This document shows, piece after piece, positions 1-64,000 of a stretch of DNA of 64,000 nt. The position numbers and the translations under genes were made by a program. Source of the stretch: Verrucomicrobia bacterium S94 (GTDB taxonomy: Bacteria; Verrucomicrobiota; Kiritimatiellia; Kiritimatiellales; Pontiellaceae); NCBI GenBank assembly GCA_004299845.1, contig CP036201.1, positions 1,674,001 through 1,738,000 on the forward strand. Reading direction: 5' to 3'. The notes below the pieces were generated by a model, which worked only from the letters and a program-made list of their open reading frames with translations, was not told the DNA's origin and searched no databases. How positions within the stretch are numbered: position 1 is the stretch's first letter; each line of letters starts with the position of its first letter.

Positions 1-3000
1 TCCGAGAAAAGTTCCCAATGTCCCGCCGGCACAGTATCACGGATAAACATATCCACATTACCGGAGGCCTGCGAATAGGTGATTTCCCAGTTTACCGGCG
101 CATTGGTTGGAACCTCCACCCGATAGTGGCGCCAGTCGTTATCCGCCAGCAGCTGTCCCGTATAACTTTCCCCATCCAGAGTCAGCTCCTGCACATTTCC
201 TCCTGCATAGCTGTTTCCGCCGGAGACCTTCAACCGGTATCGGGCATTGCTCGTTCCTTCGGCTTTGACCATCAGATACCAGATCCCGGGCTCAAGGGAA
301 TCCGCATATCGACCGTCATACGGCACCCAGTTTCCATATTCCGTATTGGCCGTACTGTTCAGATAGCGATCATAAAGCGTTCCATGATTAATCGTGTCAT
401 GATCCAGCGTCGGAACATTTCCGGCGCGGATATAGAGATTCGGATTTCCGCTGATCGCTTCCAGCTGTGTCCGCAACAGGCCGGCATTGTTCTCCGGAAC
501 GGTCACCGCATAAATATGGTAGAACCCGTTATTCAGATCCACACCCTGATCCACCGGAAGCGGCAGACCGGCTTCGTTTACTCCGCTGTCTCCAAACAGA
601 GGCACAGACAGCCCCGGTGTGGAAATCGTTTCTCCAACCGACGGCATAATCCACGAACGTTCCGGAATGACCACCGAACTTGTGAGCGTGAAATCGGTTG
701 CCCCAACGCCTTTGACTTCTACATACCATGTGCCCGGCGAAAGAAACGGCGGAACCACCATCAATGCATCCGACCGGAAATAGGTCTGATAACTCTGCTG
801 ATTTCCGGCCGGCAACAGATCCTTGCGCGCTCGAACCTGAGCATCGCCCCGAGTGACCGATGTAGTCAGATACCAGCCCGCCACCGGATTGCCGTCCACA
901 ACGTCCGGCACATCCACACGGTAGAAAATACGCTCATCATCCACCAGCGTGGCAGAAGCTACATTGGAATTCCCATTTGTATTCAATACGGCATCAATAT
1001 TCAGGTCTGGCGGAACCAGATCCTCAATCACAAGCTGATATTCCCCGTTCACCAGAGAACCTTCATTATTTCGATCCCCGATCACCAGCGACCACAGCCC
1101 CTCCGTCGGATTCGGAATGGTTATAATATCAGGATCCGTATAGCTGGAACTATTCCCGCTGTACAGACCGTAGCTGAGTCCATTCGGAAACGCAGAATCC
1201 GTTCTCAGATTCAGCTCCGGCATCCCCGACACGTTTTCCAGCCGCACCTGTACGCCCAAGGTTCCTGACTGAACCGTGAAGCGGTAGAGATCTGCTTCTC
1301 CGGCTTCATAATTGTTCGAACGAATGAGGCTTCCGGCCACAGGAAGAAGACCCAGGTTATCCACCACGGCCTCGCCCAGACTGCGCAGCACTGCACCTGA
1401 CGTACCGGTGCCGATATTACTGCCCGACGGGTTCTGTCCTTCGCTCACCACCATCAGGTAATAGGTGCCGCCCGGAATCGTCGTTTCACCACTGGCCGGA
1501 AGCAGCGTGTAATATTCATCCCCGCTTTTACGGAAGGTCGGAAGATATGAAACACTTTGGTCCGGCGAATAGGTCGGGTTCTGGTATTGCGCAATATTAG
1601 GCACATAGTCTTTGCGGATAAACAGCGAACTCTCACCGACCGTATTTTCCAAATGGACGCGCCAACTGCCGGTATTCGTGGGCACCTCAACCCTGAAATA
1701 CCGGACATCACGCGGGGCCAGGTCGGTGATCACCGCACTGCCGCCATTGAATGCAACCGGTTGCGGTTCATACGTCATACCATTCCCCACGGCACTGCTC
1801 ACAAAGCTGTAGGTTGACGTAGTCGAGGTGGAGCTGTTGTAGAAGCCGATGTAATAACTGCCCGGTTCCAGCGGACGGCCCATGGCCATCGACAGCAGAT
1901 ATTCCGGATAGTTCTGACTTCCGTCGGAACTCCGATAGAACCCCGACCAGTCAGCCGTCGAGGTCGACCACTGGTAACCACTTGTCCATGAACCGGCTGA
2001 CCGCCAGTGCGTCCAGGAGGTTGAATTGATCGCATCCGGCAGCTCATCCCGCTTGATGACCATAGTCGGCTGCTGCCCGCTCCAGGAATTAACCCGTAGC
2101 TCCCACCCCAGTATATCCTGTCCATTGGTCTGTTCCGGAATATCCATGTGATAGTAGCGCCATTCGTTCGGCGGAATCACCACGCCGGCATCTCCCCCGC
2201 CGTCGATCTGAATTTCCGAAGCTCCGACGGTGACCACTCGCAAGGTGTATGATCCGGCAGACACTGAATTTCCGCTCCGCGAATCATTGATCATCAACGA
2301 ATAAGTTCCTGACGGCGGGTTCGCAATCGTAATCAGTTCCGTATCCGTATGATTATAGGTATACCCGGAATACTGGCCATAGCTCGCCCCGTTCGGCATA
2401 TTGCCGTCGGTACGCAGATTCATTTCCGGACTGCCTACGCGGTCTTCAAGACGGACTTCCAGTGCAAGCACACCCGCCGGAACCGTAAATTCCATCAGGT
2501 TGACCTCGCCGGCGGCATACGATTGCGTATCGCTCAACTCCCCTGCCACCGGAACCGTCCCGAGATCCTGAATCACGGCTTCGCCCAGACTGCGCAGTAC
2601 CGCACCTGACGTACCGGTGCCGATATTGTTGCCCGACGGATTCTGTCCTTCGCTCACCACCATCAGGTAATAAGTGCCGCCCGGAATCGTCGTTTCACCA
2701 CTGGCCGGAAGCAGCGTGTAATATTCATCCCCGCTTTTACGGAAGGTCGGAAGATATGAAACACTTTGGTCCGGCGAATAGGTCGGGTTCTGGTATTGCG
2801 CAATATTAGGCACATAGTCTTTGCGGATAAACAGCGAACTCTCACCGACCGTATTTTCCAAATGGACGCGCCAACTGCCGGTATTCGTGGGCACCTCAAC
2901 CCTGAAATACCGGACATCACGCGGGGCCAGGTCGGTGATCACCGCACTGCCGCCATTGAATGCAACCGGTTGCGGATCATAGCTCATGCCTGTGCCGATG

Positions 3001-6000
3001 GCACTGCTCACAAAGCTGTAGGTTGACGTAGCCGAGGTGGAACTGTTGTAGAAGCCGATGTAATAACTGCCCGGTTCCAGCGGACGGCCCATGGCCATCG
3101 ACAGCAGATATTCCGGATAGTTCTGACTTCCGTCGGAACTCCGATAGAACCCCGACCAGTCAGCCGTCGAGGTCGACCACTGGTAACCGCTCGTCCATGA
3201 ACCGGCTGACCGCCAGTGCGTCCAGGAGGTTGAATTGATCGCATCCGGCAGCTCATCCCGCTTGATGACCATAGTCGGCTGCTGCCCGCTCCAGGAATTA
3301 ACCCGCAGCTCCCACCCCAGTATATCCTGTCCATTGGTCTGTTCCGGAATATCCATGTGATAGTAGCGCCATTCGTTCGGCGGAATCACCACGCCGGCAT
3401 CTCCCCCGCCGTCGATCTGAATTTCCGAAGCTCCGACGGTGACCACTCGCAAGGTGTATGATCCGGCAGACACTGAATTTCCGCTCCGCGAATCATTGAT
3501 CATCAACGAATAAGTTCCTGACGGCGGGTTCGCAATCGTAATCAGTTCCGTATCCGTATGATTATAGGTATACCCGGAATACTGGCCATAGCTCGCCCCG
3601 TTCGGCATATTGCCGTCGGTACGCAGATTCATTTCCGGACTGCCTACGCGGTCTTCAAGACGGACTTCCAGTGCAAGCACACCCGCCGGAACCGTAAATT
3701 CCATCAGGTTGACCTCGCCGGCGGCATACGATTGCGTATCGCTTAACTCCCCTGCCACCGGAACCGTCCCGAGATCCTGAATCACGACTTCGCCGAGGCT
3801 GTGCAGCACTGCACCTGACGTACCGGTTCCGATATTACTGCCCGACGGGTTCTGTCCTTCGCTCACCACCATCAGGTAATAGGTACCGCCCGGAATGGTT
3901 GTTTCACCACTGGCCGGAAGCAGCGTGTAATATTCATCCCCGCTTTTACGGAAGGTCGGAAGAGATGAAAGACTCTGATCCGGCGAATAGGTCGGGTTCT
4001 GGTATTGCGCAATATTAGGCACATAGTCTTTGCGGATAAACAGCGAACTCTCACCGACCGTATTTTCCAAATGGACGCGCCAACTGCCGGTATTCGTGGG
4101 CACCTCAACCCTGAAATACCGGACATCACGCGGGGCCAGGTCGGTGATCACCGCACTGCCGCCATTGAATGCAACCGGCTGCGGTTCATACGTCATACCA
4201 TTCCCCACGGCACTGCTCACAAAGCTGTAGGTTGACGTAGTCGAGGTGGAGCTGTTGTAGAAGCCGATGTAATAACTGCCCGGTTCCAGCGGATGGCCCA
4301 TTGCCATCGACAACAGATATTCCGGATAGTTCTGACTTCCGTCGGAACTCCGATAGAACCCCGACCAGTCAGCCGTCGAGGTCGACCACCGGTAACCGCT
4401 CGGCCACGTTGCGGTGGAACGCCAATAGGCATAGGTACCCGTGGTATCCGGAAACTCATCGCGCCGGATCACCATGGTCGGACGCTGCCCGCTCCAGGAA
4501 TTGACACGAAGCTCCCAGCCGAGAATGTCCTGACCGTTCAGCTCCGCCGGAATATCCACATGATAAAACTGCCAGGTCAAAGGGGCAACCTGAAGCGATC
4601 CAGCACTGAACCCGTCTACTGTAACGGCTGCCGGCTGGATATTTCCACTGTTCAGTGTAAAAGCTCCCAGCGCGGCGTCCGGCGAATAAATACCGACATA
4701 CCAGATATCGGCCTCATGATCCGGATCCTGTAAATAGCCGAGCGAACTGGTCTGGTCGTTATGCGCAACCTGGAAAACAGAGGTGCTTCCGTTTTTACGG
4801 TAGTTCCAGCGACCGGGTACAAAATTACGGCGTATCGCGATTTCCGTTCCGGGAACAAAATTGCTGAGATCCAGCAACCAGCCCAGCTGGCCCAATTGCT
4901 GGCCAATATCGGATACCGCGAAATAACGCCACCCCGCACGCAACGGATCGTTATTGAGAGTGGAACTGAAAAAGTCAATTTGTGTAATTACGGGTTCGCG
5001 GTTCCGTAGATTAAAACTGAAATCAGTATCTCCATAGACTGTGACATAATAAGAGCCATCGCTGAGCGATGCCGGAACCAAAGTGATACTGTCACCCTCT
5101 GAAGTACTGTCAATTTCCGAAAAAGCATCATTGTTGAATGCGTTTGGAACTTTATCCAGCCGTACCGCCAGCTCCGGATTTGTACCGGCCGACGGCTCGG
5201 CAGTCACCTCCCAGGCGATCTGTTCCGGCGGAACGGGAACGCGGTAGGTCCTGTAAAGAAATCCGGAAGCACTCTGACCAACCAGCGTATTGTTGTAGGT
5301 CGTATCAATAATCTCCTGCTGTCGTGAATCCAGCCGGAACTGTTCTCCGGGCACCCCGGAGATACCTACATAATAATAGGACGCGCTGCCCGGCACCACA
5401 TAATCAGGAACCAGAAGGCCCTGTCCGGTTCGGGTGCGGTCATAATAGCTGTTACTTGATGGATGCGGAGCCAGTCCGTTCCTCACATAAAAAGGAATAT
5501 TCAGCGTGCCTGTACCGGATGCATCCTGCAACCACAGCCGCCAGGCATATGCGGCGGCCGGAATGGTTGTTTTAAAATAACGAATACCTTCGGGCGGAAT
5601 TTCAGACACACCGCTGCCGCTACCGGAACCGGCCGCCAGCGCACCGAGATCTTCGGCATAGACATCCCCGGATAACAGATTCCAGGTTGATCCGGCATCC
5701 GCCAGCACCGCAATATACCATTCCTGGCCGGAGCCGGATGTTTCAGAAAGATACCGCGTGAAACCATCATCCCCGACATAGACGGAATGGTCTGTATAGG
5801 AATAATTATAGCTGTTTGTATAAGGAAGTGCATTCTGGCGGATCAGCAGATCCGCTTCGCCGGAAAGCACATCCAACGCGGTTCGCCATGCGGCGAGATC
5901 CGGAAGCTCCGTAGTGATTTTAAAATAATACACTCCGCCATCGGTATTCAGGTTATTGAACACCTCCGTTCCTGCATCAGCCAGACCGGGATCCCAGGTC

Positions 6001-6739
6001 AATTCAGTCAGGTGAATATCACCAGCAAACAGACTCCAGGAAGCCCCTTCTTCGGCCTCGACCAGAATAAACTTTTCCTGCCCGGCAGTCAGAGGCTGGA
6101 TAATCGTATCACTACCGGCCAGTTCCGACTCATATTCCCGGTTGTCGGGCGAAACATTTGCAGCTGCATCAGTGTAGAGATCGGCATTTCCGGCGGAAAC
6201 GTTCAGGACAGTCCGCCAGAATCCCTGGTTAGCCGGTGTATTTGCAGTCGTGATCCGAAACAGGTAACTGTCTTCACGGGTATCTGTATGGGTATAAACC
6301 TCCGTGCCGCTCTGCGTAGATCCCGGATCCCACGTCAGTTCTTTCACATGCATGTCGCCGGCAAAAATGCTCCAGACTGAACCAGCCTCAGAGCGAACCA
6401 GCAGATACCAGGTCTGAGCCCCCCCGGTAAAGAACGAATAATCCGCTCACTGCCGACAGTGTCCGATTTTTCGACATAATTATTGGTCGTCACAGAAGGC
6501 GACGTGCTGATGAAAAGATCCGCCTCACCAGATTCCACATTCAGCACACTTCTCCAAAAACCTGTAGTGCCCGCCGAACTGGCGGTGGTCACCTCAAAAA
6601 GATAGAGTCCGGCATAAGGATTCGAATTCACATAAACGGCTGTGCCAGTCTGCGACACACCGGAGTCCCATGCCAACGGGATCTGACCTGCAGCCAGCAG
6701 CGGAAGTACGGCAGCAAAAAATAAGATACTCCTCTTCAT
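1..6739 (-). CDS. Giant secreted PPC-repeat protein, 3'-partial, with a one-base frameshift
   Basis: The start at 6739 has a strong ribosome binding site (GGAGAG) and a signal peptide (MKRSILFFAAVLPLLAAGQ). After about 105 codons the frame breaks at a run of seven G on the coding strand (6419-6425). In the shifted frame the reading is open to the window edge, so the protein has at least about 2,245 residues and its C-terminus is not seen. The chain is a series of beta-rich modules with pieces such as YFRVEVPTN and YRVEVP, resembling bacterial pre-peptidase C-terminal (PPC) domains. The first two modules align across the break (FWRSVLNVESGEADLFI versus FWRTVLNVSAGNADLY), which shows one gene rather than two. 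The middle holds near-identical 403-residue repeats. It is probably an exported adhesin, surface or polysaccharide-associated protein. No catalytic domain is visible in the part present. Confidence 0.8.
1370..4400 (-). repeat. 1209-bp tandem repeats inside the giant gene (two full copies plus one partial)
   Basis: Copies start near 1370, 2579 and 3788. The period is exactly 1209 bp (403 codons), so the frame is kept. Copies 1 and 2 differ at only scattered positions; copy 3 is near-identical to about 4392 and then becomes a more diverged homologue. Copies 1 and 3 share variants (for example at 1779-1797 and 4188-4206) that copy 2 lacks, which suggests exchange between copies. Each unit encodes two PPC-like modules. 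Confidence 0.9.
6419..6425 (-). other. G7 homopolymer at the frameshift of the giant gene
   Basis: The plus strand shows seven C in a row, so the coding strand has seven G. An eighth G would join the signal-peptide frame to the long downstream frame, giving LPGGAQTWYLLV in line with the other modules. It is either a read error, a real mutation or a slippage site. Confidence 0.7.
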
Positions 6740-7276
6740 TACAACTCTCCTTTTTTAAAGCCGCAACGGGATCTGCAGATGCTGGCGCAGTTTGATTACT
6801 GAAAAGCCGGAACGTTCTACAATGAATTGACGTTATCCGACGTGCAGTTTCATGCCCCGTATCGATCAACTTTGGCATCTCCTCCGCAGCTGTGCCGGAA
6901 ACCTACCCCCACACAATTGCCTATACAATGATTATTTTTCTAATGTTTTATAAATTCGCTTCTTTGGGAAAAAGATTTTTGCTTAATGCAAACCGACATA
7001 CAGGTGATGAAATGTTCAGAAAGAGAAAGGGAGAACAGTTCACCCCCAAAAAAAACACTCATATACAAAATAAGAATTGAATGTTTTCAACCCCGGCCCT
7101 GAAGCGATCTTTACCCGATCCACCCCAGGTTCCCTTTTCTCTCTGCAGCTGCCAGCCGCAAATACCATCAGAAGAAAATGCGTTTTCAGATATTGGAAAC
7201 TGTTTGAGGGCAGATTATTTCAGTATATACAAGCTCTTAAATTTCACATCGCTCCATCATTCCTTAATTACTACGC
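6740..7276. other. Divergent intergenic region with no gene seen
   Basis: This AT-rich stretch lies between the divergent giant gene and guaB and must hold the promoter of the former. Short open frames here (for example 6892-7080) have no ribosome binding site and no recognisable product. I see no RNA gene or repeat in it. Confidence 0.5.
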
Positions 7277-7305
7277 TTGACTCATTCAGTCAATCTGCAC
7301 AGAAT
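7277..7305 (+). promoter_or_regulatory. Predicted sigma-70-type promoter of guaB
   Basis: TTGACT at 7277-7282 and CAGAAT at 7300-7305 are separated by 17 bases. Transcription would begin near 7312, just upstream of the chosen guaB start at 7331, which argues against the earlier in-frame starts. Prediction from sequence only. Confidence 0.45.
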
Positions 7306-7330
7306 GGGTCGGCAAAAGGATGCAAAATCT

Positions 7331-8815
7331 ATGAGCCAAAACCAATATATCCAAGACTTCATGAATACCTTCAAATATGAAGGCCTTACCTTTGATGATG
7401 TTTCGCTGATCACCCAGTATGCGGACTTTCTGCCTGGCGATACCGACATCTCCTCTAAACTGACCCGCAATGTGAGCGTAAAGATTCCATTTCTTTCTGC
7501 CGCCATGGATACCGTGACCGAAAGTCGCATGGCCAACTCCATGGCCATGCTGGGCGGCATCGGGGTAATCCACAAAAATCTCGAACCTGAAGTTCAGGCT
7601 CAGCAGGTCAGCCGGGTCAAACATCATCTCAACGGACTGATTGCCGATCCCATCACGTTCTCTACCAACGATACCCTCGAAACCATCGCTGAGCGGCGCT
7701 CGGAAAAAGGGTACAGCTTCAACGGATTCCCGATCATTGATAATGACGGCAAGCTCGCCGGCATCCTGACCTCCAAGGATATCCGTTTTGCGCGTTCGAA
7801 GCGCGCAGCTGTCACGGAAATCATGACGAAAAATGTCATTACAGCACCCCCGGACACCAATCTGAAGCAGGCCTATGAAATTATGCAGGAACATAAAATC
7901 GGCAAGCTTCCGTTGGTAAATAAAGGAAAACTGATTGCTCTGTATTCCTATGCCGACGTTCGACGCCTGATTGAAAATGAAGAACCGCTGTTCAACCGCG
8001 ACGAAAAATACCGCCTGCGCGTTGCCGCCGGCATAGGCCCCGGCGATTATGAGCGCGCCGAAATTCTCAACGAACGCGAAGTGGACGTACTGGTGGTGGA
8101 CACTGCACACGGCCACACCAAAGGCGTGATCGATATGGTTTCATGGGTGAAAAATAAATTTCCTCATATCGACGTAATCGGCGGCAACATCGCTACCGGC
8201 GAAGCTGCGCTGGCTCTGCGCGATGCCGGCGCGGATGCCGTCAAAGTCGGCATCGGTCCGGGATCCATCTGCACCACCCGCGTTGTTGCCGGAGTCGGCG
8301 TTCCGCAGATTTCCGCTATTTATGCCGCAGCAAGTGCACTCAAAGGAGAAATCCCCGTTGTCGCCGATGGAGGCATCCGCAATTCGGGGGATATTGCCAA
8401 AGCTCTCGTTGCCGGAGCCGACACGGTCATGATGGGGTCCGTACTGGCCGGCACCGAGGAATCGCCCGGTGAAAAAATCATTTACGAAGGCCGGCAGTTT
8501 GTTATTTACCGCGGAATGGGATCGCTCGATGCCATGAAATCCCGTGAAGGTTCCCGCCAGCGCTACGGATTGAGTGATGACGACGATATCGTTCCTCAGG
8601 GCATCGAAGGTATGGTACCCTTCGCCGGCACCGTCAGTAAAGTAATGAAACAATACTGCGGCGGCCTTCAGGCCAGTCTCGGCTACTGCGGAGCCAGAAA
8701 TATTGAAGCGCTCAAGGCCACCGGTAAATTTGTCCGAGTTTCCAGTGCAGGTGCTGTTGAAGCCCATGCGCATGACATCAAAATCACCAAGGAAGCGCCG
8801 AACTACAGAAGGTAG
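7331..8815 (+). CDS. guaB: Inosine-5'-monophosphate dehydrogenase
   Basis: It oxidises IMP to XMP with NAD+, the committed step of GTP synthesis, in the cytoplasm. The 494-residue protein has the usual family length. The barrel is split by a CBS-domain pair at about residues 95-215, and the catalytic loop [11 protein letters not shown] carries the nucleophilic cysteine near residue 314. The [10 protein letters not shown] segment and the flap follow. I chose the ATG at 7331 because AAAGGA lies at a good distance upstream and a promoter-like sequence overlaps the earlier in-frame starts. nadE follows on the same strand after 62 bp. Confidence 0.97.
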
Positions 8816-8828
8816 ATGATACGCGAAT

Positions 8829-8855
8829 CGTGAGGCATGATTTCCATGCTTCACG
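8829..8855. repeat. Small inverted repeat between guaB and nadE
   Basis: GTGAGGCATG (8830-8839) and CATGCTTCAC (8845-8854) form a stem with one mismatch and a five-base loop; the flanking C-G pair extends it. A further TCACGGCTCA-like half repeats at 8868-8874. No U-run follows, so it is a weak terminator candidate at best. Confidence 0.4.
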
Positions 8856-8877
8856 GCTCAATCATCACGGCTCACGC

Positions 8878-10482
8878 ATGAAAACAGCACTGATTCAAAT
8901 GAATCCGACGGTCGGCGCGCTGGAAAGCAATGCCGACCTTATCATTTCCAATGCCTGGAAAGCCTTTAACGATGGCGCCGGACTTATTGTCTTCCCCGAG
9001 CTCGCCCTGTCCGGATACCCCCCCGAAGACCTGATTCTTAAAGATCATTTCTGCGGAGACTGCGAAGCCCTCCTGACCTGCCTCAACAGGGAACTTCCGC
9101 CCGACCCCGTCATTGTTGTTGGGGCTCCCGTTTCCAGAGAGCGGAAAAAATACAATGCCGCCATAGCTTTCCAGGGTTCGGAAATCATCGGGGAATACCG
9201 GAAAATGCTGCTTCCGAACTATGGCGTGTTCGATGAGAAACGATTGTTCGAAGCCGGAACCCAACCGCTGATTCTTGAAATTCAGGGAAAACAAGCCGCC
9301 ATACACATCTGTGAAGATTCCTGGGATCCGGCCGGAGAAGCCGTCCAATCCCTGGAAAACAAGAATATTGACCTGCTCATCAATCTTTCCGCCTCACCCT
9401 ATCACCGCGGCAAACTCCTTAATGACCGCATCAATGTACTCTCAAAAACCGCTCAGAAACTCGAAACCACACTGCTCTACTGCAATATTGTCGGTGGACA
9501 GGATGAGCTGGTTTTTGACGGTGCCAGTATGGTTTTTTCATCCGACGGCACACGTCTCGCCCGTGCCAGACAGTTTGAAGAAGACATCCTCTATTTTGAA
9601 GATTTGCCGGCACGGAAGGAACAGCCTCTTTCCGACCTTGAAGAGGTTTATGCCGCGCTCAAACTCGGGCTGAAAGACTACGTCAATAAAATCGGTTTCA
9701 AACGCGTCGTCGTTGCCCTTTCCGGCGGCATCGACTCCGCACTGGTGCTGGCCATTGCCGTCGATGCCCTTGGAAAAGAACGTGTGGCCGCGGTCACCAT
9801 GCCTTCTCAATACTCCTCTGCCGGCACACTCGGCGATGCGCATCAAATGGCCGAAATTCTTGGCATCGAATTTTATGAAATTCCGATTAAAGGACTCTAC
9901 AAACAGTTCGAAGGCGAACTCTCCAAAGTCTGGGGCAAAGACAAAAAGCCCGGTCTTGCCGAAGAAAATCTGCAGGCCCGCATCCGCGGCAACCTCATCA
10001 TGGCCCTTTCCAACGAATACGGCTGGCTTGTACTGACCACCGGGAACAAAAGCGAAATGGCTATGGGCTACTGCACCATTTATGGCGACATGGCCGGCGG
10101 ATTTGCCGTCATTAAAGACGTTCCCAAAACCCTTGTTTTCGATCTCTGCCGATGGCGCAACGAACAGCCGGACGGCATCATCATCCCCCCCGGCATCATT
10201 GAGCGTCCTCCTTCAGCAGAACTCCGCCCTGATCAAAAAGACTCCGATTCTCTGCCTCCCTACGAAACCCTCGACCCGATTCTCGAAGACTACGTGGAAA
10301 ATGACATGGGCATTTCATCACTAATCGATAAAGGTTATGACGAAGCCATCGTCCGGCGTGTAGTCCATGCCGTCGAACTCAGTGAATACAAGCGCCGTCA
10401 ATCACCGCCCGGCGTAAAAATAACCCCGAAATCATTCGATCGAGACCGGCGCATTCCGATCGTCAATCGTTACCGCAACTGA
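8878..10482 (+). CDS. nadE: Glutamine-dependent NAD+ synthetase
   Basis: It makes NAD+ from deamido-NAD+, ATP and glutamine. The N-terminal nitrilase-type amidase domain shows the Glu-Lys-Cys set: FPELALSGYPPED (Glu near 41), the lysine in YRKMLLPNYGVFDE (near 109) and the nucleophile in HICEDSW (Cys near 145). The C-terminal synthetase domain has the ATP-pyrophosphatase loop SGGIDSA near residue 280 and the TTGNKSEMAMGY segment. The start at 8878 gives 534 residues and begins right at the amidase fold (MKTALIQMNP); the in-frame upstream extension looks non-coding. No clear ribosome binding site precedes the ATG, so it may depend on guaB read-through. Confidence 0.96.
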   Translation: MKTALIQMNPTVGALESNADLIISNAWKAFNDGAGLIVFPELALSGYPPEDLILKDHFCGDCEALLTCLNRELPPDPVIVVGAPVSRERKKYNAAIAFQGSEIIGEYRKMLLPNYGVFDEKRLFEAGTQPLILEIQGKQAAIHICEDSWDPAGEAVQSLENKNIDLLINLSASPYHRGKLLNDRINVLSKTAQKLETTLLYCNIVGGQDELVFDGASMVFSSDGTRLARARQFEEDILYFEDLPARKEQPLSDLEEVYAALKLGLKDYVNKIGFKRVVVALSGGIDSALVLAIAVDALGKERVAAVTMPSQYSSAGTLGDAHQMAEILGIEFYEIPIKGLYKQFEGELSKVWGKDKKPGLAEENLQARIRGNLIMALSNEYGWLVLTTGNKSEMAMGYCTIYGDMAGGFAVIKDVPKTLVFDLCRWRNEQPDGIIIPPGIIERPPSAELRPDQKDSDSLPPYETLDPILEDYVENDMGISSLIDKGYDEAIVRRVVHAVELSEYKRRQSPPGVKITPKSFDRDRRIPIVNRYRN

Positions 10483-10516
10483 TCAGTAGTACAGGGACCT
10501 GTAGCACAGGAATAAT

Positions 10517-10540
10517 TATCACACTTTTGAATGTGTGAAA
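10517..10540. repeat. AT-rich palindrome, copy 1, in the convergent nadE / 4Fe-4S gap
   Basis: The 24-base near-palindrome has halves TATCACAC and GTGTGAAA around an AT core. It matches a second copy 59 bases away. The genes on both sides end here, so a role at 3' ends or as a protein-binding site is possible. Confidence 0.5.
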
Positions 10541-10575
10541 TTCACATAACCCTTTAATTATTCAACATTATTACA

Positions 10576-10599
10576 TTTCACACATTTAAATGTATGAAA
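10576..10599. repeat. AT-rich palindrome, copy 2
   Basis: TTTCACACATTT and AAATGTATGAAA form an almost perfect 24-base palindrome. It shares the consensus TTTCAYACATT-AAATGTGTGAAA with the copy at 10517-10540. Confidence 0.55.
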
Positions 10600-10613
10600 T
10601 AAAACCCGGTTGA

Positions 10614-11873
10614 TCACAATGCCCAGCGCCGTCTTCGACGGCCATGTTCAATAGAGGATTCATCGTCTGCGGCCGTAATCATGGTCTGCGTCGTCAATGG
10701 AGTCATTTCAATGGCATTTCCCCGATCAATCGCAGGGCAGATATTCCGGCAGGCCCCACAGCCCCGGCACTTCAAAGGATTGATTTCAGGCAAAGGGATG
10801 CCGTCTTTTCCTTCGTGCATTTCGATGGCATTGTAACCGCAGAATTCATCGCATGCCATGCATTCCTGCCGATCTTCCCAGGCCAGACAGGCACCTCGGC
10901 GAATACGGGCGGTTGCAATTTTCCGTTGCTGTTTTTCATCCTCGTTCAGAAACCGGATGGCTCCGGTGGGACAGACCGTCGTACACACATTACAGTATTG
11001 TTCGCAATATGACCCATCCATTCGGTCAAAATCCATTTCGGGCAGACAGAATTCAGCAAGTCCACCCTCCTTGCGCACTGTCAGCACACCGGTCGGACAG
11101 ACGTTCACGCAGGCATAACAACGCATGCAGGTTGCCGCGAAATCGTCTAAGTTTTTCGCGCCGGGCGGCAATACCGGAGGATGCTCCGCTCGCGCATTCT
11201 GCTTAAAAACCATAGCGGCCGGAACGCCCAGTACCAGACCGGTTAAGATTTCACGTCGGCTGGATTTTATCGATTTATCGGTCTGAGGCGTTTTCACCTT
11301 CAGTTTTTCCACCATATATCCCATCGGACAGAGCTGCACACACCAGATATGCGGCTGAACAAAACTGAGCAGAAGAAAAAACGGTATAATCCCCCCCGGA
11401 ATCCAGGCCATCACATGTGCCGTGCCCTGACCCAGCACCCCGAAGCGGGTAAACGTGGAAAGCGGATCAAGAAACAGAATCAGCGGCAGGCCGGCAATGG
11501 ATGCAGAAACCGTAAACCAGAACAGATATCCATTCAGCTTCCAGGGCAGAATTCTCTTTTTCGCACTGAATTGCGATGGCACCGAATAAAGGGTTCCCAA
11601 CGGACAGATCCAGCGGCAGAAAAAACGACCTTTCCACAGACAAAGTAACAGGATGCCCAGTGCAGGAAGACTCCATACCAGCGATACATACCATACCTGA
11701 TGAGCGAGTGTAGACGACAGGGCCGCCAGCGGACTTAACGCAGGAATCCAGCGAACGGCATGATCCGGCAACGGTCCGCCGATCAGAAAAAAGATACTTA
11801 ATGCGAGTATCACCAGACGTACCGACCAGCGGATTATCTGTTTATGTTTTTTATAGAAACCATCTGCACTCAT
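10614..11873 (-). CDS. Membrane-anchored multi-cluster 4Fe-4S protein (NapH/NosR-like)
   Basis: This 419-residue electron-transfer protein has four or so hydrophobic segments in the first 190 residues and CxxxCP motifs beside them (FCRWICPLG and CVQLCPMG), as in NapH/NosR-type quinol-side subunits. A Tat-like stretch (SSRREILTGLVLG) lies at about residue 205, before the soluble part. Four ferredoxin-type cysteine groups follow (CMRCYACVNVCP, CEQYCNVCTTVCP, CMACDEFCGY, CRGCGACRNICP). It starts 2 bp after the DUF362 gene, so the two are very likely one operon and work together in a periplasmic or membrane redox function. The electron donor and acceptor are unknown. Confidence 0.8.
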   Translation of the reverse strand: MSADGFYKKHKQIIRWSVRLVILALSIFFLIGGPLPDHAVRWIPALSPLAALSSTLAHQVWYVSLVWSLPALGILLLCLWKGRFFCRWICPLGTLYSVPSQFSAKKRILPWKLNGYLFWFTVSASIAGLPLILFLDPLSTFTRFGVLGQGTAHVMAWIPGGIIPFFLLLSFVQPHIWCVQLCPMGYMVEKLKVKTPQTDKSIKSSRREILTGLVLGVPAAMVFKQNARAEHPPVLPPGAKNLDDFAATCMRCYACVNVCPTGVLTVRKEGGLAEFCLPEMDFDRMDGSYCEQYCNVCTTVCPTGAIRFLNEDEKQQRKIATARIRRGACLAWEDRQECMACDEFCGYNAIEMHEGKDGIPLPEINPLKCRGCGACRNICPAIDRGNAIEMTPLTTQTMITAADDESSIEHGRRRRRWAL

Positions 11874-11875
11874 CG

Positions 11876-12784
11876 TTAACCGACTTCAATTTGATGTATA
11901 TTCATCCCGCTTTTATCAATGACCCCAATGCCCATCTCAGCAGCATATCTAAGGTATTTGATTTCCATGGGATCGAGTTCAAAAATATCCATCGCGCAGG
12001 CATCTGCTGCCACCTGATCTCTGGACACAATCAGCAGATTCGGTTTTTTCAAATGTTTTGCCGGTCCCTGAGGGCCATGATCCATCATAACCCGCGTTGC
12101 ATCAATCAGGGTCCATACCGGTTTAATAAATGAGGAAAAATCAGCTATACATTGATGCAGATCGGTGCGATGCCAATGCCGTCGGTCCCGGACAATGCCC
12201 ATCCAGTTTTTCATCGCGGCAGAAACGGTAGTGCCATTATGATGTTTCGCCACCGGGATATTCACAATGGCATCCGCATCCAGATATTCACCGGCCACTT
12301 CAGCTTCACTGAGTTTACGGCCTTCGGGAATATCGACTTTCCGGTAGCTCTTCTGCACCTTTTTGAGATCGATCATTTTACACTTGTGTTTTTTCGCAAC
12401 CTTTTCAATACCGCTCCGGTCGAAAGCAATCTTAGCCGCGTTACACGGGTTCTCCGGAATCTGAATCTTTTCCACACCGCTCTTCTTTGCCTTTTCCAGG
12501 AAAACATCAACCAGATCCGGGTGTGTATTGGCGCCCACCTCCGGTTCACGTCCCCATGCGGCATTCACCTTCAGTGTCAGATTTTTCACTCCGGAACCAA
12601 AACCGCCGTTCTCCATCACAATCGCCATGGCCTTTTCCATCAATTTGCGATTATCCAGCCCATGCAGGATCCAGACATCTGTTTTTTCCGAGGCGATCCC
12701 GCGGGCTCCCGAAGCGGCCGCAACCGCAGCACCGGCAGCGGTGGTTTTGACAAAAGTACGGCGTGATGCAGATTCAGTTTTCAT
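11876..12784 (-). CDS. DUF362 domain protein with Tat signal
   Basis: The N-terminus SRRTFVKTTAAGAAVAAA is a twin-arginine export signal, so the 302-residue protein is probably folded and perhaps cofactor-loaded before export. The body matches the DUF362 family, with NIPVAKHHNGTTVSAAMKN and the ending DACAMDIFELD typical of it. DUF362 genes often stand next to ferredoxin-type genes, as here. Its biochemical role is unknown; a redox role is inferred from the neighbour. Confidence 0.8.
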   Translation of the reverse strand: MKTESASRRTFVKTTAAGAAVAAASGARGIASEKTDVWILHGLDNRKLMEKAMAIVMENGGFGSGVKNLTLKVNAAWGREPEVGANTHPDLVDVFLEKAKKSGVEKIQIPENPCNAAKIAFDRSGIEKVAKKHKCKMIDLKKVQKSYRKVDIPEGRKLSEAEVAGEYLDADAIVNIPVAKHHNGTTVSAAMKNWMGIVRDRRHWHRTDLHQCIADFSSFIKPVWTLIDATRVMMDHGPQGPAKHLKKPNLLIVSRDQVAADACAMDIFELDPMEIKYLRYAAEMGIGVIDKSGMNIHQIEVG

Positions 12785-12886
12785 AGCAGACTCCTTCGTT
12801 AGGGCTATAAGACGAAAGAAGTCGCCGGTGAACCACTCTAAAACAGCTGCTCACATAACTTTAGATGGAATCCGACTAAGCCGGAA

Positions 12887-13450
12887 CTAGAGATCCAGAA
12901 AATTCCGGAGCAGTTTTTTCCCCTCAACCGTCAGGATGGATTCCGGATGGAACTGAACTCCATGCACCGGATGTTCTTTATGCTGAACGCCCATGATTTC
13001 CCCCTCTTCCGTCCAGGCCGTGATTTCCAGGCAATCCGGCAGGGTTTCGCGTTCGATGATCAGAGAATGATAGCGCGTAGCATTGAACGGACTCGGCAGT
13101 CCCTTGAAAACGCTTTTGTTTTCGTGAAGCATCGGGGAGGTCTTTCCGTGCATCAGGCGATCGGCACGAATCACCTTACCCCCATACACATCACCGATCG
13201 ACTGGTGCCCCAGACACACTCCGAAGGTCGGAAGGCGCGGACCGAACTCGCGGATAATGTCGCACGAAATACCCGCTTCTTTCGGCGTACAGGGCCCCGG
13301 GCTGACCAACACCTTTTCCGGTTTCAGTGCCACAGCTTCCGCCACCGTAATTTGATCATTGCGGAAAATACACATCTCCGCCCCCAGCTCGCCGAGGTAC
13401 TGCACCAGGTTGTAGGTAAAGGAATCGTAATTATCGATAACTAAAATCAT
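12887..13450 (-). CDS. trpG: Anthranilate synthase glutamine amidotransferase subunit
   Basis: It supplies ammonia from glutamine to TrpE for anthranilate synthesis; the same class also serves PabB. The 187-residue class I amidotransferase has the nucleophile elbow [10 protein letters not shown] (Cys near 79) and the His-Glu pair in [12 protein letters not shown]. It lies downstream of trpE on the same strand, but a GxxExxY element occupies the gap. The GAGAGAA just before the start codon, which would act as ribosome binding site, is the tip of that element's inverted repeat. Confidence 0.95.
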
Positions 13451-13453
13451 TAT

Positions 13454-13890
13454 TTCTCTCGCTAAGGCGCAAAGACGCCAAGTTAAAGGCCGTTTACTAT
13501 CCGTTTAATTCCATTTTTAATGAGGTTGTCCCCAAAATTGATCAGTAACCCCAACCTTTTCCCAGAAAGCTTCAGGTACGTCAGCAACTGTTTCTTATGC
13601 ACATCCTTAATGGTTTCAACTGACTTGAGCTCTATGATGACTTTTTCATTAACCATCAAATCAGCTCTAAAACCTTCATTTATAATTCGATCGTGATACA
13701 CGATCTCTATCGGAGCCTGACGAACGACTGATAATCCTCTTTCTTCCAGCTCATCGGCCAAAATGATTTCATAAACACTCTCTAACAATCCCGGGCCGGT
13801 TTCTTTATGAATATGAAAAGATGCATCAACGACAATCTGAGCTATTTCATTTTCATTCATACTTAGCGCCTTTGCGTCTTAGCGAGAGAA
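13454..13890 (-). mobile_element. Candidate small mobile element: GxxExxY gene between inverted repeats
   Basis: Inverted arms of 29 bases lie at 13454-13482 and 13862-13890 and match at 26 positions. Each arm is made of imperfect 8-base units (CGCTAAGG, CGCAAAGA, CGCCAAGT). The gene fills the whole interior. The element sits 3 bp from the trpG start codon and 2 bp from the trpE stop codon, so it entered the operon without damaging either gene. No target-site duplication is clear. Calling it mobile is inference, supported by a decayed second copy at 42098-42429. Confidence 0.55.
13483..13860 (-). CDS. GxxExxY family protein
   Basis: The 125-residue protein has the signature [10 protein letters not shown] at about residues 22-31 and the ending of the family ([17 protein letters not shown], then [19 protein letters not shown]). 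Asp and E-x-K in this arrangement recall the PD-(D/E)XK nuclease core, so a nuclease-like fold is plausible but not proven; the function of the family is not established. The start ATG lies right at the right arm, whose AAAGG could act as ribosome binding site. It is co-directional with trpE and trpG and has nothing to do with tryptophan synthesis in known biology. Confidence 0.85.
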
Positions 13891-13892
13891 TC

Positions 13893-15413
13893 TCATTCCG
13901 TCCGGGCGGCGTGGTAGTGTTTAGCAAGTGCCAGTGCTTTCATCATACCGCGCGCTTTGTTGCGCGTCTCTTCGTATTCACTGACCGGAACCGAATCCGC
14001 AACAATTCCCGCACCGGCCTGAACATAGGCTTTATCCTTATCCAGAATTACGGTCCGGATCGTAATCGCCGCATCAAAATTGCCGTTATAGTCAAAATAG
14101 CCGACACATCCGGCATACGGACCTCGTTTGCTCTTTTCCAGCTCGGCAATAATTTCCATTGCCCGGATTTTCGGAGCACCACTCACGGTACCCGCCGGAA
14201 AACTGGAGCGTACCAAATCATAAATATCATGGTCATCAGCCAGCCGGCCGGTCACATCCGACACAATATGCATTACATGACTATACCGTTCGATCACCAT
14301 CAGATCCGGGACTTTAACAGAATTGAATTCACAGACACGCCCAACATCATTACGCCCCAGATCAACCAACATAATATGCTCTGCAATTTCCTTTGGATCA
14401 GCCAGCAAATCCTGTTCAAACGCCAGGTCCTCTTCCGGCGTTGCACCACGCGGGCGGGTTCCGGCAATGGGACGGACTTCTACTTTCTTATCCTCGCAAC
14501 GCACCAGGATTTCCGGCGAGGTACCGACGATGGCACTTTCACCCATATCCAGACAATACATGTAAGGCGAAGGATTTACCGCCCGCAACGCACGATAAAC
14601 ATCCAGTGAATCGGCTTCATTCTCCACTTCAAAACGCTGGGAGATTACCGTCTGAATCACATCACCGGAACGGATGTATTCCTTGGTATTCTCAACCATT
14701 TCCAGAAATTCATCCTTCGAAGTATTCGACTTTGGTTCCAGCGGCTCCACGTCCTTATGCGTATCAATCAGAACCCGGTTCACCTCGGTCTTCAGCGCTT
14801 CAGACAGCTCATCAATCTGGGCCAATGCTTTATCATAGGCGTCGTTCGGATCCCCCTCGATATGCGCATCGGCAACAATCCGTAGATTATGATTCACCCG
14901 ATCAAAAATAATCAGCCCGTCTGTCACCATGAACACCATATCCGGATTGCCGATTTCATCATTTCCGATAACAGGAACCCGTGGCTCAAACTGGGAAACC
15001 ACATCATATCCCAGAAACCCGACCGCACCGCCGATAAAACGCGGAAGTGTCGGATCATCCACCACCGGTGCAAACTGCTGCATATGCTCCCGCAGCGCAT
15101 CCAGCGGATCGATATCCTCGATCACTTCCAGCTCTTTACCCTGCGTTTGGATTTCCACTTTCCGGCCATAAGCCCGCAGAATGGTTCGCGGATTTCCGCC
15201 GATAAACGAATAACGACCGATATTTTCGCCACCCTCGACTGATTCGAGCAAATAGGTGTGGGACGCCTGATCCTTCTCACGCAGATACTTCCGCACCCTT
15301 TCATAGGCGGAAACCGGCGTCTCCTGATCGGCCAGAACTTCCTTCCAGACCGGCACCAGATTCCCCTGCTTTGCTTTTTCCAGAAACGTCGCTCTATCGG
15401 GTATAATCGCCAT
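13893..15413 (-). CDS. trpE: Anthranilate synthase component I
   Basis: It converts chorismate to anthranilate with ammonia from TrpG, the first step of tryptophan synthesis. The 506-residue chorismate-binding protein has the LLES tryptophan-feedback motif near residue 55, the PIAGTRPRG segment and the [11 protein letters not shown] and [20 protein letters not shown] blocks of the catalytic core. I chose ATG at 15413, with GAGAG five bases upstream; a GTG four codons earlier is possible. No leader peptide or attenuator was found upstream. Confidence 0.95.
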
Positions 15414-15632
15414 GAAATCTCTCACTGTTAAAGGCGGTTAAGTGTAGTCATTACACCGGTCATCGCAATTAAAAATATCTGAAGTTAAATCCTTCCGCAA
15501 AAGAAAGGATCATTTTCCATTCATAAAACCGATACGAAACAGAACCATTAAAAAGCATCTTCCGGATTCACCCGGCATGCCGCACCGGCGGAGCATCCGC
15601 CTGCAGATACACATGTTCCACGATTCGGAAAA

Positions 15633-18557
15633 TTATTTTTTATGCACCTCCACCTTCAGGAAACCCGTTTTCGAAGTGGATACCGGAGAAAGCAACCGCT
15701 CGGACACCGCTTTAATATCATTCGTCAGCGAATCCACCTGGAAAACAACCGTCTGATTCGTCTGCCACCCGGTCCCTTCAACCAGATTAGTGGAGTGCAT
15801 TACTTCGATATTCACAAACGGCAACGCCTCAACAGCCCGGCGGTAAGTCACCCCGAAATAGTCCCCGTCTGTGTCGCTGAAAATCTGAAACACCGGCTGA
15901 TTCCCGGTATTGTCCTCCCACGGCTTCAGGCCCATCGCAAACTCATCCAGTGCCGTCAGATCGTCATCAAAATAATCCGTATCCGGTTCCATCACTTCCG
16001 CGTCTCCGGCATAACGGGTTTCGAAATCGTCCGATAACCCATCGTCGTCAAGGTCGCGCTCCAACGGATCTCCATACGTCACATCCAGCACCGCCGCAGC
16101 CAGATGCCCGCCGCCTGAAGCATAGGTGACCGAAATGACATTCGTCTCTGACAGCAGTGCCGTCGGTACATCCACCTCCCAAGCCTGCAGCAGATCCGAA
16201 ACTTCACCCATCTGATTAGACGGCATGGAAACCGCCGTACCGTTTACCAGTAGCGAAGAAGGCAGCCATGAGTCCACATTTCCAGCGGAAATACGCAGCC
16301 GTGCATTCAGAATATTTCTGCTCAGATCAATTCCCGAAATTGAAACCGAACTGGGCGAACCTCCGATAATCGGCAAAATCATCGTATCCCCGAAATACGT
16401 GATTTTTTCATTATCTTTCTGCCCGCTCGGCGTACCGGAAAGGTTCAGCGTCAGCATCACGGCTTCGTAACCGCTGAGGGTAAGATATTCCTCCGAAATA
16501 CTGAACGACCCGACAGAAACTTTAGTTGCATCGGAAACCGCATCCCAGTACAGCCTCGAAATTTCCGCTGAAAGAATCGACGCATCGCCCGTTAAATAAT
16601 CCAGTTCCACATTCACATCCGAATCGAGTGTATTATACATAACCAGCCGGACGGTGTTTCCATCCTGGAGCGCATGCACCAGCACATCGGGATTGCCGGA
16701 CGAAACCTCCAGACGTGCGCCTCGGAAATCCTGCCAGAATTCATAGAGCCGGATCATATCCGTCCATACATAATTACCGTTGCCGTCATCCTGCAGCATG
16801 GCACTGGCCCATGATGTGGAGCTTGCGGTATTGAACGGAATACTCCGCCCCATCAGCCCTCCACGTTCCAGAAACTGGAAGAAAAATGAATTCTGACCGC
16901 GCATATTCTGCCAGAATTTTTCATTCAGAGACCCTTCCATATCCGGCAGATGCCCGAACTCGGTAATCATCAACGGCCGGGTTTCCCCAATGCGGATCAC
17001 GGAATAGTTGTTGATCATATCCATAATGGCTTCCGCATTGGGTCCCATACGGGAATACAGGTGAACGGAATAGGCATCCATCGATGCCCCCGCAATATCA
17101 ATGAATTCCACCCAGTCACGATTCCAGATCCCGAAATCCTGATATTCAAACGCCGGCCATTTCCCACCGAATCCCACAAATTTTGTACCCAGGTTATCCG
17201 CATGCACCCGATCCGCCACCGTTTTCGCCAGTACACAGATATTGCTCCAGGTCGTCCCCAGCTCTTCAGCCTCTCCGTTGATCTCATTCGAAAACTCATA
17301 CCACGTCATTCGTGGATAAAACATCTGGATATATTTCGAGACGAACTCGGCATTCGCCTCGTGATCCCAGGTACGGAATCCGTTGGGCGGTGCATTGGTA
17401 ATATCTTCGACCGACGGAAAATGAGTATCGGTGTGGCTGGTAGTGATGTTATCGGTTGTATTATTATGCTCAGGGCTTCCCGCATTTACCCAGCTGTTGG
17501 AAGCACTGGCAATCTGACTGTTCATCTGATCCAGATCCCAGTAACCCGGACGATCCGCATCCTCTTTAATCCCCATCATCTTCCAGCGGACTCCGAAACC
17601 GCGTCCGGCATAGACATCAAGATCTTCATAAAGATATTCCTGCTGAGCCTCACTGAATCCACTGGTCCCTGCATGTACACTGAACAGGTTTTTCCGGATA
17701 ATCTCCAACTGCCCATTGATCGATCGACGCCGTGTAACATCCACCCGAACCCGAACCGCATCCGACTCCGGCTCCGGCTCGGCCGGCACTTCCGGAACAG
17801 CCGCCTCCTGCCCGATCCAGCGTATCTCCTTCAGAATAAAATTATACTGAACAGCATCATCCGTATCACCGGTTTCAATATAGAGTCCCCCGCCCGTAAC
17901 GGCGGACAAATCAGGAACTCCAGCTGCCAATAGAGCAGGATCGTCAATTGCGTATTTGGCATCGGCATCCAACTCATTCATTTCTGCTGAAGCCGCTTCA
18001 TCCACCTTCAACCAGCTCAGACCCAATAGTTCCACAGCATATGTTCCGGAAGTGACAACTGCAGTCGCCTCCGAAAGATACCAGTCAGATTCGGCATCAC
18101 GAACCATCCACCGAATTTCCTGTTCAGGCGCCGGCGTTCCGATATCCACTTCAATCCGCTCCAGATCCAGCGCAAGGCTTGCAAAGGAAGTTCCGTTTGT
18201 ATCAAAAACCGTATAAAAATACGTTCCGCTGTAATTCGCTGAAATGGTATCATCGGCATTCGTGTTTCCATAAAGCTCCAACCGCTGATTACCGCCGCTG
18301 ATATTGATATTGCCCCGCCAGCCGTTCACTGACGCATGTGTACAACCGCCCCACGTGAACCCGGAACCCGACATGGCAGCCGGCGTTTCGCCAGTATCAT
18401 TACAAATGGAAAAACCATTCGTCGTTTCAAAACTTTCAACCAATGTCGTTTGAGCAGCAACCTCCGCCAATCCGGCACTCAATAGACTGGAAATAAAAAA
18501 TACAGCACTCAGCCTCCCGCAGAAGATATGTTGCAACAACCAACAGAACGTTCCCAT
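15633..18557 (-). CDS. Secreted glycoside hydrolase, GH86-like (agarase/porphyranase type)
   Basis: The 974-residue protein has a strong ribosome binding site (AGGAGGGG) and an N-terminal signal sequence ending near residue 36. Residues 37-250 form a carbohydrate-binding-like beta domain. The catalytic region follows a Pro/Glu linker and starts with KNLFSVHAGTSGFSE near residue 290. It has the NEINGEAE motif (Glu near 425) and MITEFG (Glu near 533), fitting the acid/base and nucleophile of a retaining clan-A enzyme. The order and N-terminal piece resemble GH86. A DxDxDG calcium-type repeat (DLDDDGLSDDFE) and a beta C-terminal domain end it. The substrate would be a red-algal galactan if the GH86 assignment holds; that assignment is from memory of the family. 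Confidence 0.7.
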   Translation of the reverse strand: MGTFCWLLQHIFCGRLSAVFFISSLLSAGLAEVAAQTTLVESFETTNGFSICNDTGETPAAMSGSGFTWGGCTHASVNGWRGNINISGGNQRLELYGNTNADDTISANYSGTYFYTVFDTNGTSFASLALDLERIEVDIGTPAPEQEIRWMVRDAESDWYLSEATAVVTSGTYAVELLGLSWLKVDEAASAEMNELDADAKYAIDDPALLAAGVPDLSAVTGGGLYIETGDTDDAVQYNFILKEIRWIGQEAAVPEVPAEPEPESDAVRVRVDVTRRRSINGQLEIIRKNLFSVHAGTSGFSEAQQEYLYEDLDVYAGRGFGVRWKMMGIKEDADRPGYWDLDQMNSQIASASNSWVNAGSPEHNNTTDNITTSHTDTHFPSVEDITNAPPNGFRTWDHEANAEFVSKYIQMFYPRMTWYEFSNEINGEAEELGTTWSNICVLAKTVADRVHADNLGTKFVGFGGKWPAFEYQDFGIWNRDWVEFIDIAGASMDAYSVHLYSRMGPNAEAIMDMINNYSVIRIGETRPLMITEFGHLPDMEGSLNEKFWQNMRGQNSFFFQFLERGGLMGRSIPFNTASSTSWASAMLQDDGNGNYVWTDMIRLYEFWQDFRGARLEVSSGNPDVLVHALQDGNTVRLVMYNTLDSDVNVELDYLTGDASILSAEISRLYWDAVSDATKVSVGSFSISEEYLTLSGYEAVMLTLNLSGTPSGQKDNEKITYFGDTMILPIIGGSPSSVSISGIDLSRNILNARLRISAGNVDSWLPSSLLVNGTAVSMPSNQMGEVSDLLQAWEVDVPTALLSETNVISVTYASGGGHLAAAVLDVTYGDPLERDLDDDGLSDDFETRYAGDAEVMEPDTDYFDDDLTALDEFAMGLKPWEDNTGNQPVFQIFSDTDGDYFGVTYRRAVEALPFVNIEVMHSTNLVEGTGWQTNQTVVFQVDSLTNDIKAVSERLLSPVSTSKTGFLKVEVHKK

Positions 18558-18671
18558 ACGATTCCCCTCCTATTGAATAAATAACAACCGCTCAAAATAT
18601 GAGATTTACACATTATGCCGGAATACCCGTACAATGAAACATCCTTTGTTATCGATCTCACACCGGAAAAC

Positions 18672-18699
18672 AAAAAAGCGGAACTGAAATCAGTTCCGC
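18672..18699 (-). terminator. Rho-independent terminator after the phosphomannomutase gene
   Basis: On the minus strand GCGGAACTG and CAGTTCCGC form a perfect 9-bp stem with a four-base loop, followed by six T. It lies 22 bp after the stop at 18721. Confidence 0.9.
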
Positions 18700-18720
18700 C
18701 GATATCGCTTTCGAATTTCC

Positions 18721-20178
18721 TCAGCCTTTCAACCTCAGCAGTATCTCCATCGACTGCTTCTGCATCTCCAGCACCCGCTCTTCAGAATCAGCCTCGTTAT
18801 AACAGCGGAATTCCGGCGCGTTACCCGATGGGCGCATATGCAGTATTTCCGATGACTGAAATGTCACGCGCAGTCCATCCGTCCGGTCAACCGACTCAAC
18901 CGGCCCGAACAGATCACTGAATACCGTTTCGATGGCCGAAACCTCTTCAAACCGCTCCAGAATTTTTGCACTCTCCTCCGTCGGAAAATTCTGAATACGA
19001 TCACTCGCCGTAAAACGCTGAGGCAGATCCGCCAGCAGTTGTGAAATCGGTTTACGTTCCTGAATCGAGAGCAGAATAATGCTCAGCACCGGAAGCACCG
19101 CATCGCGCGTCGGCAAAGCCCGCAGCTCATTCCCGAAAACCGAAAATTCGGAATTCGTCAGAAACCCACCGTTGGCCTCATAACCCACGACTCCTTTTTT
19201 CCCGGAAAAGCTCGCTTCGATCATTGAAGCCACCACAAAGGGCGAACCGATTTTTGTCCGGCGGATATCCTCAAACCACCCGCATTTTTCCAGCGCAGTA
19301 TTACAGCTCACCGGCGTGCTGACCGAATCCGCACCCAGATATTTCGCCGCCAGAATGCCCGCCACATCGCCACGCAGCCACACACCGTTTTCATCGGAAA
19401 TCAACGGCCGATCACTGTCTCCATCAGTTGACAGAATGGTATCGAATCCGTTCTGTTCCGACCACTCGGCAGCCAGTTTATAATCCTCATCACGAATGGC
19501 CTCCGTATCCACCGGCACAAAAGTATCCGAAAAACCGAGCGGCGTAACATCCGCACCCAGCCCCGAAAAGATTTCAATCAGCACATCACGACCCACCGCC
19601 GAATGCTGATAAATACCCACTTTTTTGCCCTGCAGACAGTCTTTCGGAAATGCCCTCAAATAACGCCGGACATATTCAATCCGCGCATCAATATGTTCTT
19701 CCGGAAGCTCAAACCCGGCACCGGTAAAAATCGAATCATCCGTTTCAACAACCTGTTCACGAATCTGCTCTTCATCGAACTTGAGAATTTCGCCGGTACA
19801 TTTATTGAATTTAATGCCGTTGCGGTCAGCCGGAATATGACTTCCCGTCACCATAATGGCCGGGCAGACGTTTTCCAGCCCGTACAGTGCCACCGCCGGA
19901 GAAGGAATCCGGCCGCAGTTTACCGGCACATAACCCATATCAGAGGCCGCTTTGGCCACCGCCCCCATAATTCTTCCCGTACTCGGACGGAGGTCCCCAG
20001 CAATCGCCACCGGTTCGCCGGACTTTTTCAGCTCACCGGATTCCTCCAGATACTGAAGAAACCCTTTGGTGTAGGCATAACAGACCTGATCGGTCATCTC
20101 TGTCGCCAGGCCGCGTGCGCCACTGGTGCCGAATTTCACACCGCTCTTCGCCATCAAGTCGTTGATTCTGATTTTCAT
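18721..20178 (-). CDS. Phosphomannomutase / phosphohexomutase
   Basis: It interconverts hexose 6- and 1-phosphates; with manC at 60377-61459 it would feed GDP-mannose. The 485-residue alpha-D-phosphohexomutase begins KFGTSGARGL, has the phosphoserine loop VTGSHIPADRNGIKF (Ser near 113, with TGSHI in place of the commoner TASHN), the metal loop STDGDSDRP and the C-terminal phosphate loop RPSGNAPEFR. The start at 20178 begins just before the conserved region; the longer in-frame extension is not supported. hisI lies 43 bp upstream on the same strand. Glucose or N-acetylglucosamine substrates cannot be ruled out. Confidence 0.85.
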   Translation of the reverse strand: MKIRINDLMAKSGVKFGTSGARGLATEMTDQVCYAYTKGFLQYLEESGELKKSGEPVAIAGDLRPSTGRIMGAVAKAASDMGYVPVNCGRIPSPAVALYGLENVCPAIMVTGSHIPADRNGIKFNKCTGEILKFDEEQIREQVVETDDSIFTGAGFELPEEHIDARIEYVRRYLRAFPKDCLQGKKVGIYQHSAVGRDVLIEIFSGLGADVTPLGFSDTFVPVDTEAIRDEDYKLAAEWSEQNGFDTILSTDGDSDRPLISDENGVWLRGDVAGILAAKYLGADSVSTPVSCNTALEKCGWFEDIRRTKIGSPFVVASMIEASFSGKKGVVGYEANGGFLTNSEFSVFGNELRALPTRDAVLPVLSIILLSIQERKPISQLLADLPQRFTASDRIQNFPTEESAKILERFEEVSAIETVFSDLFGPVESVDRTDGLRVTFQSSEILHMRPSGNAPEFRCYNEADSEERVLEMQKQSMEILLRLKG

Positions 20179-20221
20179 AAGAGTTTCAAATTCCGAGGTT
20201 AAACAAATTGAAAAAAGCGAT

Positions 20222-20638
20222 TTACGGATCGATATTTTCGAGTTTTGTCGGATTGTCCAGATCAATTCTGCGGTAATAGCAGTTACGCGGTTCACCTTTT
20301 GAATTCTTTGTGTGGCAGATCCCGCCACGGTTCGGACGTACAATGAACAGCAGTGAATTCTGCTCACAGTTGACATAAGCTTCCAGCAGCTCGAAGGTTT
20401 CGCCGGAAGTCTCCCCCTTAACCCACAGCTCCTGCCGCGAAGAACTCCACAGCACCAGCATTTTCCGTTTAAGTGATTCCTCAAATGCAAGCTGATTGAT
20501 ATAGGCCACCAGAATCACTTCCTTCGTATCCGCATTTTGCACAGCCACCGGAATGATACCTTTTGTTCCTTCAACCGCCTTTTCCAGCTTGTTCCAGTCC
20601 AGCGCTAATTCAAATCCTTCTTCAAGTTCTTTGCTCAT
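20222..20638 (-). CDS. hisI: Phosphoribosyl-AMP cyclohydrolase, variant metal motif
   Basis: It opens the purine ring of phosphoribosyl-AMP in the third step of histidine synthesis. The 138-residue protein has IIPVAVQ, WSSSRQELWVKGETSG and CHT...CYYRRI as expected. The usual Mg site DCDxD is NCEQN here, and the spacing between the two later zinc cysteines is 12 instead of 7. The three zinc cysteines are kept. I recall similar NCEQN forms in Verrucomicrobia-related bacteria, so this is likely a clade variant and still active, but that is inference. hisF is close by but on the other side of a plus-strand gene. Confidence 0.85.
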   Translation of the reverse strand: MSKELEEGFELALDWNKLEKAVEGTKGIIPVAVQNADTKEVILVAYINQLAFEESLKRKMLVLWSSSRQELWVKGETSGETFELLEAYVNCEQNSLLFIVRPNRGGICHTKNSKGEPRNCYYRRIDLDNPTKLENIDP

Positions 20639-20817
20639 AATCTCTCCTTCAAGTGAAAGTGCAAAACTATACGCATCTGCAGTCCGCTTGCCAATCTCTC
20701 AGCAGACAGATTATGAACCGAACTGTCCGTCCTGCCTGATCAGCTTCGTTACTTCCCTGTATTTTCGTTGCATAAAGTGGGATGCAGCGAAGCAACTGAC
20801 AACATTGGGGAAGATGA

Positions 20818-21651
20818 ATGAAAAGACGAAATGTACTCGCCTTCGGAACGGCGGCAGGTGGCGGAGCATGCCTGCTCACACTGACTACCGCCTTCAAAAC
20901 AGACGTTCAGGCGCAAGAAAAACCGCATAAACTTGAGCCGGAAAATCCGGAAACAGAATGGGGATACGCCCCGCTCACCGCAGATGATACCGGCCGCCTG
21001 GCCTACAATGGTTATGCCGAAGGCAGCTGCATGTTTGCGGTGGCTAACAGCATCATCAAACAGCTGGCTGAACGCTTCGGCGAACCCTACACCTCGTTCC
21101 CGATTCACATGATGAAATACGGACACGGCGGAGTCGGCGGCTACGGAACCGTTTGCGGAGCACTGAACGGAGCTGCAGCAATGATCGGTCTTGTGGTATC
21201 CAGTAAAAAGGACCAGAACGCCCTGATCACCGATCTATTCCGCTGGTACGAACAGAGCCGGCTTCCGGTTTATACCCCGGAAACAGCACAGCTGGATTAT
21301 ACGCCGGAATCCTCCACCGCAGCCTCTGCACTCTGTCACGCATCGGTAACTAATTGGTGCAAAGCGTCAGGACACGGAGCAAACAGCAAACAACGGAAAG
21401 AACGGTGCAGCAGACTTTCAGCCGATGTTGCTATTCAGGTCAGCAGCATGCTCAACCGCTATTTTGACTGCGAATACGAAACTCCGATGTTCAGCGGTGA
21501 AACTTCGAATAGCTGCCTGACCTGCCATGGCAAGGAAAGCAAACTGGAAAATACCAGCGGTCAGATGAACTGTACATCCTGCCACACCAAATCAATCGGC
21601 CACCGGCTCTTTGCCGATGTGCATTACAAATGCATAGGAGAAACCGAGTAG
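20818..21651 (+). CDS. Split-Soret cytochrome c-like protein (C_GCAxxG_C_C family) with Tat signal
   Basis: The 277-residue protein begins MKRRNVLAFGTAAGG, a Tat-type signal, and would be periplasmic. The central part matches the C_GCAxxG_C_C family (GSCMFAVANSI, then GGVGGYGTVCGALNGAAAMIG). The C-terminus holds two heme c sites, CLTCH and CTSCH, as in split-Soret cytochrome c of sulfate reducers. Electron transfer is likely; the partners are unknown. GGGGA lies a few bases before the ATG. It converges on hisF with a 4-bp gap. Confidence 0.8.
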   Translation: MKRRNVLAFGTAAGGGACLLTLTTAFKTDVQAQEKPHKLEPENPETEWGYAPLTADDTGRLAYNGYAEGSCMFAVANSIIKQLAERFGEPYTSFPIHMMKYGHGGVGGYGTVCGALNGAAAMIGLVVSSKKDQNALITDLFRWYEQSRLPVYTPETAQLDYTPESSTAASALCHASVTNWCKASGHGANSKQRKERCSRLSADVAIQVSSMLNRYFDCEYETPMFSGETSNSCLTCHGKESKLENTSGQMNCTSCHTKSIGHRLFADVHYKCIGETE

Positions 21652-21655
21652 CGAT

Positions 21656-22414
21656 TCAGAGACGGACTTCAACGCCTTTGTCGCGCATATATTTCTTCAG
21701 CTCACCGACCGTGAGTTCGCCGAAGTGGAACAGCGATGCCGCCAGAACGGCATCTGCTTTCCCTTCGGTTACCGCATCCACAAAATGCTGTTTCGTCCCG
21801 GCTCCCCCGGAGGCAATCACCGGCACATTCACCGCCTCGGAAATCGTGCGGGTCAGCTCCAGATCATAGCCATCCCGGCATCCGTCGCAATCCATACTGG
21901 TCAGCAGAATTTCGCCCGCGCCGCGCCGAGTGCCTTCAATGGCCCACTCCACCGCATCAAGTTCCGTCGGATTCCGGCCGCCATGCGTATAAACCCCCCA
22001 CGTACCGTCACCCTTTCGCCGCGCATCAATCGCGAGCACGGTACACTGCGAACCGAACGATTCCGAGCACTCGTTGAGAATGTCCGGATTACGAATGGCC
22101 GCCGTATTAAACGAAACCTTATCCGCGCCGGCTTTCAGCATGCGGCGCACATCCGGAGCTGTACGGATTCCTCCTCCGACCGTCAGCGGCATAAAAACCT
22201 GTTCTGCACACCGCCGGACAATATCCACCATGGTATCCCGACCATCGCTCGATGCCGTAATATCCAGAAAGGTCAGCTCATCCGCACCCTGCGCCTCATA
22301 CGCTTTGGCGCACTCGACCGGATCACCCGCATCGCGCAGATCCACAAAATTGACCCCTTTAACCACACGCCCGCCGGTTACATCCAGACAGGGAATAATT
22401 CGTTTTGCCAGCAT
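21656..22414 (-). CDS. hisF: Imidazole glycerol phosphate synthase cyclase subunit
   Basis: With HisH it forms imidazole glycerol phosphate and AICAR. The 252-residue (beta/alpha)8 barrel begins [20 protein letters not shown] with the catalytic Asp near 11, has LTVGGGIR and VIASGGAG for the two phosphate sites, and the second catalytic Asp in [12 protein letters not shown]. hisH is not in the window. The gene follows the RNase gene by 72 bp on the same strand. Confidence 0.97.
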
Positions 22415-22486
22415 AGAAATTTTCCTGAAGTTTCAAGCCCGTGACGATATTCCAGGCTTTGCAAAAACGCAAACGGGTTTTAGAGG

Positions 22487-24405
22487 CTATTCCACCTCCA
22501 CCCCTGCACCATCTTCCGGCTCCGGCTCCACACACCGGCAGGAAAATGATAAATCGGGAAGATCCACCTGCGTAAGCTGAACAAAAATTTCCTGGTCCAG
22601 CGGAATATTCTCCACGCGGCGAACTTTCGCATCGATGGCCAGTTCGGGAATCAGCACCGTACCGCGGTCATCCCGCTTATCCACCAGAATACCGCGATAC
22701 ACCTTTTCCGGCTGCTGCTGCATATGCAGCAGCGTCCAGTGACGGTTACTCGACCGCTCCGCCCGCGCCGCACTTCCGCCGCCCTCATCCGCCTGCGCCA
22801 CACGCGACAGCATATCGGATTCGCCGATCAGCTCCCCACCGCGCAGAAATGCGCGTAGCTGCTGATGCACCAGCAGGTCGGAATATCGACGCAGCGGACT
22901 GGTGACTCGTGTGTAAGGCTCAATCCCCAGCCCTGCGTGCAGGCCGGGCTCCAGATGAAGACCCGATCGCTTAAACTTTTTCCGATACATAAACTTTTCC
23001 GCCATAGTCTCAGGCGTCGACGGTTCATCCGGCGGCGGCTGCGTTGCAAAAGGCGCCGGAATGTTATGCCCAATCAGAAACCGGGCAACCGCCTCCCCGG
23101 TCATCAGCATGGCGTCAGTGACCATATCCCGGCTCTTTAAACGCGGCAGCTGCTTCACACAAACAGAATAACGCACAGATTTTCTCAAACCGAGCTCATC
23201 CTCACCCTGCAGTTTATACAGCCCACCCTCTACCGAGGCAGACAGCTTCACCTCCGGCAGATCAATCACTGAAGCTCCGTTGGCTATCCGACGAGCCCTG
23301 TATTTTTCGGTCAGTATCAGCATATCCGCAAACGGCGCCTCATCCAGACGCGTATCCACCTCGGCATAACTCAAGCGCTTTACGGCCACCCAGCTCGGAA
23401 CTATTTTTTCGCACTGCGGAGTGCCGTCATCTTCAAATGATATCTTAAACGAAAGCGCAGGCGACCGCTCCGTCAATCCCAGCCCAAGAGCCTCCGTCAC
23501 CGGCTCGGGCAGCATGTGGATCACCGTTTCCGGCAAATAGAGGTTCGCCCCGCGCACCCGCGCCTCAACATCCAGCGGCGAATCGGGAAAAATCAGCGCG
23601 GCCGCATCGGCCACATGAACCCAGAGACAATCACCGTCCAGACTGATCGCATCGTCCGGATCACTGCAGTTATCATCATCAATCGCATAACTGGCCAGCG
23701 CAGTCAGATCCTCGCGCCCCTCATCAGCCAGCACCGGCACTTCCAACGGCGGCTCCACCAACGCACAGCCTTCGCGCGCCGGATACGGATTCACGGTCTC
23801 ATCCCAGATTCCCAGCTTTAAAAGAAGCCGGTGCGCCTTTTCCGGCCGGAGTTCAATACCCAGTTCTTTCAGCGTCCGATTCGTCACGGCCCGGCCATAG
23901 GCCAGCCGCTCCACTTCAGACAACGCTTCAAAATCTTCCGGACCGACCGCACCGGCTTTCACCCGTTCAAGGTACGCGTTCCAGCCGGCAGCCTCTTCCT
24001 CCCTGGCACGGCGCTTCTTCAGCGTCTCAGTCACCTCGGCTTCGGAGCGCGCCGAAACCGCCTCCACCGTTCCCGAAAAGTAGAGATTCTCCTGCAGCGT
24101 CTTCCAGGCAAACCAAACCGTCACCGGCGTTTCCTCGCCATAGATAAATTCTGCCAGTTCCACAAGCGAAACGGTTTCGTCCTGCAGCAGTTCCCAGGCC
24201 TCTTCAATGTTCCCGGCGGGTTCCGTATCCAGCGCTCCCAGCGACTTTATCGGTCCGTCGTGCAACAGCACGATATCCTTGGGCCGCACCTTCACCTGCC
24301 TGCCGCCCGCGCGTTCAATCAGGATTTTATCCCCGCCTCCGCCACCACGGCCGGAGCGTTTTTAAACAGAACTAAATTATTCGAACGAAAAGCGCGCGGC
24401 ATCAT
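22487..24405 (-). CDS. RNase II/R-type exoribonuclease, frameshifted near the N-terminus
   Basis: The main frame encodes the RNB catalytic domain: AIDDDNCSDPDDAISL with the metal-binding aspartates, VHVADAAALI, ANLYLPETVIHMLPE and RVTSPLRRYSDLLVHQQL, then a short C-terminal S1-like part. Upstream, an ATG at 24405 or 24402 with AGGAG encodes MPRAFRSNNLVLFKNAP in another frame. Adding one G to the run at 24331-24334 joins them to AEAGDKILIERAGGRQVKVRPKD, the expected family N-terminus, giving about 639 residues. The start overlaps the larC stop (ATGATG over TGA), so translation is probably coupled. A GTG start at 24295 would give a shorter protein. Confidence 0.8.
24331..24334 (-). other. Frameshift site in the RNase gene (G4 run)
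   Basis: Four C on the plus strand. One more would restore the frame between the coupled start at 24405 and the RNB domain. Confidence 0.7.
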
Positions 24406-25598
24406 TTCTCCTGAACAGCGGCGTTATACACATCAATAACCGCAACCTTGTTTTCACGGGCCAGCCTGCGGCAATCCTCAATTTCCGGCGACACCGTGAT
24501 GACTTCACCGCCCCGCTTCCCGACTTTCAGCCGCACGTCACCGAACGGCGTTTTCACTGTCTGAAAACTGCGCTCCAGCACCGTCCGCTTTTCCAGCCGC
24601 TCCCGAATGCCGAATGTCGTCGATTCAGCAAAAATCATTCCGAGCATTTTTTCGCGGTCGGTAGGCAAACACAATACCGTCAGCAATGTGCCCGGCCGAT
24701 TCTTCTTCATCTGAACCGGCGTGTTAAATACATCAAGCGCACCGGCTTCGAGCAGCGAATCAAACAGGCCGCCCACCAGTTCCGGTGTCATATCATCCAG
24801 ATTACATTCCAGCACCAGCACTTCATCCGGTGTCTGATCTTCCAACGTTTCATAAAGTGTCGCCCGCAAAAGATTCGGCCGGCCATTCAACTTCCGGTGT
24901 CCGAAACTATAGACGGTTTTCACGGCCCGGCTGACGGCCTTCGGAACCACTGCAGTACGCCACGTTGAGATCAGCGCCGCACCGGTCGGGGTAACAAGTT
25001 CAAACGGCTCATCGACCTCCTGTACCGGAAAACCTTCCAGAATCCGCAGGGTCGCCGGTGCCGGGTTCGGATACGTTCCATGTGCACATTCAATCGTGCC
25101 ATGCCCTTGCGGAAGACTGCGGATCGACACTTCATCCACGCCTAGCTTATACCGTGCCAGACAGCAGCCGACAATATCCACAATCGAATCCATCGCCCCC
25201 ACTTCATGAAAATGGATTTTTTCAATATCCACGCCGTGAATCGCCGCCTCGGCCTCACCGATTCTCTGAAAAACATCTAAGGCCTGAAATTTTACAAAGT
25301 CCGGAAGAGCACTGGCCTCAATCAGCTTTTTAATCGTGCTCAGATGGCGGCCGTGATGATGGTCGTGATGCGCGTGGTCATGATGATGGTGATGCGGGGC
25401 GTGCAGCAGCACTTTTCCGCGAACGCCGCTCATGCCCTGCTCGATTATTTCATCAACCACAATTTCGAAAGGGTCCACCTTCAGTGATTTCAGTTCTTCG
25501 TTCAGTTCATTCACTGAAACACCAAGCCCCACCAGCGCCCCGAGAATCATATCCCCGCTCGCCCCGCCAATACTTTCAAAATGTAACGTTCTGCTCAT
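24402..25598 (-). CDS. larC: Nickel-pincer cofactor biosynthesis protein LarC
   Basis: LarC inserts nickel into the pyridinium-dithioacid cofactor of lactate racemase and related racemases. The 398-residue protein begins HFESIGGASGDM, a family hallmark, has a His-rich loop near residues 85-100 (HHHHHDHAHHDHHHGRH) for metal and keeps the NLDDMTPE segment. It is one uninterrupted frame, unlike Lactobacillus larC, which needs a programmed frameshift. The start at 25598 begins at the conserved fold. larA, larB and larE are not in the window, so the cofactor user is unknown here. Confidence 0.92.
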   Translation of the reverse strand: MSRTLHFESIGGASGDMILGALVGLGVSVNELNEELKSLKVDPFEIVVDEIIEQGMSGVRGKVLLHAPHHHHHDHAHHDHHHGRHLSTIKKLIEASALPDFVKFQALDVFQRIGEAEAAIHGVDIEKIHFHEVGAMDSIVDIVGCCLARYKLGVDEVSIRSLPQGHGTIECAHGTYPNPAPATLRILEGFPVQEVDEPFELVTPTGAALISTWRTAVVPKAVSRAVKTVYSFGHRKLNGRPNLLRATLYETLEDQTPDEVLVLECNLDDMTPELVGGLFDSLLEAGALDVFNTPVQMKKNRPGTLLTVLCLPTDREKMLGMIFAESTTFGIRERLEKRTVLERSFQTVKTPFGDVRLKVGKRGGEVITVSPEIEDCRRLARENKVAVIDVYNAAVQEK

Positions 25599-25683
25599 GA
25601 TGCTCCAAGCATGGCAGGTTTTAGTTTTCGCGCCAAGAATCAAACGGCGAGGTCACGGCACTCGGAGCCCCGTAATTCCCCTC

Positions 25684-26445
25684 CTATGAAAACCGGACCA
25701 GTCCCGCTTCGCGCAGACTGATAAAATCGGTATTCATATGGGTTCTGCGATGACCCAGCACGATATGATCCAGCACCTTGATGCCCATTACGTTTCCGGC
25801 CTCGATCAGCTGCTTCGTAACTTTAATATCTTCTCCTGACGGCGTCGGATCGCCCGACGGGTGATTGTGCGCCAGAATGATCGAAGCACAGGACAGCTCA
25901 ACCGCTTTTTTAAACAGTTCACGCGGATGCACCAGACTGCTGGTGAGGGTTCCCTCGCTGATTTTCTGCGGCTCCCCAATCAGCCGGTTTTTAGCATCAA
26001 GCATCAGTGCCCAGAAAATTTCTTTCTGAAGGATCCGTGCGCGCTCCCGCAAAACAGCGGCCGCCTGCTCCGGCGTGGTCACTACCGGACTTTCCCCGAC
26101 ACTTTCCCGGGTCAGACGCTGTGCCAGCTCCATCGAGGCCTTAATCATCTGTGCCTTCACTTTTCCAATACCCGGCAGTTTTTCATCCCGCGCCATTTCA
26201 TTCACAGACGCTTTCGCCAGAGCCGTCAGGGAACCGTAGCGCGAAAGCAGCATCTGCGACAGTTGAACCACATTCACTTTCGTTGTTCCGGTACGGAGAA
26301 TCAAAGCCAGCAACACGGCATCGGAAACATTTTCGGCCCCCACACGTTCAAATTCCTCCCGCGGACGCAGTTGTGCGGGCATATCACAGACACGGAGACT
26401 CTGCCCCTTTGTGGAATATTCAGTCTGAATGGATTCACCCGGCAT
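25684..26445 (-). CDS. radC: RadC family JAMM-domain protein
   Basis: The 253-residue protein has a helix-hairpin-helix part (LPGIGKVKAQMIKA) and a JAB/MPN domain with HNHPSGDPTPS, which holds the zinc ligands. RadC was named for DNA repair but its molecular role is unsettled. It starts 5 bp after dut, so the two are co-transcribed, and larC begins 85 bp further on. Confidence 0.93.
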   Translation of the reverse strand: MPGESIQTEYSTKGQSLRVCDMPAQLRPREEFERVGAENVSDAVLLALILRTGTTKVNVVQLSQMLLSRYGSLTALAKASVNEMARDEKLPGIGKVKAQMIKASMELAQRLTRESVGESPVVTTPEQAAAVLRERARILQKEIFWALMLDAKNRLIGEPQKISEGTLTSSLVHPRELFKKAVELSCASIILAHNHPSGDPTPSGEDIKVTKQLIEAGNVMGIKVLDHIVLGHRRTHMNTDFISLREAGLVRFS

Positions 26446-26450
26446 GGGAA

Positions 26451-26888
26451 CTATTTTCCGGTTGATCCGAATCCCCCGGTGCCCCGGGTGGTTTCCGATA
26501 ATTCCTCTACCAGCTCATAGTAGATCGGCGAACAGTCGCAGGCAACGATCTGGAACAGACGCTGTCCCTTTTCCGCAGTATAGGGTTCCCCTTTGATATT
26601 ATCGCACATCGCCATCAGCTCTCCGCGATAACCGGCATCAATCAGGCCGACTGAGTTCGCCAGACGCAACGGCGTTTTGGAAATACTCGAACGCGGCATC
26701 AGAAAATAGGCGCGGCCGTCTTCAGGCTCACAGGCAATCCCCAGCCGAATCGCTTTAGTATCGCCGGGTTCAATCGTGATATCTTCGAGCACATAGAGAT
26801 CGAGCCCCGCATCCCCTTCGTGAAAATGGCCGTGATCCGAGTAAATTTCGCGTGCTGTATCGTTCAGCGGTTTGATTTTAAGATGCAT
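26451..26888 (-). CDS. dut: dUTP diphosphatase
   Basis: It hydrolyses dUTP to dUMP, keeping uracil out of DNA. All five trimeric-dUTPase motifs are present in 145 residues: HEGDAGLDLY, PRSSISK, GLIDAGYRGEL, KGQRLFQIV and the C-terminal RGTGGFGSTGK arm. It is probably the first gene of a dut-radC-larC-RNase-hisF run on the minus strand. Confidence 0.96.
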   Translation of the reverse strand: MHLKIKPLNDTAREIYSDHGHFHEGDAGLDLYVLEDITIEPGDTKAIRLGIACEPEDGRAYFLMPRSSISKTPLRLANSVGLIDAGYRGELMAMCDNIKGEPYTAEKGQRLFQIVACDCSPIYYELVEELSETTRGTGGFGSTGK

Positions 26889-27053
26889 CTTCTATCCTTT
26901 TTTGAGTTTCAGAATTCAGAGAATGTAAAACAACCTGCGGCCATAATCCATAAAAGAGTTTTATACGATACCGGCAGCAGCGCTTATCAGGCAGAGCCCT
27001 CACCGTCCCGCGGTTTGCCGCCTCCCCGGCGGCCTCCATTTAAGTATTGTACT

Positions 27054-27087
27054 TTCCTTCCGTCCATGTATTTGGTGTATTTCGTGA
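27054..27087. repeat. Lone repeat arm upstream of purN
   Basis: The segment with TTCCGTCCATG and GGTGTATTTCGTGATCA follows the same 8-9 base pattern as the right arm of the hairpin at 54250-54321 (TTCCGTGTG, AGTGTATTCCGTGG). I find no partner arm nearby. Together with the GC-rich imperfect repeat near 27001-27040 it fills the purN leader. Confidence 0.4.
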
Positions 27088-27113
27088 TCACTTTGAATAT
27101 AAGGAAAAAGAAC

Positions 27114-27722
27114 ATGCTTAAGTTAGCCATTTTCGGGTCGGGATCAGGAACCAACTGCCAGGCGATCATCGATGCGGTGGAAGCCGGAACACTGAACGCC
27201 GAAATCAGGTGCGTACTGGCCGATAAGGAAGACGCCTACATTCTTGAACGAGCTCGCACACACAATATTCCCGCCATTTACATTGACTGTGCCCCCTTTA
27301 AAACCAAACTCGACGGCGAGGCCGAGCTGTTCGTTCTCCGGACCCTGAAAGAGCACGACGTCAATTTTATCGCCCTTGCCGGTTTCATGCGGATTGTTAA
27401 AGATGGTCTTCTTAAGGCCTATGAAGGCCGGATGATCAACATTCATCCCTCGCTGCTGCCCAGCTTTCCCGGTCTCGACGGCGGGAAACAGGCCTTTGAA
27501 TACGGTGTTAAATTTACCGGATGCACGGTTCACTTTGTCGATGCGGGCGTTGATACCGGGGCCATCATCAACCAGAAAATCATCTCTATCGATGATGAGG
27601 ATACACTGGATACCATGATGGAAAAACTGCATGCGCAGGAACACATCGCCTACCCCGAAGCGCTTCAATGGATTGCCGAAGGAAAAATTCAGCGCAACGG
27701 ACGGCGCATCAAAATAACGTAG
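27114..27722 (+). CDS. purN: Phosphoribosylglycinamide formyltransferase
   Basis: It transfers the formyl group from 10-formyl-THF to GAR in purine synthesis. The 202-residue protein begins LAIFGSGSGTNCQAI (GAR binding), has the catalytic Asn-His region INIHPSLLPSFPG, and the GCTVHFVDAGVDTGAIINQ segment with the catalytic Asp. AAGGAAAAAG precedes the chosen ATG; the longer in-frame N-terminus lacks a family match. It is monocistronic and converges on the symporter gene. Confidence 0.95.
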   Translation: MLKLAIFGSGSGTNCQAIIDAVEAGTLNAEIRCVLADKEDAYILERARTHNIPAIYIDCAPFKTKLDGEAELFVLRTLKEHDVNFIALAGFMRIVKDGLLKAYEGRMINIHPSLLPSFPGLDGGKQAFEYGVKFTGCTVHFVDAGVDTGAIINQKIISIDDEDTLDTMMEKLHAQEHIAYPEALQWIAEGKIQRNGRRIKIT

Positions 27723-27771
27723 CCGAAACATCCGTCTTCATCATGTGTAATAGAGAGAAAAAGCTTTCTAT

Positions 27772-29316
27772 TCAGACCAGCAGATCGTCGTCAATCGGCT
27801 GATGATGCTCTTCTTTCAGTCGAACCGGATCCCAGACAAAATGACTGAGAATAAAAGAGGCCAGACGCGTGACGAAAAGAATTCCGCCACCATAGAAAAG
27901 CAATGCAGTGACCGGATAGCCTTCATAGGCTTCCATAAACTCATTCCGCAATGCTCCGCCCACCATAATGAGCAACATTCCCGGTGTGATAAAACGAATC
28001 GCGATGTCCCAGACAACAGGCAGTTTCACGGTGCTCACCGCATTTACATGACTGCGCATGACCCCCGATTTCAGAATCCAGCCGACCAGAACACACTCCA
28101 GAATGCCGCCGATGATCAGGGCATAGTTATTAATAAAATGGTCGACGATATCCAGAATAAACAGACCGCCCTGCGTGGTGAAAACAATACTGCCCGTCAG
28201 CCCCAGACCACAAATGATCGAAGTGGATTTTTTCCGACTGATCTTAAACTTATCGCAAATGGAACAGGAGAACGCCTCCGTCAGCGAAATCGCCGAAGAA
28301 AGCCCCGCCACAATCAGGACCAGGAAGAACAACGCACCGAAAATGCGGTTTCCGGCCGGCAGCTGATTGATTGCTTCGGGATAAACCACAAAAGCCAGAC
28401 CGGGACCCGCTTTAATGGCATCGCCGAAGGCGATGCCCTGAGTCTGCGCCATGTAGCCGATTGTTCCGAAAACAGCAAATCCGGTAATGAATGAATAAAG
28501 ACAGTTGAGCACACAGGTCGTCAGAGCATTCCCGACAATGTCGGTTTTTTTCGGCAGATAGCTGGCATAGGTGATCATGATCCCGAAACCGAGTGAGAGC
28601 GTGAAAAAGATCTGACCGAAAGCCGCCACCCAGACCTTGCGGCCGGCATCAGTAAACAGGCTTATTTTTGAAAAGTCACAGGACAGATAGTTTTCCCGAA
28701 TGGCGGTCCACGCCCCGGGAAGCTGAATGGACCAGGCCACGAGCACAAGCGTCAAAATGAAAAGAAGCGGCATGAAAATCATGCTCGCTTTCTCAATCCC
28801 ATGGCTCACTTCGCGATAACAGATAAACCAGACAATCGCCCACGTCAGAACGGTTCCCGCCAGAATCGGCCAGCGAATGGAGCCGAGCTCGAAAGGCCCG
28901 CCGCTGATCTTCAGAAATTCACCGAAGAAAAATGCACTCGTGTCGTCGCCCCACGAAAGGTTGAACGAGAGCAGAAAATAATTCATACACCAGCCGATTA
29001 CAGCGGCATAAAAGAGGTTGATCCCGAAAAACGCCACCGTCGGCATCCACCAGCCCAACGGTTCCCACAGCCGGTTCACCCGGGCGAAGGCCAGTGGTGG
29101 AGAAGCTTTTTCCCGATGCCCCAGCGCATATTCGAGAATCATCAGGGGAATACCGGCCAGCAACAGAGCCACAGCATAGGGAATCAAAAAGGCCCCTCCG
29201 CCGTTTTCATAGGCCATATAGCCGAAACGCCAGATATTTCCCAATCCGACCGCCGACCCGATTGCGGCCAGCAGAAAACCGACTTTACTGCCCCACAGGC
29301 TTCTTTTTTCACCCAT
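27772..29316 (-). CDS. Sodium-dependent neurotransmitter-symporter family transporter
   Basis: The 514-residue inner-membrane protein has many hydrophobic helices and the NSS signature GSAVGLGNIWRFGYMAYENG in helix 1, which lines the Na+ and substrate sites. NSS proteins in bacteria usually take up amino acids with sodium; the substrate here cannot be read from sequence. infA lies 103 bp upstream on the same strand. Confidence 0.93.
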   Translation of the reverse strand: MGEKRSLWGSKVGFLLAAIGSAVGLGNIWRFGYMAYENGGGAFLIPYAVALLLAGIPLMILEYALGHREKASPPLAFARVNRLWEPLGWWMPTVAFFGINLFYAAVIGWCMNYFLLSFNLSWGDDTSAFFFGEFLKISGGPFELGSIRWPILAGTVLTWAIVWFICYREVSHGIEKASMIFMPLLFILTLVLVAWSIQLPGAWTAIRENYLSCDFSKISLFTDAGRKVWVAAFGQIFFTLSLGFGIMITYASYLPKKTDIVGNALTTCVLNCLYSFITGFAVFGTIGYMAQTQGIAFGDAIKAGPGLAFVVYPEAINQLPAGNRIFGALFFLVLIVAGLSSAISLTEAFSCSICDKFKISRKKSTSIICGLGLTGSIVFTTQGGLFILDIVDHFINNYALIIGGILECVLVGWILKSGVMRSHVNAVSTVKLPVVWDIAIRFITPGMLLIMVGGALRNEFMEAYEGYPVTALLFYGGGILFVTRLASFILSHFVWDPVRLKEEHHQPIDDDLLV

Positions 29317-29419
29317 CGCTTCGCTCCGTCTGAATCGGGATTACTGAAATACCGGGGAGTTTTAAAACAGAAAGAAGTGCACCATATATCCGCGACTCCG
29401 GAACTCCGCCGTTCTGCAT

Positions 29420-29641
29420 TTAATTTCTATGACGGAATGTGATGCGCCCTTTTTCCAGATCGTACGGCGAAATTTCTACAGTTACCCGGTCACCCACAGC
29501 AATACGAATAAAATGTTTACGCATTTTCCCGGAGATATGCGCCAGAACCTCATGTCCATTCTCCAGCTCAACACGGTACATCGTTGCCGGAAGTACCTTT
29601 TTCACAACACCTTCTGCTTCGATTACGTCTTCTTTAGCCAT
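29420..29641 (-). CDS. infA: Translation initiation factor IF-1
   Basis: IF-1 binds the ribosomal A site during initiation. The 73-residue S1-fold protein has the conserved start [16 protein letters not shown], the loop [14 protein letters not shown] and the ending [15 protein letters not shown]. Its Shine-Dalgarno sequence lies five bases before the start and inside a predicted hairpin. Confidence 0.97.
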
Positions 29642-29645
29642 TCAA

Positions 29646-29672
29646 GCTCCTTTCAAAAATTACAAAAGGAGC
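29646..29672 (-). promoter_or_regulatory. Hairpin covering the infA ribosome binding site
   Basis: In the mRNA sense GCTCCTTT (29672-29665) pairs perfectly over 8 bp with AAAGGAGC (29653-29646), with an 11-base AT loop. The 3' arm is the infA Shine-Dalgarno, four bases before the ATG. No U-run follows, so this is not a terminator. Confidence 0.6.
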
Positions 29673-29726
29673 ATGCTACACGCAAAAATAACGTTTGCAA
29701 CCCTAACAGTTCGCGCTTTTCCCAAT

Positions 29727-31682
29727 TCACAGCTCACTCCGCCGTTCGATCAGCAGTTCCACCACCGATGGATCCGCCAAAGTGGAGATATCTCCGAGAT
29801 CATCCGTTTCCTGGCGGGCAATTCTACGCAGAATACGCCGCATGATTTTCCCTGAACGGGTCTTCGGCAGTCCCGTCGTGATCAGAATATGGTCCGGGGC
29901 CGCAATCGGACCGATATGCGTCCGGACCTCATTCCGGAGTTCTCCTACCAGTTCAGCATCGGCTTCGAAACCCTCTTTAAGAATGACATACGCAAAAATA
30001 CCCTGCCCTTTGATCTCATGCGGAAACCCGACCACCGCCGCCTCGGCACAGCCGGGATGACTGACCAGCGCGCTTTCGACCTCGGCGGTACCCATGCGAT
30101 GCCCGGAAACATTGATCACATCATCCACTCGCCCTGTAATCCAATAATAACCGTCCTCATCACGCCGGCACCCGTCGCCGGTCAGATAATAGCCCGGAAA
30201 CGGATCAAGATACGTCTGCACAAACCGCACATGATCGCCCTGGATCGTCCGCGCCATTGCCGGCCACGGACTTTTTATGGCCAGCAGACCGGAGACCCCA
30301 TTGCCTTTAATTTCATTCCCCTGATCATCCAGCAGCACCGGTTCGATACCGAAAAAAGGAAACGCGGCCGATCCCGGTTTGGTCGGCGTGGCGCCCGGCA
30401 GCGGGGTGATCATAATACCGCCGGTTTCGGTCTGCCACCAGGTGTCGACAATATTGCAGCGCCCTTCACCGACCACGTCGTAATACCACTGCCAGCTTTC
30501 AGGATTAATCGGTTCGCCCACCGAACCCAGTACGCGAAGGGTTGAACGGTCATACATTTTTACAAACGCATCCCCGTTACGCGCAATGGCACGGATAGCG
30601 GTCGGTGCCGTATAAAACTGTGTAATTTTCAGGCGGTCGACCATATCCCAATATCGGCCCGAATCCGGATAGGTCGGAACCGATTCAAACATCACGGTCG
30701 TCGCTCCGTTCGCCAAAGGCCCATACACCACATAACTGTGGCCCGTAATCCATCCGATGTCGGCAACACACGCAAAAATATCGTCTTCTCGATAATCAAA
30801 TACATAGCGGTGAGTCAGCATCGTGTAGAGCAGGTAACCCGCGCTGGTATGGGAAATACCCTTGGGTTTCCCGGTCGACCCCGAAGTATAGAGTAGAAAA
30901 AGCGTATCCTCGGAATCCATATGTTCAACCGGACAATACGGCCGCTCATTTTTCATAGCCTCGTTCAAATCGATATCACGCGGTTCATAAAAAGGAACCT
31001 TCGCATCCGTGTGACGCACCATAAAAACATGCTCCACCGTCGGGCAGGCCATAACCGCTTCGTCCACAGGGCGTTTAAGCGGAATCGTCTTCTTTCCGCG
31101 ACGGCCCTCATCGGCCGTAATCACCGCTTTGCATTTGGCATCAATAATCCGGTCCCGCAACGCTTCGGCACTGAAACCGGCAAACACCACACTGTGCACA
31201 GCACCGATACGCGCACAGGCCAGCATGGCAAAAGCCGCCTCCGGAATCATCGGCATATAAATCGCCACACGGTCGCCTTTTCGAATTCCGTTATGCCGAA
31301 GAACATTCGCCAGTCTGCAGACCTCCCGATGCAGTTCTCGGTAGGTAAACGTACGGACATCACCCGGTTCATCACCTTCCCAGAGAATGGCCACCTTATC
31401 CCCTCGCCCGGCCAGATGGCGGTCGACACAGTTGTGACAGACATTCAGTTTACCGCCCAAAAACCACGCCACCATACCGTTTGTAAAATCGCAGTCCGAC
31501 ACCTGATTAAAACCGTGAAACCAATCGATATGCTCTTTCGCCTGTTCACCCCAGAACGCTTCCGGATTTTCCAGCGACCGGGCATACAGCTCCTGATATT
31601 CCTCCAGACTCTGGAAATGAGCTCCTTCGCTCACCCGGGCCGGCGGCGCATACATTGAATACCCCTCTTTATGACCACTCAT
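29727..31682 (-). CDS. acs: Acetyl-CoA synthetase (AMP-forming)
   Basis: It activates acetate with ATP and CoA. The 651-residue protein has the N-terminal ACS domain, the P-loop [44 protein letters not shown] and the C-terminal [11 protein letters not shown] lysine, the site regulated by acetylation in this family. The ATG at 31682 has GGAGA upstream; two other in-frame starts lie within 30 bp. A terminator separates it from the upstream pilT-like gene, so it has its own promoter. Confidence 0.96.
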
Positions 31683-31761
31683 ACAACTTCTCCGATTATT
31701 AACCATGAGAATATATTATGAACACGATCATATTTTAAGCAAAACCTTTTCCTAAACATTG

Positions 31762-31797
31762 AAAAAGGCGGCTTCCAATCGCTGGAAAAGCCGCCTC
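31762..31797 (-). terminator. Rho-independent terminator after the PilT-like gene
   Basis: AGGCGGCTT and AAGCCGCCT form a 9-bp stem with a 12-base loop on the minus strand, followed by five T. It lies 27 bp after the stop at 31825. Confidence 0.9.
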
Positions 31798-31824
31798 AAA
31801 CCGAATCGTTCCCTAAAGGGGGAT

Positions 31825-33309
31825 CTATAGCGATTCGCCGCGCAGAGGGATGCCGCGTTTATACAGATTGCTGTGCCGCGTAATACCGGCCAGCAGCTCT
31901 TTCTGCTTGTTGGCTTTGGCCACTTTGGCGGCCCGCTTCGACCATTCAACCGCTTCGCCGAAGTGCGAAAGTTCCGCATAGGCGGCACTGATCAGAATCA
32001 GCGTCGATGCGTCGTTCTGTCCGGTCAGATCAAGCAGTTTCTGGGCGTACTCCAGTGCCTCCACCCCATTGCGTTCATCGGGATTTTCATCGGTGGCAAG
32101 AATCGTAATGAGTTCGCGCAGAGCTGCGGTATCGCGCGGGTTGACGTGCAGTTTTTTGCGTGCCTTTTCACTCTTCGATGCATTCTCACTCTCGTCGGCA
32201 TGCATATCCATATCGTCCAACGAGGAAACAGACAGATCGAGCTGAATATTCTCTTCCTTAAATTTTCTCTCCAGAAACGACTTATCCACCGCATTGCTAT
32301 AAGCTTCTTCCGGCGTAATGATGCCTCGCTTGACCAAATTCAGCAGGTCATCGGCAAACGTGCACATACCGATATTTTTACCCGTCTGCATCAGTGAGGG
32401 AATCTGATGCGTTTTACCTTCGCGAATATTGGCTGAAACCGCCGGAGTGACCACCAGAATTTCGCAGGACGCAATACGACCGCCACCGATGCGCCGGCAG
32501 AGAGTCTGTGCAATGACACCTTTAAGCGAATCGGCCAGCATACTCCGGATCTGATTCTGACGGTCCGCCGGAAATTTATCGATAATCCGGTCTACCGTGG
32601 TCGCTGCGGTATTGGTATGCAACGTGCCGAAAACCAGATGTCCCGTTTCTGCGGTTTCAATGGCAATTTCCATGGTTTCGAGGTCGCGAAGCTCCCCCAC
32701 CAGAACAATATCGGGGTCTTCACGCAGGGCTGCACGCAACGCATTGGAAAAACTTTTGGTGTGCACATGCACTTCCCGCTGATTGACCAGACAGCCCAGC
32801 GAACGGTGCTTAAACTCCACCGGATCTTCTACCGTGATGAGATGCTGGCGCCGTGTGCGGTTGATCAAATCAACCATGGCCGCCAGCGTTGTCGATTTAC
32901 CCGAACCGGTCGGCCCCGTAACAATCACCAGCCCTTTTTTCAGAAAACAGAAAGATCGCACCCCCTCGGGAATATTCAGCTCCTCAAAGGTGGGAACCCG
33001 GGAGGGAATCTGGCGCATCACGCACCCGATTCCCTCGTGATCGATAAAAACATTCACACGGAAACGCGCCGCGCCCGGCAGTTCATAAGCAAAGTCCGTA
33101 TCCCAATGCTCTTCGAGTTCATCAATATTACGCTGTGGAGCAAATTCATAAATGAGCTCCCTCAATTCCTCATCGGTAAATTTTTCAGTTCCCCGCTGAA
33201 AATGCATTTCGCCGTCTATGCGGTAGCAGGGCTGATGGTTGGAGGAAAGATGGATATCACTGGCGCCCTTTTCGAGCATTTCTTCAAGATATTGGTCTAT
33301 TTGTCTCAT
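31825..33309 (-). CDS. PilT-type ATPase with C-terminal TPR-like extension
   Basis: Residues 1-360 match the type IV pilus retraction ATPase: SDIHLSSNHQP at the N-terminus, Walker A GPTGSGKSTT, VEDPVEF, the Asp box GELRDLETMEIAIETAETGH and the PilT ending MQTGKNIGMCTFADDLL. Retraction ATPases usually end near 350-370 residues. Here a charged linker and about 110 further helical residues follow, with two TPR-like repeats (ASTLILISAAYAELSHFGEAVEWSKRA). The extension may bind a partner. No other pilus genes are in the window, so PilU or a related ATPase is possible. Confidence 0.85.
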   Translation of the reverse strand: MRQIDQYLEEMLEKGASDIHLSSNHQPCYRIDGEMHFQRGTEKFTDEELRELIYEFAPQRNIDELEEHWDTDFAYELPGAARFRVNVFIDHEGIGCVMRQIPSRVPTFEELNIPEGVRSFCFLKKGLVIVTGPTGSGKSTTLAAMVDLINRTRRQHLITVEDPVEFKHRSLGCLVNQREVHVHTKSFSNALRAALREDPDIVLVGELRDLETMEIAIETAETGHLVFGTLHTNTAATTVDRIIDKFPADRQNQIRSMLADSLKGVIAQTLCRRIGGGRIASCEILVVTPAVSANIREGKTHQIPSLMQTGKNIGMCTFADDLLNLVKRGIITPEEAYSNAVDKSFLERKFKEENIQLDLSVSSLDDMDMHADESENASKSEKARKKLHVNPRDTAALRELITILATDENPDERNGVEALEYAQKLLDLTGQNDASTLILISAAYAELSHFGEAVEWSKRAAKVAKANKQKELLAGITRHSNLYKRGIPLRGESL

Positions 33310-33391
33310 ACGTTTTCCTTAACAAAAATGCACAATATCTTTAGCAACATCAGTGCCATACCTCCCGGCAATTGACATTCAGGTAAAAGCG

Positions 33392-35643
33392 CTACGTCTT
33401 TTCACTGATATATCTCTGAATCGTCCGGCCCAGCTCCCTCCAATCCACCGGCTTAGCTACATAACCGGAGTGACCCAGCGAACTCAGATCCTCGCCATCA
33501 ACTTTTTCCATGTACCCGCTGCACAGAATGGCCGGAATATCCTTCCGGATCTTGAGAATCTGCTGAATCAGCTCATGGCCGTTGATTTCAGGCATGCTGT
33601 AATCCGTCACAACCATGTCAAAAGTTTCCGGACTACGCCTGAATGCTTCCAGCGCCTGCCGGCCGTTGGGCGCGGAAACCACTTCATAACCGAATGATTC
33701 AAGCATTTCGCGGCCCATGGAAAGAATGGCCTCATCGTCATCCACAAAAAGAATACGTCCCGCCCCGGAAGGTTCCGACAGATCAACCGATTCTTTCTCC
33801 GCAGGAACAGCTTCGCCCAGCAGCGGAATATATATCGTAAAAGTAGTACCTAAACCCTCTTCACTTTCCACGCAGATCTTGCCGCGATGCTTACGGACAA
33901 TGCCATGAACAATCGACAGTCCGAATCCGGTACCCTCTCCCTTTTTCTTGGTTGTGAAATAGGGCTCGAAAATACGTTCAACCACCTCAGGCGGCATACC
34001 GCATCCGCTGTCAGAGACTGTTATACAGGCATATTTACCCGGCTCAAGGTCCACCAGTTTTTCGTCTTTATGCCCTTTTGCAATTTCAACTTCCTGCAGC
34101 GAAACACTCAATATTCCCTGATCGGTTTTTCCCAGCGCATGCGCTGCATTGGTACACAGATTGATTAAAACCTGCTGAATCTGTGTTGCATCCCCCAGAA
34201 TGGCTCCGCAGGCCGGATCAATATTCTGCTTAACCGTGATATTCTTTTTCATGGTGGTCTGCACCATGTTGAGCGAATCTTCAACAACAGGCTGCAGATC
34301 CACCGTCCGGAACTCCTGCTCCTCCTGCCGGCTGAACGTCAGAATCTGACGCACCAGCTTGGTGGCCCGATCGCCGGCTTTTACGATCTCTTTCAGATAA
34401 CCGTATGCCTTACTCTCCTCATCCACAGTATTCATGCAGAGTGCCACATAACCGAGAATGGCTGTGAGAATATTGTTAAAATCGTGAGAAATCCCGCCGG
34501 CCAGCGCCCCGATGGCATTCATCTTCTGCTGCTGACGCATGTACTTCTCGATCTCACGCTCTTCCGTAATATCACGGCCGATTGCCACATAGTTAATCAT
34601 CTCATTCCCCTCGCCGCGGATGGGATAGATGACCGATTCCTCTATATAAATACTGCCGTCTTTTTTTCTATTGATAAATTCGCCCGACCAGGGCTCGCCA
34701 CGGCTGATTGTGCTCCACAGTTCCTCATAAAACTGCGCTCTCAGCTTTCCACTCTTGAGAAAATTTGTTTTCCGACCCAGAACCTCATTGTGGGTATACC
34801 CCGAGGTATTCTCAAAAGCGGCATTCACATACTGAATATTTCCACTGACATCGGTAATGATGATCGATTCGCTCGACTGCTCCACCGCCACAGCCAGACG
34901 ACGCATCTCCTGCTCCATCTGCATACGCCTGGTCAGATCGCGGCTGATGCTGATCATTCCCGTGGAGCCCGCGGCGGATTCAAGATACGGAATTTTCACG
35001 GTTTCGAGATAAACATCCTCTCCATCCGCATTACTGGTCCATCCTTCAGATTCCGCAGAAGTTCCCCGAGCCAGAACACGCAGATCTTCCATGTGTGAAG
35101 CTTTTGAAATGTTTTCCGGAAGAATCTCCGACGCCGTCCGTCCGTAAATCGCATCCACTTCAGCCCGACAAACCGCGCATATGCCGAATTGCAACTCAGA
35201 TAAAGGCCCCGGCTGTCCTTCACATAAATCGGATCGGGGATCGAATCGATCAGGCAATACATCAGCGCCTGCTGCTCCACAAGACGGCGCCCCACCTGAA
35301 TCCGGGCAAGCAGCTCGCCGCTGTCGAACGGCTTTATAATAAAATCATCCGCCCCGGCCGCAAAACCCTCCAGCACATCCTCCTTATCGGATTTCGCCGT
35401 GAGCAGAATCGTATAAACCGGAATCGGGGATTCAATCTGACGCATCTTCCGGCACAGTTCGATACCGCTGAGCCCCGGCATCATCCAGTCGAGTAAAGCC
35501 AGCTTCGGAGGATCCTCCTGCTGCAGAATTTTCCAGGCCGCATCACCGTTCTCGGCCGCAACCACTTTATACCCTGCTTTGGTCAGGGTCTTCTTCAACA
35601 GGGTCCGCGAGAACGCATTATCCTCAGCAATCAGAATTTTCAT
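33392..35643 (-). CDS. Hybrid sensor histidine kinase (REC-PAS-PAS-HisKA-HATPase-REC), frameshifted
   Basis: The first frame encodes a receiver domain (LIAEDNAFSR, phospho-Asp in LALLDWMMPG) and the start of a PAS domain. At the G-run 35164-35166 the frame changes; one extra G gives ARFVGAEVDAIYGRTASEIL, a normal PAS, and a 750-residue protein. A second PAS (ESIIITDVSGNIQYVNAAFE), HisKA with GGISHDFNNILTAILGY, the ATPase boxes GCGMPPEVVERIF and GTGFGLSIVHGI, and a C-terminal receiver (VVTDYSMPEINGHEL) follow. It has no membrane segment, so it senses in the cytoplasm. The signal and output are unknown. Confidence 0.85.
35164..35166 (-). other. Frameshift site in the sensor kinase (G3 run)
   Basis: Three C on the plus strand; a fourth restores a continuous PAS domain. 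Confidence 0.65.
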
Positions 35644-35762
35644 CAGGTCATCTCCAAGGAGCCGCAAACCATGCTGTACATTCCCTAAAAAGCTCCATTC
35701 AAAAAAAGAAGTGTTACAGATCGTTCATAGGGGTTCAACCGTTTTCCAGACTGTGGAAATCT

Positions 35763-35792
35763 AAAAAAAACGCCTCGGGAATTCCCGGGGCG
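35763..35792 (-). terminator. Rho-independent terminator after the NifU-like gene
   Basis: On the minus strand CGCCCCGGGAATTCCCGAGGCG forms a hairpin with a short AT loop and ends in eight T (35770-35763). It lies between the stop at 35829 and the sensor kinase start at 35643. Confidence 0.9.
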
Positions 35793-35828
35793 CAGTACGG
35801 ATTTCCTACTGTTGAAAACGGATAAACC

Positions 35829-36074
35829 TTAGTGATCCGTCACATCCACCACTTCCTTCACTTCCGGCACCCGCTCCTTCAACAGCGTTTCAATACCGTT
35901 TTTCATAGTCATGCGGGCCCCCGGACAGCCTTTGCATCCGCCCTCGAGCTCAATATACACAATACCGTTATTCACATTGGTCACGTTGCCACCGCCACCA
36001 TGGGAGGCCAATGCCGGCGTAACTTCCTCGTCCATTACCGCATTCACTGCATCCAGAATTTCCTGATCCGTCAT
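35829..36074 (-). CDS. NifU-like Fe-S scaffold protein
   Basis: The 81-residue protein is a stand-alone NifU C-terminal (Nfu) domain with the CxxC cluster site in GGCKGCPGARMTMKNGIE. Such proteins carry and deliver 4Fe-4S clusters. The window encodes several clients, such as lipA and queG. It is transcribed alone, away from the divergent DUF368 gene, and has its own terminator. Confidence 0.92.
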   Translation of the reverse strand: MTDQEILDAVNAVMDEEVTPALASHGGGGNVTNVNNGIVYIELEGGCKGCPGARMTMKNGIETLLKERVPEVKEVVDVTDH

Positions 36075-36165
36075 GGTTTTTTCCTTTTCTATAGATGAAA
36101 TTGACTTAGCTCGGCTTTATCCCTACTACTTTCCCCCGACTTACACAAGCATAGGGGAGCCATTA

Positions 36166-37080
36166 ATGATCGACTATATCCTGAATATTCTCAAAGGCGC
36201 ACTTATGGGTGCGGCCAACGTAATCCCCGGCGTTTCCGGCGGTACCATGGCCCTCCTCACCGGAATCTTTGAAAAACTGATCAACACCATCAAATCATTC
36301 GATCTAACGGCCGCAAAACTGGCCTGCAATTTCAAATTCAAAGAGCTCTGCGAACACGTCGACATCAGATTCCTCTCCGCCATCGGCATTGGAATTATCG
36401 GCAGCATTCTCACCGTGGCCCGTATTCTCGAATATCTCTTTGAACATCAGGCACTATACGTCTGGGCCTTCTTTTTCGGCCTGATTCTGGCCTCTGTCTA
36501 CTTTGTCGGGAAAAAGATTCAGCAGAAATCCATGGCCGTTTACCTGCTTTTTGCACTCGGCACCGCCATCGCCGTCGGCATTGCATTCCTGGAACCGGCC
36601 GAGCAGAACGACGCCATTCCCTACCTGCTTATCTGTGGGGCCGTCTCCATGTGCAGTATGATTCTGCCCGGCCTCTCCGGCTCTTTTGTTCTGCTGCTCA
36701 TGGGCAACTACGAACTCGTCATGATCGATGCCGTTAACACACTCAATCTTCGCGTCATTATCCCGACCGGCATCGGCATGGTGCTTGGTCTGGCCGCTTT
36801 CGCCCGCGTGCTTTCCTGGGTCTTCAAAAAATTCCACGATCAGACCATCGCCCTGCTCACCGGTTTCATCTTCGGCTCGCTGACCATTCTCTGGCCCTGG
36901 AAAGAAGCCATCACCAAAACCTTTCAGGATGGCGAAAACATCAAAGAAAAGGTGGTGGGCTATCATCACAGCCTGCCGGAAATGAGCACCGAAACCGGAA
37001 TCGCCGTCGCCATTATGCTGGCCGGAATACTCATCATCGCGGCCGTTGAAACCACCGCCGGAAAAATCAAGGCCGACTGA
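36166..37080 (+). CDS. DUF368 (PopT-type) membrane protein, probable undecaprenyl-phosphate translocase
   Basis: The 304-residue polytopic membrane protein begins ILKGALMGAANVIPGVSGGTM and has the second glycine-rich repeat CSMILPGLSGSFVLLLMGNY, both typical of DUF368. DUF368 proteins were recently shown to recycle the undecaprenyl-phosphate carrier across the inner membrane. The ATG at 36166 has AGGGGAG upstream. Assignment of the activity here is by family. Confidence 0.85.
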   Translation: MIDYILNILKGALMGAANVIPGVSGGTMALLTGIFEKLINTIKSFDLTAAKLACNFKFKELCEHVDIRFLSAIGIGIIGSILTVARILEYLFEHQALYVWAFFFGLILASVYFVGKKIQQKSMAVYLLFALGTAIAVGIAFLEPAEQNDAIPYLLICGAVSMCSMILPGLSGSFVLLLMGNYELVMIDAVNTLNLRVIIPTGIGMVLGLAAFARVLSWVFKKFHDQTIALLTGFIFGSLTILWPWKEAITKTFQDGENIKEKVVGYHHSLPEMSTETGIAVAIMLAGILIIAAVETTAGKIKAD

Positions 37081-37118
37081 TCACTCAGCCGGCCCGTTTT
37101 CTTCCGGAAAAGGAACGC

Positions 37119-37994
37119 CTACGCCTGAACCATTTTATCCGCACGATACGACGAACGTACCAGAGGCCCCGAAGCCACGGCATCAAACCCGATCTCGTAG
37201 GCCGCATCCTCAAAATCGACGAATTCCTTCGGAGTCACAAACCGCTTTGTATGCGCATGGTCGCGCGTCGGAGCCATATACTGCCCGATAGTCAGCAGAC
37301 GAACGCCATGGTCATAAATATCCTGCAGGCACTCCATCACCTCTTCGTTGGTTTCGCCCAGACCCAGCATAATACCGGTTTTCACCCGAATCGAACCATC
37401 GCCGTATTCTGAAGCCATTTTCAGAATATTCAGCGAACGCTCATACGTAGCCCCCGAACGAATTGAACGCTGCAGCCGTTTCACCGTTTCTACATTGTGG
37501 TTGAAAACAATCGGTCCGGCATCCAGCACCTTATAAAGCGATTCCTTCCGGCCCCAGAAATCCGGCGTCAGCACTTCCACGGTAATCCCGGGAACGCGTT
37601 CTTTCACCGCCGTAATGGTCTGCGCAAAAATCTCTGCGCCGCCATCAAGTACATCGTCCCGCGTAACCGATGTAATCACCACATGTTTCAGTTTCATTTT
37701 CTCCACGGCATCCGCAACCCGGCGGGGCTCATCCAGATCCAGACCTTCCGGTTTCCCAAAGGCAATGGAACAGAACCGGCAGTCGCGCGTGCAGATATTC
37801 CCCAGAATCATCACCGTTGCCGTACCATGATTCCAGCATTCGTGGCGATTCGGACACTTGGCGTCTTCACAGACGGTATGCAGTCCGTTTTTTTTCAGGG
37901 CATTGTGGGTTTCAGCATAGGCTTTATCGGTCTGAATCGGGCGCCGCATCCATTCCGGAATCCGTGCGGGCCGCACTGCTTCTGTTGTATCCAT
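37119..37994 (-). CDS. lipA: Lipoyl synthase
   Basis: A radical-SAM enzyme that inserts two sulfurs into octanoyl-protein to make the lipoyl cofactor. The auxiliary cluster cysteines are in CEDAKCPNRHEC and the SAM cluster is in CTRDCRFCSI. The family ending RSSYRAD is present. The 291-residue reading starts at the ATG at 37994, which has GGAGAGG upstream; an earlier TTG is the only in-frame alternative. lipB is not next to it. Confidence 0.97.
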   Translation of the reverse strand: MDTTEAVRPARIPEWMRRPIQTDKAYAETHNALKKNGLHTVCEDAKCPNRHECWNHGTATVMILGNICTRDCRFCSIAFGKPEGLDLDEPRRVADAVEKMKLKHVVITSVTRDDVLDGGAEIFAQTITAVKERVPGITVEVLTPDFWGRKESLYKVLDAGPIVFNHNVETVKRLQRSIRSGATYERSLNILKMASEYGDGSIRVKTGIMLGLGETNEEVMECLQDIYDHGVRLLTIGQYMAPTRDHAHTKRFVTPKEFVDFEDAAYEIGFDAVASGPLVRSSYRADKMVQA

Positions 37995-38237
37995 ATATAT
38001 CCTCTCCAATCGACCGGAAAATCGGTCGTGTCAGTGGCAAAACACGAGGAACATAGCAGAACCTGCGCCGCGGAAAACCCTATTCCTTAATTTATATAGG
38101 ACTGATGAGGTTCAAAATGGACACTTTTATCATGTTTTCAGCAATTTCATCCATAAGTATAGCATTTCGCTCTATGGCCGAAACGCACTTGATCCTTTTT
38201 CCTATATAACATTAACCAAGATATAAGGAGTTTAGTT

Positions 38238-39383
38238 ATGCCTGTTCATCCTGATCCGTTTAAGGCCGACCGTGAGTCGACCGGACTTCATCATGTCGAT
38301 GTCGAAGGTGAAAACCTTCCGCTGATCCTCACCCATCAAGAGGTCCGCAATGCCGCCCGCGATTATAAATCGTTCAGCAGTGACAATCCCCTGATGTGCG
38401 TCATCCATTCTGAAGCAGATGTGCGCACGGTTCGCCAGCTTCCCCTGGAAATCGATCCACCCGACCACACCGATTATCGCAACATTGTAGAGCCTCTATT
38501 CAAACGGCCGATGGAGGACGAAGATTACATGGCCGACATGAAAGCCCTTGTGAGCGGAATGGTGACCGATGCCGTGCAGCAGAAAGAAATCGAAGCCGTA
38601 CGCGGCTTCGCTTTGCCGCTGCAGTGCCGGGCCCTGACACGCCTGCTTAACGTTCCCGAAAGTGAAGCCGACGAATGGATCAGCTGGGGCGTGCACGTCT
38701 TTCATGACCGCGACGACGGAGTCGACAGTGGTCCGGTTCTCGAAAATTATACCGGAAAACAGTTCAAAAAAGTCGAAGAAAATCCGGGCAACGATTTTTT
38801 CAGCATCCTGAATCAGGCGGAATTCCGCGGAAGAAAACTGACCTTCGAAGAAAAACAGGGTTTTGCCAACGTCGCATTTGCCGGCGGAAGAGATACAGTG
38901 ATTAATATGGTCTCCAGTATTCTCGCCTATTTCGGCGATCACCCGGAAGGAATCGACTTTCTGCGTGAAGATGAAACCCGCATTCCGAAAGCCGTTGAAG
39001 AATTTGTCCGTTATGTCAGTCCACTCACCGCAATTACCAGGGTGTGCCCCCGTGCTAAAGAGGTACTGGGACACACCGTTCCCGCCGGCGGACGGGTCGG
39101 ACTGTGCTGGCCGTCTGCAAACCGCGATGCCTCAGTCTTTGAAAATCCGGATGAAATCATCCTCGACCGGCACCCGAACCGGCACGTCGGGTTCGGCCAT
39201 GCTACTCACCGCTGTATGGGTGCCCCGCACGCCCGGCTGATTATGCGCAGTCTGCTTGAAGCGCTCTGCGAACAGGTCGAACGCATCGAACTGATCGAAG
39301 CCGTGCCGAAATACGACGAGGAAACTTCATTCAAACGTATGACCGGATACGAGTCTGTAAATATCCGTTTTATCAAACGATAA
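38238..39383 (+). CDS. Cytochrome P450
   Basis: A soluble 381-residue heme monooxygenase. The I-helix AFAGGRDTVINM, the ExxR motif EEFVR and the heme loop FGHATHRCMG with the axial cysteine are present. The loop has Ala where the usual FGxGxHxCxG has the second Gly. IDPPDHTDYRNI is the typical substrate-side segment. AAGGAG precedes the ATG. It stands alone, with no ferredoxin or reductase beside it, so the substrate and redox partner are unknown. P450s are uncommon in anaerobic relatives, and horizontal gain is possible. Confidence 0.93.
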   Translation: MPVHPDPFKADRESTGLHHVDVEGENLPLILTHQEVRNAARDYKSFSSDNPLMCVIHSEADVRTVRQLPLEIDPPDHTDYRNIVEPLFKRPMEDEDYMADMKALVSGMVTDAVQQKEIEAVRGFALPLQCRALTRLLNVPESEADEWISWGVHVFHDRDDGVDSGPVLENYTGKQFKKVEENPGNDFFSILNQAEFRGRKLTFEEKQGFANVAFAGGRDTVINMVSSILAYFGDHPEGIDFLREDETRIPKAVEEFVRYVSPLTAITRVCPRAKEVLGHTVPAGGRVGLCWPSANRDASVFENPDEIILDRHPNRHVGFGHATHRCMGAPHARLIMRSLLEALCEQVERIELIEAVPKYDEETSFKRMTGYESVNIRFIKR

Positions 39384-39388
39384 ACCGC

Positions 39389-39408
39389 CCGCTCCGGCCA
39401 AAGAGCGG
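39389..39408. terminator. Weak hairpin between P450 and valS (convergent)
   Basis: CCGCTC and GAGCGG form a 6-bp stem with an 8-base loop, followed on the plus strand by AAAGCTTTAAAAA. A shared terminator is possible but weak. Confidence 0.3.
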
Positions 39409-39429
39409 AAAGCTTTAAAAACCGCGATA

Positions 39430-42081
39430 TCAGCTGCGAAGCGTATCGATCATTTTTTCAAGCTTTTCGCTCTTTTCCTGCAGCTCAACCTTACGTTTGC
39501 GCTGAATATCCACCACATCCTTTGGCGCACGGTCCACAAAATTAGGATTCTCAAGCTTCTTCTTAACACTGGTCAGGAAGCCGTTGACTTCCTCCAGCTC
39601 TTTGGTCAGCTTTTCGATTTCCGCATCAACATCAACCAGACCTTCGATCGACATATACACCGTGCCCAGCGCACTGATACCGCTCGGCATCGCGCCTTCC
39701 GGTGTATAATCAACATCCACGTTCAGAGCTTCAGCTTTCAATGCCGCAGAAATAGAGGCCGCATCTTCCTCGATCTGCCGGGCCACCTCGGCATTTGCTG
39801 CGCGCACACAGAATGTAGCTGTCTGTTTATTCGTCAGGTTATATTCTGCCCGCAGAATCCGCCCGATGCGGATCAGATCATGTTTTCCATCGACGTATTT
39901 CACAATCGAGGAACTGATGCCCGAAGCCACCGGACGCTCCGGCCACGGGGCAATCATAATAGAATCTGTTTCGTGGTTATATCCCATGCCCTCCCAGAGT
40001 TCTTCCGTCTGGAACGGCATAAACGGATGAAGCAGCCGAAGTGCCGTGGAGAATGAAAAATGCATCACCTGCAGCGTATGCTTCTTCTGCTCCGGCGTAC
40101 CTTTGTAAAGAATCGGCTTCGCATATTCAAGATACCAGTCACAGTAGCTGTGCCAGAAGAAATCATATAACGCCAGCGTCGCATCGTTAAACCGATAACG
40201 GCCCAGATTATCGTTTACCTCTTCAATGGCTTCATTCAGCTTGGCCAGTAGATGCTGGTCATCCGGCGTCAGATTCGCTTCGTCAAACGCCAGATCCTTC
40301 ACATCAAACCCTTCAGAATGCATTTCCATGAAACGGGCGGCATTCCAGATCTTCGTACCGAAGTTACGGCCGATCTCAAACTTTTCATCGTTAATATAAA
40401 CATCCTGCCCGGTCGCGGTGATCATCAGCAGTGAAAAGCGCAGAGCATCCGAGCTGTATTTTTCGATGATATCCAGCGGATCGATGGAATTACCGAGCGA
40501 TTTCGACATTTTCCGACCCTGATCATCACGTACGGTACCGTGGATGTAGACGGTATCGAACGGAATGTCCCCCATCACTTCCAGACCCGACATAATCATA
40601 CGTGCCACCCAGAAAAAGATGATCTCGTTGCCGGTCACCAGTGTATTGGTCGGGTAATAGAATTTCAGATCTTTATCTTCGTTCGGCCAGCCGAATACAC
40701 TGAACGGCCATAGCCAGGAAGAAAACCACGTATCGAGTACATCCTCATCCTGCCGCACGTTGGCTGACTGGCATTTCGGGCACACTGTTTCCGAGGTTTT
40801 AGAAGCCCACTCATGCCCGCAGTCATCGCAATAGAAAATCGGAATACGATGCCCCCACCAGATCTGGCGCGAAATGCACCAATCACGAATGTTTTCCATC
40901 CAGCCCATGTAAGTTTTATTCCAGCGCTCGGGAACAAACTTAATCCGGCCGTCATTCACCGCCTCAATCGCCGGACGCGCCAGCGACTTCATCTTCACAA
41001 ACCACTGCGGGGAAAGGCGCGGCTCAACCACCGTATCACAGCGATAGCAATGCCCTACCGCATGCATATGCTTCTCAACCTTTTCAACCAGCCCGCCGGC
41101 TTTCAGATCCTCCATCAACTGTTTGCGGCATTCAAAACGGTCCATGCCTTCATACCTTCCGGCATTTTCATTCATGATACCGGTATCCGTCATTACATTG
41201 ATCTGCGGCAGATCATGACGAATACCCATTTCAAAGTCGTTCGGATCATGCGCCGGCGTGATTTTCACAATACCGGTACCGAATTCCGGATCGACATAAT
41301 CGTCGGCAATAATCGGTATTTCGCGGTTCACGATCGGCAGAATCACTGTTTTTCCCACCAGATCCCTATAGCGCTCATCGCGCGGATTCACCGCAACAGC
41401 GGTATCGCCGAGCATCGTTTCCGGACGCGTCGTCGCCACCACCAGTTTTTTCTTTTCGTCTTTGACCGCATATTTAATGTGATACAGCGCACCCTCAACC
41501 TCCACGTGCTCGGACTCCTCATCCGACAGTGCGGTTTCACAGCGAGGACACCAGTTGATGATCCGGTTGCCGCGGTAAATCAGCCCCTTATCATACAGCC
41601 GGCAGAAAATTTCCAGCACGGCATCGCTCAGACCTTCATCCATCGTAAAGCGCTCGCGGTCCCAGTCACAGGATGCCCCGAGTTTCTTCAGCTGATTGGA
41701 AATGGTGGAACCGTATTCCTCTTTCCACGCCCAAACCCGTTCCAGAAATTTTTCACGCCCAAGGTCATCCCGTGTTTTACCCTCTTTTTTCAGGGCGCGC
41801 TCCACTACATTCTGCGTGGCAATGCCGGCGTGGTCCGATCCCGGAACCCAGACCGTATTTTTGCCTTTCATACGCGCCACACGGGTCAGTACATCCTGAA
41901 TATTATTGTTCAGTGCATGGCCCATATGGAGAATACCGGTCACGTTCGGCGGCGGAATCACAATACAGAACGGATCGCCACCATCTTCGCTTTCGGCGTG
42001 GAAGCGTTTGTCTTCCATCCATTTTTTATACCACTTCTCTTCAACAATCTTTGGGTCGTACTTCTGTGCTAGTTTACTCAT
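39430..42081 (-). CDS. valS: Valyl-tRNA synthetase
   Basis: A class I synthetase of 883 residues with HIGH as ILHMGHALNN near residue 53, KMSKSLGN near 525, the inserted CP1 editing domain, a zinc-like CDDCGHEW...CPKCQ site and the C-terminal coiled coil (EIEKLTKELEEVNGF) that contacts tRNA. It charges tRNA-Val and clears threonine. It lies downstream of cimA, with the decayed GxxExxY element in between. Confidence 0.98.
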   Translation of the reverse strand: MSKLAQKYDPKIVEEKWYKKWMEDKRFHAESEDGGDPFCIVIPPPNVTGILHMGHALNNNIQDVLTRVARMKGKNTVWVPGSDHAGIATQNVVERALKKEGKTRDDLGREKFLERVWAWKEEYGSTISNQLKKLGASCDWDRERFTMDEGLSDAVLEIFCRLYDKGLIYRGNRIINWCPRCETALSDEESEHVEVEGALYHIKYAVKDEKKKLVVATTRPETMLGDTAVAVNPRDERYRDLVGKTVILPIVNREIPIIADDYVDPEFGTGIVKITPAHDPNDFEMGIRHDLPQINVMTDTGIMNENAGRYEGMDRFECRKQLMEDLKAGGLVEKVEKHMHAVGHCYRCDTVVEPRLSPQWFVKMKSLARPAIEAVNDGRIKFVPERWNKTYMGWMENIRDWCISRQIWWGHRIPIFYCDDCGHEWASKTSETVCPKCQSANVRQDEDVLDTWFSSWLWPFSVFGWPNEDKDLKFYYPTNTLVTGNEIIFFWVARMIMSGLEVMGDIPFDTVYIHGTVRDDQGRKMSKSLGNSIDPLDIIEKYSSDALRFSLLMITATGQDVYINDEKFEIGRNFGTKIWNAARFMEMHSEGFDVKDLAFDEANLTPDDQHLLAKLNEAIEEVNDNLGRYRFNDATLALYDFFWHSYCDWYLEYAKPILYKGTPEQKKHTLQVMHFSFSTALRLLHPFMPFQTEELWEGMGYNHETDSIMIAPWPERPVASGISSSIVKYVDGKHDLIRIGRILRAEYNLTNKQTATFCVRAANAEVARQIEEDAASISAALKAEALNVDVDYTPEGAMPSGISALGTVYMSIEGLVDVDAEIEKLTKELEEVNGFLTSVKKKLENPNFVDRAPKDVVDIQRKRKVELQEKSEKLEKMIDTLRS

Positions 42082-42097
42082 ATTTTTTCACCGAATA

Positions 42098-42429
42098 TTC
42101 CGCGCAGAGACGCTGAGAGCGCGGAGGATTATTTTTCAAAATTATTAACTATCCGTTTAATTCCGTCTTTAAGCAGTCGAAAATTGACATTGATCAAAAG
42201 TCCTAACTGCAAATCCATTAATTTTAAATAGGTTCCTGTCTGCTGTGAAAACACCGGTTTTAAATCCTCAACAGACTTCACTTCAACAACTACTCATTTA
42301 TCAACCAGCAAATCTATTCTATACGCATTGTCTTCAACAATTTCTCTACGGAACATATGACCGGGAGATAAATGTTCCCCTCAACATCATACTGCACAGC
42401 CTTTGCGCACTCTGCACCTGTGCGAGGAG
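42098..42429 (-). mobile_element. Decayed second copy of the GxxExxY element between cimA and valS
   Basis: Imperfect inverted arms lie at about 42098-42127 and 42400-42429, each again of 8-base units (CGCAGAGA, CGCTGAGA, GCGCGGAGG on the left). They enclose a GxxExxY remnant. The right arm ends 5 bp from the cimA stop codon. The element is about 105 bp shorter than the one in trp, mainly from loss of the gene's N-terminus. Confidence 0.5.
42129..42399 (-). pseudogene. GxxExxY pseudogene (truncated, in-frame stop)
   Basis: The minus strand reads REIVEDNAYRIDLLVDK, a TGA stop, then VVVEVKSVEDL and LGLLINVNFRLLKDGIKRI before TAA at 42131-42129. This aligns with the last 70 or so residues of the intact protein at 13483-13860 ([19 protein letters not shown] and [17 protein letters not shown]). 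The N-terminal part with the name-giving motif is missing. Confidence 0.85.
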
Positions 42430-42434
42430 TTCCT

Positions 42435-44027
42435 TCAGTCAGCACGTTCCTCATTCAGGAAGAGCTTGTATTCCACGCCGTCAACCAGAGCCTCCCACGA
42501 AGCTTCGATAATATTTTCCGAAACACCGACCGTGCCCCATGTATTTTCACCGTCCGATGATTCAATCACCACGCGGGTTTTCGCCGCCGTCGCCTCTTCC
42601 GGGTCAAGGATGCTCACTCGGTAATCCGACAGCTGCACATCCCGGATACTCGGATAAAATTCCTGCAGGGCATTTCGCAGAGCCATATTCAGCGCATCCA
42701 CCGGACCATCACCCTCGCCCACCGTAAACGCCTGCTTTCCGTTTACGTTCAGCCGTAGCGTCGCTTCGGAAATGCACGGCTCATTTTTACCCCGCTTTTC
42801 AACCATCACACGGAAGCCCTCAAACTCGAAGAAACTCTTGTGTTCCTTCAGGACCTTTTTGATCAGCATCTTGAACGAAGCATCGGCCGATTCATACACA
42901 TAGCCGCCCCGCTCCTGCTTTTCCATAGTCTTCAGAATATCGCGCACCTCCGGCGACTTCCGGTCGATGTTATTCAGCCCCATCTCAATCAGCTTTTCCA
43001 TCACATTGCTCGCACCGGAAAGTTCCGAAATCAAAATCCGCCGCTCATTACCCACCGACTCCGGCGGCACATGCTCAAAGCTGTGCGAAACCTTACGGAC
43101 ACCATCCACATGCATCCCTGCTTTATGAGCAAAAGCACTTTCCCCCACAAAAGCCGCCCGCTGATTATCCCGCAGATTCGCCTGCTCGTTCACAAACTGC
43201 GAAACCGACTTCAGATTTTTCAGCTGCGCCGGATCCGCCAGACAGGTTTTATCGGTTTTCAGATTCAGGTTAGCCACCACTGAAACCAGATTGCAGTTAC
43301 CGCACCGTTCACCGAACCCGTTAATCACACCCTGAACATGCACAGCACCGGCACGCACCGATTCCATCGCATTCGCCACAGCGGTTTCAGAATCGTTATG
43401 CGTATGAATCCCCACGGCCACGCCGAATCTTTCGCGCACCAACGTAGTCACCTCAAAAACCTCATTCGGCATGCAACCGCCGTTGGTATCACACAATACC
43501 AGACAGTCCGCTCCGCCCTTTACCGCCGCTTCCAGAGATTGAAGTGCATAATCCGGGCTGTCCTTATAACCATCAAAAAAGTGCTCCGCATCGTAGATCA
43601 CCTCTTTGCCGTTAGTCTTCAGAAAACGACAGGTATCCTCGATCATCGCCAGATTTTCCTCCGGCGTCGTTTTCAGAACCTCGGTCACATGCAGCAGCCA
43701 GCTCTTACCGAAAATCGTACAGACTTCCGTATCGGCCTCCAATAGCGCCGCCGTCCCTTTATCCTCTTCCACTTTCACATTGGCCCGGCGCGTACTCCCG
43801 AAGGCCGCAATTCTGGCATGCTGAAGCTTTTCCTTTTTAATGGCTTTGAAAAAAGCCATATCCTTCGGATTCGACGCCGCAAATCCACCCTCGATATAAT
43901 CCACCCCAAACGAATCGAGCATTTTCGCCACGTGAATTTTAGCCACAGCCGAGAAGGTAACCCCCTCCGCCTGTGCACCGTCACGCAATGTTGTATCGTA
44001 GATGAAAACTTTATTTTCTGCACTCAT
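42435..44027 (-). CDS. cimA: Citramalate synthase (LeuA/CimA family)
   Basis: It joins pyruvate and acetyl-CoA to citramalate, a threonine-independent route to isoleucine. The 530-residue protein has the DRE-TIM catalytic start YDTTLRDGAQAEGV, HTHNDSETAVAN for metal binding and NGFGERCGNCNL. The C-terminal half is the LeuA-type allosteric domain, so isoleucine feedback is likely. The start at 44027 has GAGAG upstream. The isopropylmalate synthase alternative is less likely given the CimA-type N-terminus. Confidence 0.88.
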   Translation of the reverse strand: MSAENKVFIYDTTLRDGAQAEGVTFSAVAKIHVAKMLDSFGVDYIEGGFAASNPKDMAFFKAIKKEKLQHARIAAFGSTRRANVKVEEDKGTAALLEADTEVCTIFGKSWLLHVTEVLKTTPEENLAMIEDTCRFLKTNGKEVIYDAEHFFDGYKDSPDYALQSLEAAVKGGADCLVLCDTNGGCMPNEVFEVTTLVRERFGVAVGIHTHNDSETAVANAMESVRAGAVHVQGVINGFGERCGNCNLVSVVANLNLKTDKTCLADPAQLKNLKSVSQFVNEQANLRDNQRAAFVGESAFAHKAGMHVDGVRKVSHSFEHVPPESVGNERRILISELSGASNVMEKLIEMGLNNIDRKSPEVRDILKTMEKQERGGYVYESADASFKMLIKKVLKEHKSFFEFEGFRVMVEKRGKNEPCISEATLRLNVNGKQAFTVGEGDGPVDALNMALRNALQEFYPSIRDVQLSDYRVSILDPEEATAAKTRVVIESSDGENTWGTVGVSENIIEASWEALVDGVEYKLFLNEERAD

Positions 44028-44168
44028 GGAGACTCTCTCTGTCAATCAAAACGCGGAAACATACCGCAGCCCCCTTAATCGAACCAAGCCTGAAGGGGGA
44101 ATTTCTCGAAACATAAAACCTGCTGTTTTGCACTGAAACCGTTCTTTTCCATCGCTATATTTCCTCTC

Positions 44169-44897
44169 ATGGACCCTATTCCCGCCAACCGAAGCCTGGC
44201 CTATCTGCTCGGCCGCCGATCCGGCCCCCTTTTTCTAAAAGCAGGCTGGGTGATGAAATCGCTGGCCGGCACAGAAGAGGAAAAGATATCGGCCGAATTC
44301 CAAATGGGCCTGCTGCTGGCCCGGGCCTACGAAGCGGACGTTCCAGCACTTGCAAACAACCGGCTCGATGAAATCGCCGCGCGGCTGACCGCCAGATTAC
44401 GCAACAAAAACCGGAAACATATCTTTAAACTTGATCAGTCCGACGACCTCAACGCCTGCGCTATTCCCGGAGGATTTATCTATATGTCGGAAAAACTGTT
44501 CGACCTTTGCGGCGAAGACGCCGACGCCATCGCTTTTGTACTTGCCCACGAAATTGCCCACGGTATTCATGGTGATGCCAACCGGCGCTACCTGACCAAA
44601 ACCATAATCAACGGATTACTGCGTCTGCAGACCCGAGGCCTCTCTCCGTCCACAAAACAACTGCTTGCCCGGATGATTCAGCAGGGTTATTCCCGCGAAC
44701 AGGAATTCCGCGCCGACCGCTTCGCCGTCGCCCTCACCAAAGCCGCCGGCTTTAATCCCCGTGGCGGCGCCCGCCTTTTTTCCACTCTCCGGAAAAGAGC
44801 TCCTGACCCCAATCCGTTCGGAGCCTACTTTTCCTCGCATCCCCCGATGGGCGAACGTATTTCCCGCATTCAACAACGAATTAAAGAATTGAATTAA
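44169..44897 (+). CDS. M48 family metallopeptidase
   Basis: The 242-residue protein has the zinc site HEIAHGIHGD and the downstream third ligand in EQEFRADRFAVAL, as in the soluble BepA/LoiP-type M48 peptidases. No signal peptide is evident, although a hydrophobic N-terminal piece lies at LAYLLGRRSGPLFLKAGWVM. It could act in envelope protein quality control. Its stop codon overlaps the stop of the convergent channel gene. Confidence 0.88.
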   Translation: MDPIPANRSLAYLLGRRSGPLFLKAGWVMKSLAGTEEEKISAEFQMGLLLARAYEADVPALANNRLDEIAARLTARLRNKNRKHIFKLDQSDDLNACAIPGGFIYMSEKLFDLCGEDADAIAFVLAHEIAHGIHGDANRRYLTKTIINGLLRLQTRGLSPSTKQLLARMIQQGYSREQEFRADRFAVALTKAAGFNPRGGARLFSTLRKRAPDPNPFGAYFSSHPPMGERISRIQQRIKELN

Positions 44898-45702
44898 TCC
44901 AGCGGGGAACCACAGAATTTGCAGTGTTTTGCATCCGAATCATGCGGCCCTTTTTTACAGGACGGGCAGATTTTCCCGCGCTTTTTCATGGCGGATGAAA
45001 ATCCGATCTCCGCAGTAATAATCCCGGTCGGCACAGCAATAATACTGTAGGCGATGATCATCAGAAACGCGGCCAGAGTTTGACCTAAAGGGGTCTCCGG
45101 GGCCATGTCTCCATAGCCCACCGTCGTTACGGTGATGATGGCCCAGTAGACCGACTGCGGAATACTGTTGAAACCGTGTTCCTCCCCTCTATCGCATACA
45201 TCAACGAGCCGACAATAACAACCAGCGTCAGTACCGTAACCAGAAAAATGCCGATTTTCCGACGGCTGGCCATCAGCGAATTCATCAGCAGATCCGCTTC
45301 GCCGACATACTGCGCCATTTTCAATACGCGGAAAATGCGCAGCATGCGCAACACCTTAATCACATCCAGAAATTCCGCATTATCAATAAACAGCCCCAGA
45401 TAAAAAGGCAGCACCGCCAGCAGATCCACCACTCCGAAAAAACTGTGCGCATATTTCACCGGATTCCTGGCACAATATAGCCGCAGAATATATTCAATGG
45501 TAAACAGTACCGTGAACGCGGTATTAAGCGATGAAATCAGCAGGCCGTGCGCATCCCGGATAGCATGTACACTGTTAAGCATCGTCAGCCCGACACTGAT
45601 CAGAATGGCCGCAAACAGCCCGACATCAAAGGCCTTCCCCGCCGGTGTATCCGCCCCGAAAATAATGATAAACAGCTTCTGCTTCAGCGTCTGATCACTC
45701 AT
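44894..45702 (-). CDS. Voltage-gated potassium channel-like protein, frameshifted
   Basis: The first frame encodes S1-S5 with the arginine-bearing S4 (KVLRMLRIFRVLKM). The second encodes the pore with the filter TTVGYGD, S6 and a C-terminal zinc ribbon (CPSCKKG and CKFCGS). One extra G in the run at 45184-45187 gives IEGEEHGFNSIPQSVYWAI and a 269-residue protein of normal layout. The start overlaps the preceding GHMP kinase stop by 8 bp, so it is co-transcribed with the mevalonate genes. The zinc ribbon is an unusual tail. Confidence 0.85.
45184..45187 (-). other. Frameshift site in the channel gene (G4 run)
   Basis: Four C on the plus strand; a fifth would restore the frame. Confidence 0.7.
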
Positions 45703-46626
45703 GATACAGGCATCCGTCCGGCGTTATCTCCAGATGATAAACCGGGAAACCGAGCTCCTCCAGATCAGCATAACCGATCCCAATGGCGCAGTCGCCCATC
45801 CCCGACCCGGAAATCTTCGCGCCGAAAATATCCGGCGACTGCTGCAAGGCATCGACAATAATCTGGAGCTCCGGCGTATTCACCCCCATTTCATCCATCA
45901 ATTCCTGATTCCGGTTGAGAATTTTTCCAAAACCCGGGACATCGTGATTCCGCAGCCTGGAAACCGCCTCTTCCGCCCCGCATGCATTTCGGCATAAATA
46001 CGCATATATTTACCGGGATCATCCGCCTTGAGCTGCTCCACCCGCAGAATAACATCCGGCGTAGGCGTTTTGTACCCGCAGTAAACTGCAGTCAGCGGAA
46101 TGGAAACGTTCAGAGGAATAAAATCCGGATCAATGGTATAGCCGACGATTCCGCCGAACACACTGGCGGCGAGGTCGGAACCGGAGCCGCGTCCCTGCAC
46201 CGTCTGCACGGTTTTGAGTGCTTCATCAAACAGCCGCTCCGGTGCAGGCGTATTGCCGGACAGCCAGAACATCAGCGCCGCATGCGTTGCCACGGTCACT
46301 GCAGCCGACGACCCGAACCCGATATCCGCCGAAAATTCGGAATGAATTTTCAGAAATAATCCCGAGGGCACCGCATCCAGGTGCCGCCGGACGGCCTGCA
46401 GTACAAAACGGAACCGTGGATCATCCTTCAGATCACTGAGTGATGCCCGATACGTTCCGAGACCGGAATCAATCTCCAGCACGTTTTCCGGTATGGGGAA
46501 AAGCTCCACCTGAATCCGGCGGTCGATCGCCCCGATCAGTGCACGGTTTCCATGAAGTACCGCATGTTCACCCAGCAGCATCAGACTGCCGGGCGCCGAG
46601 GTTTTGATGACGGCAGCTTCGGCCAT
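45695..46626 (-). CDS. Second GHMP kinase of the mevalonate cluster, frameshifted
   Basis: The protein begins MAEAAVIKTSAPGSLMLLGEH, has the ATP loop IGFGSSAAVTVATHAAL and the GRGSGSDLAASVFGG segment with the likely catalytic Asp. The frame breaks at the G-run 45976-45979; one extra G gives MHAGAEEAVSRLRNHDV and a 310-residue protein ending in the GHMP motif AKISGSGMGDC. Position after mevalonate kinase suggests phosphomevalonate kinase; a diphosphomevalonate decarboxylase or a second mevalonate kinase is possible. The start lies 5 bp after the restored mevalonate kinase stop. Confidence 0.75.
45976..45979 (-). other. Frameshift site in the second GHMP kinase (G4 run)
   Basis: Four C on the plus strand; a fifth joins the two frames. 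Confidence 0.7.
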
Positions 46627-46631
46627 GCGGA

Positions 46632-47635
46632 TCAGACAATTCGGGTTCCCAGCGGATCCCCCGAACGGGCGATACGCTATAGCCATACTTTTCGCAGATT
46701 GCGCGCGGCATTTCATCGGCAATTACCAACACCACACCCCCGCGCTCTCCGGACACGGATCCCGCTCCGCATATTTTCGCAGAACCGCCCCATGCTTCAA
46801 TTTCGGAAATAAAACGCTGCACCTTTTCCGGCACCACACCGATGGCGGAAAGTAACCGGTTGTTCTCCCGAACCAGCCAATGCAGTTTCTGCGTATTGTT
46901 GGTCCGGATGGCCTGCTCAAACTCGTTGGTCACAGCCTCGAATTCACTCCAGATTTCGCTACTCTTGAACTGCTTTTCCACATTCATCACACACTCACCG
47001 GTGGATGACACCGGAATACCGGTCTGCACCATGTACATCTGCATTCGCGGAAGCGAAATCGAAACAGCTTTTCCGTTCTGAAACCGGGCACAGCCGCCGT
47101 GCAGCGAAATATAGGAATCCACACCGCTTGGCCGGCCGTGCTGGAGTTTTTCGGCTTCAAGGGAATATTCGTAGTACCAGTCGGGCTTGAAATCAACACG
47201 GAAGTAGTGCCCGATCGCCCGGATTTCGCTCAGCACGGTAGCCGCCGAGGATCCCATACCGCAGCCCACCGGAATGCTGGAACGCAGCTTCATCACCAGC
47301 CCGGAATCAAGCGTGCGGTGCAAACCGTCCATCGTATGAATAAATGCAAACCGGAACAGATCGGCCGGAGCTCCAAGCACATAGCTGATCCCGATTTCCC
47401 CTTTCAGGAATTCACGGTACTTTTTTTCTGCACGGCGCTTCAGATCGCGCAACGCCATCAGCGTATGGGATTCGGAAATTCCGGTTCCGGGAAGATCAAA
47501 GGCCACGCCCTGCTCCTCTTTCGGCGTCAGCTCAAATACCGCACTACGGTCAATCGCCATGGCAATGGCCGGTTTTCCGTAAACCACCGCATGTTCACCG
47601 CTGAGGATCAGCTTGCCCGGAGCAACTGCTTTCAT
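46632..47635 (-). CDS. Mevalonate kinase, frameshift near the 3' end
   Basis: It phosphorylates mevalonate with ATP. The start MKAVAPGKLILSGEHAVVYGKP, the ATP loop PVGCGMGSSAATVLSEI, HGRPSGVDSYISLHGG with the catalytic Asp, and AKICGAGSVSG are all present. At the G-run 46658-46662 one missing G sends the frame past its stop. With it, the protein ends RGDPLGTRIV at TGA 46634-46632 (334 residues). The start overlaps mvaS by 4 bp. Confidence 0.92.
46658..46662 (-). other. Frameshift site in mevalonate kinase (G5 run)
   Basis: Five C on the plus strand; a sixth gives the family-like ending and a stop just before the next gene. Confidence 0.7.
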
Positions 47636-48807
47636 TCGTCTATTAATGATTCATACTCCCTTTTATGCTGACTGATCCCCGAGAACCGGAACGGTCCTGT
47701 TTTGTATTGCGGAAAACTGTAATTTCCGCCGTCCGTCGGCACACCGTAATGAAAAATGTCTTCGTACTGTTGATACGTAAGTTCTGTGCGTTCTGCGAGC
47801 ATTTTTGCATGCTGATCCGCATAGAGCACATTACGGTAACCGGGCTGGATTACACCGCTGTAAAATTCACCGACACACCCCGAACCATAACTGTACAGCC
47901 CGATGCGTTTTCCGCCCAGATCCTCCTCCGAGGTTTCAAGCAGAGAAGTAAGTCCGACATACATTGAGCCGGAATAACAGTTTCCGGTAATCCGACTGTA
48001 CCGCAGCGATTCCTCCAGCAGATGCATCATCTCCTCGCGTGAGGTCTTCACTTTGAATTTCCGGCAGAGCTTCTGATGGGCCTTTTCAGCCATTTTTGTA
48101 AATGGAATATGATAGCAGAACCGGTCAAAATCCGTCAGCTCACGGCCGGATTGTTCCGCATACTGCTTCCAGGATTCAATGAGTGCATGAATGTAGACCA
48201 TCGTAGAGTACTTCCCGTCCACCAGCGCTTCTGAGCGGTAATTCGGACGCCAGAAATCCATGACATCCTCCGTATAATATCCCGCTTCAGGGTCAATCGC
48301 CAGAATCCGGGGATCGGCGGAAATCAACATCGCAACCGATCCGCAGCCCTGCGTCGCCTCACCGGGACTTCCCAGTTCATAACGGGCCACATCGGACGTA
48401 ATCACCAGTGCTTTTTTGGAGGGATTCCGCGCCACAAAGCCGAGGGCCAGCTGAATGCCGGCGGTTCCGGAATAACACGCCTGCTTTAACTCAACGGTGC
48501 GGCAGCGCGAACCCAGTTCCAGCAGTCCGTGAACATAAACCCCCGCGGCCTTCGACTGGTCAATCCCGGTTTCTGTGGCAAAGAGGAGCAGCTCGACATC
48601 ATCCAGCTCTCCCTCCTTCAGGAGCGGATATGCGGCACTCGCGCCCAGCGTAACCACATCCTCGTCCGGCGCAGGAATACCCATTTTTTCCTGCCCGATA
48701 CCCACATAATATTTATCGGCATCCACTTTACGCGCTTCAGCCAGCGTTTTCAGATCTACAAAATAATGAGAGGTGTAGAAGCTGATCCGATCAATTCCAA
48801 TCTTCAT
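47632..48807 (-). CDS. mvaS: Hydroxymethylglutaryl-CoA synthase
   Basis: It condenses acetyl-CoA with acetoacetyl-CoA. The 391-residue thiolase-fold enzyme has the catalytic Glu in FATETGIDQSK, Cys in ELKQACYSGTAG near residue 111 and His in CYHIPFTKMA. It overlaps fni by 17 bp upstream and mevalonate kinase by 4 bp downstream, so the cluster is one translationally coupled operon. HMG-CoA reductase is not in the window. Confidence 0.96.
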   Translation of the reverse strand: MKIGIDRISFYTSHYFVDLKTLAEARKVDADKYYVGIGQEKMGIPAPDEDVVTLGASAAYPLLKEGELDDVELLLFATETGIDQSKAAGVYVHGLLELGSRCRTVELKQACYSGTAGIQLALGFVARNPSKKALVITSDVARYELGSPGEATQGCGSVAMLISADPRILAIDPEAGYYTEDVMDFWRPNYRSEALVDGKYSTMVYIHALIESWKQYAEQSGRELTDFDRFCYHIPFTKMAEKAHQKLCRKFKVKTSREEMMHLLEESLRYSRITGNCYSGSMYVGLTSLLETSEEDLGGKRIGLYSYGSGCVGEFYSGVIQPGYRNVLYADQHAKMLAERTELTYQQYEDIFHYGVPTDGGNYSFPQYKTGPFRFSGISQHKREYESLIDE

Positions 48808-49819
48808 TCAGAATGAGTTCCTCTTTGCCTTTCAAATCTTCAACACACCCGCTTCCCAGCAGAAACATCGCCGTCACAAATTCCCGTTTAAGCCGTCGTA
48901 TCACCTGCCGCACCGCATCCGCCGATTCCCTCGCCGGATCCAGAAACGGCCGGGCCAGACCGCACATCGATGCCCCCAGAATAATACTTTTAGCCATATC
49001 TATGCCACTCCGGATACCTCCGGAAGCGATCACATTCACCTCATGCCGGAAAGGGGCCATCATTTTCAAAGCAACCGGCGTCGGAATGCCCCAGTCCCCG
49101 AACAGTTCCCCCAGAGAAGGATTCTGACTACGGCGGCTCTCCACCATACTCCATGATGTACCGCCGCTGCCCGCAACATCAATATGTTTAACTCCGGCCG
49201 CCAGCAGATGCTCCACATCCTGCGCGGAAATTCCGGCACCGACCTCTTTGATAATGACCGGCTTTCTGAGCTGCTGCACAACCGTTGCAATTTTACTCCG
49301 CAGATCAGAAAAATCGGTATCCCCCTCCGGCTGCACCGCTTCCTGCAAAGGGTTTAGATGCAGATAAAGCGCATCGGCCTCCAGCACCTTTACCGCAGCC
49401 TCACAGTCCGCAAAGCCTACATTGTAATTCAGTTGAACCGCCCCCAGGTTTCCAATCAGAGGAATACTCGGCGCATGCTCACGCAATTCAAAACTGGCCC
49501 GTGCCGCACGGTCGGAAAGAAATACACGCTGCGATCCCACCGCCAGCGCCACACCCTCAGCTTCGGCGGCAACAGCAAGATTGCGGTTGATGTTCACCAA
49601 CTCTTCATCTTTGCCGCCGGTCATCGAGGAAATCAGCAGCGGAAACGAAAGTTTTCTGCCGAGAAACATTACCGAAGAATCAATCTCCGATAGATTCAGC
49701 TCGGGCAGAGCCCGATGCGTCAGATGAATTCGGTCAAAATAGGATTTATTACGATCAATCGCCGCGTCATCCGACACGATATTGATATGATCCAGTTTTC
49801 GCTGATTGATTTTTGCCAT
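48791..49819 (-). CDS. fni: Isopentenyl-diphosphate delta-isomerase, type 2
   Basis: An FMN- and NADPH-dependent enzyme that interconverts IPP and DMAPP. The 342-residue (beta/alpha)8 protein begins RKLDHINIV, has the FLGRKLSFPLLISSMTGG block, NLGAVQLNYN, HLNPLQEAVQPEGD and the flavin-phosphate segment ASGGIRSG. It is the first gene of the mevalonate operon here. Confidence 0.96.
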   Translation of the reverse strand: MAKINQRKLDHINIVSDDAAIDRNKSYFDRIHLTHRALPELNLSEIDSSVMFLGRKLSFPLLISSMTGGKDEELVNINRNLAVAAEAEGVALAVGSQRVFLSDRAARASFELREHAPSIPLIGNLGAVQLNYNVGFADCEAAVKVLEADALYLHLNPLQEAVQPEGDTDFSDLRSKIATVVQQLRKPVIIKEVGAGISAQDVEHLLAAGVKHIDVAGSGGTSWSMVESRRSQNPSLGELFGDWGIPTPVALKMMAPFRHEVNVIASGGIRSGIDMAKSIILGASMCGLARPFLDPARESADAVRQVIRRLKREFVTAMFLLGSGCVEDLKGKEELILNEDWN

Positions 49820-49867
49820 AAGGAAAATACCTTATAACGTTAGACCGGATCTTGAAAACCCCAAAAA

Positions 49868-50197
49868 TCAACCGCCGGACTTCTTCACCGTATAGCCCAT
49901 CGCCTGCAGTTCCGCCACCAGCAGGTCGCGGTGATCGCCCTGAATTTCGATGGTCTGCCCTTTAACGGTTCCGCCTGTTCCGCATTTCTGCTTCAGTTTT
50001 CTGGCCAGGTCCTTCAAACCCTGCGGATGGGTCGGAACGCCGGTAATCACCGTCATGCCCTTGCCCTTTCGGCCCTTGGTTTCCCGCCCGACGCGGACAA
50101 TACCATCACCCTTCGGCACATCCGCCCTTTTCTTTTCGGGCTTAATGCGGCCCATTTCGGTTGAAAAAACAATATCCAGATCGTCAAAACTGTTCAT
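49868..50197 (-). CDS. SUI1/YciH-like translation initiation factor
   Basis: The 109-residue protein carries the SUI1 fold with the basic stretch VGRETKGRKGKGMTVITGV and LKQKCGTGGTVKGQTIEIQG. In bacteria YciH acts on initiation fidelity. The N-terminal 25 residues look like a flexible tail. It lies 14 bp after the CvfB-like gene. Confidence 0.92.
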   Translation of the reverse strand: MNSFDDLDIVFSTEMGRIKPEKKRADVPKGDGIVRVGRETKGRKGKGMTVITGVPTHPQGLKDLARKLKQKCGTGGTVKGQTIEIQGDHRDLLVAELQAMGYTVKKSGG

Positions 50198-50211
50198 GAC
50201 ATATCCTTTAA

Positions 50212-51039
50212 TTAAACCAATCGCACTCCATCATCTTCGATGGTGATCAGGCGCTTTTTATACAGTGCGCCGATGGCGTTTTTATAGGTCTTTTTACTGA
50301 CACCGAACAGAGCATTGATTTTTTCCGGCGGCGTTTTTGCCGTCACAGCCATAAACCCGTCGTTTTTCTTTAGATGTTCCAGAATCACATCGGTAAGCCC
50401 TGTGACTTTTCCATAGCCCTGTTTCTGCAGAGTCAGATCGATCCGTCCGTCGGGGCGCACCTTTTTAATGTAGCCTTTAAGCCTGGTTCCGCGCTCCAGT
50501 GGACGGAAAATCTCATTATGAAACACCATGCCCCAGCGCTCATTATTAATGATGAATTTGTAGCCGAGATCCGATTTCTGCCAAACGATCAGATCCACCT
50601 CTTCATTGTTTTTATAAAAACGCTTGGAGTTGAGGTATTTGTCCAGCTTCGCCGAAGCCACAATACGCTCACTGGTCTTATCGTAGTAGATATACACCAG
50701 ATAGGATTCCCCCTTGCGCATCTTCATCCGCTGTTCCCGGAATGGAACAAACAGATCTTTCGGCAGTCCCCAGTCCAGAAACGCCCCGATCGGTGTAACA
50801 TCTTTACAGCGCAGCAATACAAATTCACCCACTTCACCCTTCGGTTGCTCGGTGGTGGCGGTCAATCGGTCTTCAGAATCAAGATAGACAAAGACATCGA
50901 TTTTATCGCCAATGTTCCAGGCCTTGGAAACATAGCGCTTCGGCATCAGAATTTCACCCAGCTGCAGTCCATCGAAAACGAGACCGAAATCGGTCTCGCG
51001 CGATATCGTAAGCCGGTTCCGTTTTCCCACCTCAACCAT
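50212..51039 (-). CDS. CvfB-like S1 RNA-binding protein
   Basis: The 275-residue protein has tandem S1-type domains (EFVLLRCKDVTPIGAFLDWG and RGTRLKGYIKKVRPDGRIDL) and a C-terminal winged helix (INALFGVSKKTYKNAIGALYK), the layout of CvfB/YitL. Such proteins act as RNA-binding regulators of virulence or stress genes in Firmicutes. It overlaps the helicase gene by 8 bp, which supports a role with RNA. Confidence 0.88.
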   Translation of the reverse strand: MVEVGKRNRLTISRETDFGLVFDGLQLGEILMPKRYVSKAWNIGDKIDVFVYLDSEDRLTATTEQPKGEVGEFVLLRCKDVTPIGAFLDWGLPKDLFVPFREQRMKMRKGESYLVYIYYDKTSERIVASAKLDKYLNSKRFYKNNEEVDLIVWQKSDLGYKFIINNERWGMVFHNEIFRPLERGTRLKGYIKKVRPDGRIDLTLQKQGYGKVTGLTDVILEHLKKNDGFMAVTAKTPPEKINALFGVSKKTYKNAIGALYKKRLITIEDDGVRLV

Positions 51040-52354
51040 GCATGCTTCTCCTCTGACTCGAACGGCGGCTTTTCACACGGCCCGGGCGCGGCCCTTTTCG
51101 CGTATTTTTCGGCCGGCCGTCGTTCCCCACCGTAACCTTGCCGCGCTGCTGCCGGACCTTAGGTCCCGGTTTGGCCTCCGCGCCGGTTGCATTCATTGCT
51201 TTTTCAGAATGCCAACTATGATTCAGATCCCGCGGGACCTCAAAACCGATCAGCTTTTCAATCGCACGCAGATAGTCCCGTTCCGGTGCACAGCACATCG
51301 AAATCGCATCGCCTTCAGCACCGGCCCGGGCGGTTCGTCCAATCCGGTGCACATAGGTTTCCGGCTCCACCGGCATATCATAATTAATGACGTGGGAAAT
51401 TTCCTTCACATCAATCCCGCGCGCCGCAATATCGGTGGCTACCAGTGCCCGGCATTTGCCCGATTTAAAATCGGCCAGCGCCTGGGTCCGCGCACCCTGG
51501 CTTTTGTTGCCGTGAATCGCCGCCGCAGAAACACCAACACCCTCGAGCTTGCGTGCCACTTTATTGGCCACGTGCTTCATCTGTGTAAAAATGATGACCT
51601 TATCCAGTTTCTTACTGCCCATCAGCTGCAGAATCAGATCGTCTTTATGCTCTTTTTTAACAAACAGGACTTTCTGCGTAATCCGCTCAACCGCCGGCTT
51701 TTCCGGTTCAATGGCCACCTGTGCCGGATTATTCACCAGCGACTCCGCGAGCTGCTTGACCTTCGGTTCCATCGTCGCCGAGAAAAAGAGCGACTGCCGT
51801 TTTTTCGGCAGCTCTTTGATTATTTTTTTGATGTCATGAATAAAACCCATATCGAGCATACGGTCGGCTTCGTCGAGCACGAAGATTTCCACACCGCCCA
51901 AATCAAGCAGTCCCTGGCCCACCAGGTCATTCAACCGTCCCGGTGTAGCCACCAGCATATTCACCCCGCGCCGAATGGCTTTTACCTGCGGATGCTGACC
52001 GACGCCGCCGAAAATAACCGTATGCGAAACTCTGGTATATTTGCCGTATTTTTTAATACTGTCACCAATCTGCGCCGCGAGCTCGCGCGTCGGGGCCAGA
52101 ATCAGGACTTCCGGCCGTTTCGGAACCGGGCGCTTATTCTTTTTCACAAGATACTGAAGAATCGGCAGTGTGAAGGCTGCCGTTTTTCCGGTACCCGTCT
52201 GGGCACACCCGATCATGTCGCGTCCCTCCAGCAGGTACGGAATCGCCTGCTCCTGAATCGGTGAGGGTGTATGATAACCTGCGTCGGTTACTGCATTTCC
52301 AAGTTCAGGAAGCAGTGCACCGAAAACGCCATTGAGGTCGTTTTCTTTTTTCAT
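51032..52354 (-). CDS. DEAD-box RNA helicase (RhlE-like)
   Basis: Motifs in order: Q-motif YHTPSPIQEQAIP, Walker A AQTGTGKTAA, PTRELAAQI, VLDEADRML, FFSATMEP, TQMKHVANK and HRIGRTARAG. The 440-residue protein ends in a basic, glycine-poor tail (NTRKGPRPGRVKSRRSSQRR) for RNA contact. The ATG at 52354 begins the conserved fold; an earlier GTG is possible. Its gene overlaps the CvfB-like gene by 8 bp and forms an RNA-handling operon with it and the SUI1 gene. Confidence 0.95.
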   Translation of the reverse strand: MKKENDLNGVFGALLPELGNAVTDAGYHTPSPIQEQAIPYLLEGRDMIGCAQTGTGKTAAFTLPILQYLVKKNKRPVPKRPEVLILAPTRELAAQIGDSIKKYGKYTRVSHTVIFGGVGQHPQVKAIRRGVNMLVATPGRLNDLVGQGLLDLGGVEIFVLDEADRMLDMGFIHDIKKIIKELPKKRQSLFFSATMEPKVKQLAESLVNNPAQVAIEPEKPAVERITQKVLFVKKEHKDDLILQLMGSKKLDKVIIFTQMKHVANKVARKLEGVGVSAAAIHGNKSQGARTQALADFKSGKCRALVATDIAARGIDVKEISHVINYDMPVEPETYVHRIGRTARAGAEGDAISMCCAPERDYLRAIEKLIGFEVPRDLNHSWHSEKAMNATGAEAKPGPKVRQQRGKVTVGNDGRPKNTRKGPRPGRVKSRRSSQRRSMHG

Positions 52355-52567
52355 TTGGTTTTTCCACGGAACAGTTTCAACCACTCATACATCGATCCTC
52401 AAACGAGGAAGGATCTACGAACAACCCGACTGCCACTCTGTGGCTCCTAACCGGCGAATAAAAATAATTTCAAAACTCGCCGCCGGTGGAGTGAAGAAAA
52501 AAGGGCGGTCCGTCTGACCATCCCGAAGTGGCGTGGGTTCTATAGGTTCAGATACACCGAGTCAAGC

Positions 52568-53095
52568 TCAGCATTCCGGAGTTTCCGGAGAGACTGTATA
52601 TTCACCCTTACCGAAAAAGGCCTTAAAACAGAAAATCCAGACCGAAAGCAATCCCCAGCCCAGACCGAAAAGGACACCTGCGTCAACAATTCCGCGCCAG
52701 GGCTGCGGCAGAAAACGAACCGACAATATCAGTACAATCACCATCGTCGTAACACTGTAGGCCACAATTTTCCGTTTTTTCGTGGCATAAAAAAACCCCA
52801 TGCAGAAAAGTGGAGCAAAAAGAATACGGATCGGCGTAGGATTGTTTTTCAAATACAGTGCCCGCGCAGCAACCCGCGGGGAAAATTTAAGATGAAATCC
52901 CTTATAGCCCTCCGCGTAGCCCATAAACACAAGGCTTACGGCCAGGCCGATCCATTCAACCGCACCGAAGCGCGTCCCGATGATTTTATCCACAAACGGC
53001 CAGATACTGAAAAGCCCACGCCCCAAAATAAAACTTAACCCGATAATGCCCCAGCACGCTCCAATTATTCCCGCCATAAACAGCCATCCATTCAT
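52568..53095 (-). CDS. Hypothetical membrane protein
   Basis: I do not recognise this 175-residue protein. It has about five hydrophobic segments (for example at residues 5-30, 45-60, 90-105 and 110-130 and 140-160), with a short basic loop near 105 (ATKKRKIVAYS). No signal or catalytic motif is seen. It lies between the helicase and queG on the same strand and may be transcribed alone. Confidence 0.7.
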   Translation of the reverse strand: MNGWLFMAGIIGACWGIIGLSFILGRGLFSIWPFVDKIIGTRFGAVEWIGLAVSLVFMGYAEGYKGFHLKFSPRVAARALYLKNNPTPIRILFAPLFCMGFFYATKKRKIVAYSVTTMVIVLILSVRFLPQPWRGIVDAGVLFGLGWGLLSVWIFCFKAFFGKGEYTVSPETPEC

Positions 53096-53206
53096 TCATC
53101 GATCAAAGGCGCGCGAGTGTATCAACCCCTTATCGGAAACAAAGCCTTTTTAAAGCAGAAGAACACATGGCACGATGCCTGCTATAAACTCAGACACATC
53201 TCCTCC

Positions 53207-54241
53207 TCACCAGGCAGTGAGCTGAGAGCGTATCAGCTCGCTGCCTGTGTGTTTACTTACCCAGGAGAGCAGTTCTTCTGCACCCGGAGAACTGCTCTTC
53301 TTTTTTTTAAGGATCGCCACGGCATTTTTACGCAACTGCGTTACGCCCGCATATTCAGTCGCATTTCCTTTGATTAAACGTCGGATCTCCCCCGCCGGTG
53401 ATTTCAAAAGCCACTCCAGATCAACCGGAATCCGGGTATCGACCTTATCTTTCGGCGGACAGACCACCGAACACCAGTCACAACCGAAAAGCCAGTCCTC
53501 AATCATTTTCGCTTCTTTAAAATTAAGAACGGATCTTTTCTCGATTGTGAGATAACTGATGCAAAGCTGCGCATCAATCGGATCGCCAAACCGGATCGCC
53601 CCGGTTGGACAGTTTTTGATGCAGGCCCGACAGTCATCGCAGGCAAAGGGCATTTTCGGTTCATGAATCACCTCCGGAAGCTCCCGATCCACAAAAAGAC
53701 AACCGATAAATACCCGGACATTGGTTCGAGCCGGCACACGGAGCAGATCATTCGCCCCACGAATACCCAGCCCGCCGACCGTCGCAAAGAGCCGTTCATA
53801 TACCGCTTTCGTATCCACTGCGGCCTCGGCCTGAAGATCTTCACCCAGTTTATCTTTCAGTGCCGCAAGCATCCGCTGACCGGCACGGTGATAATCCAGC
53901 TCCCGGGCATAGGCCGAAATATAGCCCAGCAGTGCATCGTTTCCTGGGATGGGAAACGGGTGCCTTGCTTCCGGATCGCCCCATTTATTCGTAAACGTCA
54001 GCACAATCACTGATTTTGCAAACGGAAAAGCATTCCACGGATCAGCCTTATCCGGAAACATCCGTTCCAGGTAATCCATCTCCCCCTGTTTACCGGACTC
54101 CAGCCACGCACGGTGCAACGCACTGTTTTCCGTAATGCGCTTCTTCAGAACAGGATTATCCAAACGGATACACGCCGCCGAAAACGCACCGATTTCCCGG
54201 GCGGTTTCCTGCAACCATTCTGTAAAATTTTCTAAATCCAT
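53207..54241 (-). CDS. queG: Epoxyqueuosine reductase
   Basis: The last step of queuosine synthesis in tRNA, dependent on cobalamin and two 4Fe-4S clusters. The clusters bind at CDDCRACIKNCPTGAI and CDWCSVVCPP. The family segment CISYLTIEKRS is also present. The 344-residue reading starts at 54241, just inside an inverted repeat. Other queuosine genes are not in the window. Confidence 0.95.
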   Translation of the reverse strand: MDLENFTEWLQETAREIGAFSAACIRLDNPVLKKRITENSALHRAWLESGKQGEMDYLERMFPDKADPWNAFPFAKSVIVLTFTNKWGDPEARHPFPIPGNDALLGYISAYARELDYHRAGQRMLAALKDKLGEDLQAEAAVDTKAVYERLFATVGGLGIRGANDLLRVPARTNVRVFIGCLFVDRELPEVIHEPKMPFACDDCRACIKNCPTGAIRFGDPIDAQLCISYLTIEKRSVLNFKEAKMIEDWLFGCDWCSVVCPPKDKVDTRIPVDLEWLLKSPAGEIRRLIKGNATEYAGVTQLRKNAVAILKKKKSSSPGAEELLSWVSKHTGSELIRSQLTAW

Positions 54242-54249
54242 TTTAAGCA

Positions 54250-54321
54250 CCACGGAACACACTGAATACACGGAAGGTTCCTGAATTGCGATTTTTTCCG
54301 TGTGTTCAGTGTATTCCGTGG
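54250..54321. repeat. Gene-less inverted-repeat element between queG and the PGM-like gene
   Basis: Arms of 26 bases (54250-54275 and 54296-54321) match at 24 positions around a 20-base loop. Each arm has CACGGAACA, CACTGAATA, CACGGAA units, the same build as the GxxExxY element arms. The left arm ends 8 bp from the queG start codon and the right arm lies 20 bp before the next gene. No U-run follows the stem. Confidence 0.65.
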
Positions 54322-54340
54322 TTTAGCCTCCGCTCCCACG

Positions 54341-55195
54341 ATGAGCAACGGTTTAAAAATTCTATTTATCTTTGTGGATGGATTCGGGCTCGGCTCCGAC
54401 AATCCTGTCGTTAACCCATTGCGCGATTCCCGTTTTACAAACCTTGGAAAACTGCTTGATTCAGCCATTCCGATCGATGCGTGCCTCGGCGTCGACGGCA
54501 TCCCGCAGAGTGCCACCGGCCAGGCCTCGCTCCTTGGCGGCTTCAATGCCCCGCAGGCCATGGGCCGGCATATTGAAGGCTTCCCCCCGCCCCGACTCAA
54601 AAAACTGATCGAAAAAGAGAATATTTTTTCCAAACTTCGGAAACTCGGCAAAGCCCCCACCTTTGCCAATGCCTACTGGATCGACGACCCGCTCAATATT
54701 CCGCTCAACCGGCAATCTGTCACGACGGTCATGGCACTGACAGCCAACGGCAAAGTGCGCCATAAAGATGAACTGCTGAACGGAAAAGCCGTCAACCACG
54801 ATATCACCCGCTGGACCATGCACGAGCGTGGATACGACGGTCCCCATATTTCCGAAGAAGAGGCTGCCGCCCATCTACTGACGGTAGCGGCGGAACACGA
54901 CTTCACCCTGTACGAATATTTTCTGACCGACCGTGCCGGCCACTCCGGTAATCCCGAGCTGATTTTCCAATGCCTGAAGTCGCTCGAAAAATTTCTTCCC
55001 ATTACCGCAACATTCGGAAATCACCCTAATCAGCTGTTTCTGCTCTGCTCCGACCACGGCAACATCGAAGACCGCACAACCCGAACCCACACCCTCAATC
55101 CCGTCCCGCTGATCGCCATCGGCGATGGTGCCGAACACTTCCAATCCCTGGAAAATCTCGCCGACGTTACCCCTGCTATCCTTCGTTTATTCTGA
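54341..55195 (+). CDS. Phosphoglycerate-mutase-like metalloenzyme
   Basis: The 284-residue protein belongs to the alkaline-phosphatase superfamily branch of cofactor-independent phosphoglycerate mutase: metal Asp in FIFVDGFGLG, the likely nucleophile in SATGQASLLGG, DRAGHSGN and SDHGNIEDRTTRTHT for the second metal. It is much shorter than true iPGM, so the exact substrate is not clear. The ATG at 54341 begins just before the fold. Confidence 0.8.
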   Translation: MSNGLKILFIFVDGFGLGSDNPVVNPLRDSRFTNLGKLLDSAIPIDACLGVDGIPQSATGQASLLGGFNAPQAMGRHIEGFPPPRLKKLIEKENIFSKLRKLGKAPTFANAYWIDDPLNIPLNRQSVTTVMALTANGKVRHKDELLNGKAVNHDITRWTMHERGYDGPHISEEEAAAHLLTVAAEHDFTLYEYFLTDRAGHSGNPELIFQCLKSLEKFLPITATFGNHPNQLFLLCSDHGNIEDRTTRTHTLNPVPLIAIGDGAEHFQSLENLADVTPAILRLF

Positions 55196-55261
55196 AGCAG
55201 ACCAAGAGCACCCGTCAGGAGACAGTTAATCTTCATCCTACCCATCCCATATAATATTTAA

Positions 55262-55291
55262 TTGACATATATATTATACGTATAATTAACT
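55262..55291 (+). promoter_or_regulatory. Promoter and palindrome upstream of the PEP-CTERM gene
   Basis: TTGACA lies at 55262-55267. The perfect palindrome ATTATACGTATAAT (55273-55286) covers the region where the -10 box would be, with TTAACT 18 bases from the -35. It could bind a regulator. Prediction only. Confidence 0.4.
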
Positions 55292-55321
55292 CTCAGTTGA
55301 ACATTAGAAATTCAGAGGATT

Positions 55322-56149
55322 ATGAAAACAACGGTTACATTCACTTTTTTACTGTTCTTTTGCACCACCTCCTTTTCCGAAATTTTCACGCTGGATCTGA
55401 ACTCGCCCAACCAGTTCACCGATAATTTCCAAACATCGTATACCGGAACGCCCGTGTCGCAACAAAGTGACGGCGGACTCGGAGGATCGGGATCGATCGA
55501 TTTCACCAGCGGCGACGGAACTCAGGGATGGTACACTAAATTCTCATTCGATCCGATTGATGTCGGAGGAAGTCTGTCTTTGTCCTATGCATTTCAGTAC
55601 CATGACAATGATGAGAAGCTGTCTAGTGTTTCCGGAGTAAAAATCGGTTTTTGTACCGATCCGACCTCGCCCTCTAATCAATACGGGATGCCCTCCTCAG
55701 GATTGCTTGGCGACCTGGGAATGTGGAGCTGGGGAAACGCAATATTATCCAGTGACTCATCCGGTATGATCAGCGGAGGCTTGGGGAACGCTATTTCCAT
55801 GACGGATTATGGCTGGTACGAAATCGGACTTGCACTTTCCCGAACCGCAGACACAACGTACGACATCACCTATTCATTCTGGTCGCTGAATGATGACGGG
55901 GAAAAAGACACGCAACTCGGATTTAACAGTGGAACGCCGTATGACTCCTCGAAGTTTAATACCACACTATATGCCTTCCTGGCTTTGGAAAATCCGACTG
56001 CTACGGCAACCTTTAATGCTCTGGATAACATAACACTCAGCAGCACCGGCACTATTAATGATCTCGCAATCCCCGAACCAAGTTCATTAACTCTGGCCGG
56101 GTTCATCTGTGCATTTGCTTTTTTCATTCGCAGACGAATGCTGATCTAA
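55322..56149 (+). CDS. PEP-CTERM sorting domain protein
   Basis: The 275-residue protein has a signal peptide (TFTFLLFFCTTSFSE), a beta-rich extracellular body with no clear family, and a C-terminal PEP-CTERM signal: PEPSSLTLAG, a hydrophobic helix, then RRR. Exosortase would cut at PEP and place the protein on the surface or in exopolysaccharide. The exosortase is not in the window. AGAGGA precedes the ATG. Confidence 0.88.
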   Translation: MKTTVTFTFLLFFCTTSFSEIFTLDLNSPNQFTDNFQTSYTGTPVSQQSDGGLGGSGSIDFTSGDGTQGWYTKFSFDPIDVGGSLSLSYAFQYHDNDEKLSSVSGVKIGFCTDPTSPSNQYGMPSSGLLGDLGMWSWGNAILSSDSSGMISGGLGNAISMTDYGWYEIGLALSRTADTTYDITYSFWSLNDDGEKDTQLGFNSGTPYDSSKFNTTLYAFLALENPTATATFNALDNITLSSTGTINDLAIPEPSSLTLAGFICAFAFFIRRRMLI

Positions 56150-56247
56150 CCCCGCCATTTAAATTCAGAGACGGCTCCGTCTATGCCGTAATTATTAACT
56201 CAACATTGGCTTTGTCGAACATCCCTGTCTTTCGGTACATTCGCCGA

Positions 56248-56715
56248 ATGAATCAGGAAGAACAGAAACGTCCCGACTGGGATGAATATTTCATGGACAT
56301 CGCACATGTAGTCTCCAAACGGGGAAACTGTTGCAGGCGGAAGGTTGCCGCTGTGATTGTCCGGGACCGGCGGATTATCTCTACCGGCTACAACGGTACC
56401 CCGCGGGGCATCCCCAACTGTTTTGAAGGCGGCTGCCCGCGCTGTAACTCGGATGCACCGTCGGGCTCGGACCTGGGCGACTGCATCTGCGCCCATGCGG
56501 AGGAAAATGCGATTGTTCAGGCAGCGTATCATGGCATCAGCGTCCGCGACGGATCGCTCTACTGCACGCTGAGTCCCTGTCTGCTCTGCACCAAAATGAT
56601 TATCAATGCAGGTATTAAAGAAGTGATTTATGAAGAGGAATACCATTTCAGCCCGCAGTCGCGTGAACTTTTCGCGACGGCGGGTGTAATCTGTCGCCAG
56701 TTTAAACGAAAATAA
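56248..56715 (+). CDS. dCMP/cytidine deaminase (ComEB-like)
   Basis: The 155-residue zinc deaminase has CAHAEENAI (His and catalytic Glu) and SPCLLCTKM (two Cys ligands), the layout of dCMP deaminase, plus a second Cys-rich stretch GGCPRCNSDAP. It supplies dUMP for thymidylate synthesis. The start at 56248 removes 14 residues that lack family support. It heads the operon leading to kdsB. Confidence 0.9.
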   Translation: MNQEEQKRPDWDEYFMDIAHVVSKRGNCCRRKVAAVIVRDRRIISTGYNGTPRGIPNCFEGGCPRCNSDAPSGSDLGDCICAHAEENAIVQAAYHGISVRDGSLYCTLSPCLLCTKMIINAGIKEVIYEEEYHFSPQSRELFATAGVICRQFKRK

Positions 56716-56719
56716 CGGC

Positions 56720-57493
56720 ATGAAACGTTTCGCTGCCGCCCTGCTCTGCCTCTTTTTTTCCGCACAGATCCGGGCGGAAAACTTTTCCGGCTGTTTTATT
56801 CCCGGCGAAATATCGGAATATAAGGTTTCCTGGATGGGGGTTCCGCTGGCGTGGTCGAGATCGACCACCGATGTGGTGAATCACAACGGGACCGACCGCA
56901 TCCGAATCACCATGGTTTCCAGAACCTATACAGCGTATGACCACATTTACAAGGTGGATGACAAAACCGAGGTGATTCTTGACCCGGAAAGCGCTCTGCC
57001 GATCCAGCTGGACCTGATGCTCAATGAAGGCAACCGGAAAAAAAGTCACCTGACCACCTTCGATCATACCCGGGGAGAAGCGGTGTTCATTGACCGCATG
57101 GCCGGCACAACGAATGTTGTTGCCATTGCCCCGGATACCCGGGAAATTCTAAGCTTTCTCTATTCCTCTCGCATCAGAGACCTCACTGTTATGAAAGAAC
57201 AGATCCATACGCTGTTTGTTGACGGTAAAATGCATGAAGTCGGACTGACACTGGGAAAAACCAAACGGCTGAAAATTCCGGACCGGGGAAAAGTGGAGAG
57301 CATTCGGATTGAACCGCTGGCCGAATTCGACGGCTTATTTCTCCGCCAGGGGAAAATCTTTTTTTGGGTTTCAAAGGCGGATCGCCGTATGGTTACTTTA
57401 GTACAGGCCAGTGTTCCGGTGGGCAAAGTGAATGTAAAACTGCAGAATGTTTCTGGACCGGGCCATGATTTCTGGGTGAAGGAGCAAGAATGA
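56720..57493 (+). CDS. DUF3108 domain protein, exported
   Basis: The 257-residue protein has a signal peptide (MKRFAAALLCLFFSAQIRA) and the DUF3108 beta fold (EYKVSWMGVPLAWSR, YTAYDHIYKVDDKTEVILD). The family is periplasmic in Gram-negatives and its function is not known. It overlaps the heptose kinase gene by 4 bp, which suggests an envelope role. Confidence 0.85.
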   Translation: MKRFAAALLCLFFSAQIRAENFSGCFIPGEISEYKVSWMGVPLAWSRSTTDVVNHNGTDRIRITMVSRTYTAYDHIYKVDDKTEVILDPESALPIQLDLMLNEGNRKKSHLTTFDHTRGEAVFIDRMAGTTNVVAIAPDTREILSFLYSSRIRDLTVMKEQIHTLFVDGKMHEVGLTLGKTKRLKIPDRGKVESIRIEPLAEFDGLFLRQGKIFFWVSKADRRMVTLVQASVPVGKVNVKLQNVSGPGHDFWVKEQE

Positions 57494-58509
57494 AAATTAG
57501 GGTAGAACGTGCAGAAGAGCTGCTCGGAAGCGCATCCGAAAAACGAATTCTCGTGGTGGGCGATTTAATGATGGATCGCTTTGTCTATGGCAGCGTCTCC
57601 AGAATTTCCCCCGAAGCCCCGGTTCCGGTGGTTCACGTTTCTCACGAAAAAGCCATGCCCGGCGGAGCCTGCAATGTAGCCTCCAACCTGCTGGCACTCG
57701 GAGGAAAAGCCTCCATGGCCGGTATTATCGGAAAAGACCCAATCGGCCGGGAACTCAGAGATCAGCTTTCAAATAACGGCGTTCTGCTGAATGCTCTCAT
57801 TGAACACGCGGCTCATCCGACCTGCGTAAAAACCCGTATTGTGGCCGATCAGCAGCAGGTGGTCCGGGTGGACCGCGAGGAATACCTGTCGGTTTCCACC
57901 AAGGAGATGGACGATTTCTGCTCCCGCATGGTCAAGGAAATCAACTGTGCCGACGGGGTCATAATCGAGGACTACGGCAAGGGCTCCGTTCAACAGGAAG
58001 TGGTCGATACCATATTGACGGCCGCTCAAAAGAAGGGCATTCCGGTCGGCTATGACCCCAAGGACGGCCACATTCTGAAAATGGAAGGCGTATCGGTTGT
58101 AACACCGAACCGAAAAGAAGCGTTCGGATCTGCCGGCGTTACAGAGTCCAAACCGGCTGACAATCCGCTTGAAGACGAGGCGCTGCTCGAAACCGGACGC
58201 ATTCTCGATGAAAAATGGAAGGCCCGGCACACCCTCATCACTCTCGGCCCACACGGTATGCTGCTGCTCAACCGGGGCGAAAAAGCACAGCATATTCCCA
58301 CCCGCGCCCGCGAAGTGTTTGATGTCTCCGGAGCTGGCGATACCGTAATTGCCACCTATGTCCTCGCCCTCGCCTGCGGAGCCTCCTATCTCGAAGCTGC
58401 AGAGCTCTCCAACTTTGCCGCAGGCGTAGTCGTCGGCAAACTCGGCACCGCCACCTGCACACAATCCGAACTGATCAGCTATATGAAGAAACACGCCGAC
58501 GAGATTTAA
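57490..58509 (+). CDS. D-glycero-beta-D-manno-heptose-7-phosphate kinase
   Basis: A PfkB-family kinase that makes heptose bisphosphate for LPS core. The 339-residue protein shows the PfkB motifs GDLMMDRFVYG, AMPGGACNVASNLLALGG and DVSGAGDTVIATY with the catalytic Asp. The kinase half (HldE/RfaE domain I) stands without the cytidylyltransferase half. The nucleotide-transfer enzyme must lie elsewhere. Confidence 0.92.
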   Translation: MKIRVERAEELLGSASEKRILVVGDLMMDRFVYGSVSRISPEAPVPVVHVSHEKAMPGGACNVASNLLALGGKASMAGIIGKDPIGRELRDQLSNNGVLLNALIEHAAHPTCVKTRIVADQQQVVRVDREEYLSVSTKEMDDFCSRMVKEINCADGVIIEDYGKGSVQQEVVDTILTAAQKKGIPVGYDPKDGHILKMEGVSVVTPNRKEAFGSAGVTESKPADNPLEDEALLETGRILDEKWKARHTLITLGPHGMLLLNRGEKAQHIPTRAREVFDVSGAGDTVIATYVLALACGASYLEAAELSNFAAGVVVGKLGTATCTQSELISYMKKHADEI

Positions 58510-58511
58510 GC

Positions 58512-59396
58512 ATGAAAATCATGATCACCGGAGCCAGCGGACTGCTGGGCCGTGCCTGCGCCGCATCCTTTGCCGATCTCAATCCCGTCACCTGCGCCTG
58601 GAGTCGGGCCAGTAAAAACAACCTCAAACTGGACCTTACTGACTCCAAGGCCATTCGTTCAGCAATGGAGCGGATAAAGCCCGGTTTGATTATACACGCC
58701 GCAGCGGAACGAAAACCTGACATCTGCGAAACCCGGCAGGATCTGACACTGCGGTTAAATGTGGATGCCACCCGGACAATCGCCACCTTCGCCGCGGAAA
58801 CCGGGGCTAAAATGATTTATATTTCCACTGACTATGTGTTCGACGGCTCCCACCCGCCTTATTCCGTGGACGCAGCAACAAATCCGCTCAATTACTACGG
58901 ACAGACCAAACGCACCGGGGAACTGGCAACCCACACCGCTTCGGCCGACCACATCGTTCTGCGTGTTCCGATTCTCTATGGTGAAGTGGAAAACCTCAAA
59001 GAATCCCCGGTCACACTGATGCTGCACAAACTGCTCGATCCGGCACCGGTTGCCGAAGACCACTGGGCGGTGCGTTTCCCGACTTACGTCGGCGATATTG
59101 CTGCAACGCTGCGGAACTGGCTTCCGACCCTCGATAAGGCTTCGGGCATCTATCATTTCAGCGGAAAAGAAGCGCTGACCAAATTTGAAATGCTCAAGAT
59201 CATGGGCGAAGTCCTGCACCTGAGCTCCGAACATCTCTCCGCGAACCTTGAGCCGCCGTCCGGTGCTCCGCGGCCGAAAAACTGCCAGCTGGACATCAGC
59301 AGGCTGGCGGCATGCACGCGCTTGCAGCAGACGCCGTTCCGCGAGAATATCGGACGGATTCTGAAACCGTTTTTGAAAGGAAGCCATTATGAGTAA
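58512..59396 (+). CDS. RmlD-like NAD(P)-dependent sugar reductase (SDR)
   Basis: The 294-residue extended SDR has the nucleotide loop TGASGLLG and the active-site pair YYGQTKRTGE with STDYVFDG before it, as in dTDP-4-dehydrorhamnose reductase. It lies inside the heptose/Kdo operon, 2 bp after the kinase and overlapping kdsB by 8 bp. Rhamnose genes are not nearby, so a sugar reduction in LPS synthesis is inferred. A MAT2B-type regulatory subunit is another option. Confidence 0.8.
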   Translation: MKIMITGASGLLGRACAASFADLNPVTCAWSRASKNNLKLDLTDSKAIRSAMERIKPGLIIHAAAERKPDICETRQDLTLRLNVDATRTIATFAAETGAKMIYISTDYVFDGSHPPYSVDAATNPLNYYGQTKRTGELATHTASADHIVLRVPILYGEVENLKESPVTLMLHKLLDPAPVAEDHWAVRFPTYVGDIAATLRNWLPTLDKASGIYHFSGKEALTKFEMLKIMGEVLHLSSEHLSANLEPPSGAPRPKNCQLDISRLAACTRLQQTPFRENIGRILKPFLKGSHYE

Positions 59397-60132
59397 AATT
59401 GTCGGTGTCATTCCCTCCCGCTGGGGCTCTACCCGCTTCCCGGGTAAAAGCCTCGCCCTGATTTCCGGAAAACCCATGATCCAATGGGTCGTTGAACGCG
59501 TTAAACAGGCGGAAAAACTTGATGCCATCATCGTGGCTACCGATGATCAGCGGATTGCCGACTGCGTCCGCTCATTACATATTCCAGAGGTAACGGTCGC
59601 CATGACCCGCCCTGATCATCCCTCTGGAACCGACCGGATTGCAGAAGCGGTTGAATCACTTGAAATCGATGCCGTAATCAATGTGCAGGGTGATGAGCCG
59701 CTGATTGATCCGAAACTGATTGATGAACTCGCTGAGGTGATCATTTCCAACCAATGGGACATGGCCACGGCCGCCACACCGATTACCGATAAAGCACAGA
59801 TCACCGATCCGTCCGTGGTAAAAGCCCTGTTCAACCGCCACGGTCAGGCGCTCTACTTCTCGCGCGCTGTCGTTCCTCATATCCGCGAACCGAACGAATC
59901 TCCAGCTCACGGGATCTACTGGCGGCATATCGGCATCTACGCCTACCGTCGCGAATATCTGCTCAAACTGGTCAGCGAACCCCCATGCGAACTGGAAAAT
60001 CTTGAGAAGCTTGAACAGCTCCGCGCTCTGGATATGGGATGCCGTATGAAAGTCATCAAAACCGAAGATTTCGGTATCGGTGTCGATGTACCGGAAGATA
60101 TCCCGAAAGCCGAAGCCCTGCTGACCCGGTAA
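59389..60132 (+). CDS. kdsB: CMP-Kdo synthetase (3-deoxy-manno-octulosonate cytidylyltransferase)
   Basis: It activates Kdo with CTP for lipid A-core synthesis. The 247-residue protein begins IPSRWGSTRFPGKSLALI, has the metal loop INVQGDEPLI and the ending FGIGVDVPEDIPKAEAL. It marks the organism as LPS-bearing. Confidence 0.96.
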   Translation: MSKIVGVIPSRWGSTRFPGKSLALISGKPMIQWVVERVKQAEKLDAIIVATDDQRIADCVRSLHIPEVTVAMTRPDHPSGTDRIAEAVESLEIDAVINVQGDEPLIDPKLIDELAEVIISNQWDMATAATPITDKAQITDPSVVKALFNRHGQALYFSRAVVPHIREPNESPAHGIYWRHIGIYAYRREYLLKLVSEPPCELENLEKLEQLRALDMGCRMKVIKTEDFGIGVDVPEDIPKAEALLTR

Positions 60133-60225
60133 ACCCGATACACAGCAGAACCATCAACAATCTGTACGGCACTGATGCGATTTAGCCCCTGCTGATCCGA
60201 CTATGATTTGAAGCATTAAAATCAG

Positions 60226-60253
60226 TTGCCAACGTCTGCCATTTTGCTATCTT
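60226..60253 (+). promoter_or_regulatory. Predicted promoter of tRNA-Leu
   Basis: TTGCCA at 60226-60231 and TATCTT at 60248-60253 with a 16-base spacer. The transcript would start about 12 bases before the tRNA. Confidence 0.45.
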
Positions 60254-60272
60254 CTTTGGCTTTCCACCGCAT

Positions 60273-60357
60273 GCCGGGGTGGCGAAATTGGTAGACGCAG
60301 GGGATTCAAAATCCCCCGACTTCGGTCATATGGGTTCGAGTCCCATCCCCGGCACCA
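60273..60357 (+). tRNA. tRNA-Leu (anticodon CAA)
   Basis: The 85-base gene folds as a class II tRNA. The acceptor stem is GCCGGGG with CCCCGGC. The anticodon stem GGGGA/TCCCC encloses TTCAAAA with CAA, reading UUG. A long variable arm and the GGTTCGAGTCC T arm follow. CCA is encoded. Confidence 0.97.
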
Positions 60358-60376
60358 CTTTCTTCCGCAATATCCG

Positions 60377-61459
60377 CTAAAGCAGTTCGTCGTACGACCC
60401 TTTTTCGCGCAGGGCAACAACCATTTTTTTGATGTCCTGAGCACGGTCTTTCGGGCACACGAGTGTTACCCCTTCGGCCTGAACGACAATCAGGTCTTTC
60501 ACTCCGATCACGGCAGTCAGGTGATCTTTAGAGAGGATAATGTTGTTTTCAGCATCAAGTGTTTCCACCGTTCCGATCGGCGTGTTGCCTTGTGCATCCT
60601 GATCAAAATGGCTCTCGAGTGCCGGCCAGGCACCGACATCGTCCCAATAGAACGTACCGCAGGCCATGACAATATTATCGGCTTTTTCCATCAGAGCATA
60701 ATCAACGGAGATTTTTCCCAGGTTCGGATACGTGGCATCCATACCTTCAATAATTTTTCCATCGGCAGCGTAGCCGGAGAGTGTATTCATCAGTTCGCGC
60801 ATTTCCGGACAATGGGCACCGAATGCTTTTTCCAAGGCAGGAACAGACCAGATAAACATGCCGGAATTCCAGAAAAACTTTCCGGTTTCGAGATATTCAG
60901 CGGCAGTCGCTTCATCCGGTTTTTCGACAAAGCGCGCCGCATTTTTGAACTCCACACCTTCAGCGGTCTGAAAATCTGCACCGGATTCAATATAGCCGAA
61001 ACCAGTCGCGGGATAGGTCGGCCGAATGCCGATCGTAACCAGAATATCGTTCGCTTCGGCAAGGTCCATCCCGCCTTTCAGCGTATTGGAAAAAACGTCA
61101 AGATCACCCATCACCTGATCGGCCGTGAGTACTGCAAAAACGCCGTTTTCATCTTTGGCTTTTACCAGCGCACCACCGCAGGCCACTGCCGCAGCGGTAT
61201 CGCGCCCCACCGGCTCTCCGACAATGTTTTCCGGCGGCAGCAACGGCGCAGCTTCTCGCGTGACATCGACCAGATCGGCATTGGTTACAACAAAAACATT
61301 TTCCGGCGGAACCAACCCTTCCAGACGTTCCACCGCCTGCGCAATCAATGGTTTTTTGCCAACCAGTGCCAACAGCTGTTTCGGATGTTTGGAGGTACTG
61401 AGCGGCCAGAAGCGCTCACCCTTTCCACCTGCCATAATCACTGCATAACGTCCTGCCAT
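60377..61459 (-). CDS. manC: Mannose-1-phosphate guanylyltransferase
   Basis: It makes GDP-mannose from mannose-1-phosphate and GTP. The 360-residue nucleotidyltransferase has AVIMAGGKGERFWPLST near the start, the HPKQLL lysine, ADQVMGD for metal and RFVEKPDEATA. The stand-alone form lacks the isomerase half found in some bifunctional enzymes. It lies 47 bp after trpA on the same strand. Confidence 0.94.
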   Translation of the reverse strand: MAGRYAVIMAGGKGERFWPLSTSKHPKQLLALVGKKPLIAQAVERLEGLVPPENVFVVTNADLVDVTREAAPLLPPENIVGEPVGRDTAAAVACGGALVKAKDENGVFAVLTADQVMGDLDVFSNTLKGGMDLAEANDILVTIGIRPTYPATGFGYIESGADFQTAEGVEFKNAARFVEKPDEATAAEYLETGKFFWNSGMFIWSVPALEKAFGAHCPEMRELMNTLSGYAADGKIIEGMDATYPNLGKISVDYALMEKADNIVMACGTFYWDDVGAWPALESHFDQDAQGNTPIGTVETLDAENNIILSKDHLTAVIGVKDLIVVQAEGVTLVCPKDRAQDIKKMVVALREKGSYDELL

Positions 61460-61506
61460 AATAACTCCGCCTTTTAGTTTCCGGTTTGGATTTCAAGAAA
61501 TGAGAA

Positions 61507-62313
61507 CTAAACTTCTTTTACCGCATCGACCATTGTTTTAACAAAAGCTGCAGCATCAGCCCGGCCTTCAGCAGTGTGCGGATTATGATGAAAAGCATTT
61601 ACAATGGCACTGCCCACCACCACGGCATCAGCCAGTCCGGCAGCTTCACGCGCCTGCTCCGGCGTCCCGATTCCGAATCCAAGCGCGACGGGAAGCTCAG
61701 TATAACTTCTGATCCGCTCTACCAGCGCACCTGCCCCTTCCGCAATGGAATCCTGTACACCGGTCACCCCTTCACGAGACACGCAATAGATAAATCCGTC
61801 AGCCTGTTTAACAATTTTCTGAATCCGATCATCCGGCGTCGTCGGTGTTACCAGCTGAATTCCATTAAGACCGTTTTGTTTCAGTGCCCCTTTATACGGT
61901 TTAGCCTCCTCTTGCGGAAGATCCAGCAGTAGAAAGCCGTCAATGCCGGATTGCGCCGCCATTTCAATGGATTTCCCGAATCCGCGTGCCAGCAGCGGAT
62001 TCATGTAGGCATAAAAGATCATGGGGATTTCAGAGCGCTCACGGATCTTTGAAATACACGCCATAACCCCCTCAAAAGTAGCCCCGGCTTCCAAAGCCCG
62101 GGTGGCAGCCTCCTGGTTCACACGTCCATCAGCCAGCGGGTCGGAAAACGGGAGCCCGAGTTCAACAACATCAACGCCCGCATCTTCAAGACGCAGTACA
62201 ATATCTACGGTGTCCTGCAGGTTTGGATCGCCTGCCGCCAGATAAGCTACAAACCCTTTTTTACCCTGTTTACGGAGATCAGCAAACCGGTGATCAACTC
62301 TGGTTTTTTTCAT
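61507..62313 (-). CDS. trpA: Tryptophan synthase alpha chain
   Basis: It cleaves indole-glycerol phosphate. The 268-residue barrel has VELGLPFSDPLADG (catalytic Glu) and GFLLLDLPQEE (Asp), VTPTTPDDRI and FGIGTPEQA. trpB is not next to it, so the trp genes are scattered. Confidence 0.96.
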   Translation of the reverse strand: MKKTRVDHRFADLRKQGKKGFVAYLAAGDPNLQDTVDIVLRLEDAGVDVVELGLPFSDPLADGRVNQEAATRALEAGATFEGVMACISKIRERSEIPMIFYAYMNPLLARGFGKSIEMAAQSGIDGFLLLDLPQEEAKPYKGALKQNGLNGIQLVTPTTPDDRIQKIVKQADGFIYCVSREGVTGVQDSIAEGAGALVERIRSYTELPVALGFGIGTPEQAREAAGLADAVVVGSAIVNAFHHNPHTAEGRADAAAFVKTMVDAVKEV

Positions 62314-62422
62314 GAAATTTCCTGTTTAAAACTGAATCGTGAATTGTACGGAAATTTCCTGCCAAGGAAAGTCCGCGCCGCGTTTTTCTGACCGGAACCC
62401 TCTCCCTCCGGCAGAACTGGAT

Positions 62423-62876
62423 TTATACAGATTTTTCACATCCGAACCGGTTCCCCCCGCCATGGGCACCGGCATCCATAACATCGATAATACGGCTGTG
62501 CCGTACATCGGGCTCCGGTTTAATATCCGCATAAAAGAATGAGTTCTCCATGGCGGCGATCCTGCGCAGACCGACAAGCTGTGCAGTGTAGCTCCTCAAG
62601 CATTCGGTCATTAGAAGCGAAGTATTGCCCCCGAGTTAAACACGTTCATTTTCATAAATTCAATCCGTGCTTTTACAGGAGAACATCGTTCCCAACAAAC
62701 AGATCCCCTACAGGAATCAGAAACCCCAGGTCTCCCTCCTTACGGATCAGCAAAGTTTTCACCATAAAATGAATGAGCGGCAAAACACAACATCCACCTT
62801 CGATGCAACAGGTTATCGAATTCAACAGGTTCTCCACATGTTCCTTCCGGATGCATAACCGACTCATTCCCAACAA
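62423..62876 (-). pseudogene. exbD-like pseudogene
   Basis: Three different frames on the minus strand carry pieces that match the intact ExbD at 62979-63413: LPLIHFMVKTLLIRKEGDLGF (against LLLIYFMVTASLIKKEADIGF), then PVKARIEFMK (against PVEVLIEITR), and LVGLRRIAAMENSFF...SRIIDVMDAGA (against IAGLKEIAASQKSPFF...RRIIDVMDACA). Stops and shifts between them show decay after a tandem duplication. It lies beyond the terminator of the live operon. Confidence 0.85.
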
Positions 62877-62919
62877 TCTAAACTAAAGAGATACGTCCAG
62901 CGCGAAAAATATATTTACG

Positions 62920-62952
62920 AAAAAAGCCGCCCCGGTTAGTGCGGAGCGACTT
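62920..62952 (-). terminator. Rho-independent terminator after exbD
   Basis: AAGTCGCTCCG pairs with CGGGGCGGCTT over 11 bp (two G-U pairs) on the minus strand, followed by further T. It lies 27 bp after the stop at 62979. Confidence 0.85.
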
Positions 62953-62978
62953 CCAACAACGTACCCTGTTATATAACG

Positions 62979-63413
62979 TTACATCGATTTACTGAAGGTC
63001 AGGCTGTTGACTCCAGCGGCGGCACAGGCGTCCATAACATCAATGATACGGCGATGAAGCGCATCTGCATGCGGCAACACATTCACAAAAAACGGAGATT
63101 TCTGTGATGCAGCGATTTCTTTCAAACCGGCAATCTGTACCACCAGATCCTGCAACTCACGGTCATCATATGAAAAGCGCATGCCTTCCACCTGCACCGT
63201 TCCGTCGCGCGTGATTTCTATCAGCACTTCAACAGGAATTTCCTGCATATCCTCGACCGCCACATTGGCGGGGAGCATAAAGCCGATATCCGCCTCTTTC
63301 TTAATCAGTGACGCCGTCACCATAAAGTAGATGAGCAGCAGGAACACCACGTCAATCAGCGAAGCAATTTCAAGCTTCAGCGGACTTTCTTCATAATGTT
63401 GCATTAAATCCAT
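62979..63413 (-). CDS. ExbD/TolR-type biopolymer transport protein (second of two)
   Basis: The 144-residue protein has one membrane helix (SLIDVVFLLLIYFMVTASL) with the functional Asp near 20, then the periplasmic domain of ExbD/TolR. Together with ExbB it turns proton flow into energy for outer-membrane uptake or envelope work. It starts 5 bp after the other exbD gene. Confidence 0.9.
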   Translation of the reverse strand: MDLMQHYEESPLKLEIASLIDVVFLLLIYFMVTASLIKKEADIGFMLPANVAVEDMQEIPVEVLIEITRDGTVQVEGMRFSYDDRELQDLVVQIAGLKEIAASQKSPFFVNVLPHADALHRRIIDVMDACAAAGVNSLTFSKSM

Positions 63414-63418
63414 GGTGC

Positions 63419-63826
63419 CTACTCCTCAAATACCGAATAGATCAGATCCTGCGCACCGACTTCGGCACACGCAATAGTGATCTTTTCATTAACCTTGTAT
63501 TTCACGTCGCCGTCGGCGCGAATAAGAATGCGCAGGTCGGGATCAGCTTCAAGCCATTGTTCGATCGTTTCCTTGATCTGGTCAATGTCCTTCGGCTCCG
63601 GATCTGCACCGATGAAATATTTTTCATCCTTGGTCACGGAGATCATCAGACGGCCGGTTGTATCCTCCGGCACTTTACCATAAGCGGCCGCAGGAATGTC
63701 GACCTTCGGTTTTTCGTCGATGATCTGTGAGGCGACGATGAAGAAAATCAGGAGCAGGAACACCATGTCGATCATTGGCGACATATCCAGCTCTAGATCT
63801 TCTGAATCTTTCTGTACGAGTTTCAT
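63419..63826 (-). CDS. ExbD/TolR-type biopolymer transport protein (first of two)
   Basis: The 135-residue protein has DMSPMIDMVFLLLIFFIVAS with the membrane Asp near residue 20 and a periplasmic domain ending LRILIRADGDVKY. Two different ExbD proteins in series are common in PVC bacteria and suggest a heteromeric stator. Confidence 0.92.
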   Translation of the reverse strand: MKLVQKDSEDLELDMSPMIDMVFLLLIFFIVASQIIDEKPKVDIPAAAYGKVPEDTTGRLMISVTKDEKYFIGADPEPKDIDQIKETIEQWLEADPDLRILIRADGDVKYKVNEKITIACAEVGAQDLIYSVFEE

Positions 63827-63878
63827 ACCCGATCCCTACCTTCCGGGGGTTGGAAAAAAAGACGATAGAATCGGAGGG

Positions 63879-64000
63879 CTATTCGCCTTCCATTTTCTCC
63901 AGCGTTTCGAGATCCATGAAGCTTACCGGTTCTCTGCCGGTCTGCAGGGCATCAAAGAGATAACCGATGTTACGACCGAGTGTTGCCAGGGTCTTCTGGA
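63879..64000 (-). CDS. MotA/TolQ/ExbB-type proton channel, 3' part only
   Basis: The last 40 codons run from the window edge to TAG at 63881-63879 (KTLATLGRNIGYLFDALQTG, then LETLEKMEGE). They look like the cytoplasmic tail of an ExbB-type protein. The identity rests on the two exbD genes that follow 52 bp downstream. Confidence 0.65.
   Translation of the reverse strand, partial: QKTLATLGRNIGYLFDALQTGREPVSFMDLETLEKMEGE

Follow-up and report, generated by a model that had tools for sequence, protein, structure and literature searches.

The 64-kb window (the whole stretch of DNA analyzed here) carries a hairpin at 54249-54322, in the gap between the divergent start codons of a queG-like gene and a phosphoglycerate-mutase-like gene. 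The features of this locus, with one further arm found in the window, are as follows.

27063..27086, minus strand: single decayed arm of the window hairpin's dialect (19.3 bits; partner arm not recognized)
53207..54241, minus strand: queG-like gene (ATG at 54241; TIGR00276, E = 1.3e-43, under the curated cutoff; PF08331, above its cutoff)
54249..54275: left arm of the hairpin, three 9-base units, ACCACGGAA-CACACTGAA-TACACGGAA (arm model match, E = 9.9e-7)
54276..54295: loop, 20 nt, with the core TGAATnGC common to same-site copies in relatives
54296..54322: right arm of the hairpin, inverted (arm model match, E = 1.2e-6)
54341..55195, plus strand: metalloenzyme/phosphoglycerate-mutase-like gene (ATG at 54341; PF01676, E = 2.8e-19)

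The two 27-nt arms are complementary at 25 of 27 positions (93%) around the 20-nt loop; a sequence-only reading of this DNA had described the same structure one base shorter (26-base arms, 24 matches, 20-base loop). Its further claim of an 8- to 9-base unit build was borne out, since each arm consists of three 9-base units of the CACnGAAT type facing their inverse. Folded as DNA, the hairpin reached −26.6 kcal/mol, compared to −9.05 ± 2.17 for shuffled sequences (z = −8.1; 0 of 200 shuffles as good). Its 74 bases occupy 74 of the 99 nt that separate the two start codons, leaving 7 nt to the queG start and 18 nt to the phosphoglycerate-mutase-like start. The earlier statement that it lies between divergent genes without touching them holds for the ATG starts; the gap is merely 99 nt long, and GTG-started ORFs at this gap can be read into the hairpin. 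A known Rfam RNA was also considered and rejected, as the three matches, all to miRNA models, were weak and far below gathering scores.

To determine how widely this hairpin is dispersed, we searched the 4.11-Mb, single-contig genome and the 29 genomes of the family. The genome-wide arm search suggested by the sequence-only reading showed the hairpin to be multicopy rather than unique: blastn with the window hairpin returned 22 matches in its own genome, and an arm sequence model (R1) returned 28 at E ≤ 10, 21 of these at E ≤ 0.1. R1 was built from 12 of 14 arms, after removal of one that was not arm-like (L006:1924-1950) and one that was decayed (L016:1503-1529). With a structure model (R2), nine short-loop hairpins were recognized in loci of this genome, the window's included (L063, L204, L007, L051, L012, L004, L005, L016, and L021), several of them clearly decayed. 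R2 matched at E ≤ 0.01 in 24 of the 29 family genomes and had no match at this threshold in G005, G006, G007, G011, and G017. R2 matches were counted on both strands, so that the 70 in G010 represent about 35 hairpins. Two side observations concern repeats in G000. By eye, arms of the window hairpin's dialect also lie in an apparently repeat-rich, RHS-like coding region (2946007-2949270; L003, L011, and L018). An approximately 200-bp repeat with ends of its own (TATACCAAACGTTAAAAC... and ...GTTTTAGTAAATGGTAT) encloses a CGCAGAGA/CGCTGAGA hairpin near 1154624, 1935210, 2254587, and 3252745 (L413, L416, L418, and L422), the hairpin riding in a MITE-like repeat.

Arm statistics were drawn from 93 listed family hairpins, 91 of which had a length of at least 58; the 79 of those that scored 55 bits or more were the ones used. 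The arm consensus was A-CCACGGAAT-ACACnGAAT-ACACGGAA. Loops ranged from 7 to 34 nt (79 copies) and were unlike from site to site; those at least 75% alike came from copies with similar flanks, apart from three pairs involving L113. Near-identical loops in pairs of copies from different sites, which a recent burst would give, were absent from this comparison. T, C, and A are about equally frequent at arm position 15 across copies, yet within a copy the two arms matched there in 72% of cases, versus 28% expected (n = 79). Over all positions, the within-copy arm match was equaled in 0 of 2,000 permutations (79 copies). The flanks show a preference for T at −3 and for A at +3; an A at −1 together with a T at +1 lengthens the stem to 28 pairs. 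No target-site duplication beyond expectation was detected (k of 2 to 9, 80 copies), and no recent insertion was caught among the copies compared.

The arms are not confined to gene-less hairpins. The genome contains six PF13366 matches, and GxxExxY elements are mostly about 420 to 500 nt long with one gene each; four-helix-bundle genes are also present in this genome. Two GxxExxY elements bear directly on the window hairpin.

13454..13890, minus strand: the window's own GxxExxY element (arms 13454-13483 and 13861-13890; gene 13486-13860; TIGR04256, E = 1.3e-41)
1634406-1634841 of the genome: GxxExxY element with the window hairpin's arm (gene 1634441-1634785; PF13366, E = 2.1e-40)

On either side of the gene at 1634441-1634785 stand ACCACGGAACACACTGAATACACGAA and an imperfect inverse of it, and the window hairpin is identical to the arm at 1634406 over 24 of 24 nt (blastn, E = 1.4e-5). 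Copies of the arm that enclose a GxxExxY gene, which the sequence-only reading had proposed to look for, thus exist here and, as described below, in several other phyla. The arms of the element at 13454-13890 are of a related kind but speak another dialect (CGCAAAGA); the window hairpin is therefore not the empty form of that element, which we excluded as its parent. Solo hairpins of the latter dialect (CGCnAAG) did not stand out in this genome, where pattern matches (9 + 15) were fewer than in the reversed control (40 + 34); at 2 of the 20 CGCnAAG match loci examined, the match lay inside a hairpin of a related dialect within another repeat. The gap that holds the 13454-13890 element (L024) contained same-dialect GxxExxY elements in five cases among relatives and another dialect in one (L134).

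Arm dialect follows the protein that the arms enclose. Among the matches listed, arms were recognized by score in 64 of the 74 GxxExxY loci of the genus examined, and 61 of the 74 entered a comparison of protein similarity with arm similarity (Mantel r = 0.559; 0 of 2,000 permutations), in which some pairs are orthologous loci and add to the correlation. On a tree of 86 proteins, 18 of them without a dialect label, the label changed 11 times compared to 35.2 times when shuffled (0 of 200), and 16 of the 17 rows with the window hairpin's dialect grouped together. A scan for the exact 27-mer arm across phyla, which is free of the orthologous-locus effect, is described below. Taken together, arm dialect tracks nuclease phylogeny across phyla. 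All 86 proteins contained the catalytic D and K as well as the E and Y of the GxxExxY motif, and 80 contained a second acidic residue (E). The AlphaFold model (pLDDT 94.9) had as its top PDB match SSO0001 (4ic1; E = 2.2e-4), which we take to be a Cas4 protein, with weaker matches to LHK-Exo and RecE. Judged by this model, the GxxExxY protein appears to be a small, active PD-(D/E)XK nuclease, and from the covariation of arm and protein we infer that it may act on the arms. Proteins of the matching subfamily (at least 60% identical to L123) were found in 9 of the 29 genomes. Hairpins were equally common in some genomes, all 94 to 95% complete, in which no such nuclease was found (31 matches in G003, 27 in G028, and 29 in G012); the presence of the subfamily nuclease was accordingly rejected as an unconvincing predictor of hairpin number.

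The exact 27-mer arm occurred in at least 119 stretches of genome contigs, many of them metagenome-assembled genomes (MAGs) in which binning errors are possible. Listed titles included Verrucomicrobia, Kiritimatiellae, Lentisphaerae, Planctomycetes, and several proteobacterial classes, and further Aquificaceae, Thermoflexales, Riflebacteria, and Paludibacteraceae. Among the matches listed, the 127 exact-arm places comprised 37 hairpins with loops of up to 60 nt, 13 with 61 to 250 nt, 12 with 251 to 700 nt, 1 longer, and 64 single arms with no recognized partner. Fifteen exact-arm loci among these matches had a GxxExxY match of at least 80 bits, which in 12 lay no more than 200 nt from the arm. 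One of the 12 (L250) comes from the genus. The remaining 11 proteins, again among the matches listed, were 56 to 64% identical to the protein encoded at 1634441 and up to 69% identical to same-dialect relatives in the genus, compared to 27 to 50% for the four GxxExxY proteins of this genome that have other arms. In seven viral contigs with the exact arm, no GxxExxY or four-helix-bundle match was found in the stretches examined. As a separate observation, the arm in one contig labeled viral (L429, 2440-2560) extends as a longer run of 9-base units.

The anatomy of these elements varies. In L317, L251, and L236, the gene lies between two complete, near-identical hairpins facing the same direction (95% over 121 nt, 89% over 103 nt, and 98.7% over 79 nt, respectively); in L304 and L237, hairpins on both sides of the gene are less alike. 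Two hairpins from one deltaproteobacterial MAG (L269 and L216) have loops of about 90 nt that match the last 61 to 87 nt of a GxxExxY gene at 77 to 89% identity, so that gene-less hairpins can arise by internal deletion. These were the only two such cases seen, and 74 loops of the genus compared with the GxxExxY gene gave no remnant signal (7.65 versus 7.34 when shuffled). Two other loci (L302, 2079-2486; L297, 1334-1735) have a predicted GxxExxY start codon ahead of or within the arm, and part of that arm would consequently be read as protein (MEPRNTQNTRK...).

We then examined where the hairpins sit. With gene context taken from a simple ORF caller, 47 of the 93 family hairpins lay between codirectional genes, 16 between divergent genes, 7 between convergent genes, 8 inside a called ORF, and 15 at an edge. 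Once the hairpin was removed, the residual gap was 40 nt or less at 37 of the 47 tandem sites; as a control, gaps of that size contained 6.6% of the intergenic bases between tandem genes in these loci (169 control gaps). This bias toward short gaps reflects either a preference in insertion or a bias in retention.

At the window's own site, queG was found in 26 of the 29 genomes. The hairpin was present in the queG gap of eight (G000, G002, G010, G013, G019, G020, G021, and G026), with a loop core close to TGAATnGC. Seven (G003, G004, G009, G017, G022, G023, and G025) had queG and the same neighbor across a compact gap of 40 to 41 nt with no hairpin. G015 and G018 also had a compact gap, next to an apparent broken remnant of the neighbor gene, for a total of nine. 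Queries for that neighbor detected none beside queG in eight genomes, and the queG region of G014 was cut. The G026 copy (L080, 1432-1496), which was left out of R2 because its loop is inverted, carries that loop in the orientation opposite to that of the other species, as would result from a flip of the hairpin. On the queG tree, the filled state requires four changes, and strongly supported branches force at least two. Five hairpin-filled genomes, this one included, form a supported clade; by this topology, the hairpin was inherited within the five-genome clade and elsewhere underwent gain, loss, or exchange along with the region. The copy in the queG gap is thus probably old and by now inherited within its clade. 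Of the two outcomes that the sequence-only reading had named as counting against it, uniqueness did not hold, and conservation in place held within the five-genome clade and failed across all relatives, given the nine compact gaps.

Other gaps proved to be occupied by different elements in different species. Before a dprA-like gene, the ten genomes read included G002, empty with overlapping genes, and hairpins of the dialects CACnGAA (G000, G016, and G020), CACTAAT (G003 and G019), CACnAAG (G021 and G028, one by eye only), CACGAAT (G010), and CACGAAA (G026). In the L005 gap, read in nine genomes, G019, G020, and G021 were empty, the window hairpin's dialect was present in G000 and G028 and decayed in G002, a CACAGAG hairpin was present in G010, and other palindromes were present in G003 and G026. 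The gap before an RNase-III-like gene was empty in 7 of 11 genomes, with the window hairpin's dialect in G025, another dialect in G026, and other sequence in G003 and G010. The miaA-hflX-like gap contained hairpins of two dialects and, in G026, a shrunken four-helix-bundle gene that has arms of its own; this gene with inverted arms (L361; G026:C250:6330-6740) lies in a gap that has solo hairpins in relatives. When 156 items were clustered on the basis of both flanks, 21 sites emerged that had at least two members. At three of these (L158/L196 versus L135, L103 versus L144, and L165 versus L399), a solo CACnGAA hairpin in one species was opposite a GxxExxY element, with arms of another or unassigned dialect, in another.

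Together, these results suggest that the window hairpin belongs, as a solo copy without a gene, to a dispersed family mobilized by the matching GxxExxY nuclease subfamily, a reading to which we assign a probability of about 55%. The best reading of the family as a whole is that it is, or once was, served by its cognate nuclease, through a route of cutting and mobility that would run as follows. The matching-subfamily nuclease would recognize the arm as a hairpin or cruciform and nick its cognate arm. Acting in trans, the nuclease would thereby allow the hairpin to be copied into, or moved to, narrow gaps between cistrons; one arm may be copied from the other, keeping the two matched. Counting against this reading are the abundance of hairpins in genomes where no matching-subfamily nuclease was found, the lack of target-site duplication and of near-identical loops at different sites, loops that show no trace of a gene, and the 64 of 127 exact-arm places at which no partner arm was recognized. 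The sequence-only reading, which had likened the hairpin to an empty form of the GxxExxY element, as MITEs are to transposons, stands in part: the arm is shared with the gene-bearing element at 1634406-1634841, the hairpin is multicopy, and the queG gap is filled in eight genomes and compact in nine. Two points were not supported: the window's own element has another dialect, and the short loops show no interior of a partner, as a MITE in the strict sense would.

An alternative, which we consider unlikely, is that the hairpin is an RNA or DNA element useful to the host between genes (in RNase III processing, mRNA stability, or translation control), its spread being secondary. The hairpin is kept in place in five neighboring species, and in an alignment of the queG site (7 rows) 93% of cells are paired and three pairs have changed on both sides (5 of 500 shuffles as high); arms that stay matched in place could mean selection on the hairpin. 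Its closeness to two start codons (7 and 18 nt), the strong bias to intercistronic gaps, and the sharing of one gap across species by hairpins of different dialects, as if only shape mattered, point the same way. However, nine relatives have a compact queG gap with the hairpin absent, relatives at other sites have overlapping genes and no hairpin, and host selection does not account for the occurrence of this arm around GxxExxY genes of other phyla.

Origin as a strict MITE, in which a GxxExxY element once inserted at the queG gap lost its interior, seems to us quite improbable. The L269 and L216 loops, which match the tail of a GxxExxY gene, are what this history would leave, whereas the 74 genus loops carry no signal above shuffled sequences, and a GxxExxY gene was seen at the queG gap in no relative. 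Very doubtful, too, is a history in which the hairpin came first and spread by other means, with nuclease genes later captured between two hairpins, or in which recombination between two flanking hairpins leaves a solo copy, as solo LTRs are left. Genes between two direct, near-identical hairpins (L317, L251, and L236) and the abundance of hairpins in genomes without the subfamily nuclease agree with such a history, but captured genes are not expected to have arms whose dialect tracks nuclease phylogeny from phylum to phylum. We give hardly any credence to a REP/REPIN mobilized by a RAYT (Y1) transposase: the hairpin is a dispersed palindrome of REPIN-like size in a genome with five Y1_Tnp genes, but no arm (at least 18 of 27 positions) was found in the 1.5-kb flanks of any of the five, and the hairpin is without the GTAG or CGTC tag of REPs (tags as named in the title of PMC3733652). 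An intrinsic terminator, which the stable stem might suggest, is in effect refuted by the position between divergent starts, a scan with zero terminator-like sites, and the lack of a T run outside either arm.

The reading as a solo hairpin served by a cognate nuclease is nearest in logic to REPIN/RAYT systems, in which inverted-repeat hairpins are dispersed extragenically and each REPIN class adjoins its own transposase gene (PMC3116915). The partner there is a Y1 tyrosine transposase, whereas here it is a PD-(D/E)XK-type nuclease, with no Y1 link found. Correia/NEMIS and other MITEs, as described in PMC2229807 and PMC10969869, have terminal repeats of similar length (NEMIS, 24 bp) and hairpin transcripts for which RNase III has been proposed; most of them, however, end in TA, duplicate their target, and share an interior, whereas the loops here differ and no duplication was detected. 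A strict MITE retains the ends of its parent's interior, of which the short loops here have no trace. The closest described element is the 23S rRNA intervening sequence (IVS); that of Coxiella burnetii is a 428-nt element with 28-bp terminal stem-forming inverted repeats and an S23p four-helix-bundle ORF, excised by RNase III (PMC4990558). The likeness lies in an element of about 430 nt that has terminal inverted repeats and a single small ORF in its loop and has been described as selfish, and, on our side, in the shrunken four-helix-bundle element whose gap holds solo hairpins in relatives. Unlike the IVS, which lies in rRNA, is cut by RNase III, and encodes a protein of another fold, the elements here carry a nuclease gene and occupy gaps between protein genes, and their arms are unit-built, with dialects; the window hairpin, between two protein genes, is outside the rRNA location of that class.

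The GxxExxY family itself (TIGR04256/PF13366, PDDEXK_3) is defined on the protein alone, and its gene is the one inside the arm-bracketed elements. By title and abstract, we found no description of GxxExxY arms or solo hairpins in the literature searched, a scope that lay outside most subscription journals and bioRxiv, and by title and abstract start the papers on GxxExxY/PF13366 did not treat such elements. The arm system looks undescribed, and a hairpin family with subfamily-specific arms suggests a form of selfish DNA not previously described. We propose tentatively, at somewhat short of even odds, that GxxExxY nucleases and their arms form a selfish class that spans bacterial phyla, in which every nuclease subfamily would read an 8- to 10-base arm word of its own, move gene-less hairpins in trans into gaps between adjacent genes with no target duplication, and compete with other dialects and with four-helix-bundle (IVS-type) elements for those gaps. 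These comparisons place solo hairpins in one niche with GxxExxY genes and four-helix-bundle elements, offer a testable function for a common but unexplained protein family, and suggest a readable protein-to-arm code conserved between phyla. An older proposal, cited in PMC4990558, held that rRNA intervening sequences are mobile and that their ORF serves that mobility; the hairpin-nuclease family revives it in a form that can be tested.
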